64,000 bases of DNA from Nymphaea colorata (taxonomy: Eukaryota; Streptophyta; Magnoliopsida; Nymphaeales; Nymphaeaceae). The stretch is taken from assembly GCF_008831285.2 (NCBI RefSeq), contig NC_045138.2:13466571-13530570 (forward strand), written 5' to 3'. Below, in pieces: positions 1 through 64,000 of the stretch; the first letter of the stretch is position 1, and every line of letters begins with the position of its first letter. The notes beneath the pieces are model-generated. The model ran no database searches. It was not told where the DNA came from and saw only the letters and a list, made by a program, of their open reading frames with translations. The translations under genes were made by a program, and so were the position numbers.

Positions 1-2742
1 GTTCCTGTCGACCATTTAGGTGGCGAATGCTATGGAACTAACCAATTGCCGAAAGGCTGATGCAATCAATCTTTTCTAGATCCTGAACGCCACTTTGAGA
101 AGTAAACTCTCCCAAATCTTTTTAAGGCTGCGGTTGGCTAGAAGTATAAAATATGATTTCCTTTCTTTTTAGTCTTCGTCTGCTCCAGAGCTGGTGAATT
201 GCACCACCAAACGTACCTCTATATCAGAAGTCAATGGTGCCGCTCTTGAATTAATTGATTAACAATGACAAAGCAAGGAGGCGAACAACTACAAAAGTGA
301 TCTAAACGCTTACCGTTACGTGAAAATGGAATTGGATTTCTTGAGTTGTCAATTCGTTCTGGTTGAACCACTGTTTAATAATTTGAGTTGTCAATTGCCT
401 CAAAGTTTTTTGTGGAGTTGTTTATCATCAAAAGGAAATCTGAAAATGTTGCCGCCCTCTGAATTATTCATTCTGTAACGGAAACAAGCAATGTCTTATT
501 CCACTTTAAGAGTTGTTGAGGAAAAGGAAAGGGCTTGGAGAACAGAAACGACGCTTTTGTCTTGTCCACTCTTTCTGAGTTGGAAGATGCGCGCTGTCCA
601 TCCAAGGAGTGGTAGAAGGCTGAGCAGCAGTCTTGCTAAGCATCACCTTAAAGTAAAAATACCTGCAACATAAAGTTGCCTGCTCTTCGTGGTAGCAGAT
701 CAACGAGAGGATACTGAATAAGGCATTGTTTGGTGTGGATAAACACACACAACTTTTCAACTTTGTTGCTCATCCATACTGTGTTTTAATGTTGACTTAA
801 ATAAATCACCTTCCAAATTCAGATCTTTCTCGTCGGTTCTAAAAAAAGAAACGGCACTTTCTGTTTGTGGACAGTAAAAGTTTGTCTTATGTGTAATACT
901 GTTAAGCCCGACAATTTTACTGGAGTCCACATGGACCAAGGGTCATCCTCTGAGGACACTTTCTTAGAAAAGAAAAGCATTCGTACTCTGTTGATAGGTG
1001 GATTTATATGACCATCATATTTTAGAATGTGGCTAAAAGTTTCATAGTTGTGTGCGGCTGGTGCCGATCTCCTTTTCCAATAATGCTACTGGCCGTCGCA
1101 GGATTGAAGCAACAGAACATGGTCACATAGCATACAAACCCGCATAGCATAAAGCGTATAGATAATGTGGTAAGTGCCGGCATCCGTCAATAACTTGTTG
1201 GATAATGACAGTCTGCCTAGTGTCCACCAAGATGTCACCCATCTTCATTCTCTTTCAGTACAGTAAAATGGGTCTCAGTTTCGTGCAACAATGGATCCTT
1301 ATTCGCCGAACAACTGACTAGAATGATGATGGCTTTGAAGGAAAAAAGATTAGCAGCAGAAAGTAGGCAAAATTAAGATCGAACTATCTGCAATGTAAAG
1401 GTCAATTCTGAGCAGTTCCAAAAGGATGGCTAGTTTAAAAGCCAAAATGTTAGAAGGACGAGCACCATTAAATTCGAGCAAGATCAGTCAATCTTTTTTT
1501 GTTCTTGACTACCCATTTTAGTTCAGTTAAACGTTCATTAAGAAACTCAAATCTATGTTGTCAGCGTGGGCCTGTTGCTGCAGATCACACTGGCCAGTAG
1601 CCAAACGAACCCCTTATGTGGATCCTCGTGCTCCCTTTTTCTGTGTTTTTCTTATTTTTATTTTACTGTGCTATAGTACCTGTCTATTTTTTAGTAGTTA
1701 TCTAGTCATAATTCTGATGAGTTCATTCCTTATGTATGACTCGATGTTAGAATTGGTAACGCAGATTTGCTAACTACGTTAAAAATAAAAACGCAAACGC
1801 CTGTTTGCTATCGTAGAAGAATGGTGGTCCCTTCTGTACCTCCCCAATGACCAAGAAGAACTTCACAAGCTTTATGCATTGGACACTTGTCAGCCACACT
1901 ACCAATGGAGAGATTTAGAGGATTTTTCACCTATAAAATAAGAAGAATGATGCGTGGCTTTGTTTGCTCAGGTTGTAAGTCAATAACAGGAGGAAGAAAA
2001 GAAAGGAAAGGAAATCTGCACTTGAAGGAGACTTCTAAAGTGCCCATTCCCCACTAAAACTACCAGAGACTTTTGTTACTCACAGTTCAGACTTGACAGG
2101 ACTGCCGCTCATACAAACGGTTATGGATAATTCCCACCACATAGAAAGGGATTGAAAAGGAAAAAGAAGAACGCCGCTCTATATAAAGCTTCCCACGATC
2201 AATTCAACCCAAAAAGTAGCACTCATGTAATTGACAAATTCGTGTCTTGAGATCACGAAATTGGGAAGAACAAACAGCAAGCTAAATTTCAGATGGTGAG
2301 GGTCGTTTTCCTTATGCCAAGGACCATTTTTGGCATAAACGATGCAATTATGCACGGTTCAGGCAAGTTCGAAATAGAAAACCATTGCAGTAGGTTGCAG
2401 CTAAAGGAGTCGTAGGTGTCTGAAGAATGCTGGACCATTACTTTTTCTCAAATCAAGCACTCTTGTTCCTCTGATGATTAGTATCTTCTTTTCCAGAATG
2501 AAAGCTCTGTATGAGGTCAGAGCAACTGCCGACAGGAAGCTGAACGCCTTATTAAGGAAAAGAGAACGCTAAAAATTCAATATATGTACAAAGGATTGCA
2601 TCAACAAGCACATGGTCAACATATGCAGATCTCAATTCCATTTCTAGATTTCTCATTCTTCGCCCGTTTTGGATCAATATCTGGTTGATCTCAAGAAACT
2701 GGGATGCATCATGTAGAAGGAAGTGCGGCTTGTTTGGCAGAA
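1..2742. other. Intergenic, no gene recognised
   Basis: This AT-rich stretch has only short open frames on both strands. None shows a recognisable domain or a run of plausible exons. The last few hundred bases lie directly downstream of the minus-strand RING-H2 stop codon and probably contain its 3' untranslated region. No tRNA, repeat array or clear transposon end was seen. Confidence 0.5.
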
Positions 2743-5700
2743 TCAATCAAGTTGCTGAGAGGGGGATGGTCTGACAAGGTTTCTCGCTTCGAGGTCATCT
2801 CCAGGTGGTCCTTTTTCTGTGCCACCATTAGCGACTGTAGAAGAGATCATCTCTCCTACATCTTCAAGGTCAGGCACAAAAGGGTCCTCTTGAATTGATT
2901 CCATTCTAAGACTGTCCATCCTCCTTGCAGAAAAGCCAGGACTACCATGTAGGCAATTGTATGACCGTGCAGCCACTGTATCTGGGCTACGTGAGGAACG
3001 AAAAGCAGGGCTAAACAAGGGCTGCAAAAGACGCTTTCTATCTGGAGAATCCCGTAAGGATATTCGACAAACTGGGCAAGTAGAATGCTGCTGCAGCCAT
3101 ATATCTATGCAGGTGATATGAAAAGCATGGCCACAGTAAGGAAGAATGCGGAGCATATCTTTATCTTGGTATTCTCCCAGACATACGGTGCACCTGGAAA
3201 AGAAATAAACTAGGATTATGATCTGTGAAGTAAGAAATTCTAAGATACCAAATGGTGGAAATTCTCCTTTTCATTCTTTATTCATTATTTTTACCTTTTG
3301 TCCTGTTTCTAACAATCTATTGCAGAGGCATCTATCTATTATCTACAAGTGCAATAAGAGAAATGAGAGTAACATGCAAACTATATATACTGATGAATTT
3401 TCCGAGGAAAATATTTTTGAGTATCTGATGCTCATGCATGCACAACACACACGTCACTACTGGTTTACAAGAATATCACCTGAGTGGGCTGAATCTGGTA
3501 GTTGGTCACAAAGCAAATCAAATAATGAATTCCCCTACCTTGTATGAGCGTCCCATAAAATACATGGTTCCTACATATTCAGTCTATCTGGTCACTGTCA
3601 GCAGGGAGGATATTGCAACAACATGTCTAGGTTACAAAAAAGAAAGAAAACCGCCAGTGTTACCAAAGTTTTTGACACTTCACAACCATTCCAATTGAGC
3701 GAGTTAGAATCAGAATGAACAGAAGATGTGCATAGTCCATTTCTTAAGCCTTCATGATCCTTGCAATCTGAGACTCAGTTAAGGCTTAATAATTGGAGAA
3801 CGCCCAACCGAAAAGGTACTTCAACAGGAAGCTTTCTCAGTGTCACTCCCTTGATGTAGGTTATAGCATCGTTGGACTTCAACAGGAATAGTTCCTTTTT
3901 AAAAAGACAACCTAAATTTTGTGATTGCACCACATGCTTAGCGCAGTTGTATCTGACATTTGAAACATGGCATGCTTATCATGAAACTTACATGAAAGAA
4001 CTAAAATTAACAAACTCCAGCCTCCCTCGGTTGCATGTTTATGGTGGTTCATCAGTTTCCTTCAAAAGCCTGATCGGTCTTTTCTTCAGTATTTGGGCAC
4101 ATTGTGTATATAATTTTATGATTGCACCACACGTTTAGCCAAATTGTGTCCGACATTTGAAACAAGGCATGCTTATCAAGACAATTACATCAAGGAACTA
4201 AAGATAGCAAACTCAAGCCTCAACTAAGGCGCATTTTTATGGTGGGTCATTAGTTTTCTGCAAAAGCCTGACCTGTCTTTTCTTCAGTACTCGGGCACAT
4301 TGTGTATATACTCATTAGCTCATAATTTTCAACAAGTGTAGATGGTGTGTTTGACTACTAGTGCCACCTCCACATGCGAAAAGTATTTCTGGGACATGCA
4401 ATCAATCATTTATCATCAACCATTCAATTGATTTTTCCTAAAAGTATTTACTTTCTCATCTTCCTCTTCTTCATTAAGTTTTATTGGGCGAAGTTCAGGA
4501 GCAGCGTGCATAAAATATTTCTAGGACAACAAACAACATCAGCAGATCAATTCTTCTCAAGTTATCCTGTATGACAGCTTTCTGTTCACGTCTGTGCGTA
4601 ATTCGGAATATAATAGCCATTCTGAAGCCATTTCGATGTCGACTGAAACGGCCAAATAAAAGATGCCATCAACGAAAACAAGAATTAACTTCGAAAAGGA
4701 ATCACCGACTGTGGGCAAAAATACATTGAACTGAACGGTTAGTGAAAGAAATGACATCCAACACGATGCAGCAGAGAAGATTTCGCAACTGAAACACCAA
4801 TTTTCTTAGTTCTGTTTTCCTGTTTGCTTTATGTAAATGAAATTCAGCTAACAAAAATATTTTCCTCAACGACTGGCTAGTATCAGATGAATGCAGGAAG
4901 TAAAAAAAATTAACCACAATTTCTTGCAACAAAGAAGCAGAATTTCTGAAGCTGCCACATGAACTTGACTGACCCATTAGTAAGTTAAAAAGCCATAAAA
5001 AAAAGTATGTCTGTTGTGAGACTTACTGGGAATCTTCACCGGAAGAAAAGAATTCATCACTGAATTTTTTCGTCGGAAAGCTCGATAGTAGCACCGGTTC
5101 AAGCCCATGAATTCCACGCTCTAGCTGTTGCACGAACAATTGCGTATGATTCAACAACATCGTGAGTCAGAATAAAAAAGTGTTAAAACTTAATGTCACA
5201 GTGATACATGAAATTCCCCTCCACCAGAAAGAAAAGGAGACCCAGATTAATAGAGGAAGACAGGGACAAAGCCTGGGAAACCAGAATCAGTACACATCCT
5301 CATCCCTCACATAGGTTTTAAATTTTCATTTTTGAATACCTTGAAAAAATTTCAAGGTTGCGTTCAAACAATTAGATTTCGCATCCAGAAGTTGCCCAAC
5401 ACGGTCACATGCCCGCCAAAAGACAAGGATTATCTCTGGAAAGTTTCAGAAAGGAATCAACCCCAAATCCTAACTAGAAATAGGAAGGATCAAATAACAC
5501 AAGCAATAAAAAAAAACTGAAAGGGGGAATGGTCAGGCACACTGTAGCAGCATGCGTACAATTGTCCTTCCAGTAGACTCTCGAATGGGAAATGGTGGAG
5601 CTAGAATTATAGAACTAGCAACATTAATCAAGACAAAAAATTTGGATTGAATGTTTGCACGAAAAAACTAACACAACTTTGGGGAAAGGCGACAGAGAAA

Positions 5701-5902
5701 CAGAGAGAGAGAAAAAAAAAAAGGCAAAGTACGAGAGAGATACCATGCCTAGATCAGATCGGATGGTTGCAGGAAAGGCCCTCCTGGACGCTGTAAGTTG
5801 TATCCTTGCACAGACTAGTCTAGTGCAAACAAACACTATAAACATGGTGCTCACAGCAAATCCTATGACAGTCATGACCAAATTTACGCCAGAACCAATC
5901 AT
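2743..5902 (-). CDS. ATL-type RING-H2 finger E3 ubiquitin ligase
   Basis: A probable membrane-anchored E3 ubiquitin ligase of the plant ATL family, built from three exons: 5902-5744, 5124-5027 and 3193-2743. They join in phase to 235 codons. The N-terminus has one hydrophobic membrane segment (about residues 4-31). The linker contains [10 protein letters not shown], the GLD-like region of ATLs. The RING-H2 domain covers about residues 87-128, with all eight metal ligands: C87, C90, C106, H108, H111, C114, C125 and C128, in the spacing C-x2-C-x15-C-x1-H-x2-H-x2-C-x10-C-x2-C. The tail is acidic, serine-rich and probably disordered. From memory it resembles the ATL7/58/59 group of Arabidopsis, but I cannot align it. 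Most ATL genes are intronless; this one has two introns, and intron 2 carries a 198-bp tandem duplication. The donor of exon 1 (ATG|GTATCT) is weaker than the other (CCCA|GTAAGT). Confidence 0.9.
3917..4312. repeat. Diverged 198-bp tandem duplication in RING-H2 intron 2
   Basis: Two adjacent copies (about 3917-4114 and 4115-4312) share the same order of blocks. These include ATTGCACCAC, a block ending in CATTTGAAACA, a CATGCTTATCA block, and a final TTTTCTTCAGTA...GGGCACATTGTGTATATA block. The copies differ by many substitutions and small gaps, so the duplication is old. It lies wholly inside the intron and changes no exon. Confidence 0.85.
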
Positions 5903-5951
5903 GCTGCCGCCTCCCGCCTTCCCTAAACTCTCACAATACCGTAACTTGCAT

Positions 5952-5959
5952 CTTATATA
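5952..5959 (-). promoter_or_regulatory. Possible TATA box for the RING-H2 gene
   Basis: TATATAAG on the minus strand, 50 bases upstream of the chosen ATG. Transcription would start roughly 30 bases downstream, leaving a very short 5' leader. This is inferred from position and sequence only. Confidence 0.35.
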
Positions 5960-7017
5960 CCTCAGGAAAATTAAGAAACTTTAGGGGCCAAATGCCCATC
6001 TCCCTCAATCGCCTGAGAAGCCAGGACCAGAAAGGAAAAGGGTGGGAAAATCAGATGGGCTCTGCATTGACGGATGGTGGATAACCAGGAAGACCCATGG
6101 AGAAGAAAGACACTATTCAGAGTGGGAAAAGAGATAAATTAAATGGGCCACTTTTTTAATGGGTAGTGTCAGATTTTCTTTTCTGTCTTTCCCCTCTCTT
6201 CCAAACATTTCATATTATATATCAAACATTTCTGTTTAATAGACTTGTGGAGATTTTATCCTACGTTTTCGCTTGCAGATTGACGCTATTGGTCTCTGTC
6301 TCTCTCTCTCTCTTTGGTGGCACCAAAATTTTCTTCCTAGATCCGTCCTTATCTGAAAGAAATAACGCTTCCTTAGCAAGTACCGCAATTACAATTTTCT
6401 CATTTCTTGGAAAATGAATTTCACATACATCATGCCCAGTCCAGTTGCCAGAGTTGATGGTTCCTTTGGATTTTCGAGCTTTTTGAAGCAAGCAACCTGT
6501 TAAAAGAAGGCCTGCGGAAAAGTAGGCAGATAGATAGGTGACGAGGAACATAAATGCCAAGAGTCCATGCGACAGCGACCCGATCCATTATCTTGGTTTG
6601 GTGACGCTCCTGCTTCGGCGAAAAGTCTCTCGAACCGAGTGTACAATACGTCCTTTGGTAAGAAAAAAAACACTTGCCCTGCTTCCGCCCGTGTGCGTGG
6701 TGCAGTAACTTCACCTTCTAAATTGTCACCATCTTTTCATTGCATGCTCAATTGGGTCACCTAATTGGAACCAAGAAGCTGTTGAATCGCAAAAAATGTC
6801 TCGCTCTATGCAATCCATGAACTTTTAAAGTATGGCAGCAAAGGTATTCATTTTGTTCCGAATTTTTTGCTCTTCATATGGGAAAGAGCATCTGACATTG
6901 ACTGAATTTTTTGACAAGTGAAGCTAACGTCATGTCTAACTCCGTAAATGGAAAAAAAAAAGGAAAAACTCAGTAAAGAATGGTTTTCACTTTCCTCTGT
7001 TATTGGAAAGTATGAAA

Positions 7018-7185
7018 AAGCTAACTTCTTCCAACAACAGTTCTACCATTTTCGCCGATGAAACAAAGATGTCCGGCTTGCCTTTACAAGTAAGCCCATG
7101 TAAGCTAACTTCTTCCAACAACAGTTCTACCATTTTCGCCGATGAAACAAAGATGTCCGGCTTGCCTTTACAAGTAAGCCCATGT
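7018..7185. repeat. Perfect 84-bp tandem duplication, two copies
   Basis: Copy 1 is 7018-7101 and copy 2 is 7102-7185. I could find no difference between them by eye. The unit is a multiple of three, so open frames on both strands run through both copies; this is a by-product and not evidence of coding. Identity this high means a very recent event, or an assembly error. Confidence 0.9.
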
Positions 7186-7258
7186 TGGGACATAGCAGTA
7201 ATATATATGACCGCTGAGGAAATCAGTATTACCGTGCGTGAATGAAGTCTTACTTTAT

Positions 7259-7293
7259 AAGCTTCCCCTCCCCTCCCCTCCCCTCCCCTCCTC
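7259..7293. repeat. Pentanucleotide microsatellite (CTCCC)n
   Basis: About six head-to-tail units of the C-rich pentamer lie in intergenic DNA, 75 bases after the 84-bp tandem duplication. Confidence 0.85.
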
Positions 7294-7461
7294 AAGAAAG
7301 GAAATGAAAAAAAGTTCAAACAACAAAGTATCATGAACAGCGGCCTAGTTGAAGTTTGCAAAGCAAAGCTGGGCCTAAGCATGCATTAACCAGATTATCC
7401 AAGAGACGCACTGTTGGCCTACTTACTAACTTTTCCCAAATAAAAATCATCAAGTCTAACT

Positions 7462-7517
7462 TAGAGAGAGAGAGAGAGAAAGAGGGGTGGATCTCTCTCT
7501 CTCTCTCTCTCTCTCTC
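7462..7517. repeat. Inverted pair of AG and CT dinucleotide runs
   Basis: An AG run is followed within about 20 bases by a TC run. The pair could fold into an imperfect hairpin in single-stranded form. Confidence 0.8.
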
Positions 7518-8777
7518 ACGTACACAGAAGCACACATGCACAAAACTAACTAGCGTGGTGAACTTATGTATTTGGACAGAAATCGGAGTCGATTATATGG
7601 ACAGACAACAAAGTACATGTTTAACCAAGCATAGAACTACTGAGCTTATTGGCCTTTATTAAAAAAAAAAAAAAAAATGCTGCCGGTACTATATTTTTCA
7701 GGACTTTGACATGTTTTCTTTGTTTCCACTGTTGCTGCTTTTGTATTTATAGAGTCTATGAGAGGTGCTGCTACGCCATTTTAATCAAAAGTTTAAAAAG
7801 TGTGGAAACACCCATTTTAATTTCGCATAAGATTAGTCCAAGTGTCAATACCTTCATAATCAATCTTACTTGCAGGACTTTTATGGTATAACTAAGCATA
7901 GCTCTTTGGATATTTTTGTCGGTAGACAGAGAGATTATATCTAATCAAGGATAAAGACGTATGATCGTCTTATACATATATATAGGTGGGGAGTGGGGCG
8001 CCTCATCGCTTGCCAACCATTTGGATAAGCTCAACAAAGGCCAAGCAGTTGCTTCTCAGCAGAAGCACAAAATTTAAGCAAAGCTCACAGACGAGACAGC
8101 CTTTCAAAAGTGCATGCCCCTCTTTTTGTAACACCACTTTTTCCTTCATCTTTCTCAAGAACAAGTGCCAAATCTGCTTGAATTAATGGCAAAAGAGCAC
8201 AAATATGGGCGGCATCTCTTTTGCAAGTATGGCTGCTTCATCAGCATTTCACTTTCCTGCGTAAATCGAAAGGTGCTGTCAATACAATAAGGAAAGGCTC
8301 CCCTTTTATCGCCTGCTGTTGGACATGAATCAAAGATTGCCAAGCTCAAAGCTCATGGGTGTCGCTCTTTTAGTCAAATTAAATTGTACTTGTCCTACTT
8401 GGAGAGGAATAGCTGCTTCAAAGAGGTTAAATAATTTACTAATGCTGCTGTCAAACATTTCCCACTATGTATCTCGTTCAAGAAAAAGTAATAGCTTGGT
8501 TTTTATTTTATGACCAATAAAGGAGACGCAAATCTCCTGTGAGCAACATCAGCTAGAACAAGATAGAGATAGAAATGTGTCGGCTAAAGGGCATTAATTT
8601 TAAAAAATCCTAAACCTCTCAAATACATTACAAAATGATTGAGGGGAGGACACTATAATGTAAATAAGTACATGCTTGAGAAATACCTTATATATAAATA
8701 GGGTCAGCCAGTTATGTAAACCAACAATATTTATCGGACTGTATTTGCAACTGCCCACGGAAGCTCACATGTGCCTC

Positions 8778-8779
<2 letters not shown>

Positions 8780-8813
<34 letters not shown>
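8780..8813. repeat. (TA)n microsatellite
   Basis: An uninterrupted run of about 16 TA units in intergenic DNA. Confidence 0.9.
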
Positions 8814-8814
<1 letters not shown>

Positions 8815-10296
8815 CTCGCTTATATAGATTATAGCTGAACAAAAGTGTCCACAACCACATGAATAGACAAATAAAGGCGTGCGTTTCCATCACTGGTTGG
8901 TTCGCCAACGTTTTTTCTTTTATTAATGTGGTCGTGTAGGGGACGGGTTAGGTGGGCGGAATGGGAAAGGAAAAATGAAATCCTCGGAAAGAATGCTTAT
9001 AAAGGAAGAGACGAATAAGAGCAAGAAGGATACATTAATATTTGTACTGAATAGATCATTCAAGCGACACATAGATCAGGTGGAAGTAGCTCGATCAGTA
9101 CTTGCTTTTCTTTTTCTTTTTGTTGGTGATGACTAAAAAGCTAGCTAATGGCAACTACGCACAAGGCAAATATGAATGGACTTCCACCACCGATTTTGGG
9201 CAAGCATGCAGTAAACTTTGTTGGGCAGTTTCTCACTTTAATATACTTTTATGGAGTTCTGGCCCGTCTACACCAGAAGTAATCAAATTAAAAGAACGAG
9301 CTGCCAGCCCGGTCCGTATCTGTCTATGTGACAAGATTTCCATTTGCCTTAATGTCTGTATCCGCACTCGCGATTCTCATTTCTAGACTTTTATACGTGC
9401 AAAAGGAATAACCTTAGACTAAGGGAGGTTTGATTTTAAATCTATAAATCTCAAATACTGGAAAATACAAGATAAGATTAGACCAAAGGTAATCGGACAG
9501 TCTCATATTGTCTCAACAATAACGCATGTCCCAATCATAAAAATAGAAAAAAAAAATCCTGCTGATACTTTTTCTTTCTCATGTGGATTTGTTGTGATTA
9601 TGAAACTACTAGCATAAGCTCGGTTGCATATTTGGAGCAGCGTTATAAAAAGAGAGGTCAAAATGGGTCCGAACTAGCTGATTCGATTTGAATGGTCCCT
9701 TTCGGTTCGATACCTGCGGCCAATTTGACGATATTCATATTCAGAAATCGGCCAACTTTTTTGCAGAATCGCTTCCATTTCCTTCATACCGCCCGCTTGA
9801 CAACTAATTACAAGCCAACTGAGGAGAGAAGCCAACGATGAGAACCTCTTTCAAATTAAGTTGAGAAGTCGCATATATTTCCTACGTACTTTTCTTTCTT
9901 TCTTTTCAGAGTTTTAAATTATTAAAGTATATTTTAATTAATCATTTCAGAACGGGCGAGAATATTCGTGCCAGTGCAGCATCATGTTAGCGTGTCCTCT
10001 GTCATGCTTCGATACATAAGCAAGAGGAGAAGCTTACTGGAACAGCTCCTCTGGGGGCTGAGCCATTTGTTCATCTCCATCTCCAGTCATCAGCATTCGT
10101 GGCAAACATGCAGCAGTACCATGAACGCCAAATCTTGTTTGTTAAAGAGTACACTAGAAGGAGGGCCTTAAGCATGTGTAGGTGTCTGATAAGTTTCCTT
10201 TGCCATATGCTTCTCTCAGTAACCAGCGCTCTCTCCCGCTCTGCGCTGTAGACGGAGCAGTCGATCGGTGAAGAGAAAGATACCAACATATCGATA

Positions 10297-11712
10297 ATGG
10301 TTCAAGAAGATTTGTTCAGGTCCAAGGAACGGCAGCCTCGAGTTCTACTGCTACCGTGGCTAGCATACGGCCACATCTCCCCCTTCTTGGAGCTGGCCAG
10401 GCATCTTTCTTGCAGAGGCTTCACAACCTACCTCTGTTCCACCCATACCAATCTCTCCTCCATAAAAGAAAAGCTTCGACAGAGGAGCTATTCGAGCATC
10501 AAAACAGTAGAACTCCAACTACCGTCGATTCCTGAACTCCCTCCAAAATTCCAAGCAACGTCGTCTCTCCCATCACACCTAATGCCTCTGCTTAAGAAGG
10601 CCTTTGATTTATCCAAGCCTGCTTTTATAGACATCCTACAGGCTCTGAACCCAGACTTTGTTATTTATGACTTCCTCCAACCATGGGCTCCCTTGGCGGC
10701 TTCACAACTGGGCATCCCCGCCGTGCTCTTCTTATCAACTAGTGCTATTTGCTTTTCTTATGGCCGTTCCAGGCATGAAGGACACGACCAAAACGTCTCC
10801 CCTTTCAAAACCATTCATTTCCTTGAGCATGAAGTAGAGAACAACAATAGAATGCTCCGCAGTGAAGCGAACGGCATCAGGGACGTAGACAGAGTTAATC
10901 AATGCGTCGATCAGTCTGAAGATGTGATCTTCATAAGAAGCTCCAGAGAGATTGAAAGAAAGTTTGTCGATTATCTTCCGCTCGTAACCGGTAAAAGGGT
11001 GATCACAGTAGGCAGTCTGCTTAATCAAGAGGCAAGCGACCACTCTGCATCACTGCCATGCAAGTTCACAAGTTGGCTTGGAACAAAGAGGAGCTCTTCT
11101 GTGGTTTTTGTTTCATTTGGTACAGAATATTTCATGTCAAAGGAAGAAATCACAGAGATCGCACTCGGTCTGGAGCTATCGAGGCAGAACTTCATATGGG
11201 CAGTCAGATTTGTATCTGAGGAGGAGGAGGAGGGGATGGAGAGACAACTGCCCGAGGGATTCATGCAGAGAGTTGAGGGGAGAGGAATGGTGGCGAATCA
11301 GTGGATCCCACAAATGGAAATACTGAGCCACCCCTCAATTGGAGGCTTTCTGACCCACTGCGGATGGGGGTCCCTGAATGAGGGGATGGGCTGTGGGGTG
11401 CCCTTCATTGCTCTGCCCTTGCACTTGGACCAGCCTCTCAATGCAAAGCTGGTGGTAGGGGAGCTGGGCCTTGGGGTGGAGATAGAGAGAGAAAGGGATG
11501 GGAGGTTTAGGAGGGAGAAGGTGGCGGAGGGGATCAGGAGGGTGATGGTTGGTGGGGAGGGGGAAAAGATGAGGAGGAAGGCGAAGGAGATGGCTAAGAA
11601 GATGAAGGAGAAAGATGATGGGGAGATTGATGTGCTGGTTGGCGAGGTGAGGAAGATGACGAGCGGAAGGGGATGGAAGGAGCGGGGACTGCAGATCAGA
11701 GAGATGAAGTAA
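10297..11712 (+). CDS. UDP-glycosyltransferase, UGT94-like, intronless
   Basis: A GT1-fold enzyme of 471 residues, a usual length for plant UGTs, in a single exon. It would transfer a sugar from a UDP-sugar to a small molecule in the cytosol. The N-terminal acceptor domain has the catalytic His26 (in LAYGHISP) and the candidate partner Asp125 (in YDFLQPWAP). The C-terminal PSPG box covers residues 336-379, starts at W336 (WIPQMEIL), contains HCGWGS, and ends in Asp378-Gln379. These last residues, with Trp357, are the usual sugar-contacting ones. Gly in place of Asn after HCGW, and the HLDQPLNAKLV ending, match the UGT94 sugar-on-sugar (branch-forming) enzymes better than the aglycone-glucosylating groups. 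So a role in extending the sugar chain of flavonoid, terpenoid or carotenoid-derived glycosides is a reasonable inference. The real acceptor cannot be read from the sequence. The C-terminal helix region is very rich in Lys, Arg and Glu. Confidence 0.93.
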   Translation: MVQEDLFRSKERQPRVLLLPWLAYGHISPFLELARHLSCRGFTTYLCSTHTNLSSIKEKLRQRSYSSIKTVELQLPSIPELPPKFQATSSLPSHLMPLLKKAFDLSKPAFIDILQALNPDFVIYDFLQPWAPLAASQLGIPAVLFLSTSAICFSYGRSRHEGHDQNVSPFKTIHFLEHEVENNNRMLRSEANGIRDVDRVNQCVDQSEDVIFIRSSREIERKFVDYLPLVTGKRVITVGSLLNQEASDHSASLPCKFTSWLGTKRSSSVVFVSFGTEYFMSKEEITEIALGLELSRQNFIWAVRFVSEEEEEGMERQLPEGFMQRVEGRGMVANQWIPQMEILSHPSIGGFLTHCGWGSLNEGMGCGVPFIALPLHLDQPLNAKLVVGELGLGVEIERERDGRFRREKVAEGIRRVMVGGEGEKMRRKAKEMAKKMKEKDDGEIDVLVGEVRKMTSGRGWKERGLQIREMK

Positions 11713-12522
11713 TGATAAAAAAGAGGAAACTAATGATCATGCCTGCCCATTAAGCACTCTTTCTTCCCGATAGCTTTCACCACCTTAATGCCGTGTCGAT
11801 CTCTATGTATGCGTGTGCGTGGGGTATTAGAACCAAGATTAAAATCTTCATCTGTTCCTCTGTACTCTAGTCTCTTCTAAAGGATATCTGTGGCTCTGGA
11901 GTTTTTGATGATTGGTGAAACAAAACCCGGCTCGAATCAATGGGCAGTGTACAATGGATCCAGCTAGCATAGAACTAATCCTTTGGTTTTGGAGAAGTTT
12001 ATAGCGACTCCCCGCTTGATACTCTTTGGCATTAATTAATTATTGAACGACCAAGCAGCAGCAACAACTTTTGACCATCTTCATATACAACGAGGAGACC
12101 CTTCTTTTCTTTATTATTCTAATTTACTAGTTCCTCTCGGCTTCTTACCTTGACTTGGGGCAGCACGGACCGTTCACCAAGATTGAAGGATCGTCTTGCT
12201 CTAAAGCACGGGGTCCGGTCGGATGCATGGTCGGCGTCGCTGGTCCATGTTTGACTCTACTTTTTTTTTTGAGGGCGGCGTCTTGGCCCGTCTTTCATTT
12301 CTAGTTTTCTGAAAGTCCATGTCGCAATTGGGAGACTTTAATTCACGCTTGAATACTAAAAATTTCTTTAGTTATTTTTACATGTTCTTGCTTCCAAATT
12401 AAAACTTGCGACAAAGATAACGTGTCTCATTGGAGGTATACGCGACCGTAAATGAAGTTGAAGTCCTTTCTACAAAATTTGAAGAATTGCTCAGCCACGT
12501 TCCACTTAACAAAGGTAATTGT

Positions 12523-12554
<32 letters not shown>

Positions 12555-15344
12555 AACGACAAGCACCTTCATATTACGTGAATTCATGGATCTTATAAAA
12601 TCAAGGGGAGGACTAACTCGAGTTCAAATGAATTTCAAGGTGCAGAGTTTACAAATAACGATGTAATACATGCAACTTCCATAAAAAGGATTTGAGATCC
12701 TTGCTAGAAATCAAAGAATATTTTAAATGTAAGATCCACCAAAATCTCATACCGCCTCGGGCTTCATATCTAAGGTCTTCATATCTAAGGTTTATGAAAC
12801 ATGCCACAAGGGTGAGAACAAAATTCAATTTTCACTAATAAAAATGTCAAAACCTTCGCTCGATCGAACTAACGCAACTGGCCAAGTCATTGATAGGGAA
12901 AAGAAATATGACATAAACCAACTTGCTCAATGAACTGAACCCAATATTAAGTGGAGTTAAGGGCAGCTGCCATTAGGTTAGCTAAGCATGAAATTGAAGG
13001 CCATGCATTCATTATTTCATTATTTAGAGACTCAACCTTTAGTGTATCGATTCTACTATGAGTTCTATATTTCTAGCAGCATAGCAGGTCAGAGCACATT
13101 TAGTTAAAGATAAAACACATACAATTATGTGTTATGCATGACAAAACACGTAACATATGGTAGATGGCCGGCAGAGCAAGCTTAAAATCTAGACTAATTA
13201 AGGTTTTAACCTTTTTGAATTGGAGATAAGCTGTGCTAAGCTTTACCAGGTTGTTTAAAATGCTTGCCCCAAGTGTGATTAGGCAGCCTTGCACACATCT
13301 TTATGGACCACTTGGGCAGTGTTTGGATGGCACCCTCAAAAAAACACGGTTTTGTGAAAACCTTATCGAAAACCCAGTTTTGTAAACTTGGTTTGGAAGT
13401 TTGGATGACAAGTGAAAAACTTAGTTTATAGATCGACAAAAAATAAGTCTTGAACCGAAAAACTTAGGGGGAAGCAAGTTTTTTTGGCCCTTCATGAAAA
13501 CTAGGTTTTGACAAAACCCAGTTTTAATGTCATCCAAACATTCTTGAAATGGTGTTTTGGGGCAAACCCCCTTGGTTTGTAGCATATTTTTTTCAGTAAA
13601 TATTATTAAAAAACATGAAAAAAAAAAGCATGGGTATTACCTGATAATTCAATTGTGGAAAGTAACATATGGAACTTCTTTATTTATGTTATGACTTTCC
13701 AACAAACTACTTATGATGGTAATCGCAGGATCCCAAGTTGATCGATCATCCAAAATCCAAACTGAAGTAAGAGAACTAAAATCCAAGGAAGAAATGGGGA
13801 GGAGAAAAAAGATTCAATTCCTTCAAGAGTAGAATAATTAGCTGGATTTCAATATTCAATGTCATCTCACTCTTGTTTGATATTTTGAACATATTTCTAT
13901 TATTTAACCGGGAGTATGCAGACTGTTTTGATCTGGACTCATTTGGTAGAGTCCAGCTTACTGGATAACCGGTGGACTTTATGTACGCTCCAAGAAACCA
14001 ACTGCTTAGTTTTATGAAGCCCATAAGTTGAGGTAGCTCCAAATATGACGTTTCTGCCAAGCATCTTCGACAAAGGCTGGTAAACAAACCTAGCAGCTCG
14101 TCACTTTGGCTAGTTGAAAGATGTGCTATTGATTTTGCCGACGCTGTAAGTTAATGGCAACTTTACAATGGAGGGCAGTTACTTTTCTTTTTCTGTTTTT
14201 TTTCCGGCAGGCATGGTGAACAAACTGAGCTGCTTCTTTTTTGGCTTTATCGGACCCAATTAAAATTTACTCATTCTCATTACTAAACTTATTGACAACC
14301 CCTCATTTTTTTTTAAAATACACACGGCTCTTGATAATCAAATCAGGCAAAGCTAAAGCAAAGACGCTAGCTCAAAGTTGTCCAAGTTCCTGATTTTTGT
14401 CGTGCTTTTCCTGTCCAAATTCAAAAATTGCAGGAATTATGTACAAATTCTTGGGGCCTTGGGGATCAGGAACTGGTCCCGTTTGAGCAAGGATCAGCAC
14501 TCCCGTACCACGGATCGGGGAAATGATGTCCCCGGCAAGGATATTTTAGTCACTATGGAGAACATGCGATCTGTTTCTCGCTTTCCGTACATCCGCTGTT
14601 CACTCCTGGTCCATAATTATAGGACCACGGCGGCTGCTCGAGATTAAAAAGACTATTGTGCCCTTTAAGCCCTCTAAGAGACGGTAACCGCTCGCGGTTA
14701 CGTTTTTTCAGATGGTAAAAGTTTCAAATGAGGCATGAGCTTATGCCGAGTTTGGGGCAGCACCAACGATTGAACCGATGGATTTGAAACAAAGAATCAA
14801 ATACTACATACGCGGAGTCCGGACCTCAGGCCTGGACCTTGACTTTGACATAAAGGTTAAAACCTTCGATATGTCAACTTGGTTAAAACCGTTGACATAG
14901 TGGGCGCCAATTAGGGTCCATGCCCAAGTCGCTACATAGAGTAACGTCTGCAGAGCAGGATAGACAATAGGATGGGGGTTTAAAGTTGCGTCATTGGCCC
15001 CTGTGGTAGAAAACGCACAAGAAAATTTGCTACCAAGCCACGAGTTGAAAGATACAGGTGCGCGTCGTCTGCCACAACACCAAAATAGAACGCGCAAGTC
15101 GAGTCAGAGATTTTTACCCTTCTTAGCGAAAAGAGAAAACGATATACTTTTGTGGAGTACTTTTCCGCCTTCATTTCAGGAATTTGTGAAGGGGAGAGGA
15201 TCTACGAGCTGGGTCATTCTACTTATTTAAGTGTTCTCAGTAAAGACGTCCCAAAGAGCCAGGGCTTGGGTCGTCTGCTTGACACTCACACTGACGCGAT
15301 CGGAAGAGAGAGAGAGCGAGCTCTTCCACCGTCTCCTCTCGGTC
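11713..15344. other. Intergenic with one MITE, no gene recognised
   Basis: About 3.6 kb without a convincing exon. It contains the glycosyltransferase 3' flank, a TA/TG microsatellite at about 12525-12554, a short direct repeat of CTTCATATCTAAGG near 12767, and the MITE at 13314-13545. The final 300 bases are richer in GC and probably hold the promoter of the coiled-coil gene. A TATTTAAG near 15224 is a weak TATA candidate. Confidence 0.5.
13314..13545. mobile_element. PIF/Harbinger-like MITE, about 230 bp
   Basis: The ends are inverted: GTGTTTGGATGGC on the left and, read on the minus strand, ATGTTTGGATGAC on the right. A CTT triplet flanks both sides, compatible with the 3-bp target duplication of PIF/Harbinger elements. 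Internal sequence is partly self-complementary, with repeated AAACCCAGTTTT motifs near both ends. It carries no coding sequence. Family assignment rests on the terminal motif and the triplet, so it is tentative. Confidence 0.65.
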
Positions 15345-15632
15345 ATGGAGTCTTCCCGATGTTGGTGAAGCACGAGTTTCTACTACCTTGAGGTGAGTTT
15401 TCCTTCATTTCTCTGTCTTTTTCATGTACCTTTTTCGAATACCAGCATGGAGAGTCGTGGAGAATCGGGATTTTCTCTAGGAATTGTCATCTGGGTCCGT
15501 TGAATTTCGTTGAGATTAAAATACCGTGTAATTTTCTTTTCTTCTTTTTTCATTCGCAGGGTGGACATTCACTGAGAGGAGGTGATAATTTCGGGTTTCT
15601 GTAAGATGGGTGGCAAGGATATGGAGAATTAG
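15345..15632 (+). promoter_or_regulatory. Leader with two short uORFs and a probable 5' UTR intron
   Basis: Upstream of the coiled-coil gene's ATG are two short upstream open reading frames. One is 7 codons (15345-15368, MESSRCW) and the other 8 codons (15606-15632, MGGKDMEN), which ends 20 bases before the main start. Between them a GTGAGT donor at 15393 and a CAG acceptor ending at 15559 would define a 167-base intron. uORFs this close to a main start often lower translation, so some translational control is possible. Whether both lie in the mature transcript is inference. Confidence 0.45.
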
Positions 15633-15652
15633 GAGGTGGGGAGTCGGAGAGA

Positions 15653-16045
15653 ATGGATGAGGCGGAGCGGAAGGTCGAGTCCCTTCGCGCCATGTTGTTG
15701 GCGGAGAGGTCAAGATCGAAAATCGCCAGGCAGAAAGCTGATCAATTGGCGGCACGAGTAAAACACTGGCTTCCAATGCGTTTCTGAATCTCTGATTACT
15801 CTTGTGTTTGTGTTTGTTTGTCTCTTTTGACAATTTTAGGTGTCGGGAAGCTCCTTCTATTTATATGTAATTCGTTGAAATTTCGAGTTTTTGGGCCTCC
15901 TCGATTTCCATCACATTTTCTTCTTTTGATCAACCCCAGTAGATGATTTAGTCTATTTACTGCTCCGGTGATTTGACATGCAGATTTCATGTAATTTTGC
16001 TTAATTCTTGTCTGTCTTCCCTAGGTAGAGGATCATTTCTTCTGT

Positions 16046-16082
<37 letters not shown>

Positions 16083-19000
16083 GTCCGCATGTACAAACGT
16101 GTTTTCGTATTTTTGAGAGTAACTATTCAGAAGATTTACTTTTGCATATACACATAAAATAACCTGATTAAGATCATTGAAATATGAAACTGAAATTTAT
16201 GACATTTCTGTCCATTTTTTCTTAAAAGGTCACAATAGGGCCATGTTCTACATGTTTGATCTTGCATGAATCAACTCTTATATTGTTACTTCTATAAATA
16301 CGTAGGTTTTATAAGGGTTTTGAAAAACAACGGCCTAAAATTCTATAAATATTTTAGCCAAAAAAAGACATTCTTTTATCCCAAAAAAACATATTTCAAG
16401 TGCCTATGCTTAGCAAATAGATCATGATAAATGTGCCTACAGTGTTAAATTTGTGAAACCTTGTGGGTAAAATCCATCGATTTCATCATGTATATAGTTT
16501 GTTATTTGTTTATTTGTTTAACATACATGATGTCTATATCGAGAACTCAGACTGCTGAGGTAAGTGGCTTTTGGCTTTTGCGAGAATTAGCTGCATTGTG
16601 GGCAAACCCCTGATTTGTAATTGCAGCCAAGCACTTAGCTATTGCATCAATCAATAGCCACACGCGTAATATATATGACATCCTCCCATCGTTCTGGTTG
16701 CATGTGCTTTTCGAATTTATTATGAAGGAAACACGTGGTGTTCTTATTTTCTGCACTAACAACGGTAATGTCCCCTAGTGATTTTCTCACACTTTGCAAG
16801 TGGGGATGCATATTTCATGGTATGAAGACCATGGTGAATTCATACACAGGACCTGACCAAGTAGTTTAACTTTGACTGTCACTTCTTCTGGTAGTAGCTA
16901 CTACACTTTCTAGTAGAATTCTGTTCTTACAATTGCTGGATGATTTTGCCAATTCTGTTCAATAGGAAGCACACCTGATACTTATTGTGCCATTGTATTT
17001 TTCTCTTTTGTTTTGGAAGGAAAGTTTCGATGCATCATGTGGTGTTACTGAACATGCCTGCACATCAAGATTTCATAGCTTAATGCTTGTTACTGTAGTA
17101 AGATTCTTTGTTAATCTTCTCTATATTTATTTGATTAGATACCAATAACCTTTATCTAATCAATGCGGCTACTAAGGAATAGGAGACCAATATTTATGTT
17201 TTTTGTGTATGTATAAGCAGATGTGAGTTCCATTCATATGTACATGCATGTGCATGAATAATTTGTTTCTCACTTGATGAAAATGGTTTTTGAAAATTGA
17301 TGATTTTTTGAAATACTTCCTTATTTGTTTAATTTGTCGACAACTATTTTGTTCCTCTCTTGTGCTGCTGTTTTTGTTTTTGATGCATCGTGTGGAAGCT
17401 AAGCACATCCAGCTGAGTGCAGGTTATATACATTTGTTCTCTGCATAGTATTTCCAGTTACTGTTTACAATGCTAACTTAAACCTTCTTTCAGCACCAGA
17501 GTGCTGCTCCACATGTTTATGTTGTATCCAGAGTTCAAGCCTGTCAGGTAGTGTAGGACTTTCTCTCTGCACGCACAATAACACACACACACACACATGC
17601 ACATCCATCACCCAGTCCTGTCCGAAGTATGTCGAGTCAACTTTTTGAGTCCTAATTCTCCATTATCTAATATCCAGAGGGATGTTTCTGCTACTCCACA
17701 GTCCATGCTGCTTCGTACTGCTTCCCTCCAAGTCCTTAGTGATCTTTCCTTCTCTTTTATTTTTTTCTCCTCTGTTTGAATTTCTATCTATGCATATAAA
17801 CTTGAATATGTGGTCATCTTTTGGTCGAACTTTTGGGGACTGTTTATGTTTTCCATTTAGTTGTAACAAAATTTAAGTTATTTCTGTAGTCCTTAGCTCC
17901 ATTGATCTAGTGATGCAAGGATTGGTGTGGCTGTCATACCAGGTGTTTGTTGAAATTTTATTTTTTAATGTAATCCAAGTTCTACCACTGACCATTTTTT
18001 TCTTCCTTGTTTCTTTTCCTCCACCTTCTGTGCACTTCTTTGTTAGGTTTATGAATTAGAGACACAGCTCGAGATTGTGAACAATCAGAAACAGAAGGCT
18101 GAGAAGGCTGCTGCAAAGGTTCTCTCCATACTGCGTGATGGTGGAATTATAGAATATTCTGATGAAGGTGAATCAGAAACTGGGGAACAAGCAATTTCAT
18201 GTGAATATGAGGAAAAGAAACTGTTGACCGTGGAATGTCTTGGAATTGTAAAAACAGAAGGATGTTCACTATCAGATGCCATTAGAGATGAAGTCAAAGA
18301 TGGTGAACTGGAGAAATTAAATGCATCTCCATCAACATCTGCCAGTTTGTCTTGGACTAGCTCTGAAAGTCATTTTTCAGGCTCTCATGGAAATGGATCC
18401 AGAAAGAGCCATGAATTAGCAGTAAGACAGAAACAAGGCAATTTCGTTTCAGTTACTGCTTCTTCTCCCAAGCGACGCTTGGGCAAGTCATGTCGCCAAA
18501 TAAAACGTCGGGAAATTGGTAGCATGAAGGAGCAAGGAGACACAGACTGCTCAAAATCTGAGACTCTTGTGGAAGGTCATCCAAATGACATGGAAGATGG
18601 GATTGGACCGCCTCCTTGTTCAGAGACTACACCAGAGCAAACATCTGGTGAGGAAAATTGTTGCGCAAAAGTTTTTCCAGAGGATACACAGGACATACCT
18701 CCACTTGAAGAAGGCAGTAGGTTAGACTCTGGCAGTGATGCAAGTGCGAGAGACGAAGATATAAAGATGGAAAGGATACTGGAGCAACAGACCCAGATTG
18801 TAGATCAATGCCAATCAGAAGAAAACTTGCAACAAGACCAGGAAGAGAAAGCCAAAGATGTCACCGTTTCTATAATGGTAGGCCTAAAAACCTCTGGATC
18901 TACTGTAGTCTAGTACTTAGTAGAAATGGATTTTCATTCCTCTCTTGGCTTTGCTTTACCATGCATCCTGAACAACTTTCATGACAAAAATGATTTGTAG

Positions 19001-20160
19001 GATAAGCATCATGAGCAGGAAAAATATCTGAAGGTAAAACATTTGCTTTGAATATTTAATCATTAATACTACAATTTTAAATTAATGTCTGTTTGTGCGT
19101 CACTGCATCCATCATCTTTCTGTTCTCACACCACTACTTTTCAGTTACTGAGAAATTGGTATGGACTTTATAGGTTCTCCCTGAACCTGCCGAGCATCCT
19201 GATGCTTCTATAAAGGCCATCACACAAGCTGCATCAGTTGATATTGAAAACTCTGTTGCCGATATGAAATCAACACCAGAAACAAACTGCAATAGAGAAT
19301 CAGTGATCAGTACTCGTGTACATGATGTCCTGCCCAAAATCAGTCAAGACACTGCAAAAACAGAAATTGGATCAAATTGGAAACCTAGTCATGAGAATGA
19401 ACATTCTTTCGAGGCTATTCCAGCTGACAGAAATAGAGATATTGCAATGGGTTTAGTTTCTAACAGTTTTGCCTCTGCACAAGCAGACAGCAATATATCA
19501 GTGAAGACATCTCCAAATGAGTTAAAATTTGGTGATGTTCTACGTAGAGATTCATATGCTGCCTTGAGCAAAGGGAAGCAACCCATGTTTTATGTGGAAA
19601 CGCCTTCCCCAAGTACACCGGGCAGCTTAAGATCCCAAATGTCATGGCGTGGACCTTCAGCTAACCAGAATGCAGTGGTGGCTTCAGCATCACAAAGTCA
19701 TTTTGGTAGCGCTTCGCCTAATGATTTAGAGGGCGTGTTGAAGAACCTACAGCTGGCTAGATTTTCCCTCCAATCGAGATTGGAAAAGTCATCACTCAGC
19801 AAGGGTAAAATAGTTGCTACAAGTGACGAGGCTAAGATCGCTGAAGAAAGCATGAAGCTGCCCTTTATTAGCTGTTCAGGGTTGTTCAGGCTACCTCCAA
19901 GCTTACATGATTCAGAAACTGGATTCAGCTCGCAGTCTTTGCATTCCAATTTGGTAACAAGGCCTGCACTTAGTGATCAACGTCGTCACCGTCATCGTGA
20001 CTCCAGATTTCAGATTTCTGCTGGAAACATGTATTCTTATGCACCCTCGATTGCTCCATCTGCATCATCTGCACAACCTCAATATGAAGATCCTTATTCA
20101 CGCTTTGCTGGGTTCCAGTATTCTCATACGGATGAGCAGAACAGAAATTTTCGTTGTTGA
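15653..20160 (+). CDS. Plant coiled-coil protein of unknown function
   Basis: Four exons join in phase 0: 15653-15757, 18047-18877, 19001-19033 and 19174-20160, giving 651 residues. The first about 65 residues form a charged heptad-like coiled coil (MDEAERKVESLRAMLLAERS, then AEKAAAKVLSILRDGG). The central 400 residues are Ser/Glu-rich, low in hydrophobics and probably disordered, with a basic patch of KRR/KRREI type. Near the C-terminus is a second amphipathic segment (LEGVLKNLQLARFSLQSRL). The tail is rich in Ser, Tyr and His. There is no signal peptide or membrane segment. I recall uncharacterised plant proteins with this layout of an N-terminal coil, a disordered middle and a late LQLAKxSLQ-type helix, but cannot name one securely. 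Intron 1 is 2.3 kb and carries a CT microsatellite. Exon 3 encodes only 11 residues and could be skipped without a frame change. Confidence 0.85.
16050..16079. repeat. (TC)n microsatellite in intron 1 of the coiled-coil gene
   Basis: A run of about 14 TC units, well inside the intron. Confidence 0.85.
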
Positions 20161-22750
20161 CAATTATTTTAAACCAGCCTTTTGTGCAAGGAATCCTGGG
20201 CAGGCTCTTCTAAAGTATTCTGGAGGTTGTTTAACTCATTCCGGCCCATTCTGTAGAATAAGGCTAGCAATTTCCTATCCTGTATTTGCTAAATTTTGTG
20301 CATGTCAGAGGGGGAATTTTGTTTTATTGATGAAAGCAAAAACATGTAACACCATTATTTTAGATCGATGGTGATGTAGTTACGGGCTTTTTCAGTTTTG
20401 GTAAATCTTATGTTTATCGTTGTAGTTCACCTGTTCTGTTGTATCCATGGCATACAATACACAAATATCAGTTTTAGTTCTTTTGGGTCTTCTGCATTTG
20501 CTTGGAGTTGCAAGATTTACCAATTTGTTGTTTGCATCTATTAGGGATCTATAGTTTGTTCATCGTAGACCTTAAGCTTCTTGCTTTTAGATGAAATCCC
20601 ACAAAGCGGATGGTAGATAAATATGCCCCTCATGTGACAGTGGAGGAAGGTAGCTTGTCTTAGTTTTAGAACGCCTATGGCTGGATGGTAGATAAATATG
20701 CCCCGTCTCCTTAAACCACTCAGCTCCCCAAATTTAACATTTGGTGCAACACCGACCAGAATCATACACGAATGACACTCATTACGTTTCTCTTTTCCAA
20801 CCAGCTATATTATGCCCTGATTGGTTAGAGAGTTCAACCAGTTCTAGACTCATTTTTTCCCTCGCTCTCTATGCTTTAGATTTCTAGGAATAGCACGAAA
20901 AAAAAAAGGACGGCTTCCGGGGACGGACGAAGAAGGATGAAACGGCTTTGCTTAGCAGCGTTTTGTTCAGAACTTCATGAAAATCTGCGAGTACTCGTCG
21001 GAACATGTTTCCACTGAAAATACACTGGAAATGTTTCAAAATTGCATGTTTAAACCTTGCACATACTCTAGGGTACCGCACGCATTTACTTGAAAAAAAT
21101 CTATCCACCTAGTGTTAATCCTTAATTATGTGTCGTGGCGTGGTTTAATGGAATCAATAATCCTTTCTTTTCCGGTCGGAAAGTGGGTTTACGCAGATCC
21201 GGTGCTAGGAAACACAAACAACTGCAACTCCGAAACCAACCGCTGGTGGCTTAGACACTTTCTTTGTTCAAAAGAAATCAAATTGTACAGAAGGAAAACA
21301 GACTGAACAGCAAAAGAAGCAGCAGTTAAAAGGCCAAAAGCACAAGCAGCAACTTCCATCGCTGCATCAATCCTTATGAAAAAATTTCTGAGCGTACCCA
21401 TTTGTCAGACCTTTCTTCCTGTTGAAAAACATAAAAATGGAGATAAGAAATAATCTAACGTGGCTGGTCTTTAAACCACGAACGTCCACCATAGGCCTTT
21501 ATCCATATAGTTTCGAGATTCATTATACAGCAGTCGTGCAACGTATCCTTCTGTTAGAGGAGCTATTACAGCACCTCGGTCTAAATCGAGATTCCGCAAC
21601 CACTTGCACATTTTTATTTTCTTTGATGATAGCTGCGTTTTCTCTTATATTTTCTCCCTGATTTTAGCATGGTCTTCCAAATATTGATGACACGCTAATT
21701 AGATGTGTCATCTACTTCATCTTAACTCTCATCACACAGTTAAAGAGCCCTCGCATTTACCTTTTCGTTCCCCCTTCAGGCTGGACAATAGTTCAGAAAG
21801 GTCAGGTTTGCTACCCATGACTTTAAAAATGGACCGGATCATCACTTTGATGAAAGGTAGCGATCTTTTTAGTCCAGGCCTACATTTATTTCAGGAAGTG
21901 ATTTCATTCTCCATTGTCGCAGAATCTTTTCTAATTTGAGTCTCGCTTTAAAGTTAGGATTATTCCTCTCCGTGCGCATTATATATTGGTTTGAAATATG
22001 GACATTTTCCTACCCTAATGCAATGTTAAAAAACATAAAAACAGAGATAAAAAGACATAGTTTAACGTGGCTAGAGTAATTCTTGAACCACGAAAGGCCA
22101 CCATGGACCTTTAACCATAAAGTGGTGTTGATGATTTATTATTTAGAAGTCCTACATTTCTATCAAAGTTCTTAAACTTGTTATGCGAGCAAATGTGACA
22201 TGGGCTCCACATCTCAACCCCATAAATTTGATGTGTTAGAGACCGAGAGATCAAATTTCAACAGCCCTTTGATTACGTCAAATTTTTGGACCTGAGGGTC
22301 TGATTTAACAAGACTCACCTTATGTCTATGCTTCTAATAAACTGTGGATTTGAGAACTTATAGTTACCATTATACTGTAAATTAATGAATCTTAAATCGG
22401 AACGGAGGAGGGTCAGACTTGATTAAGTCCATGAATTTAGAGATGCAACATTACAAATATACAGAGTATCTTGCAAATGTAAGATTTCATACTCTTATTC
22501 GAAACCAATATTCTATGATCTTCATCTAAGATCTTGAAATCTTATATCTCTTTAAATCTAGTATCTAAGGTAGTAAAATTAAACACTCCGACCTTCAAAA
22601 AGGATCTGAGTTCAGACTTTGCCTCCCAGTTATATACTGTACATTGTTAAAGAAAATGATGTCAATAGGAGGTCCAATCTGAAAACTCACGGATCCAAAA
22701 TACGCCTTTTCCAAGGAGGCATGGCTGACCAAGTATCAACAAGCCAGTAC
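20161..22750. other. Intergenic with degenerate repeats, no gene recognised
   Basis: The first 300 bases are the probable 3' UTR of the coiled-coil gene. A 22-base motif (GGATGGTAGATAAATATGCC plus CC) occurs twice, near 20618 and 20684. Two related copies of a dispersed repeat lie near 21423 and 22026. No exon-like frame was recognised. Confidence 0.5.
21423..22142. repeat. Two copies of an unclassified dispersed repeat
   Basis: Segments 21423-21530 and 22026-22142 share, in order: AACATAAAAA, GAGATAA, TAACGTGGCT, AACCACGAA, TCCACCAT or GCCACCAT, and an ATCCATA or AACCATA block. They are direct copies about 600 bases apart and differ at roughly one base in four or five. No terminal repeat or target duplication was seen. 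The pair may be two ends of one decayed element, or two separate insertions. Confidence 0.6.
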
Positions 22751-22758
22751 TATAAATA
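22751..22758 (+). promoter_or_regulatory. Likely TATA box for the tRNA dimethylallyltransferase gene
   Basis: TATAAATA lies 143 bases upstream of the chosen ATG (22894), in the correct orientation. It would place transcription start near 22785. A short ATG-initiated frame of 7 codons (22789-22812) would fall at the very start of that leader. Confidence 0.5.
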
Positions 22759-22893
22759 AGGCATGGTTGGCGCCTGCCATTGACGCAAATGAGACAGGTT
22801 GCTCGCTGCTGAGGGCGCATTCGAAAGCTGAATACTGCCGCTGCCGCCCCACATAGTGTGATAGTGAAGCCCGGAATCTTATGCTGCCACCTG

Positions 22894-25800
22894 ATGAATG
22901 GCGACGGGAAATCGATTGTGAGAGAGGTTGAGATGGGAGAAGGCGGAGGCCTCCTCTTTCCGTTAGGCAACCCTAAACCGAAAATTGTGGTAGTCGTCGG
23001 AGCCACCGGTTCCGGCAAGTCTCGACTCGCCATCGACCTCGCCTCCCACTTTCCGGTCGAGGTCGTCAACGCCGACTCTATGCAGGTCTCTCTCTCTCTC
23101 TCTCTCTCTCTTTTCTCTTCGACATAATCTTATTCTATGTTACTGTCCGTTTTTTCCTGCAACTAGGTGTACGAAGGACTGGATATCCTAACGAACAAGG
23201 TCCCGCCCGAAGACCAAAAGGGTCTTTCTCTCTCTCTCTCCCCCTCCCTGCCCTTCAGTATTCTGTTTTTAGTTGGAGGAGGTGATATGCTAACTCAAAC
23301 GTTTCTTGATACGTCCGCTTTTCCAGAAAAGGGCGGACAATTTGGGAAAAATTGTGCTGCATTTGGTTATCTGTTGTGTCATACGAATGACGTACTTTCT
23401 TTCTTCGATTTGATAAATATGGTTTGAATTCACAAACTCACGTAAAATTGGGTTTATCGCATGTTTGCTTAGTGATATTGATTCAATGAGGTAAAGAAGA
23501 AGTTGGTAGTATAGATAAGGAGAAACTAAGACGTCTCCACTTTTCCGAGAAATGTAGGATGTCTTAACTTATGGCGTCGTTCCTCCATTCGCTTTAGACA
23601 CGATGTGGTATGACATCGTTGATTGGGTGTTTGATGCTTTTGATGCACTTAGCTGGGGAAACTAGGTATTACTTCTTGGAGTATGTCGGTGTCTTTTTCT
23701 GCCCCAAGCATCCTCAAACTCGTCTTAGTGAGTCAGTATTAACAGTCTTGCGAAACTCTATAGATGACACCTAGTTTCTTAATCCGTTTCTCTTTTGTTT
23801 GTTTGTGTTAGCCGTTAGGTGACATGATCCACTGTCTCAGCCCTTTTCTGTCAAGTGTTTCTTTGTAATTTGAGGAATTAGTATTGATTATGGTCAGCAC
23901 CAGATGCTCCTGATTGGCGCCAATACCAATATAGCAGTACGAAGACGTGGTTCTTAGCTGCTATTTGTTATTTTGTTTGTAATTGTCTGTTTTAGTTGCT
24001 TTTGGACTTGTTATAATCGTATTTGTTCTGGTCTTAAGCTAACATCCCGTGAACATGTTGATGTAGGAGTTCCACATCATCTTTTGGGGGTTGTTAGTGC
24101 TAATGTGGAATTCACATCAAAGGATTTTCGTGATATGGCCATTCCTGTGAGTATTTTATGCATTCTCTGCATTACCATGTTTGTTTTTTCTTTTGTTTTC
24201 AATCTCGTGCTCATTGTTTATTGAACTCATGGGGCGTTAGAGAGTACCCCTGTCTGTTGTTGCATATGTCCTCTATGGATAATTGTGTGTTTGCTGATGC
24301 GACACTTACACATGTCCTATCTGGAAAACTTCACTTGTGAGTTGTGACTTTGTGCAAAATTTTCCTTTTCTGCTTAGATGTCGAATTCTTGACTAGTTGA
24401 CTGACTAGCCGGTTGAGTTGGTTATCAACCAACTTGAGTTTCAAACCAACACCTAGTTAGGCAGTGGACTTTCAGAAGGGCATAGGCTGTGCCTTGTTGG
24501 GCACCTAGTTGACACCTAGGTGGGCTAGAAACAGTAAACGAAAGAGAGAAAGAGGAGAAGGAGGAAAAGAAAAAGAAGAACAAGAACATGGTAAAAACGA
24601 AGAACAAGTAAACAAAGAAACGTACAAGCCGATGAAGAAGGAAGAAGAAAAGGGAAAAGGAATCTAAGATATTTTTTCACTTGTGTGCCTCGGCAGGCCT
24701 ACCTAGTCAAAAGCCAAGGTTGAACCATCAGTCGCAATTAGTCTTTTTAGAGGCCTGAACAACCTGTGTCCAGCTTTTGATTTTGACAACTTATTAGTCT
24801 GTCCATTGTTTTGGGCTATGTTTATCAGCAGACTCAACAGTTGTTTATAATTTGTTCCAGGTGATCGATAGTATATTGTCTCGGAAGCATTTACCAGTAA
24901 TTGTGGGAGGTACAAATTATTACATCCAGGTAACAACAGAGATTTGAACTTTTGTTTTTGTCTCCTTCTAGCCCCCTTTGCTTGCTTTAAATTTTTGTAC
25001 AATTAAGTGTTTGTTCTTTGTCCATATGACTTAAGCAACCACGAGTTCAGTCACAGTTTGTTAGGGTTTGGCTAAAAGTTTCTAATGCAGTCCGTATTCT
25101 TAACTGATGGCATGGGAAGATATCGTTAAAGGTTAACCGTTTGACCCTGGGCCTCATATTTTGAATTTCCAGATGGACAACAGATTGGTTGGAAGTTTGG
25201 AACTGCAAAATTGGTATCATATTGCATCACAGATTTCCTAAACAATGATTAGAGTGTAGGTTGCCATTGTCAGGATGGAAGAGGGTAGGATGTGGATACA
25301 CATCATGGATCATGGGATTCTAGTGAATCTAATCTGACCTTGAAGAGCTACGGTTGTCCAGGTATAAGAGTTGAGGGAAGGGTTTGTAAAAGGGTAGGAT
25401 ATATATATATATATATATGAGGAGCGTCAAAGCAGGCTTATTTTCCTTTTCACAGCTGTAATAGCATTACTGTTACAATTCAATCTGCACCAGAACCTTT
25501 CCTCTTGTGGAAAGATGCTTTCTTGGCTTGATTTTGTCCTCTGCCTTTGAAAATTAGTTACCTGTTCTCATAGGAAATATAAGGGTACTGCAGATATCTG
25601 TATGGCAGTTTCAAGAGGTCAGAGTCCCAAATTAGGAACTTCAGAAATTCTTGTCTACTTTATATATTAGGGACAAGCAGTTTGGCCATAGACAAAATAT
25701 TACTCATCTTTTCATACTGGGTTATTTTATCTTGTTTCTTCGTTCTTGGATTGTCTTGTATATCTATGCCTCTGCACGCATGGACAGGCCCTTGTGAGCC

Positions 25801-28800
25801 CATTCTTACTTGATGACCTGATGGAAGAAATGGATGAATGTATTTCAGGTGAGTATTTTGGTAAATATACTAATGCTCTTTTTTCTTTTATTTTCTGGGT
25901 GCATGGCGCTGTAATGGTTACTGTTCTCACTGTTACCATTGTGATCACCTGTTTTAGGACATGCTGTCGCCTGTTTAAGCAGCAATCAAACTTGTGAAGA
26001 CTCAACTTGTGATTTGGATCTCCTTAGGAAGGTCGATCCTGCGTCAGCAAATAGGATACATCCAAATGATATTAGAAAAGTAAGTGTCTCATGGTTGCGT
26101 AGTTTATGTTCTTCTTCAATTGCTGGTGGTTGATCTATACTTGTACTCAACTTTTTCATTCAGTTATTGTGTTTCTTAATTGCGTATTGTGACAAAAGGT
26201 GAAGTTGTAATGTTATTGAATCGCTTACCACTGAATGTTCTTAGGGAATCTGCTCTACGCTCTTGATATGCATTTCAAGGGACTGACTGGCTCATTTTTT
26301 CTGTCATCTATATGCACAGTACAAAATAGGCAAGTTTCTTGAAGTTTGTATGTGGGTGTGTGTATGAATGCATCTTACTGCAGTGTGTAAATTTTTAAAT
26401 ATCTGATGTCAACTTTGGGGTTTGGACCAGTTAAGGTCACACTATCCCAAATTGGCTCTGAGGAAAAAACTATTCTTCTTTTCGAAACTTCAACATGCAT
26501 AAGTAGTCCTGCCTGCTCAATATCTTGCTTTTTTGTGTTCTGGTTCATGGTTCCCCAGCAGAGGTCTCCAAAACATTGCAATGGGTGTATAATTGTTATG
26601 AGCTTTTTGACACATTCAAGTTTTTCCATTTTATTTTTATCTTATTCTTTTTTTAAGTTCCAGCATATAGTACATCTTCACTGGCACAGGAGTAGATAGT
26701 TCTGTAGGCATTCCTGCTCCTATATGGGTGTATCCTGTTTGCCTTAGACTAGGGTTGGCAGTAGTAGACAGTCCTACTCCTTTATCAACAGCCCATTGCT
26801 ATGATATAGACCAAAGGTGAACACAAGGAGAGGCAAGCCTCTTTGTCCTGCAAGGGTGGATTTCCTTTCCTAATCATGAATTCTGATTTTCTTCGACAAT
26901 CTAATCTTTGTGTGATGGCTGTCTTGCATCAGTAAATATGTGGACTATGTCTAACTTGTGCACACTGGATCTCATGAGATTGGTGTATACTGTATATCCA
27001 GCCAGTACCTTTGCGAGTATGCACATGTCAGTTTTTCTTAGTCCAGATAATTGTCTAGCCTATGCTACTCTGACCTTAGGTATCATCAATCTTTACCAGG
27101 CTCTATGTTCCAAATGCTGGATTTCAGGTCCTTGCACCAACTACTGATCCTGCAGCTAGGGACAGGTTTTCTTATTTCAGACTGTTATATATATGGACCT
27201 AGTGCATATACAAAATAATTGGTCACCAGGCTACCACCCAGTAGAATCAGTAGGAAAGGGAAATATCATTCTGCCCTTGTGCACTGCCGAAGTTATTCTT
27301 ATATTCTGAAGTCCGAGTATTCATTGTAGTCAAAGCTTTGTGCATTACTAGAACAGGCAAATCTGTTTGCTTCTGGGTATTGTTCTTTTATTTGAGATAA
27401 AGAGTTCAAGGCAAGGGCAAGTTTGCAGTTGAAAGAAACAAGTTTAGTTGGGTTTGAATGGACAATTTAGTCACCTCCAGTATACTTTTGACACTTAGAT
27501 AAATTCCTTAGGTCTTTTGTTAATTGAGGTTGAGTGTTTATTTGGTGAAAGGATGATAGATTTATGATCCAATTATGGTTGTCACTGGAAATTAGCTGAA
27601 GAAAAGTAATGAATTGCAACCAGATTCGACAATTTCTGGAGCTTCTTAAGTGATAGCTGTTTCATGATTATGTACTTTTTGTGGATGATGTTTATTAACC
27701 AACATACATAACTTACCTATCTGTCATTATGAATATCATCTAAGATGATGCCACAAAAGAATGGTCTTATGGTTAAATATGTCCGCTGAATTCTTAATGC
27801 ATGTCTATGCAGGTCAAACATTATCTTAGCCTATATACAAAAACAGGAAGGCTTCCTAGTGAATTATTTCAAGGAAAGGGATCTGAGGTTTGTGTTTCTT
27901 CTTTCATAGGTGGATGTGTTTTTTTTCTATGTTCTAAAAATGTTTTACAATTTGAATTGTCCAAACAAACGGAGCTTGTGTCCCAACTTTCCTGACATTA
28001 TTATCAAAATTATTTTTAACATGCATTAGAAACATTCTCTAGATAGCAGCATACAAGCACATGACATTGGAGATTGGTTGGAGAATTTTGCATATTTCTG
28101 CCAGTATTTTCCTTTTAGAAGACTGCAGTTACTTGGATAATGGCCCGATGTTCTTAATAAATTGTGTTTCGTCATTTTCATCCATATGCTGCATTTTTTG
28201 TTCAGTGTAACCATCAATGGAAGTCAAGCACCTAAGTTCTGGGTGATGGTGACTGCAATCTGAGACCAGAAACATAGGCTAATATTAATGTCTACCATTA
28301 TGTGCATTGGCCATTTACCCAGGTTTTTAGCAAGTAACTTGTTTGCAGTCTGGTTAAAAGAGAGATAAACGAAGTATTTTAGAAGATGATCTTGTTGTTC
28401 ATGTATTTCTTCTCCTTGGCAAATGAAAGACTTGCTGAGGAAACTTGTTGGTAGTTATAGTGGTAACCTTGACATTGCTTCTGACAGGGCAGAAGTGGGG
28501 CAGAGTAGCAGATTTCAGATACGATTGCTGCTTTGTGTGTGTGGATGCTTCTCTTCCTGTCATTGACAGATATGTTGAAGAGAGGGTCGACTGCATGATT
28601 GAAGCTGGCTTACTGAATGAAGTAATTGATATATACAACCCAAGTGCAGACTACTCAAGGGGGCTTCGGCAGGCTATTGGTGTACGTGAATTTGAGGAAT
28701 TCTTGACATTCTCTCTCTCTAAGGGAGAAAGTCTCTACCCACACCTCGTAAAGGAGGCAGCTGATATAAGTGCACAGCAAGGTGGTCCTTTCTTGACACA

Positions 28801-29905
28801 TGGTGAAGATAAATCTCTGTCACACACTGCAAGGGAAATATTTGAGTCAGGAGATGAGACACAAAAGATTCTGTTAGTAAAAGCTATTGATAAGTTGAAG
28901 GCAAACACACGAAAGCTTGTCCGCCGTCAAGTAATTTTTTTTCTCCTTCAAGAACTAAATCACAATCTTCCATGTGGATGTGGGTAGAGTTTATTTTATT
29001 ACCTTAGGATCATATTAAAGCTTGTGGCCTGACTTGTAATTTTAGTACATGACATGTATTACCAATTGTTTCCATCATGATAGCCGTGCCAATTTTTGTC
29101 AACTTGAGCATGCGCCGTTCAAGAATATCTATCTCCAGAGATAAGCTTGAGAGAAATCATCTGGTGAATCACAAAGTAACTTGAGTAAAGTCATCATTGG
29201 GCCGAAAAGTTCTATGTTATTATGGGTTATAATTTATAATACTTTGACTTTTGAGTGAGGATCTTTTGATTTTGATGTTACAGAGGCGGAGGCTTAATCG
29301 GCTGAAGGAAGTATTCGGATGGGAGCTTCATTACTTTGATGCAACAGAAGCCATTCTGAGTATGTCAAACAATCTTTTTTGGGTCCTAGTGCTCTGGTAG
29401 GTACATGGTCAATGTCCACCAGATATGTTCTAAATCTTCATTTTGTCAGGCAAATCTGCAGAAGCTTGGACAAAGCTGGTGGTTGAACCTTGTGTGGAAA
29501 CAATTGGATCTTTTTCGCACATGGTTTCTTTGGATGAACCACAAGGGCTTCAAGAGAGCATAGCATCCAGGGACTTGTGGACGCAGTATATCTGTCAGGT
29601 ACCATGCTTCGTCCATCTCTCAGTTCCTGTTGTTTCCTCCAACATGGTAAGTGATTCTGCAATTCGTGTTTAACTTTTGTCACCATCTTATTGGACACCA
29701 GGCTTGTGGAAATCGTGTACTTCGTGGAGCGCATGAGTGGGAGGAACATCTAAGAGGTCGTGGCCATCGAAAACGGATTCACAGACTGAGGAAAAAGGCT
29801 CAAAGTTTTGGCTCAGGAGAAAATCTTCATGAGAAACAGATGGAGCAAGTGTCCGGGCTCCACATGGCAACGGAAAAATGCTTCGAAATGCAAGGGCTCA
29901 AGTAA
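22894..29905 (+). CDS. IPT2: tRNA dimethylallyltransferase (IPT2/MOD5 type)
   Basis: This enzyme adds a dimethylallyl group to adenosine 37 of tRNAs that read UNN codons; in plants it feeds cis-zeatin formation. Eleven exons join in phase: 22894-23085, 23167-23221, 24067-24146, 24861-24929, 25788-25848, 25958-26079, 27813-27887, 28493-28930, 29284-29359, 29450-29598 and 29702-29905, giving 506 residues. The P-loop is GATGSGKS at 36-43. The catalytic-base motif NADSMQ is at 59-64 (Asp61), followed by VYEGLDILTNK. GVPHHLLG and the GGTNYYIQ motif are both present. The C-terminus has a zinc finger, C438-x2-C441-x13-H455-x5-H461, then basic RKRIHRLRKK. That finger marks the eukaryotic nuclear/cytosolic type (Arabidopsis IPT2, yeast Mod5, human TRIT1) rather than the adenylate or plastid IPTs. 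A second in-frame Met14 could also be used. No transit peptide is evident. Introns 1 and 2 begin inside CT tracts. Confidence 0.93.
23086..23112. repeat. CT microsatellite abutting the exon 1 donor of IPT2
   Basis: The donor reads CAG|GTCTCTCTCT, so the dinucleotide run begins within the splice site. A second, shorter CT run follows the exon 2 donor (GG|GTCTTTCTCTCTC) from 23222 on. Confidence 0.85.
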
Positions 29906-30614
29906 AATAAAGGGAAGCTGGCTACTTGCTAAGCGTTGGAGCATGTGAAGGTCCGCCAAACCCTACAAGCGGTGGCATGCTCGAGTGTTCCTACGGCCTC
30001 CATTTTCAGCCGCTTCATTTGCTGTACGAGAAACTGGACAGGCAACATCATTCTGTCGTTCATGTCCAAGGTTTCCACTTCAAAGGGCTTAACATTTGGA
30101 ATTGGGTTAAGGTTCCGACTGTTCCTTACTTTTTCAAACTTATACGAACTCTGATGCAAAACTCAATGATTTAAAGAGTGGTTGAATTTCTGGCCGAATC
30201 GCTGTGACCCTTTCTTGCTGTTCATGGGGCATGAAGACCGTCTCGGTCTTGTTGTTCTGATTAATACATGAAGAACCGCACAATCCCTGCTTTTGCCGTT
30301 GGGCAAAGTTGAGGTCAGTTTTTAGCTTAAAATAAATGGTGTCGGGTGCTCTTCTGCATCCTTTTCTTCCTTGTAAAAAATTAGTGAGAAGGAACGTAGG
30401 TAGGAACGGGGATCGTCTCACGCTGCAGGGCTCTTATGTTTCTTCCTTGTGATTGCGTCACTCGAGGCCCGATTCTGTGTGTTCATGTAAGGTTCTGTTG
30501 GTTTTCCCGGTGAAGCGCCGTTTTACTGAATATGGTCGATCAGGCTCAGAACTCTTCAATAGCGTGTCGCACCGTTTGGTCACTCCACCATGTGTATGAG
30601 TGGAGAGAGAGAGA

Positions 30615-30619
30615 CCGAC
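30615..30619 (+). promoter_or_regulatory. CRT/DRE core upstream of the DREB1 gene
   Basis: CCGAC, the core bound by CBF/DREB proteins, 304 bases upstream of the DREB1 start codon. A second copy is at 30743-30747. Confidence 0.45.
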
Positions 30620-30702
30620 CATTGACGGCGGTTTCCTTTTTTAAGAAGGGCCCGCGATGACAACGGCGGAGTCCCCTTTTGTTTTGTTCTTCCCATTTCC
30701 GT

Positions 30703-30708
30703 CACGTG
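30703..30708 (+). promoter_or_regulatory. G-box upstream of the DREB1 gene
   Basis: A CACGTG palindrome, a bHLH/bZIP site, here in the context GTCACGTGAT. A second G-box is at 30802-30807 in the context ACACACGTGC. ICE1-type MYC and PIF proteins are known regulators of DREB1 genes through such E/G-boxes; that they act here is inference. Confidence 0.45.
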
Positions 30709-30742
30709 ATGCAAATCTCCCCGAATTTTTCTCGTGCCGAAA

Positions 30743-30747
30743 CCGAC
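30743..30747 (+). promoter_or_regulatory. Second CRT/DRE core upstream of the DREB1 gene
   Basis: CCGAC in the context AAACCGACCC, 176 bases upstream of the start codon and between the two G-boxes. Confidence 0.45.
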
Positions 30748-30922
30748 CCCCGGCCGGGGGACCGGAGAATCCTTTTATTAATTTTGTCTCCCGTGTTCAC
30801 ACACGTGCTGCTTCTGCGCGTATTAAACTGCGTAGAGTTCGCGGCCCCCAACTGATCCCCCTCTATGTGAGCACCATCCTCCCCTCCCAAGTCCAAACCC
30901 CTCTTCTTTCTCTCATGCTTCC

Positions 30923-31573
30923 ATGGATTCAGATGTACTCTCTTCTTCTTCTTCATCAACATCATCTTCTTCTTCTTCTTCTTCTAGCACTTCTCACCAC
31001 TGTAGCCACGGTCATTCTTTGGCTTCTGACATGCCAAAGAAGAAAGCAGGCCGGAAGAAGTTCCAGGAGACGAGGCACCCTGTTTATCGGGGTGTACGTC
31101 GGAGGAAAGGCGGGAAGTGGGTTTGTGAGATACGTGAGCCCTTCAAGAAAACCCGTATCTGGCTCGGCACTTACCAATATCTGGAGATGGCTGCCCGTGC
31201 CTATGATGTTGCGGCCTTGGCTCTCAGGGGCAAGTCTGCCCTTCTCAACTTCGCCGACTCGGCATGGTCGGTGCCTCGTTCAGAGTCCAAGTCTCCCAAG
31301 GACATCCAGGCTGCTGCCATGGCAGCAGCCGAGGCATTTCGGCCATCCGCCAGTAAGAAGAACATGGTGCCGGAAACCAGCCACTGGTTCGAGCCACAAG
31401 CAGTTGCTCCCAATTCCAGTGCATTTGTGGATGAGGAAGCCTTGTTCAACATGCCGGCTCTGCTTGCTAGCATGGCAGAAGGGTTGCTGCTAGCTCCACC
31501 AGCATGTGTGCAATCCGATGATTGGGATGACACGGACGATGTCGACATGGAGATAAAGTTGTGGAGTGACTAG
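30923..31573 (+). CDS. CBF/DREB1-type AP2/ERF transcription factor
   Basis: A nuclear activator of 216 residues that binds CRT/DRE (CCGAC) elements in cold- and dehydration-response genes. It is intronless, as usual for the group. After a Ser-rich start (residues 7-24) comes the first CBF signature, [16 protein letters not shown] (38-53), which is basic and also serves as a nuclear signal. The AP2 domain is about 54-111 and contains [19 protein letters not shown], with the DREB-type Val14 and Glu19 of the domain. DSAW follows (112-115), the second CBF signature, though its usual Arg is replaced by Ser. The acidic C-terminus ends in LWSD, close to the LWSY motif of CBFs. One oddity is Leu where most AP2 domains have Pro before EMAARA. 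The start was chosen because the next Met is inside the signature. The gene follows IPT2 on the same strand with a 1-kb gap. Confidence 0.93.
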
Positions 31574-34189
31574 TGGTACTGTTACTCAAGAGCACTACTT
31601 GATGACTTGATATTCGGTCAGTTGGCGGGTCAGATACGCAAACTCATTTCTTTTAACTGCTGACCAGTGAGTGACCATACAACAGGCGTGCTCACCAATC
31701 CACGTTATATGTTGGTAGTCACCGACTTGTATGTTTTGAAGGAAAGTTTGAGCTTTGTTTTCTCAGGCTATGTTTACTTACCTTGATCTGTATACAAATA
31801 TGGAAGACATGGGCCAAGCGTGGCATGTCATGCCTTGTTCGATTTTCGCTCAAAATTTTGAGAAGGGTCGCTGCTATTCTAATCCGTGTTGAATGAGCAG
31901 GTCTTCTTTTTTCATTCCAGTTAATGAGAGAGATCGAGATTTGTTGTATTTGGTTTTGTTTATGGTTTATGTGTGGGTTTACTAGAAAATACTGGTTCAT
32001 AGTAAGGTCTTACAGGCAGCACTATTGAATGATGGTCACTTAAGATACCAATATGGGCTTGGAACAATTGCCTTCTGTGTTTCATTGGAGATGAAAATAT
32101 ATACCAACATCAGAAATCATTTCATTCTTGAGTTTTTTTTTTTTTTTATAGTGAAATTATTGTCATCAATCCAATCATTTTGTTTTGAAGGGGGAGCTGT
32201 AACTGCATGACAGGTAAACTATAGACGGGTAGCAAATATTGATGATGCTACGAGTTTTCTTAAAAAAAATGCAGACCCACTCATGTTGATATCACAGGTA
32301 TTTGTCTAATTGAGCACTTCCCCCTCCTTGGGAATCTTATTCACAGTGCGAACGACGTCTTGAAACCTATGGACTGCAAGGGGATGGTGGTGACAAACTC
32401 TGGCGGCTCATTCGTGATCCATCATTTTTGGAACTAATTACAATCTGATGTGTATAATCTTGGGTACATTTTGCAGGAACCGGCCCTAGCTCATGCTAGT
32501 AAAGCAATTGGGAGACAAGTCAGGGCGTTTCCTCAAAAATTACATATTTTCAAAACGGAAGTAACAGAGTTGTATGTCTATTTTTTGGTCTAAGGTCGAG
32601 CTAACTTGTCAATAAAACAAATACAATTCAAAGCTGGAAACAGTAGATTTGAATTCCAAAACTACCTGTTTTCAAGACAAGAACTTGAGCAGGTCGGTTT
32701 GCATCGACTTCAGTTCACAATTCAAAGCTGGAAACATTATTTGGCAAATTGCCTTTGAAGCGCCCACACCTACGGGAGAGGAGAAGCCAATTTTAACGAA
32801 GAAAGCCAAATTTCTCATACGTTCACTCGAGTGCAGCTTTCGCTTCTAACGTTGGTCAAGGGAAGGGACTGTACATCTATTTATAAGATTGTCAACTAGA
32901 CAAAGCTTTTGGTTACAAGCAAAAAGAGTCAAGATGTCACACTCACTCAAAACTTGATAATGTCTTCAACGCTTCTTTTTGAACAAGAGACGAGGGAATC
33001 GGCTGAATACGAAGTGGGTCCATTAAATTAATGCTGGCCGCTGGACAAACAGTGTTAATTAGAACCATTCCGCTTTGGTCGGAGCTCCCTATCTTGCCCC
33101 TTTCGAGAAGTTTTATTTTATGGCCTTGGCCGCCACCATAATTCATCACAAACGACAATCTTTTTGCTTGTGCCGACCCTGCTGCCAGTTGCGTTTAAGT
33201 AATCCCCAACATCTTGTTCACGCCTTCTTGTAATGAAATCCTTTTCTGAGATTAAAAATAAATAAATCCATCTCAGAATCGGGCCCTCCTTGCTTCACCC
33301 ACTCTTCTTCTTGTACCAAACTTTCCTGAAAGTAAATAATTGGTTTGTAATTGCATAACACAAGGTCATGAAAAGCCGAAACGTGAGAAAGTCATCATGC
33401 CTGTGTCATCATAGATGAGGATTTTGCCATTAAGGTAACAAATTGTGGTTGTATCTTAAATAATTGTTTTCCACCTTAAACATGAATATAATCTGTCACA
33501 ACTGAGGTCAACCCAACAGAGAATAAGAGCCGACCTCATAGTCTATTGATCAACTATTTGATCGAACATCGAGGTCAACTTTCTCTATTGATAGTGGCCG
33601 GTAATTTTGTCGAGAAAAATTTTTGCAAAATAATCAAGAGCGACGTCTTAAAAGAAAAAGAAATATTCGTCTCGAACAGTAAAAAGGAAAAAGGGGGCAG
33701 GTAAGGAAAAATTACTTACCAGTAGGGAGAGAGAAGAAGAGGGAAACCGTCCGAGTAAAGGAAATCTAGCAAGAAACGAACACGGGAGACAACTCAAGGT
33801 GTTGGCACTTGGCAGGGCCAGGGGAATAGAAAAGAAAGCATGCAGGTTTGAATGGGAAGTTAATGCCCCTGAAAATGGATCGTTATTATACCACCCTCTT
33901 ACCCCATTTTGGGGGCAACCGAGCTTTCAGATCAGTTTCTAACCCATTGCCTTCTCTCTCATCAGTATCACCCATTGGCTTTCACTTCTGGGCATTCATC
34001 TATGTTGCCCATCACAGATAGATAAGACTTGTGTATTTTTCTTAGAAACCTATAGCTCCGCCTCTTTAGAGGAAGCTGCAGAGCACAGTATGATCTCACA
34101 TCAAGAAACAAGCATTTGCGCTCGTTATTCTTGTTTTTATGTAGAGAAAAAGAGAAAGAAATCTCTCTCTCTTTCTGTCTGTTCTTTCG
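31574..34189. other. Intergenic, no gene recognised
   Basis: The DREB1 3' flank is followed by about 2.3 kb of AT-rich DNA with short unconvincing frames. No repeat with definable ends was found. Confidence 0.5.
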
Positions 34190-34336
34190 ATGGCGGGAAG
34201 TAACGGAAAAGAATGCCGAAGGAAGAAAGTTGGGAACCGAAAGGAATCCTCCGACGGTGCATCGACCCTTCCCCTGCCTGTCTGATCACCAAACTAGAAG
34301 CAGTTTTTCGAGAGCTTGACGACAAGTTCTTGCAGG
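34190..34336 (+). other. Orphan first-exon-like stretch
   Basis: After a CT-rich leader come an ATG at 34190 (31 codons, stops) and, in another frame, an ATG at 34213. The second frame stays open for 41 codons and ends exactly at a TTGCAG|GTCTCTCTCT donor. Its peptide (MPKEESWEPKGILRRCIDPS, later LEAVFRELDDKFLQ) has the composition of real coding sequence. No downstream exon could be matched to it before the next gene. It may be exon 1 of a gene whose other exons I cannot recognise, the relic of a gene broken by insertions, or a noncoding transcript. Not identified. Confidence 0.3.
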
Positions 34337-36294
34337 TCTCTCTCTCTCCCTCTCTTTCTTATGGCCGTGATTCAAACATTGTTTTACACACTAGGCACAA
34401 CAAAGCTATAGTTGATTGCTCTCTAAGTGTCTCTTCTAGTATGCTATTTTCATTGTTTAGGTTGGAGTTATTTCTCTGTTCTAATTGGTACTTTCATATC
34501 AGGTTTGATGCTTTCAGTTGATCTTCTTTTTCAGAATAGAGGGTTTATTTTGCTATATTTAGTGCAATTATGTAGATAATAGCATTTTGCAGATCACCAT
34601 AAAGTGGTATGGTGGTAGATCCTCACTGTTCCTAATTTACAAGTTTTGCTGCTTGATTCCTTTAAAATCTGTTTTCTTATCTCGAACTTGTTCAATGTCT
34701 GTAAAACGAAACCAATTTTTGGTTGGGGTGTTTTTGTTACAAAATTTCTACTTCTAGTCTGTTTTCCTCAAATGACAAGTGAGTTTGAACATGTTTGGGT
34801 CAAAGTTGGGTTTTGAACTTGACACACCCTCAAAGTTGGGTTTCAGAGCCCTGGTTGAGGAGAGAGGGTGCCACAGATGAAGGTGAACCCAGCAATGCAG
34901 CCACCAAGGAGTCGATCCTAGAAATCTTGGGGAGGAAATTGAAGGGTCATTGGGTTTCTTATTCTTGTGGATACAATATCCACCCATAATTTTTTGTGTT
35001 TGACAGGACTAGGAAATGTGTGCAAATTTGACCAGCTGAGAGTGTCTGTTGCCTAAAGGGCCAAGCCTACTAGTACTAGCTTGAGCTTGGGTAGTTTGAT
35101 TACATGACTTCACTTAAGCTCATTTAGTTTAGTAATTGAGTTGAGCTTCGGCCTTCTGTGCAGCCTAGTCACCAACTCTCGATGACCAGTTTTATTTGCT
35201 CATGTGTTTCACGGTTTCTGTTGTATCCATCTTTCCCGGGGTCTGTTTGTATGTATGTAAATAATAGTTGGTCATATCTCTAGTGTATTGCACTTTCTAT
35301 GTTTTTGTACTTATATGGTATGTGCTGGCTGTTGCATCTTTTGCTTTCGCTTTCGCTTTGTAATGTACGCCATGTATATGTGTTCTGTTGAGGCCGAGGC
35401 AAAGGATTTGAAAAGGAGAAAAACAAAGGCAGATACCGCATGAAATGAAATTGTCATCATTGACTAAGCCATACATAATCCCTAATTCATACAACTTTCT
35501 TTCTATGAAGATAAAAAAACATTTATATTTGTAAATCCAAAAAGGAAAACAATCAATAATTAATCGTATGCTTAGACTAATGCAGTTTAATAATGAAGGC
35601 GTGTCATAAGCATTTGCCTTTTCATTTGCTTCAGTACCAATGTTTACGAAATACATAACAAACTACGTAGATGAAAAATGAGATCAATTATTTAAAGGGG
35701 CCCTGAGACCTTTTCGTCCTCTTACTCTAAAATTAAATTGGATCAATCAAAACAGTTTTTTTTTTTTTCTATATGTCAATCTCTTAAAAGTGGGTCATCA
35801 TAACCTTTCCGAAACCCAGCCAATGAGAGTACGGTAATTGATTATTAATTTATGATTCACTGTGAACTATTAATTTTGAAATAAACAGTGAAACAAATTA
35901 AACAACTTGCCAAATTGTTTTAACAATCCAAGACATTGGGCGAAAGCTGTTCAATCACTTATATAAGTTATATTGTCAATTATTTAATAATATTAACTAT
36001 GTTAACTAGGATTGAGTTAGCTGACGGAAAGAGATTCCTGGCTTGGATGCGATGAGTTGGGAAAAAAAAACCTCGCAATCCATTAACATTTTGGGTGAGA
36101 AAAGGAAAGAAAGAAAAGAAGTCAATTTATTGATTAAACATAGCCATATGACGGGAAAAGGTGACTGGAATAATTCAGACCCACAACAGCCCAAGGATTC
36201 TGCCTTCACCTGCTTTTTTTATTCAATGTGAAAAACCAGTAGAGAAAAAGAAAAATAAGCGAAGGGGTGCAGGTTTTGAAAGACATTCTTGAGC
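34337..36294. other. Intergenic or intron, repeat-bearing
   Basis: If the orphan exon is real, some of this is its intron. A 64-codon open frame (34795-34989, with the segment EGEPSNAATKESILEILG) sits beside a short direct duplication (TCAAAGTTGGGTTT twice). It immediately precedes copy A of a dispersed repeat (35008-35310). The rest is AT-rich with a poly-T run near 35757. No gene could be assigned. Confidence 0.45.
35008..35310. repeat. Dispersed repeat, copy A
   Basis: This segment is clearly homologous, in the same orientation, to 41938-42230 in the kelch gene. Shared blocks include ACTAGGAAATGTGTGC, CTAAAGGGCCAAGC, TAGCTTGAGCTTGG, a 20-base block ACATGACTTCACTTAAGCTC, and GACCAGTTTTATTTG. 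The body has no open frame and no obvious terminal repeats. It is an unclassified, probably non-autonomous transposable sequence. Confidence 0.75.
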
Positions 36295-37526
36295 TCACTT
36301 CTTGCAGATCATGCCACGGCCATTGAACCCGGTTTTGCACACCAAGTCGCCTTCGCCCGGACGAACGGCTCCCTCGACGGTCAAGCCGGACGCCGTGCCC
36401 GTGAACCTTGCTGCGGCACAATCGGTGGGGAAGAGTCCCGAAGAGAGGAACTCGCGGTCGCCTCCCAGCACTGGCATCTTCAGACCAATCTTAGCTCTGC
36501 TCTTGTAGTTGTCCGCATAGGTTTGGCCCAGCACGCCATTGACGCTGCCGGTAAGGGAGTAGAACCTGAAGCCTAAGTCTAAGTGAGCGAAGCAGTGGTC
36601 GTTGGTGATGCCGTAGCCGTGGACCCTAGATTCCTGCTTGCCGATAGGAACCACCTTGACCATGATCCTGAACTTGTTGGGTGCCTCGACCACGACCTCA
36701 TTCGCCGGTGCGTCTAAGCGAGAGAGATGGTGAGAGCAGATGCAGCGGCACTACTCGACCACTGAGCGTTCTCCGCGGCGGGGAGGAAGACGGGCTCGCC
36801 GTCGAAGGCAATGGCCAGCTGATCAACCGCATCATCCCATTCAGCGACCTGCGTCAATATAATCGTCCAATATAAGCAAGTTAATTTTCTGCTTTTCCGC
36901 AGCGCCATGCAGCTTATGTAGTTATGTGCATGGCGGGCTATCCGTTCATTTTGAACGTAGAGCTAGCTAGATAAGAGTTGCTCACTGGGGGTTCACCTTC
37001 TTGGCACCAATGAAGAGCCTGTGTTCGTCAAAGAGGATTCCGATGGACTGGACCCATATGAAGTCTCGGTTCATGCCGTCCCCCCTCTTGCCGATGAAGT
37101 GGCCGTTGATGTGGAGGTTGGTGTCGGACACCAAGCAGAAGTCCTTGTCTTTCTTGCCGTGGAAGTAGAAGGTGATGCCATCCCCTCCGATGAAGCGGGG
37201 ATCATCGCACACAGCGCCAGGCTCGTCGCAACCTGCACAGAGAGAGACCAACACAACGTATGTGAATAGCTTCCTTTGATACTGAACTAATAATGACCGA
37301 CTTACGGCAGACTGGTGTGGCAGTTCATTTTGCAGGTGGTGGGGCAAGCGTCAGGGCAGATCTGCTCGACCATGTAGCATTTCCCAAATTGAGGTTCGTG
37401 GCGCCTGCACCTCACTCTCTTGCGCGTAGAAGATGGTGGAGTTGCAGATGCGATCTCGACAAAAACAAAGGCGAGCAGGAGGAGGAGGAGGAGGCCTCGA
37501 GCAACCGGGACGTTTGCGGAAGCCAT
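36295..37526 (-). pseudogene. Root-cap/LEA-related secreted protein gene, frame-disrupted
   Basis: The sequence encodes the plant root-cap family (Root_cap domain, LEA-related) in three exons: 37526 to about 37306-37313, 37232-36997, and 36848-36295. Exon 1 has a signal peptide (MASANVPVARG, then poly-Leu) and a Cys-rich segment (CYMVEQICPDACPTTCKMNC). Exon 2 has the family core DPRFIGGDGITFYFHGKKD. Exon 3 has VLGQTY, the MPVLGGDREF block and TDCAAARF, and ends in ICKK. Two things do not fit. The strong exon 1 donor (CC|GTAAGT) puts exon 2 out of frame; only a weaker GTCTGC donor seven bases upstream keeps it. In exon 3, near 36711, the frame runs into a TAG after SALTISLA, while the rest of the domain continues in another frame (DAPANEVVVEAPNKF), so one small indel is implied. 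Either the gene is a young pseudogene or the assembly has an error. Everything else is well conserved. Confidence 0.75.
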
Positions 37527-37630
37527 ATTCTTTTGCAACAAAAAAGGATGGAAGATCGAACTCTCTCAATTGGCTAGTGGGGGGCAATGGCTTCCAATTG
37601 GATGTGTCCTACTGTTAAGGGCCATTCATC

Positions 37631-37638
37631 TATTTATA
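37631..37638 (-). promoter_or_regulatory. TATA box for the root-cap gene
   Basis: TATAAATA on the minus strand, about 105 bases upstream of the ATG at 37526. Its spacing is right for a leader of roughly 75 bases. An intact promoter fits either a young pseudogene or an assembly error. Confidence 0.55.
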
Positions 37639-39799
37639 GTGGTTGGAGTAGCAGCACCGCTGGATTGCCCTTACTCAGATTCAGGAACGTGCGCCTTACC
37701 ACATTGACGTGCTACCCACTTGGAAATCATTGCCATGCAAAGCTAAAAAATCTATTGCTTGTTATTCCGTTGACAAGAGACTTTCTGCGTGTATGATCTG
37801 TCGAATTGAATTGCTGACTATACATTAGCCATCAAGTCTTTTCCTTCTTTCGAATCTTTGATCTCTTTTTTTGCAAGCATGCAGGGCTTCATGCTTGCTA
37901 ATTCTCTTGAATCTCGTGTATTCAAATTAACTTTCCTCCCTACTAAGAGCCCTGCATTGGCTTTCTGTTTATAAATAAATGTGCAATACTTAAGATTCAT
38001 GTGAGGTGCTTAATGGTATTTTAGTGTAAGGGAAGGTCACGCAGAGGAATATTGTCTATTCTAGTGACACTGCACTCTTGATTTGTACATGATGATTCTC
38101 GATAGTGATCCGATCATTGTATATGACACTTCTTCCTTCATTTCTAAAACTTGGAAAAATCCATCTTTAAAGTTAAGGACAGTTAATTTAGCTAAAAGGA
38201 CAGTTTTCCTTTATTTATGGATGATTTGGAGGAATATGATTTTAGAAGCCAAGCATAAGAGTTGTGCAGAAGTGGCTTTCTGGAAACGAACTGCATAGAC
38301 GTGACCTCTACTCTGGGAAACCAGAAACTATTCAGCGTCTATTCAGTTCAGGAAATATAAATAAATGTTTTTCACAATATCAACCCCCATGGATGTAAAG
38401 CGTATATATATATATAATGTAAAGTCTGTTATAAAGTAGTGTCCAGCACGAAGGTGCCATGGAATACGGTGGATGGACCATTGTCCTGGCTAGTCCGACA
38501 CCTTCATGGTCGAAGTTCCCAGTGCCAATGGATACAGAACGACCAGGTGCTGTACACATGCTGCCTGCCCCCTTTCTCCAGCCAATTTGATCTAGAGCAG
38601 CGTTTGGTGCTCTGGGCTCTGAGTTTAGGTCGAGATATAATAAAAAGATCAGAAAGGGATGGTCTCGGTGCCTGATGTGGGCTGAATGAATAATTCCTTG
38701 GCAACCAAAGAAGTGTTACTGGATCTGCCCAGCTTTCACTGGGTCAGCAAACTGATACCTTGGAACTCCTTTGCAAATTTTGGGACGTTCCGGACCCGAT
38801 ATGAATCCCACCATGAACAATTGTGTGACTTGAGCCCCATGTGTGAATTCACGCATTGAATGTGTAAAGATAAAGAGAAATTTCTTTTGGATGTAGATAT
38901 AACGCAAACCTATTTCGTTTTTTCTTGTGTGGTGGTTGAAGTGGTTTCCTATTTTTTTTTTTTTTTAATGCAATCTTAAGCTGAACTTCATATCATATTA
39001 TGGACTACCTTTGAAGTTGGACGGCTGTGATTTTGAAACCATGGAAGATGGCATGTTCGTGTCTTCCATCTATGGAATCAATAGAAAAACTAAATCATGG
39101 TACTTGAGAATTCTTACAGCAGAAATGTAGGCCATGTGCTTTTCATTTATTCTTTACCGCAAATGAAATGTGCATGTTTGAAGGCTTCTCAATGGATTGT
39201 AACTTTTTTAGTAGGACATTTTCCTTTTCATGATGTTGATTCTTGCAAAGCATACACGGTTATAATGTTAAGATGGACGAGTGTATTGTTGTAATGCTCT
39301 CATCTATTTTCATTTTCATTGATGTTGGGTTCTTGCAAAATGAAAAAAAGGGCATGCCAGTGTTTGATGACCACCACGAATGGTCAAATTTGTCCTGGAA
39401 AAATTCTTTAGGTTAAAAGGTCCAACAAACAGGGAAAAGATATTCTAGAATTTTTGGCATGTTGGATGTTTTTTCATAAGATTATCCAGATAGTTAGATC
39501 CGTAAACCAAAAAAGTCTATACTCAGTCTCCATTTAAATCCAAAAAAAAGTCGGTAATCTGACTGACCTCTCCATCCAATTGGGCCATATACGGAAGTCC
39601 AACAGTGTCCGAGATGGGAATGAATCCGACCCGCTTACATCGGCCCATCAAAATGGTTCCGGGTCGTCCAAATAACCGGGCTATATCCAAATTTATAACT
39701 GCTGGCCGCCATAAAGTAGTTGGCGCGAGTCGCATTCTTTTTCCCCTCGTCTCCGTCTGCGAGCCCGCTACAAGAGGAAGGAGCAAGACTCCGGTGACG
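37639..39799. other. Intergenic, no gene recognised
   Basis: A divergent promoter region between the root-cap gene (-) and the kelch gene (+). The part around 38440-38675 is locally richer in GC and has open frames on both strands but no known domain. A TA run sits near 38402 and a poly-T near 38952. The last 150 bases are probably the kelch promoter. Confidence 0.5.
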
Positions 39800-42700
39800 A
39801 TGCACTGGGTTCAGGCGAATTCCTCCGATTTCGGGGGTTCGCTTCCTCGTCCACGAAGGTGCGTCACCTTGATCATCATAATCTTCTTATCTCTCTCTCT
39901 CTCTCTCTCCCCCCTCTCTCCCATGTCTGACTCTCCACCGACTTATCAGTGGTCATACTGCCGTCAACGTTGGGAAATCGATGGTCGTAGTCTTTGGAGG
40001 CCTCGTGGAGAAGCGGTTCCTAAATGATCTATGCGTCTATGATACCGGTGACGTCTTCCTTCCTATTTCTTGCTGTTGAGATTCTGTAGTTTCCTTCCGT
40101 GTCATGGTTTGGGACTCTTCGGTTTCCTCCCAAATTCCAACCCATAAATATACGCCCGAGGAGGACGCTAGCCTGATCTTGTTTTCCTCGTTTCCTGGTT
40201 TGGTTGTTGTTGCATATATAAGATGTTGCTAAGATCATTCCAAGTCAGGGAGGCCTTTTCTTTTTCAGGTGTTGTTACTTGCAAAGTTGCTGTTTTGGGT
40301 AGTTCATGCATCCAATTGTGTCTGGGCAGTGAAGATTGGACATTTTAGGGTTGTTCATTACATATCATTTCATACATACTATGGTCACCTCCAAGATGGG
40401 TGTTCGCTATGCCACTACTCGTATAAAATAGACAAAACCAAACCAGTTGGTGGTAAGAAATTACTCAATAGTGTGCAATGCATCGCCTTTAGTAAGTCCG
40501 TAGGGGTTCTGATGTGTCCTTACAATACACTGAGTGCCTCGCAGCATATTCAAAACGCTAGTGTTGTCTGTAGATTGCTACGGTTGCACTTGGAACCACA
40601 ATTATAGGATAGAAGACAAAGAAATGCTGCCAGTTAGGCGAGCATTGGTTTCCCCGTGGTCTTCTCTACAGTTTCTTAAGCAAGGCTGGGTATGTTTTAA
40701 CTTTCTAATCTCTTCAATTTCTCTAGCTGTACTAAAGCAAACATGTTTACAAAGAATGCCTGGCAATATGATGTTCATTCTATCACTTTTTTAGGATCTC
40801 AGTATTATCTGTTGTTTGGAGTTCACTCTAAATTACTGATTCTCGTTAGAGTTGATGGCGTCTATTTTCATGCTACAAACTTGGACGAGTGCCGAACTTT
40901 TGTAACTATTGGGATCAATCTGTACATGGTTGGTGATTCTAATTTCATCTTAACTTTGTGGTGGTTGCAGAAAACAAAGTCTGGTTCCAGCCAGAATGTA
41001 CGGGGAACGAGTCTGATGGGCAAGTTGGCCCATGCCCTCGAGCTTTTCATGTTGCTGTGGCTATCGATTGCCATATGTTTGTTTTTGGTGGTCGTTCTGG
41101 TAACAAAAGGTTTGTGATATAGGTCCTGTTATATGCTTCCACCATTATTCTCTTGCTATACTTGAATCACAATATTCCAATAGTCACAATTCAATCATAT
41201 TTTCAGGCTGCGGGATTTCTGGATGCTTGATACAGGTAATATCTCTGCTAGAACTGTTTTTGCCATTACATACTGATTGGTCGTGGTCAGTCTCCTTATG
41301 CTTGCAGTATCTTAAAGTTTTATGAATATTTTTTGTAAGCAGAGGGCATATAAATGTGAATGAATAATCGATATGATAAGTATATATCTAGAATATTAGT
41401 CTTTCCATTTGTTCTCTGCTAGATTTTCTATGAAAATGGGTACTGTAGAATGTCTATTTGAAATGATCTTGGATGTAAGTTCCCATTAATTTCATTGGCA
41501 TGTTATATGATTTTGCAAAGCAAATCCATGAAATATACATACTGTCATTATGACTTTTCTCTTGTTTTATTATTAAAATTTCTCAATATTGCTTATTTGC
41601 TTTGTATAATGTGTATACTTTGAAGTTTGAACCTAATATCTGGATATTGAATCCCTTAAAATTTCAAGATCAATAGTGGAATTGACAAGCCAAGCTGAGC
41701 CAGCTTGAGCTAGTTCAGCCCTAGCAAGCTCACCTTGAGTTCAAAGCTATCTGTTTGAGTCGGCTTGACTAGGTTAAGCTCCAGCCAGCTTTTTGCTGGC
41801 TTGAGCATAGCTAAGTCATGTTAAAAGATACACATACACACACAAAAACAAAGTGTGATACTGAGTTTTGATCCAGAAATTTCTTTTTGAAAGACCACAA
41901 AAACACTCATTGAACCCAAAGCATTTTTTATAACTGCACTAGGAAATGTGTGCGCATTTGGCAAGCTGAGTGGAGCCTAAAGGGCCAAGCGTACCTAGCT
42001 TGAGCTTGGCTAGTTTAACTACATGACTTCACTTAAGCTCATTTAGTTTATAATTGAGTTGAGCTTGAGTTACTTGGCCTTTTGTGCAGCCTAGCACGAA
42101 CTCTCGAAGACCAGTTTTATTTGTTGATGTCGTTCACACTTTCTGTTGTGTCGATCTTTTCTCCTGGTCTGTTTATATGTAAACAACAGTTGATCATATG
42201 TGTAGTGTAATACACTTTTTATGTTTTTATGACGTCTATTTTTTTGTACTTTCCTTGTTGATCTGAGTATGGAATTGCTTTCTTTATTTATAATTGCATG
42301 GCACATGCTTGCCTGTTGCGTGTTTCGCATTATCATGACTCACATGTGTTTCTTTTGACCAGATATTTGGCAATGGACAGAACTAAGCAGTTATGGTGAT
42401 TTGCCTTCAGCACGTGATTTTGCTGCTGCTGCAGCCATTGGGAACCGTAAAATTGTGATGTCTGTTCTGATGCTTATTGTTTGCTGCTTTGTGTACTATG
42501 TCTTGCGATGTTCACGAGTTTATCATGACATTGAATGGTTGCAGGTATGGTGGGTGGGATGGTAAAAAGTGGTTATCAGATGTTTATGTCTTGGACACAA
42601 GTAATTCATTATTTTGTTGGATAGATTATCTTATCTTTTAAAATATTACATATCATTTATTTTTGAAAGTACGCTTTCCTTCAATAGTGTCTCTCGAGTG

Positions 42701-45700
42701 GATGGAGTTGTCTGTTTTGGGTTCTTTGCCACCACCTAGGTGTGGGCATACTGCAACTATGATCGAGAAACGCATGCTTATTTTTGGTGGTAGAGGTGAA
42801 TTATCTCAACTTTGTTTCACTGTTTCTCTTTTCTTGTATGTGCCAGTTACTCTAAAGCTCTTTTATTTTGAATGCAATCATTAAAGATGTTTTAAATTTT
42901 ATCTCTGGACATAGGGTAAAAGAATTGCAAATAGTTGCCCACTTAATTTTTGTCTTTGGGTTGTTGTAAAATCCTTTGTTTTATTTTCTGTTACTTACAA
43001 ACTGCAGTATTTTACGGCTAGTTGTACTTCTCAAACGTAAAAGTTTTGTAGGAAATTTATTTGAAAAGTTCTGGGTGCAACTGCGGTTGTTGTTCTACTT
43101 GTTCATCATTGTTAATCAAGCTTTCAAGAACAGGAAAAAAAATGAACAAAATGGAATTCATCAATGACCTCACTGGCAGACCACAAGAATGCATTAAGCT
43201 GTTAATCCTTTCTGGTTTTGGCTTGTAACACGTGAATGGGAAATGATTTTTCCTTCACGGTTGTCCTATATTGCAAGCCCATCACCTTGACTTCACAGAA
43301 ACTTTGTTCATTGCCATCAGATACTGAAGTTCTATTATGCTTTGTGTAATGTGAAAATTGAAATCTATCCACTGCCTCACTTTGTAAAGAAGGTCAACAT
43401 GTTTATAGGGTGATTGATTTTTTTGACACATTGTACAGAGTTTTTTAGAGGTTGTGCAATAACCTACAACACACGGATACATGGGTTTTGCCCACGTACC
43501 CGTGTCGATACTCTGACACGGGAATACGGATATGGGGTGGATACGTTTTGGATCGGGTTTGGGCCAGACCCAATCCGAACCAAAAAATGAAGTCGATTTG
43601 TATGATTTTTCCTGTTGTATTAGTTCTCCTCTTACGGAAAACAGTAGAAGAAGACACGTTTTTTATCAGAACTATTAATTTAATCTTTTTTTTATTTTAT
43701 CATTTTTGAGAATATAAAATTTGCCGTATCCGCATATCCAAAAAATTTGAAAATTGCCGTGTGCGTACCCGTATCCCCGTACCCTTACCCGTATCGTACC
43801 CGCACCAATGTGACATAGGCAATAACTGTTGAATTTTCAGGTAGGCTGCTTAGAATGGAATATAAGTATAGGCTGGTCTAGATTGATCTTCATATTTTTG
43901 ACAGTGTCCCTTGAAAGGAAGTTTATTGGGCTTGGATGATATTGAACACTTTTTTGGATATGATATAAAATGAGAATCTCTAAAGGTGCAATAGCTGTAG
44001 TTTCTGCACAACAAAAAGCTATGTCGTCGGGCGCCCTAAGCATGTCACTTGTGCCTAATTGCCTTGGCCGAGGGTGGGCCTAGGCAACAGGTGCTTCATA
44101 ATGCCTGGCGACCTACAGCCTAGGTGCTATGAGTTTTTTTTTTGTTAGTAAAAGTTGTTAACATGTATTATGCCTAGGTATTGTAGTTTACTGCATACTT
44201 GATGCATACCATTACTATATATTAAATCTCTTTTCTTTTTTTTGGCTAATCGCTTAGGCAGTGTACATTGCTTTTAGAAACAAAGTGACAAGCCATTGAA
44301 CTGGTGTTCATGCAGCTTTGCTTAGGTTCAGAAAATCAGTGTCTCTACATATGTGTGTGTGTGTTATGGTGATTCACACCTGGGAAATTCAAAATAATAT
44401 TTTAAAACTCCTCTTTTTTATGGATACAGTTCCTGGGGGAGCTCTATATCTATATGCAGTAGTGCCTTTCTTTTCCTTATTTGCTGATGGCACATGCAAC
44501 TATATGCATCACAATGAGGCTGCGTCCACATATTTTCATGCTCTTGGTGTAAATTGTGAGCTAAATTGTGGTGTTTAACTGTGTTTTGCTCGTAACTATC
44601 TCCTTTTGATTCTTGAATTGCTTTTCTTTTACAGGAGGTGGTGGCCCTATTATGGGTGATTTGTGGGCATTGAAGGGTCTTGTTGAAGGTATTTTGGTTT
44701 AAGTTTTGCCTCCTCCTTCAGTCTAGACTCCAAATGTCTTATGTGTACATCTTACGCAATGGTATCTTTTGATGCTGTTCTTGCTTGCATTACATGCCTT
44801 TGCTGGAAGGTGATGTAAAAAGCATTGGTATTGGTAGGCTTATGTCTAAATGTGGCTGGGTGGTAGTTAATATAGACTAAAAAGTCGTTGGAATAGGCCA
44901 AACGGTGTCTTATGTATGCAAGTCACAAATTTTGGATGTGCTGTGAATTTTAGTTGAGTCTGATTTAATCCATTCAGCTGATCCATATCCAATCAGCTTG
45001 CAACTCCATTTCAACAGGCTATAAGGAGATTTATTTTTTCCTTATTAATTAAGAAAAGCTCACAAGGAATTTGATGCACAATTATATGATTTCTTATCTT
45101 GTGATACTAACCAATATTAATACCAAAACTTGGAGCAAGATCATACGAAGAAGCCAAAAATGGGTTTTGTCATTAAAATCGTAACAAAGTTTTAATTAGG
45201 AAAATCACAAATTAGAAAGTGGAATATAAAGAAGACAAGGTCATTGGCCAAAAGGGAAGACGAAAAACCATTGCTGTTATAGCGATGAAGAACGAGAAAA
45301 ATAAGCTTTCTTTTAACAATTGAAGAATAGACAATCTATGAGGACAGAAGGTAAAAATCAAGGAGCTTCTTTCCTTTTCCACAAATGCTATTTCATGGAA
45401 ATATACAGATGCTTCTTCTGTTATTGCGATCGAATGCCTCTGTCATTATTCTATGATGTCCTGTCATTATATTGCAATTTGGAAAATATTGAAGATTGCT
45501 GTGACTATAGCAGAGAATCCTGATTATATGTTACTGTTACATGTTATTAGATGCTTGACATATTAATACTTGGTATTGAATTGCTTCTGGGTCCTATGTT
45601 GTTTAAGCTTGTTTTTTTGACTTGTGTGTCTTTGTTGTGGAAGGAAGAGGGTGAGACCCCAGGATGGACAATGTTGAAGCTACCTGGTCAATCTCCTTCT

Positions 45701-46289
45701 CCTCGTTGTGGTCACACAGTAACTTCAAATGGAAACCACGTACAGTGACAAGACTTATTTCTGTTTTTTTTTTTTTTTTGGTTTTCTTGCTTGATTTCAA
45801 TTGGTGTAGCATCTTTTGTAGAAGTTGCTTTGGTTGACCTTTTGCTATAAAAAAAGTTATTGTTTTGTGCCTATAAAGTTATAAAACATTGATGCACCAA
45901 AAGAGGTGCCGCTCCCTTGTCGACGTGACACTAGTGCAGGTGCAACTACTGATACGCCTTCTGTACAACACCCAACTTAGTCAACACAAGTCGGGTACTG
46001 TAGACCACCCCTACCCTTTTCTGTCCATGGACAAGTGCACATCACCCTCTTTTGGAGTTTAAAAAAATATACTCACCTGTTCATCATGAATCATCTGCGT
46101 CTTTCTCATCTCTCTCTCTTTTGACAACCAGCGACTGGCGTTTGCAAGAATGATGTCTCTTGTGACTGGCATCCGGCTAGAGTGAGGCAGCAATATCACT
46201 ATTCAAGCCAGCATCTCTCTCGTTCTCTCTTTTTCTCTCTCATTTTCCCACTTTTTCAGGGCAGCAATAATGGGACTGATGAAACCCTC

Positions 46290-46330
<41 letters not shown>

Positions 46331-49300
46331 TGTCTGTCTGTCATTTCATTCTTTAAAAGGGATGACACCCTCATTTCATTTAACACAAAATTTGGGACTA
46401 AAGAGCCCTAACATAAAAATTATTACAACAATAGTAATGAGTTTAAGAAAATATGGACAAGGCTATGAAATAGTTAATGAGTTAAATAACAGATTATTAT
46501 ATATAATAAGATTATATTATATACCCTTGCTGCACATGCACCCAATTTTTTTTTGAAAATTGCCGCACCTACACCCCCACTCTCACCCCACTTGTGACAT
46601 AGATCTGAAGGCGTTTCACTTGTAAAATGTGATTAGCTGGTTAATCATGTGTCAATCTCATGATTTCAGACATTGAGGGGAAGCTTGTTAATGATGACCA
46701 ACTTTTAAAATTGTTGGAAAGATACCACTGACTGCACAGACAAGCAAGTGGCCTAACTAGGAACCTCATGAAGTACCGTTAAATGGAAGAGGTCCCTGGT
46801 TCACAGGGCAATTCTGGACAAGCTTCTATAATTGGAAATTACATTGATCCACTAGCTTTCACCTGAACAAGAGGGCGGTGTGGGGGGAGGGGGGTTGTGG
46901 ACGTGGGCACCAATTCCTCCTTTAGTACTATTAGAGAACTCGCAAGAAACAGTCTTTCTGAGTTATATTTATTTATAAACATATAAGAAGATGAATTTCT
47001 GACTAAGCAGCCCAAAGGTGCATTTTAATCTAAAGAAAAAATAGCGAACCCTTGTTTGATCAGTCCAAGGAAAGCTAATTGTGAAATGCTCGATTACATT
47101 ATTGTCGAGTGAGGAAGTACATGAATGCAATTGCATAGAAAAGGTTTTGACTGTAGTTCTATGACACTATTTCTTGCTGGGCTTGCTACTCATTTATTCT
47201 GTGATAGGTTTGGGTGTATGCATTTGATTCAATCATGAGATATATCAATTGAAATGAGAGTCTCAAAGTAATGCAGTATGTTTGGGGAAAGTCATGCTTC
47301 TAGAGACTCAAGCGGAGATATACTTAGTTCTTCTGCTACTAAAGCTCGATGTTCTTACTTCTTAGTGTTCTTGCTCCTTTTTAACATGGTCTGGTATCTC
47401 AACCCCAACATTGGAATTTATCTGCATCCTCCTCGCACTTCCACAAATTATAAAGAGTGGATTTCGGTTGGGAGGGTAATGCAGTGGGGTAGGTGTTCTC
47501 TTTTCTTTGACTCAATCTTATAAACAGTTTATATGCATTAACTTTACATGTAAACTTCTGACTCTGGTGGTCTCAGTGGAGGTAAGGAGATCAATTTGGT
47601 TTCACAAGTACATGGAGAAAGAGAACGACCATAAATGAACCTTTTAATAAATGTTATATCAAATATGGTTGCTGTATTTCTCAAATTAATCTATTTGATT
47701 TCTGCCCTGGGGAATATTCTTCCTCAGGGCTTCATCTTGTTAGCTCTCCTTTCTTTCTTTTTGCATGTTCTTGCTTTCCTTGTCGAAATTTATGAGATCT
47801 GTAGAAACACCAAAATTTGATATCTGAAGCTGATTTATTATGTCATACCATGTCCATATACAGTGGAAGGTGTGGAGCAGGGTTTTTTTTTTTTTTTTTT
47901 TATTTCTTGCCTTTATGATTGAGCTTCAGTAACATGATTCATCTGTTTATATTGCAGCTTTTGTTATTTGGTGGACATGGAACTGGTGGATGGCTAAGCC
48001 GATATGATGTTTACCATAATGATTGTATTGTTTTGGACAGAGGTACTTATTTGATCATTTATTTGTCATTTTTTTGGCTTATGTGTCTTTGCCAGCGTTT
48101 TAATGATTAATTAGGTCATTTTATTATTTTTATTATCAGATCTTATACCTAAGTGTTTGAACAAATTAGTGCTATAATTGCATAAATTTTCTGCAATTAC
48201 ATTTGGAAATCAAAGTTTTTTTTAATGTTTCAAATATACACATCTGACAACCCTGTTTGGATGTGTATACAACCAATCTTAGATTGTTGATTTATCTATG
48301 CAATAAACTGATATATGCATGGATTTAAGGCTTTGTAGTACGTAGGTTCACCTATGTGGTGAAATAGAAAAGAAAGTTTGGATTTTTTTAGTGTGTATTG
48401 CTCAAAATTGCATGATTACATTGCACTGGATCTGTTTTCCATTTATTGTCTGATGGATAGTATAAAACAGATATACACCCTATTTGTTATGTATCCATCC
48501 AATCATGTCGATTTTTTGCTTAGTGTTGTCAAGCTGGCCTTAAATTTTCTGAAATATTTTTTTGTTCTCAATTAATAATAAATGTTACTGCAGAAATTTC
48601 TCAAAAAAAAAAGTATAGTAATATTGTCAAGATCACATCCTCTGGAGTGATGAGAACATCTTTAAAATCAAACCTTTTGTATGATTTGTGTTGGAAGAAG
48701 CTCATTTGCTTGATTTGAGTAGGGGATTGACCTTTGACATGCTTCTCCATCCATGTTAGCTACTTTTGCCAACCTGAAGTTTGAGACTACAGAATGATTT
48801 CATGATGCTTTATATGGCTTTTCAGAGGTTGGTGCTTTCTGTTGGACAGCTGGAAGCAATGTCTATGCCGTGTTGTGGGCATTATAAGTTTTTGTTTTTT
48901 TGATAGCTTGCACACAAGGAGTAACCCTAACACTTGTTGTGGTCGGATTTTGTGTTGCATCTCTTTTTGACTGGCTCCTGAAAGTCACCATCTAAGCCTG
49001 TCTCCAGGAATCACTTCTTCTCGTTTGTTTAGTTCAGCTCTCAACAACAGCGAGCTAGATGGTTAGGTCGTGCCTGTCAGCTAGACGTTTGACGTAGGTC
49101 AGCTTTCAGTAGAGGGCAACTGGTTTTTACTATTTTTTCTTGGTCTTCCAGTATCTTGCACATTCACGTGAACGGTCCTCAATTTTGTTTTATATACTTT
49201 TTAAAATTTGGGGGGTAATATTATGATTTTTAGCATAATATTTTTGAGTATTTATCTTTTTTTTGTTTTGGTGTTGTAACTGGGTCAACAGTTCTCACTT

Positions 49301-51027
49301 ATATTAACATACCATACACTATGCAACTATTTAGTGTACTCTACATTTATATGTATGACGTTATGTAAAATATTGTACCATGAATGTACCAGCGTAAAAA
49401 TCATAATGGTAAACTAAATAGAGGATTTTAAAGAGTTCTGATGATCTCAGTTGATTTTATACCTTAATCACCATTGCCATAAGTTCATTGCTGTGGCATA
49501 TTCCCAAAGCAAGATCTAGTATTAATGTATGACAAGTTTCTGCTATTTTTCTGATCCAAGATCTTCTCCAACAATTTTCTGTTTGACTTTCCTTTTTTTA
49601 TGTTCATAACATATTTCTTTCCTTCATTTATGCTTAGCCAGTTGCTTGAATTTTATTTAGTGTCTGTGCAGTGGAAGCGCATGGTAACAAGTAACGACCC
49701 TCCTGCTCGAGCATATCATTCCATGACTTGCATAGGTTCTCGCTATCTATTGTTTGGTGGTTATGATGGAAAGTCTACCTATGGTGATTTGTGGTGGTTG
49801 GTTCCAGAAGGTAATTTCTGTAAAAATTTTTTCTGATGGTCTTCTTATGTTAACATTATTAGATGTATAAATTAATTGAGTTATGGAAATATAATCAAGG
49901 CTAAGATGGAGGGTACTGTGCGAAGTGAAAATAGGAATTAGCAACCTTTCTCACTTTTTATGTCTTTTTGTTCTGGTATCTTCTCGGTTCACAGATGATC
50001 CTATTGCAAAGCGGTCAGGTCCCTCTCGAGAAACCAATTCTTCAGAAAGCACTTATGTTATGTCCAGTACTTTGGACAAACCTATGAAGGTATATCAGCA
50101 CTTATTTTAGCTTTTGAATACTATTAGTGCTAGGATTGAAGTTTCTCTGTTCTTGAGGTTTCTGCCTTTGATCAAGTGTTTCTAATAGCTGATATTGCGT
50201 CCCCATCTGCTATAGGAAGATGATGCATCTATTACGACTGAGTTGCATAAAAGATTGGGTATTTCGGTATCTATTCCTTCAGAATCTGACGGTGGACTTG
50301 TTGACGAAGTGAATGACAAGGAGCTTCTTGATCTGTCATCAAGGCTTGCTTCAAAAATGAATATAACAACTCACAATGAGACTGATCTTGTTCAGGTATG
50401 TGCCGTCTTGGTACAGGGTCATTCCAGTTGACATTGACAGATTGGCCGCATGTTCCATTAAGCTTTATGTCAATACAGGCCCTTCGGGAACACTGGATGA
50501 AATGTTCGGCAAGGTCAATACAGCTGCAAGAGCTTGGGCCACTCCTCCGAGACTATCAACGTTTGGTCTCCAGGTCACTATCAGCCTTTTGTGGAGGTTT
50601 GGTGCATTGCTTTTATAAAGCAAGTACCCTGTGCATTGAAAAATATATCGTCTTGCTTTAGTCCATTGAGATTTTAACTTTTATTTATCAAATTTCATCT
50701 GATTTTTCCCTCGCCACTTTTCTGTATTTGGTATTGTTGTAGGAAATATGCAGACTCTACTTATTCTGGCACGCCAGTTTTTCACTTCTTCCATGTGAGG
50801 AATGCTTCTCAGGTATGAGTCCAGGGATTATGAAACGGGCTAACTATAGGCTATATATAGGCATTAATAGGTTTCTGCTGGGTGAAGTTTCAGTTATGTG
50901 CTCGTTTTTTAATCTTTCCATCTTGTGTGATGAATGTGTGCATGTTCAGTTGCGTATGAGTGACATCCCTAAATTGCTGAACGAGTATCATCTACTTCTC
51001 TCAAACGGAGGCGTGGAGCATGGATAG
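39800..51027 (+). CDS. Kelch-repeat (galactose oxidase-like) protein
   Basis: A cytosolic or nuclear beta-propeller protein, probably a protein-protein scaffold; its partner is unknown. Sixteen exons join in phase: 39800-39858, 39950-40047, 40971-41109, 41207-41235, 42363-42459, 42545-42600, 42688-42795, 44635-44688, 45648-45739, 47958-48042, 49661-49810, 49995-50089, 50216-50395, 50479-50573, 50743-50812 and 50950-51027, giving 494 residues. Residues about 1-340 hold six kelch blades of the usual type ([57 protein letters not shown]), most with a preceding PRxGH-type motif. The last 150 residues are a charged, partly helical tail without a known domain. I recall a very similar Arabidopsis protein (possibly At1g51540), but cannot confirm it. 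The exon 9 acceptor is ambiguous within GGAAGGAAG. The introns are large and rich in repeats. Confidence 0.92.
41938..42230. repeat. Dispersed repeat, copy B, in kelch intron 4
   Basis: The homologue of 35008-35310, lying in the intron between exons 4 and 5. It is preceded by a stretch (41690-41830) rich in GAGCTTGAGC/CAGCTTGAGC motifs that may belong to the same or a neighbouring element. Confidence 0.75.
43464..43818. mobile_element. hAT-like non-autonomous element in kelch intron 7
   Basis: A 355-bp insertion flanked by an identical 8-bp direct repeat, GCAATAAC (43456-43463 and 43819-43826), the target duplication length of hAT elements. The ends are imperfect inverted repeats: CTACAACACACGG on the left and, on the minus strand, CTATGTCACATTGG on the right. 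The interior has many GTACCCGTATCC/GGATACGG-type motifs in both orientations, a pattern common in plant genomes. There is no coding sequence. The intact target duplication points to a fairly recent insertion. Confidence 0.75.
43985..44275. mobile_element. Possible degenerate non-autonomous element with GCCTAGG motifs
   Basis: The intron stretch between GGCGCCCTAAGC and the reverse-oriented CGCTTAGGCAG contains several GCCTAGG motifs. This is typical of a common class of small plant transposon remnants. A related-looking stretch lies near 24460-24700 in IPT2 intron 3. Ends and target duplication were not resolved. Confidence 0.35.
46280..46335. repeat. (CT)n microsatellite in kelch intron 9
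   Basis: About 18 TC units followed by imperfect CTGT units. The run lies inside a repeat-rich intron that also contains a possible right end of a second hAT-like copy at about 46605. Confidence 0.85.
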
Positions 51028-54000
51028 TCTGTTTTTCGTAGTTCTTGTTGCTGAGGTGTCAAGTATTTGTATGTACGCACCACGCCAATCTGATGGAGTG
51101 GGGTCTCTAATGCGGTTATGCTTTCAACATTTGAAGAAGCTAACATGGTATGCCTTTTGTAATTTGATTGTTTTGTAGTTTGATGACTATTTTTTTTCCA
51201 AAGGTACCAATATGATCAAAACCTCAAAATATACTTTACGCCATTTTATTCTTGCTTATCATTGACCTCAATGTTACTTCTTTAAGCCGTCTGTTCAGAA
51301 ACATCCGATAAAGAATGTTATTTCTTTCAATTTTTAGATATCAATTTATTTGATGCGAACACATCATCAGACCATATTGCTGTTATTTGTTCAGTTGGTT
51401 CGTATTGTTCCCCTCGTGCATTTCAAGTCCGTTGATTAGGTTACCGTAAACTTGGTTCGAAGATTAAGCAGCTCCTGTAGTCTTCCTCTTGAGGCCTATT
51501 GAGGTTTCCTGAGTGTTCCAAGCAGAGCACGTACGAGCTGAATCATGGATGGTCTTAGAGAAAATCTTTGCATGGCAGGTCCGTGGTCATAATCGAAGAG
51601 TGTTTTATGAGGTGGAGCCTAATCTGTATCCAAAATTTTTTGTACTCGTGCTAGATTCTTGGAAAGCTGGTCGATATCAAGCATTTGCTTGTAAAGGAAT
51701 GATTTAGCGTCTGAATCTATAGGATTTTATGTTCTGTTCTGAACGCCATGGTTTCCCATTTTGTGATTGTATCTAGGAAAATTATCTGGATGCCATATCT
51801 CGATTTACACGATTTTGTTTTAACCCCTAACGATATTTTGGCGTTTCAATTATTATTATTATTATTATTATTTTCTAATGATAGAGCTGTCCGGCATAGG
51901 TGTGAAAGTTCTCATTTTTATTCATTTTTAATCTTCGTGTGTATTAAAGGGAGGGCTGGCACAGTAGTACATCGACAAGTGGTCATATTCGTGATATGTC
52001 AAAAGAAAAAAGATCAGAATCGTGAGGAGATATTTTGCCCTTAAAAGATTATTGTATAACATTTCATGAGTTGGTCTTGAAGCAACCAGAAAAGATTCTG
52101 CAAGGTGCAATGAAGAATCCAATAGGTATTATTTAATTAGACAATGGTTGATCACCAGATCTAAATTCAGAGGTTGGTTCAGATTGATGCGACATGTGGT
52201 AGCAATCAAGTAGGGGATCAATACCGGCCGAAAATCTCATACACGAATCCCTGAGGGCTCCATCGTTCAAGTTCAAGTTTAAAAATTTTCAGTAGGCAAG
52301 GTCTTGACGACCCACTTATGGTTGGGGTGTCAAACCAATCTATGTACTTTCTACGACCTCTTGTTTAGAAACGAAGGTGGTTCGATTATGAAGAATGTGG
52401 CTATAGTTTATGAAATTTCATACTCGAGCTGGGTTTTGAAACTGGGTGGATCTGAAATTGTTCAAGGTTTATAAAAAAACTCAGAGTCTGATGCTCACTC
52501 GAGCAGGATGGAAGTCCAAATTCCCCCAAAGCTTGTCAACACTCCCAAAGCTTGTCAACATTCATATGATCAATTTGGAAAAATCACCAATGTGCAGTAA
52601 GAACATGAAAAATAGCAAGATGCCAACATTGTTGACGTTAACAGAATGACCTTGGACACTGACGGGTTCTTTCCACCCTCCTTTTCTTTCTTAATTTAGA
52701 AAACATGTTGGCTTTCCAACCAGCGATTTGTCGAGCGGAACGGGCGTTTGAAAAGAAGTCTTGACAGCAGGATGAGCACTTTATGACTTTTTTTTTATAT
52801 TAAAAAAGAAGTTTGTCGATCTAAAAGCATCTTTGGACCTTGTATAAGCATGATTGACTTATGGACGACTTTATCATTGTTCTTTTTATTGAAGTATGAA
52901 ACAGAAGGTATAGGGAGTGGTAATCAATCTACTCATGTAGAAATTGATTTGAATATTGTGTCGACCTTGCGATTTGCGCGCGTCGATATTGGAACGTGAA
53001 AACAAAATCTCATGTGGTATAAGATGGTCAAAAGTTTTTCATTTCCTTGCATTCATGAAGCTTGAAAGTGACGCGCATTCGTAGAATTGCTCTAGACTAC
53101 TTCGAAGAGCATGACTCTCAGGCAAATGAATAATACAAGCTTTTCACTTTCTCACTACTTTAATTTATCTTCACATATATGCTAGCCAGTCTGATAAGGG
53201 GCAAATGAAGAGAAATTTACTCATGTTAAAAACTTGAGATCAAGAAAGAAATGCTAAAAGCTGTGGAAATTTCAACCACGTCGTGGATCAGCATCTTACC
53301 CTGGTTCTAACAAAATAGAGAGGGCCATTATGCGGATGAAACTCCATTAGTATTGCAAGTTGTAAATAATAATCATCGGACGCTTGAATAATAAAGCAAA
53401 TGATCGCCTCCCACTTTAGTTTTCCTTTACCAAAGTCGGATCTTTTTTGTTATCTTTCCAGGGAAGACACCTTCTTGATCTTGCTGTAGGTTTAGAAAAG
53501 CCATTTGTGATGGCTGACTTTTTCCATGTGATATGCAGCAAAGGTTTTCTTTCTAAGTCACCTCTATATTCTTATTCCTTAAGAGTACTTTCAGATTTAA
53601 TTGCCTAATAAAATGCAAGTTGTAATTTGTAATAAAAACATCTCATGGAACCATAAAATGGAAAAGAAGAAAAGGTCATAAGTTTCGCCCAGGGGTTTGA
53701 CACATTCAACGCAACCCAACTTAAGCCTACCTTAGACTTTGAACTTTAATAAAATAAATCTTGTTCTCGGCAAAAGAAATATTCAACAGAATTCCAAAAA
53801 TCATTACTTTGCACTTGATCTTAACCAAAAGGCTGTGAAACGTATAAAAGTCATTAATTTGGAGAAATTGTACATATCAAACACAAATTTGATGCTTTGA
53901 AGCTCAAATTATATATATAAAAGCTGCAGCTTTTTGAAGGAGGACAAAAGCTTCGGCAGTTGAAATGTTTGGCGCCTTCAGCCCACAAATTTATACTTAA

Positions 54001-54130
54001 ACTAACTGTTGGATACCAACTACGAGATGTAACGGTCGAAACTCAACTGGCTGAAGACAACAAACCCAAAAACACGCATGCATTTCTAAATTTCTAATGT
54101 GTTGCAAGTAAAGGCGTGCTTGAAGAGTTG

Positions 54131-54230
<100 letters not shown>

Positions 54231-55258
54231 GTTTTTACGTAGAACATTTAAAGGTAAGAGACGACTATCTTGTCTTGTGGGTATTGCACCTACTTTTGAG
54301 TACCAAGAAAACAAATGTCACGTGTTAACGTCATGAATCTTAACACTGCAGCCCATAGTTTTAGCCGAACTGCCATGTAGGAAAGGGCCCGTTTTCTGCC
54401 GGAGTCTGTTCACCTATACAAGTAAGAGTAGATGAGAACGTTGGACCGTAATGTTAGTAAAAGCTATCCCCCGTAGCTTGACCGTAGAAAAGCAAAGGCA
54501 ACTCCGAATCTTTTGTAGAAGATAAGTGGAACATGATTGTGACACCAAGCCTACGCCTTTCTGCCGCAAGCGCGAAACTTTTACTTGTTCTGGCCAACCC
54601 ACTTTGTCCCATTTCATATCGCACTAATATGAAACTAAAGGCCTGTTAAAGCATCGGCACTTCTTTTGGGGTTAGGTGATACCAAACCACCAACTTTTCT
54701 GAAACTGTTGAACCAGTCATGCTTGCTTAGTTATTGTTGTGAAGGAAATAGATCCCGTAAAACAATTTACCACCCAAAAATAAGAAGTATCATAATTATC
54801 TTTCCGAACTTTCTAGAAATTATATAGTATGTATAAAAAGATTACTATGTAGTTGTGAGAAAACTAGTTATTTTGACTGTGTGCGTAAAATGTCTGTGTG
54901 CGTATGCTTGCACGCGAAGAAGATATTTCTCTGAGAATGAGATAAGAACACATTTTCAATTTAATTACACGAATTTCGGGAATTGAACGGTGCAGCTAGA
55001 TATAGTTAAAGGTTGCTGGGAGCATCTGCAGATAAAATAATAAATAAAAGCAGGTGAACGTTGCTTATTCCGCTTTGGCCACTGTGTTCAGGTCAAGAGT
55101 TTGGGATGCTCTGCAAGCAGAACGGGACGACGCCCATGTGCCATTATGCTCTGTTTCCTCATCGTTTGAGTTGGTGCCAACTCAAACCAGTAGAGAGATG
55201 CTTCGAAAGCCAGTTGCAAACTGACTTAAGTAACTTTTAAATTTAAGGGGTGCGTCAC

Positions 55259-55259
55259 T

Positions 55260-55292
<33 letters not shown>
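55259..55292. repeat. Compound microsatellite (CA)n(TA)n
   Basis: About 10 CA units followed by about 7 TA units, in the 3' flank of the DUF662 gene. Confidence 0.9.
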
Positions 55293-55293
<1 letters not shown>

Positions 55294-55517
55294 CATAGAG
55301 AGGGTACAACTCAATGGATCTTGTCAATTACATGTCAAGTTTAATACAGTTAACAGTCATCCAAGGTCGAGCAAGCAATGTTCACAAGAACCCCCACAAA
55401 CAACAAAACAAAAAAGCACGCGCACCGGCAACAAATAATTGAATGCACAAGACACACACCAAACCACACACTTTGTTACAGAAAGTCCCCATAAAACTCT
55501 CTCCCTCCATCGCTTTC

Positions 55518-57754
55518 TCAAGGTTTTATGAGCATAGACTCGAGGCTCCTGTTCAGCTCCTCCAACTTTTTCATCCTCAGCCTTTCGCTCTCGGTCACCA
55601 ACTGTTGGTCCAATTTGCATTAATTAGAAGAAGCGAACAAATAATTAAGGTGCCATTGTCATGATCAGATGAAAACCAGACAGGAAAAAAATTTTACAAA
55701 CCCAAAAAGACAGGCATCTTTATGCTCACCTCCATTAGTTTAGTAATCAATTGAGATTTTTCTCTGTTCTTCTCATTGTAAGCCTCGAGCGCGTCTTTGT
55801 ATTCCTTCTCCTGTGATAAAGAAAACATAACGGGAAAAAAGGTGTTACTAGTTTCAAATCATATTCCAGCTCTATGAAAATCACTGTTATATATATAAGA
55901 ATCCCCTATATAGAAGAATCCCCTTCTTGTTCTTCTTTTCAATATAAGAAAGTCAGATTCTCAAAAAGTGAAAAAAAAAACACCTCGAAATGAAAGACCT
56001 AACTACAGGGAGTCGGTACTCAACAGAATCTTAGGACACAAGGCGTATGGGGAAGCGTCAGAGCCAAATTGCAGCCCAATGTCAGAACGTCATGAACATA
56101 ACGGACTCACCTTCTTTACGCAAGCCTGAGCAAGTGGCTTCAACTCTCTGCTCACACTGTCAATCTTTTTGCGAATTGATGATACTTCCTTCCTTGTAGG
56201 ATCTGTCAATGCATCAAGTTCCTGCAAGCAACAAAGATACACAACATACTCATATTAATAAAAAGACATTGCATGCAGCACTAACTTGGCTATGTGCTTA
56301 ACCGTTTCAGATAAGAAAGCGCAATCATTTTGCGATTTAAGCAGGTAAACTTGAGTGGAGACCAACTTAACTAACAACTATATCAAGGAATCCGAACTCC
56401 TCTGCTCCGAGACCAGGGGGATCTACCAGATTCGATCAAACACCAAAAGCTGAATTGTGGGCATCTTCAACCCCCAGCAGGAAGAGCTAAGTCTCCGCTT
56501 CCGCGGAAAGCCATGGAGTGGAGGCTATACGGGCGGCCCCACTCCTGGTTGGCTCATAATTCCTGTGATGACTACACATCATGAAGGTGATTCGATTGGA
56601 CCCAGTTCAAGGCCTAAACCTAGTCTCCGATCTTGGGTCTGACCAACCAATTCATCATCAATTTGATGCATAAGTGTGAAACTTTTTTTCTTTCTCCAAT
56701 TTTTAAGGACAATTGGTTAGTAAAAATTCACAACTACCGCTCCTTCCTTTCTAGATCTCAAGTGAGAAACACTTGGGTTGCAAGGTAGGTCTCCTACCCG
56801 TTCCGGCACTTATGCAGGAGGCAACTAGCCTTGAGGCTTGAACAAAGAGGACTGCTGGGAAGAGCCCAAGAGCTTCTATGTGTCTCATGCAAGCGAGTAA
56901 GTGGTATAACGGCCAAAACTGGAAGGTGGTAGTAGAAAAAGTCATACAAATTTGTGAAAAAACCATCAACTTGCTGGAGAAAGGGAGGTTGCAGTGTTGC
57001 ATGGGGAGCTGTTTTTCCATTTTTCCCTTCTCATGGGTGGGAAGCACTATTTCTATTTGCACAAACACAATCTCCAGGCCTGCTGAAACTTGGATCAGAA
57101 GAGGTACAGGCAAGAAGCATTTTACGGCTTTCCCCAGGGATCTGTCTAAATTGGTTTTGTAATACAACAAGTTTTAGAACATGGTCAGTTACTACCGGCC
57201 CCTGATCCTTATGTCCAACCATCTTTGACATAAAAACCACAGACATCCGAGTCCCCAGAAACTGGATCCCCTTTTAGCCTTGGCCTCTGTGGAGGGACGC
57301 ATGCACACACGCACACACACATAAAAAACTTTGGGTGTCGAAGTCGTGACGTCTGTTCAACTTGATATGCACGGCCATGCTTCCCAACCAGGAGTTGGGA
57401 ACCCTTAATTTGAAGTTCGAACAGAACTAAGGACGAATTCGGAACAAGGAAGCGAAGAAGCTGAAAAAAGGGTTCCGGTGGTAATTGGTCGGAGCATGTA
57501 CTTACTTCTTTGATCTCCGCCAAGCGCTTGGTCTCTTCCTCGACGCGACCCAGCTGAGCCTGCACCCTTTCCTTCACCTCCATCTTCTTCCTCTCGATTT
57601 GCTCCTCCTTCGCCCTGAAGGCCGTCAGCGCCGACCGGGACGCCTCGTCTTCGTCCCCCTTCTCGTCCTTCACAGTCTCGCTGAAGCTTTCGAGGCTTTT
57701 CAGCCTGAGCACTTGCTGCTGCTGTTCAGACGCCTGCTTCTCTACCTGCTGCAT
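55518..57754 (-). CDS. DUF662 / GORAB-like coiled-coil protein
   Basis: A small plant coiled-coil protein of the DUF662 family (annotated elsewhere as RAB6-interacting golgin or as a transcriptional activator; true role uncertain). Four exons join in phase 0: 57754-57506, 56221-56111, 55810-55730 and 55601-55518, giving 174 residues. A Gln-rich start leads to an acidic segment. Next come the family hallmark ALTAFRAKEEQIERKKMEV, then VQAQLGRVEEETKRLAEI, DPTRKEVSSIRKKIDSVSRE, and a C-terminal coil ending LRMKKLEELNRSLESM. Almost the whole protein is predicted helix with heptads; there is no signal peptide or membrane segment. All splice sites are canonical (GTAAGT, GTGAGT and GTGAGC donors). 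Intron 1 is 1.3 kb and has open frames that are not part of the protein. Upstream on the coding strand is a GA-rich run (57829-57850), typical of plant leaders. Confidence 0.92.
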
Positions 57755-60700
57755 CTTTTCCCTCCCCACAGAAGAACACCAACTTGGGGATGAGTCAGAA
57801 ACCCCTACCGTCTCTCCCTCACGCGTTCTCTCTCTCTCTCTCTCTCTCTCCTTAAAGATTAAAGACTCAAGAGTAATGGCGTCCTTTTGCAGGCACTGGG
57901 TGGCGTAGGCGAATATAAACAGTAGGCTTAGGATGAGACAAAGGGGTGGGATTTGTTATTGAGAATAATTTCTCATGAAGGGAGAGAGGCGTAATGACTC
58001 ATGTACCATTACTCTGGTTTTTGTATTTCAAAAATGTGCCTGCCAGCTTTGAACCATGATAAATAATTGATCCCCTGCTAAATGACTAAAGTAGCCTCCT
58101 TTATATGGAAAAGCAGCTTTTACATCTTGGTTGGTTGGTCGGTACCCTTTGCCAAAGGAGAGCACCAAGTTGGTGATAACTGCTTGCCCCTTATTTTATT
58201 TCAATTCTAAACGCTCTTATCTGGTTTGGTTAGCTTCTATCCTTGCTAAAGCATGGTCAGTTGGTCAACCGTTCGGCGTCGCTCGTAAATTAAGCTTTTA
58301 TGCTTTTCTAATTACAAACATCGCCCTTCTTTTTTGCTTTTTGAAGGTGAAAACGAAATGCCATTAAAAATTCAATGCCAACGGGACATTTTCTAGTCAT
58401 AAATAAACTTTTTTCATATTTTGTTTGATTTGTTGTCCTTGACTCCTTTCAACCGTTCTTTTCTCTTATCACAGGGTGTCGGCTACACGCGGCATTTTCT
58501 TTTTTTTTTTGGTTTTGTTTTGTTTTTATAACGTTGGCCTTTATAACTAAGGGTGACATAAGTTGATCTAATCGCCCTTCTTGTCCTTGGATTGTTAGAT
58601 TGGGTACTTGGTCAACTGGTTCGATCAGTTAGGTAAGGGTGCTACATCTGATGATGCTAAGCATGATCATCAGAGTTCCTCCACAAGTGATTGATTACCT
58701 TCTCCTTCCAGCTTAGCTACCAAGACTAAGACTAAATTAGTGTAGTGGGTGGTACTAATTCCACACATGTACACAGAATCTGCAGATCACACGTTTATTT
58801 TGGCAGACCAATTGCATGCCCAAGGTTTGCAGATACCGGCGGTAATTAAGTTGGTTTAATCTGCCGTTCTTGACGGTTCTGCAGCCGAATCAAACTGGAT
58901 TCTCGATGCATTTACCCAACTCTACTATTTGTTGGCCTTCACACGCTTAGCCGCAGAAAAAACAGAAAGCAAAGGCACGACAAAGCTAGCGTTTAGTTGG
59001 TTCAAGTGAAATGAACACTTCACTTCTTTTCTGTTTTGTTCCTTGCATGTGGGTCAAAGAAAGCTTTTAGATCTCTCTCTCTCTCTCTCTCATTAAATGA
59101 AAATGGTGTGGTTTTATAAGAGGAAGTTTAGTGGGGAGGGCATTTTTGGGTAGGAGAGAAGCATTGGGATGATGAGACAGTGTGAGGGATGATGCTTAGG
59201 AGTGCCGTCAGAGGGAGTTGGGTTGGGTAGGGAGTAGGCCAATAAGAAAGGGGTCACGCTCATAGCCGTAGACAGGAAGATACGTGGGAGAGCTAACCCT
59301 AACTAACGCCCCTCTCCTGATGATGCATTGACACCAAAACTGCTACTGTCTATGCATTTGGAGAAAGAAAGGGAATCCAACCGACTCCCCACAATTTTTT
59401 TTTTGGCCTAAACCTGGATTCAGGCTTACAAGAATTTGACAAGGTGGTGTTCCCTGTTTGTCTTAAAGTTTCTTTTTTTTTTTTTGGGTTGGGGTCCAAT
59501 ATTCAAATGAAAAATAGTTGAAAAATAAGATTTCCTTATTTGAGTTTTTTTTTTTTTTTAAATCTCGCAGCCACGGGCACCACGATTGAATCGAATCGGA
59601 AACTTTAGCTTCATCTTTAGCTTTTTCTTTTCCGAAATGAAAGTATAAAGTTGCATCGTCCATTCAAGTGGAATCAGACAATAACGGATGCATCGGTAGA
59701 ACCCCGAAGCTAATGCCCTTATCATAATCTATTAAAGTTCATGTTAGCGGCAACGCCTCTTTCTTCTTCCCCTTCCCCTGCTAGCATAATACATAATTGA
59801 ACGTTGATCTGCTCCAAAAGGTATTGGGAACACTACATGACTAACATTTATGTGAAGATCGGAATATGACAGTCGCCACATTCAGAAAGATTGAGTCACC
59901 TTTTCCTATAACTGCGGCAAAATTGTGGCCTCCGCACATTTTTATGGTTTTTGAACCATGGTTGTATTTGTTATTGCATTAAAACTTGCTTCGATGTATT
60001 AATTCATCCGTATGTCAAATCTCCAATGCCATGTATAATCAATCGTGAGTAAGGCTATACATTGCCCAACTAGGACCCAGACTCAGCATCATGAGGTACC
60101 TGCCATGGCCAAGTCAAGCAACCTGCCTACACAGACGAGCCCAGTTCAGCTTAATATTGTTCAATATAAGACCAGGCCAAAGTCAGACTGACAATTTTCA
60201 AGGTGGGTGCCATGGGCGGCCCCAGCCGCCGCATGCCATAAGGTTAAAATTTTCGCGAGGGTGAACAGAAATTTGAGCATAGGAATGATTTGAACATGGT
60301 CCAAAACGTCATGTTGAAGCCAATCTCTAAGATGATGCAGAACAAACCAAAGATGACATATTGACATGAAGGCTTTTATTTTTTGAAGTTTCTACTTGCG
60401 TGAATAAAAAGAACACAACAGTTAACTCGACATAGTTCGTTACCATAAATGATCATGAACCCCATCGATTATTACATAAAATGGAGCCGACAGCAATTAA
60501 AACTAATAACTACATTTTATTGGAGTACGGCCTAAAATTATGGTTCACCTCGGACATCCAAGTGCAATAAATTTAAGATTCATCTTAAACAATCATGGTT
60601 CATTACGCGGGGACTTCTGCGTCATGTGCTGGAGTAAATAATAGGTTGGATTCAAGATAGAAGGACAAGGAGTAAAAAGCATTGGTTCTGATGAAATTGC

Positions 60701-60850
60701 ATGGAAACCCCACAAGATTCAACAGGACATACCGAAAAAATAGACAATTCCAATTCGATCTTTTCTTAAGTTCGCTAGAAGTTCTTTATGAAGCTCCACA
60801 TAAAATGCATACCCCAATTGATGAAGCGCTGCTGGTAATTTTCATGCTTC
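57755..60850. other. Intergenic, no gene recognised
   Basis: The upstream region of the DUF662 gene followed by about 2.8 kb of AT-rich DNA. It has CT runs at 57829-57850 and about 59073-59091, and poly-T runs at about 58501, 59396 and 59550. Short open frames lack domains. No tRNA or transposon with clear ends was found. Confidence 0.5.
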
Positions 60851-60973
60851 AGGCCACGTTTGATGGCCAGGAAAAATACCGTTCATCGAGGGTTTTTTTT
60901 CTTTTTTGTACGGTTTCAACCGATTTCAACGAGCGCCATCAAACGGCGCTAAAATCCCCCCGCTCAAAACTCG

Positions 60974-61030
60974 TTTCCAGGGTAAATTTACCCTGGAAAA
61001 AAGTCGGACCCGTGAGGGTCCGACTTTTTT
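60974..61030. repeat. 26-bp perfect palindrome next to a 15-bp stem-loop
   Basis: The perfect palindrome (60974-60999, half-site TTTCCAGGGTAAA) is overlapped by a stem-loop. The stem-loop has arms 60997-61011 and 61016-61030 (AAAAAAGTCGGACCC and its exact complement) around a GTGA loop. A third, smaller hairpin (AGCGCC/GGCGCT) lies just upstream near 60930-60948. All three lie within the gene-carrying element. Confidence 0.9.
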
Positions 61031-61333
61031 TTGGGGATAATTTTTTTGCCCATTAGGGCTTCTTCCAGCGCTCCTCTCCCTCGCGACCGCTTCCACACAG
61101 GCAAATGTCGCCGTTCGCTGCTGCCGAAGCTCTCGCCTCTTGCCTGCCGACCCATCACTGTCGTCGCCACTAGTCGGTGCTGCCTCTGCCCTCCCCTGAA
61201 ATTTCCCTCCCCTGATTCAATGGTTCCTTGACTGCTTGCGGTTGCTGCTGCCATCGCCACTCGCTGGTGTTATCGCCACCACCGTCGCCCTTCACTGCGA
61301 AAATTCGGGGCTGTTCATTTTCTTCTCTTGCCT

Positions 61334-61858
61334 GCAATATGTGTCCAGAAGCCCCTCCTTGAATTTCAAAGAGCGAAGCTGAAGTTTGAGGCAGAATTGC
61401 AGCAGGAAGCAGAAAATGGGGATTTCACCTACAGCATTGTGAGGCCGACGGCTTTCTTCATGAGTTTAGGTGGGCAGGTTGAGTTGGTAAAGGATGGGAA
61501 GCCATATGTAATGTTCGGAGATGGCAAACTATGCACCTGTAAACCCATCAGCGAAGAGGATTTGGCCTCTTTCATTGCTGACTGCATCTCTTGTGAAGAT
61601 AAAATTAACAAGATTCTCCCAATTGGTGGACCAGGAAAGGCATTAACACCACTTGAGCAGGGAGAATTGTTGTTCAAACTTTTGGGCAAGGAACCCAAGT
61701 TTCTGAAAGTTCCAATAGGAATGATGGACTTTGTAATCGGCATTCTTGATTTTTTGGTTAAATTCTTCTTTTCTCTGGGAGATGCTGCAGAATTTAGAAA
61801 AATTGGAAGGTATTATGCTGCAGAAAGTATGTTGGTGCTTAACCCAGAAGATGAATGA
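61334..61858 (+). pseudogene. Captured fragment of divinyl chlorophyllide a 8-vinyl-reductase
   Basis: The open frame matches the C-terminal half of DVR, a plastid enzyme of chlorophyll synthesis. Recognised blocks are [81 protein letters not shown] and [14 protein letters not shown]. It starts abruptly at AICVQ and ends right after NPE with two foreign codons and TGA. The NAD-binding N-terminal half, the transit peptide and the C-terminal tail are missing. There is no ATG at the start of the frame; the first in-frame Met is at 61457. About 174 codons are open without a stop or shift, so the capture is recent or the frame is kept. It cannot be a working reductase. The frame has no introns, in keeping with DVR being a one-exon gene in Arabidopsis as I recall. 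Confidence 0.88.
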
Positions 61859-61966
61859 ATAAGCAGGATGTTTGGGTTTCAAATTTTTTCATAAAAAATT
61901 TTTCTTGTCTATCAAACTATGCATTTTTTACCCATCAAAAAAATTCCAGGCTATCAAACATGACCT

Positions 61967-64000
61967 TAAAGCTGCTTGACTCGGGAAAATTTGTGAAAAA
62001 TTGAAAGTCATCTGTCGACCATAGATGCAGAAAGAAAGGTACCGGCTTGCAGATCTTCTAAGAATGATAACTGCAGGCAACAAAATTCGCAGACACATTC
62101 GTGTGTTGTTCAACTTTTGATCAGCACAATGGAACCAGAAAAAGGGGAAAAAATGGTCATAGAAGAGAGATTACATAGCGGTTCTGATCCACGATGCACT
62201 GTCGCAGTTGGCACTCGTTTTCCCAAAAATTTAGTTACTGGTCGTCGGATTCTACATAAACACATAGCAAAGCAAGAAACCACGTTAAAGATTATCTATC
62301 TAAAAGTCATTTCCCCTCTTTTTTAAAACAAAGTACTGTCTATTGTTTTTTATGAGTTTGCCACCATAAATCATATTAAAAAAGTTCATCACATAATAAA
62401 CTAAACCTCTTTTTTAAGTTCAGAAACTACTAGTCGTTTAGCGTCAATAGGGAAAGGACCAACTTGCTGAAAGACAGGATCGAACACACCTAAGAAGGGC
62501 CCCTTGCAGACTCTTGATAGTGGTTTAATTTCTGTTGAAAGTTGGCAACTATGGTAATTGAAAGCCAAAGGTATTCTTTAAAAGATATGCAGCTCAACCA
62601 ACTATTCTTCAGTTTATTAGCTCACCAACTGCGATTTGTTTGGGTACATGATGGCGGAGCAAACCAAAGTTTAATGTGTTATTATTTGCCTTAAAATCGT
62701 CAGATCACCAATTCCAGCGTGATGTCACATTGAAGATCTAGCATATCAGATATGTTAATAATAAAAATGATTTTTTGCATGTATCTAAACGCAACCAAAG
62801 TTCGGAACTTGGTTCACAAAGCGATCAACATGTTTTTGCTTTCTTGAATGTAGGTAACCAACCAAAAATGAAAATAGCTAGATGTATGTTTGGCAGGCAG
62901 AATTTTGGAAGAAACACGAGGCAGTGACAGAATAATTCTAACAAATTTCCAAACTTCGTATGCACATTTTGAAGAGGCTAAGTTGAAGTTTTGTTTAGTA
63001 CCAAAATGAAGGCATGAGTTGAAATTTTGTTTAGTGCCAAAATGAAGGCATGAGTTGAAATTTTGTTTAGTACCAAAATGAAGGCATGAAAACAAGGAGG
63101 CGGATAACAAGGAAAAGCAACCAAGGGCCACATGCCACATCCCATGAAGTGTACTTTGTAAAAGGAAGGTCCTTTTCTATTATGTGTAATTGCCAGATGT
63201 AAGTGCAAGCTTTTAGAAAATTAGAAAAAGCTTTCATGAAACTTGTTGCCGTGACAAAAGTTGTGGAGTTATTAAAATTGGATTAAGCTAGCTGTTTCCA
63301 AGAAATGGAGCGATTTAGTCCAATTGCTTGTGCATGTGAAAGACAGCTCAATGATCCATGTCTATAGAAAGACGTCATAAAAAAGAAAAGAAAGCGAAAA
63401 AAGAGAGAGATCCAAGGAGCTGATAAAAAAGAAACACCCTGCTACGGCGGAGAACTTGCAATTGCAAAGCATGCGGGCCTCCCTGCATCACATTCTGCAA
63501 GCGCCACTGCGAAGTTCGATTAACGGTGTCAGAGATGGGACTGGGCTTTCAGAAGCAATCGCGTCAGTTCCAGAGTCCCGTGGCTCATTTGAATGCTGCG
63601 ATGGTCTCTCAGAACTTGCCAGCAATAACTTTTGATCCCCTTCACGAAGCAGAAGCTGCTTTTCCTTCTGCAATCAACAATTTTCTCTCAGAAGCACTTT
63701 TCATTTTGATGAGGCATATATGGGCAACTTTGCATTGCCCTGCTGGAACAAACTGCAAAAACTCAGAGCAGAGGAGCCCATTCTAGAATTGCTGCGGCGA
63801 GTGTCGATCTTTTTTTTTTTGCTGAGAATGGGACAGCATTCCAGCACTAGGATCCACTGTTGTTTGCCAAATTGAGATGGACCACACCAAGGATAAGAAT
63901 ATCCTATATATATATATATATTAATGAAATTCAGAGAACTACAATATGACTGTAATTGCCGTAGGTATGCGGTCCAAATAGAATAACATGCTAGCAATGG
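61967..64000. other. Intergenic, no gene recognised
   Basis: AT-rich DNA with short frames lacking known domains. It holds the 36-bp tandem repeat at 62981-63088 and a TA run near 63902-63921. A frame near 63526-63786 is open on both strands but matches nothing I recognise. Confidence 0.5.
62981..63088. repeat. 36-bp tandem repeat, three copies
   Basis: Copies start at 62981, 63017 and 63053. Each begins AGTTGAA and ends with AAAATGAAGGCATG. They differ at two or three positions. The unit is divisible by three, so the minus-strand frame shows a matching peptide repeat, but there is no other sign of coding. Confidence 0.9.

Follow-up and report, generated by a model that had tools for sequence, protein, structure and literature searches.

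Positions 60852-61965 (1114 bp) of the window, i.e., of the whole 64,000-nt stretch of Nymphaea colorata DNA analyzed here, probably represent a degenerate, non-autonomous PIF/Harbinger-like Pack-TYPE transposon that carries a piece of a gene for the chlorophyll-synthesis enzyme DVR (divinyl chlorophyllide 8-vinyl reductase). This reading is based on the truncation of the DVR sequence at both sides, ends that fit a PIF/Harbinger motif, the clustering of end cores in these ends, hairpins in the left part, and the triplet TTA at the right border (Table 1). Against it stand the imperfect TCA/TTA target duplication, the fact that inverted pairs without a motif are not rare in the window, the lone copy in 64 kb, the unlike folding of the two subterminal regions, and the failure to find a transposase in the ORFs scanned. 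The sequence-only reading had proposed a Pack-type transposon, which the anatomy of the element supports and refines to PIF/Harbinger-like. In the presumed course of events, an internal DVR gene piece, presumably from a gene of the same plant, and perhaps a GC-rich second piece would have been taken up by a short element that had PIF-type ends and copies of the end core in its subterminal regions. The composite would then have been inserted at a T(T/C)A target by a transposase supplied from elsewhere, i.e., by trans mobilisation. PIF/Harbinger elements are mobilised by the PIF transposase together with ORF1, and non-autonomous members have their ends in common with an autonomous relative.

Table 1. 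Features of the candidate element and its borders (positions within the window).
Feature	Position	Strand	Remark
Left flanking triplet TCA	60849-60851		Differs from the right triplet TTA at one base; candidate target-site copy
Left terminal inverted repeat GGCCACGTTTGATGGCCAGGAA	60852-60873	+	Fits G(N)5GTT (motif rule PMC2213677)
Hairpin AGCGCC/GGCGCT	60932-60950		Loop overlaps end-core copy GTTTGATGG (60936-60944, minus strand)
Perfect 26-bp palindrome TTTCCAGGGTAAA/TTTACCCTGGAAA	60974-60999
Hairpin, 15-bp stem AAAAAAGTCGGACCC/GGGTCCGACTTTTTT	60997-61030		4-base loop
GC-rich (59%), CpG-rich block	61041-61306	+
DVR/BciA-type 183-codon fragment	61307-61855	+	Homology start may be 61301
Stop TGA closing the DVR frame	61856-61858	+	Beyond the homologous part
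AT-rich right subterminal region	61859-61943		TTTGATRG copies at 61909 and 61932 (minus strand)
Right terminal inverted repeat GGTCATGTTTGATAGCCTGGAA	61944-61965	-	Fits G(N)5GTT
Right flanking triplet TTA	61966-61968		Candidate target-site copy

Extent and identity of the DVR fragment

The 183 codons encoding an internal piece of a DVR/BciA-type 8-vinyl reductase are free of stop codons and lie within a stop-to-stop frame of 208 codons (61232-61858, plus strand). Homology starts at 61301-61307 and ends at approximately 61849, corresponding to a length of about 181-185 codons. Thus, the piece is slightly longer than the 174 codons given in the sequence-only reading, whose description of it as open, cut at both sides, and devoid of a start codon holds. 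Within the 208-codon frame, no methionine is situated 5' of the homologous part, and an internal ATG at 61460 would yield a product of 132 aa.

Scans of the 208-codon frame against Pfam and NCBIfam revealed no family at an E-value of 0.001. At a lax limit, similarity to the NmrA and NAD(P)H-binding families appeared that does not reach the cut-offs of these families, and among the seven PDB sequences with E-values up to 1, the best was pinoresinol reductase 1 (1.3e-4). Since neither the family scans nor the PDB comparison provided a clear name, the DVR/BciA naming rests on eight bacterial loci, which were without annotation in this analysis and which we take to be BciA, plant DVR presumably being the BciA counterpart. 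These loci are the 8 out of 74 pattern stretches in a scan of prokaryotic genomes that encode relatives of the fragment; two belong to the Chlorobium group and six to Erythrobacter/Porphyrobacter relatives. In one scan of viral contigs, none of 9 pattern stretches encoded such a relative. Plasmid records contained no DNA match, and no Rfam match was obtained for the window at gathering scores.

The eight bacterial relatives span residues 1-181, 1-180, or 4-180 of the 183 query residues and are identical to the fragment at 94-116 of 177 aligned residues (53.1-65.5%). Aligned with these proteins, it opens just upstream of the conserved stretch HF(V/I)LLSAICVQKP, and homology ends at ESMLVLNPE. 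N-terminal of the part shared with the fragment, the bacterial proteins carry a G(A/G)(T/S)GxIG region, presumably the nucleotide-binding motif, and at the C-terminus a tail of approximately 27-40 residues; both are missing from the fragment. Among the 81 columns that are invariant across the eight enzymes, 69 are kept and 12 are changed, including S to P, K to M, and A to R, with three of the 12 adjoining an alignment gap. Judged by these features, the DVR stretch is a gene piece rather than a gene, because both protein ends are missing and invariant columns are changed. A functional DVR is a complete protein with a nucleotide-binding N-terminal part, of which the element keeps an internal piece only. 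Due to the loss of this part and of the C-terminal tail, the piece should not be able to form a working reductase.

Inverted ends and end cores

Inverted ends at 60852 and 61965 bracket the DVR piece at distances of 455 bp upstream and 110 bp downstream. They are alike at 18 of 22 positions with a longest exact run of 7 bases, in agreement with the inverted ends of about 21 bp described previously from the letters. Inverted similarity without a motif is not rare in the window and by itself only suggestive. With a spacing of 300-2000 bp, 47 ungapped inverted pairs with 18 of 22 matches were counted, 39 of which were removed as low-complexity; the 8 left, including the candidate, amount to about one per 8 kb. 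When the 260-bp ends were compared locally with gaps allowed, the score was 27, which was matched by 5 out of 300 Markov-1 nulls. The end in a relaxed 17-base version (at most 3 mismatches) is not enriched in the window: it matched seven times compared to 4.3 expected matches, and as many were found in 15 out of 100 shuffles; two of the seven are the element ends and a third is an internal copy at 60934. Taken together, these three tests are not sufficient to establish the ends.

According to a published rule for PIF/Harbinger elements, ends comprise at least 14 bp with G(N)5GTT and at most 4 mismatches in 14, accompanied by an exact TTA/TAA duplication (PMC2213677). The two ends of the element agree at 11 of their first 14 positions and at 18 of all 22, and both contain the motif. 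The form G(N)5GTTTG, slightly stricter than the published one and picked after the ends were seen, delimits 34 pairs of 100-5000 bp in the 64 kb, the best of which is the pair of the element (18/22), followed by a pair with 13/22. None of 60 simulated Markov-1 windows reached 18/22 with this form, the maximum being 16/22. Published PIF ends, e.g., GGCCTYGTTTGGCTG, or ends opening with GGTCCTGTTTGTTTG, resemble those of the element (PMC2213677, PMC6327408).

With both strands counted, the window contains four copies of the core GTTTGATRG, all of which are situated within the two ends of the element; for the shorter TTTGATRG this applies to five out of eight copies. Both cores were derived from the ends themselves, which accounts for two copies but not for the remaining ones. 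Subterminal repeats of an end core are often transposase binding sites, and the subterminal copies observed here are putative sites of this kind. It is the fit to the PIF/Harbinger motif, together with the clustering of the core in the element ends, that makes the ends convincing.

Target site, superfamily, and alternative origins

An exact TTA/TAA duplication is missing, as TCA on the left and TTA on the right differ by one mismatch, and no pair in the window, that of the element included, combines the motif with exact TTA/TAA. Due to this imperfect duplication, the element is called PIF-like and is not filed as a proven PIF member. In the packFinder survey, TTA/TAA was given for 52.4% of the rice and 81.2% of the maize PIF elements found (PMC8903248). 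Other triplets thus occur among surveyed PIF elements, and TCA/TTA does not exclude the superfamily. As in Pack-TYPE elements, inverted ends surround a host-gene piece in the absence of a transposase: none was detected in the DVR frame and the 20 Pfam-scanned ORFs, out of 35 ORFs of at least 110 aa, a scan in which short exons would be missed. Pack-TYPE elements are further characterized by additional copies with the same ends and by a donor gene that lacks these ends; a second copy of the element was not found by blastn in the 64 kb.

A Pack-type element from a different superfamily (hAT, Mutator-like, or CACTA) with slightly shifted true ends would likewise be in keeping with the subterminal core repeats and the hairpins, and the 5-bp direct repeat TGCTT, the sole exact flanking repeat of five or more bases, flanks the element at 60850/61972. 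As a target duplication, TGCTT was rejected, since it would need asymmetric ends. No flanking repeat of 8-11 bp with one mismatch or none occurs for starts at 60840-60859 and ends at 61956-61984; neither the 9-bp target duplication of Mutator-like elements (Pack-MULEs) nor, with one mismatch allowed, the 8-bp duplication of hAT elements was found. The ends of CACTA elements begin with CACTA, whereas those of the element read GGCCACG and GGTCATG and fit the PIF rule, and another superfamily is therefore regarded as unlikely. A further possible origin would be a degenerate DVR pseudogene fragment, derived from ordinary duplication, from the filling of a double-strand break, or from a Helitron, with coincidental inverted ends. 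Helitrons start with TC, end with CTRR and a hairpin, and insert between A and T. The 8 complex inverted pairs with 18 of 22 matches in 64 kb, the imperfect target duplication, and the single copy in the window are compatible with such a fragment. It is nevertheless improbable in view of the motif-constrained test, in which 0 of 60 null windows reached the observed similarity, the end-core clustering, and the sharply differing composition blocks that separate each end from the fragment.

A processed retrocopy of a DVR mRNA is hardly credible and was rejected because both the 3' end and poly(A) are missing: homology breaks off before the normal C-terminus, without a poly(A) tail behind it. Furthermore, the fragment is enclosed by inverted ends. 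It contains no intron, as a retrocopy would, yet this is uninformative with respect to retrocopy or DNA capture, because the DVR gene of Chinese cabbage consists of a single exon (1,233 bp, 410 residues; PMC8387703).

Internal mosaic

The interior of the PIF-like element is mosaic: a left part rich in hairpins is followed by a GC-rich block, then by the DVR piece, and finally by an AT-rich end on the right. The ratio of observed to expected CpG is 1.37 in the left 189 bp, 0.96 in the block at 59% GC, and 0.25 in the DVR piece, compared to 0.59 for the whole window and 0.33-0.90 for seven long ORFs. The right 110 bp (61856-61965) contain no CpG at 29% GC. Three successive hairpins are located in the left part, and 220 bp from 60851 fold as single-stranded DNA with a z-score of -6.7. 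For the right 111 bp, in contrast, folding does not exceed that of shuffled sequences (z -0.6). With a strong fold on the left only, the two subterminal regions are unlike beyond the ends. Within 60974-61030, the 26-bp palindrome and the hairpin with the 15-bp stem share three bases. For the hairpin core GTCGGACCC, nothing related by title was found among the literature matches listed.

Apart from the self-match and matches of its palindromes, a blastn comparison of the element to the window yielded a single 14-bp hit (E-value 0.72), and the GC-rich block has no blastn match elsewhere in the window. This block may represent a second captured piece or, alternatively, the upstream part of DVR itself after an internal deletion.

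Genomic surroundings

The window carries plant-type genes, with AP2, Root cap, and other domains identified by Pfam. Gene pieces at 2746-3270 (-), 10252-11709 (+), 28439-28984 (+), 30836-31570 (+), and 36298-36750 (-) match RING finger, UDP-glycosyltransferase, IPP transferase, AP2, and Root cap domains. On the left side of the element, the nearest ORF matched in Pfam ("Transcriptional activator", PF04949) is located at 57212-57955 (-), and the element is situated approximately 3 kb upstream of it. About 1 kb past the element, a 36-bp minisatellite with three copies and 95% matches occurs at 62981-63089. Further tandem structures are two 197-bp units with 83% matches at 3915-4310 and a perfect 84-bp duplication at 7018-7185, which leaves the minus-strand frame open and is either very recent or an assembly slip.

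Age of the insertion and possible effect on the parent gene

Recent capture had been suggested on account of the unbroken frame. The open frame fits youth, but it is weak evidence of it: 73 of 1647 single changes (4.4%) create a stop in the fragment, and the frame stays open with a probability of 0.40 after 20 random neutral changes and of 0.16 after 40. The four mismatches in 22 end positions and the imperfect duplication suggest some age and point away from a very recent insertion, so that this part of the sequence-only reading was not upheld.

The sequence-only reading had proposed that sense or antisense RNA, if the piece is transcribed, could affect the parent DVR gene; by analogy to work in maize reviewed in PMC13317346, an antisense or small-RNA effect is possible. 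A more specific scenario, in which the hairpin- and CpG-rich left end would serve as promoter or give rise to siRNA, and in which small or antisense RNA made by the element and matching DVR would tune the chlorophyll gene in trans, is very unlikely.

Comparison with known gene-capturing elements

Pack-MULEs take up coding and GC-rich sequence, which in some cases stems from several loci. The element resembles them in the presumed capture of such pieces and differs from them in lacking a 9-bp target duplication and long ends. Close counterparts are the Pack-PIF elements and PIF transduplications published in plants (PMC8903248 and PMC2528002); Pack-TIRs have been described in animals (PMC8277862). 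The Pack-PIF/Pack-TYPE elements of rice and maize are likewise short, with PIF-type ends, no transposase, and a piece of a host coding gene (PMC8903248), whereas here one copy was seen and the target duplication is imperfect. Grapevine PIF transduplications are, as here, PIF elements with host gene pieces; the grapevine pieces mostly matched the grapevine genome closely and some were common to several copies, in contrast to the one copy found here (PMC2528002). For genes captured by Pack-PIFs in maize, expression is reported chiefly from leaves and green tissues, and DVR as captured gene would fit this pattern (PMC8903248).

The capture of gene pieces by plant transposons is a kind of event already well documented. 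Judged by titles and the beginnings of abstracts, no report of a capture of DVR by a transposon was found among the literature matches listed, which is weak evidence that such a capture is unreported so far. DVR is said to be a single-copy gene in Arabidopsis, rice, and Chinese cabbage (PMC8387703). The element thus adds one more likely case of gene-piece capture by a PIF-like element, here of a chlorophyll-synthesis gene, which is of moderate interest since the donor is usually single-copy.
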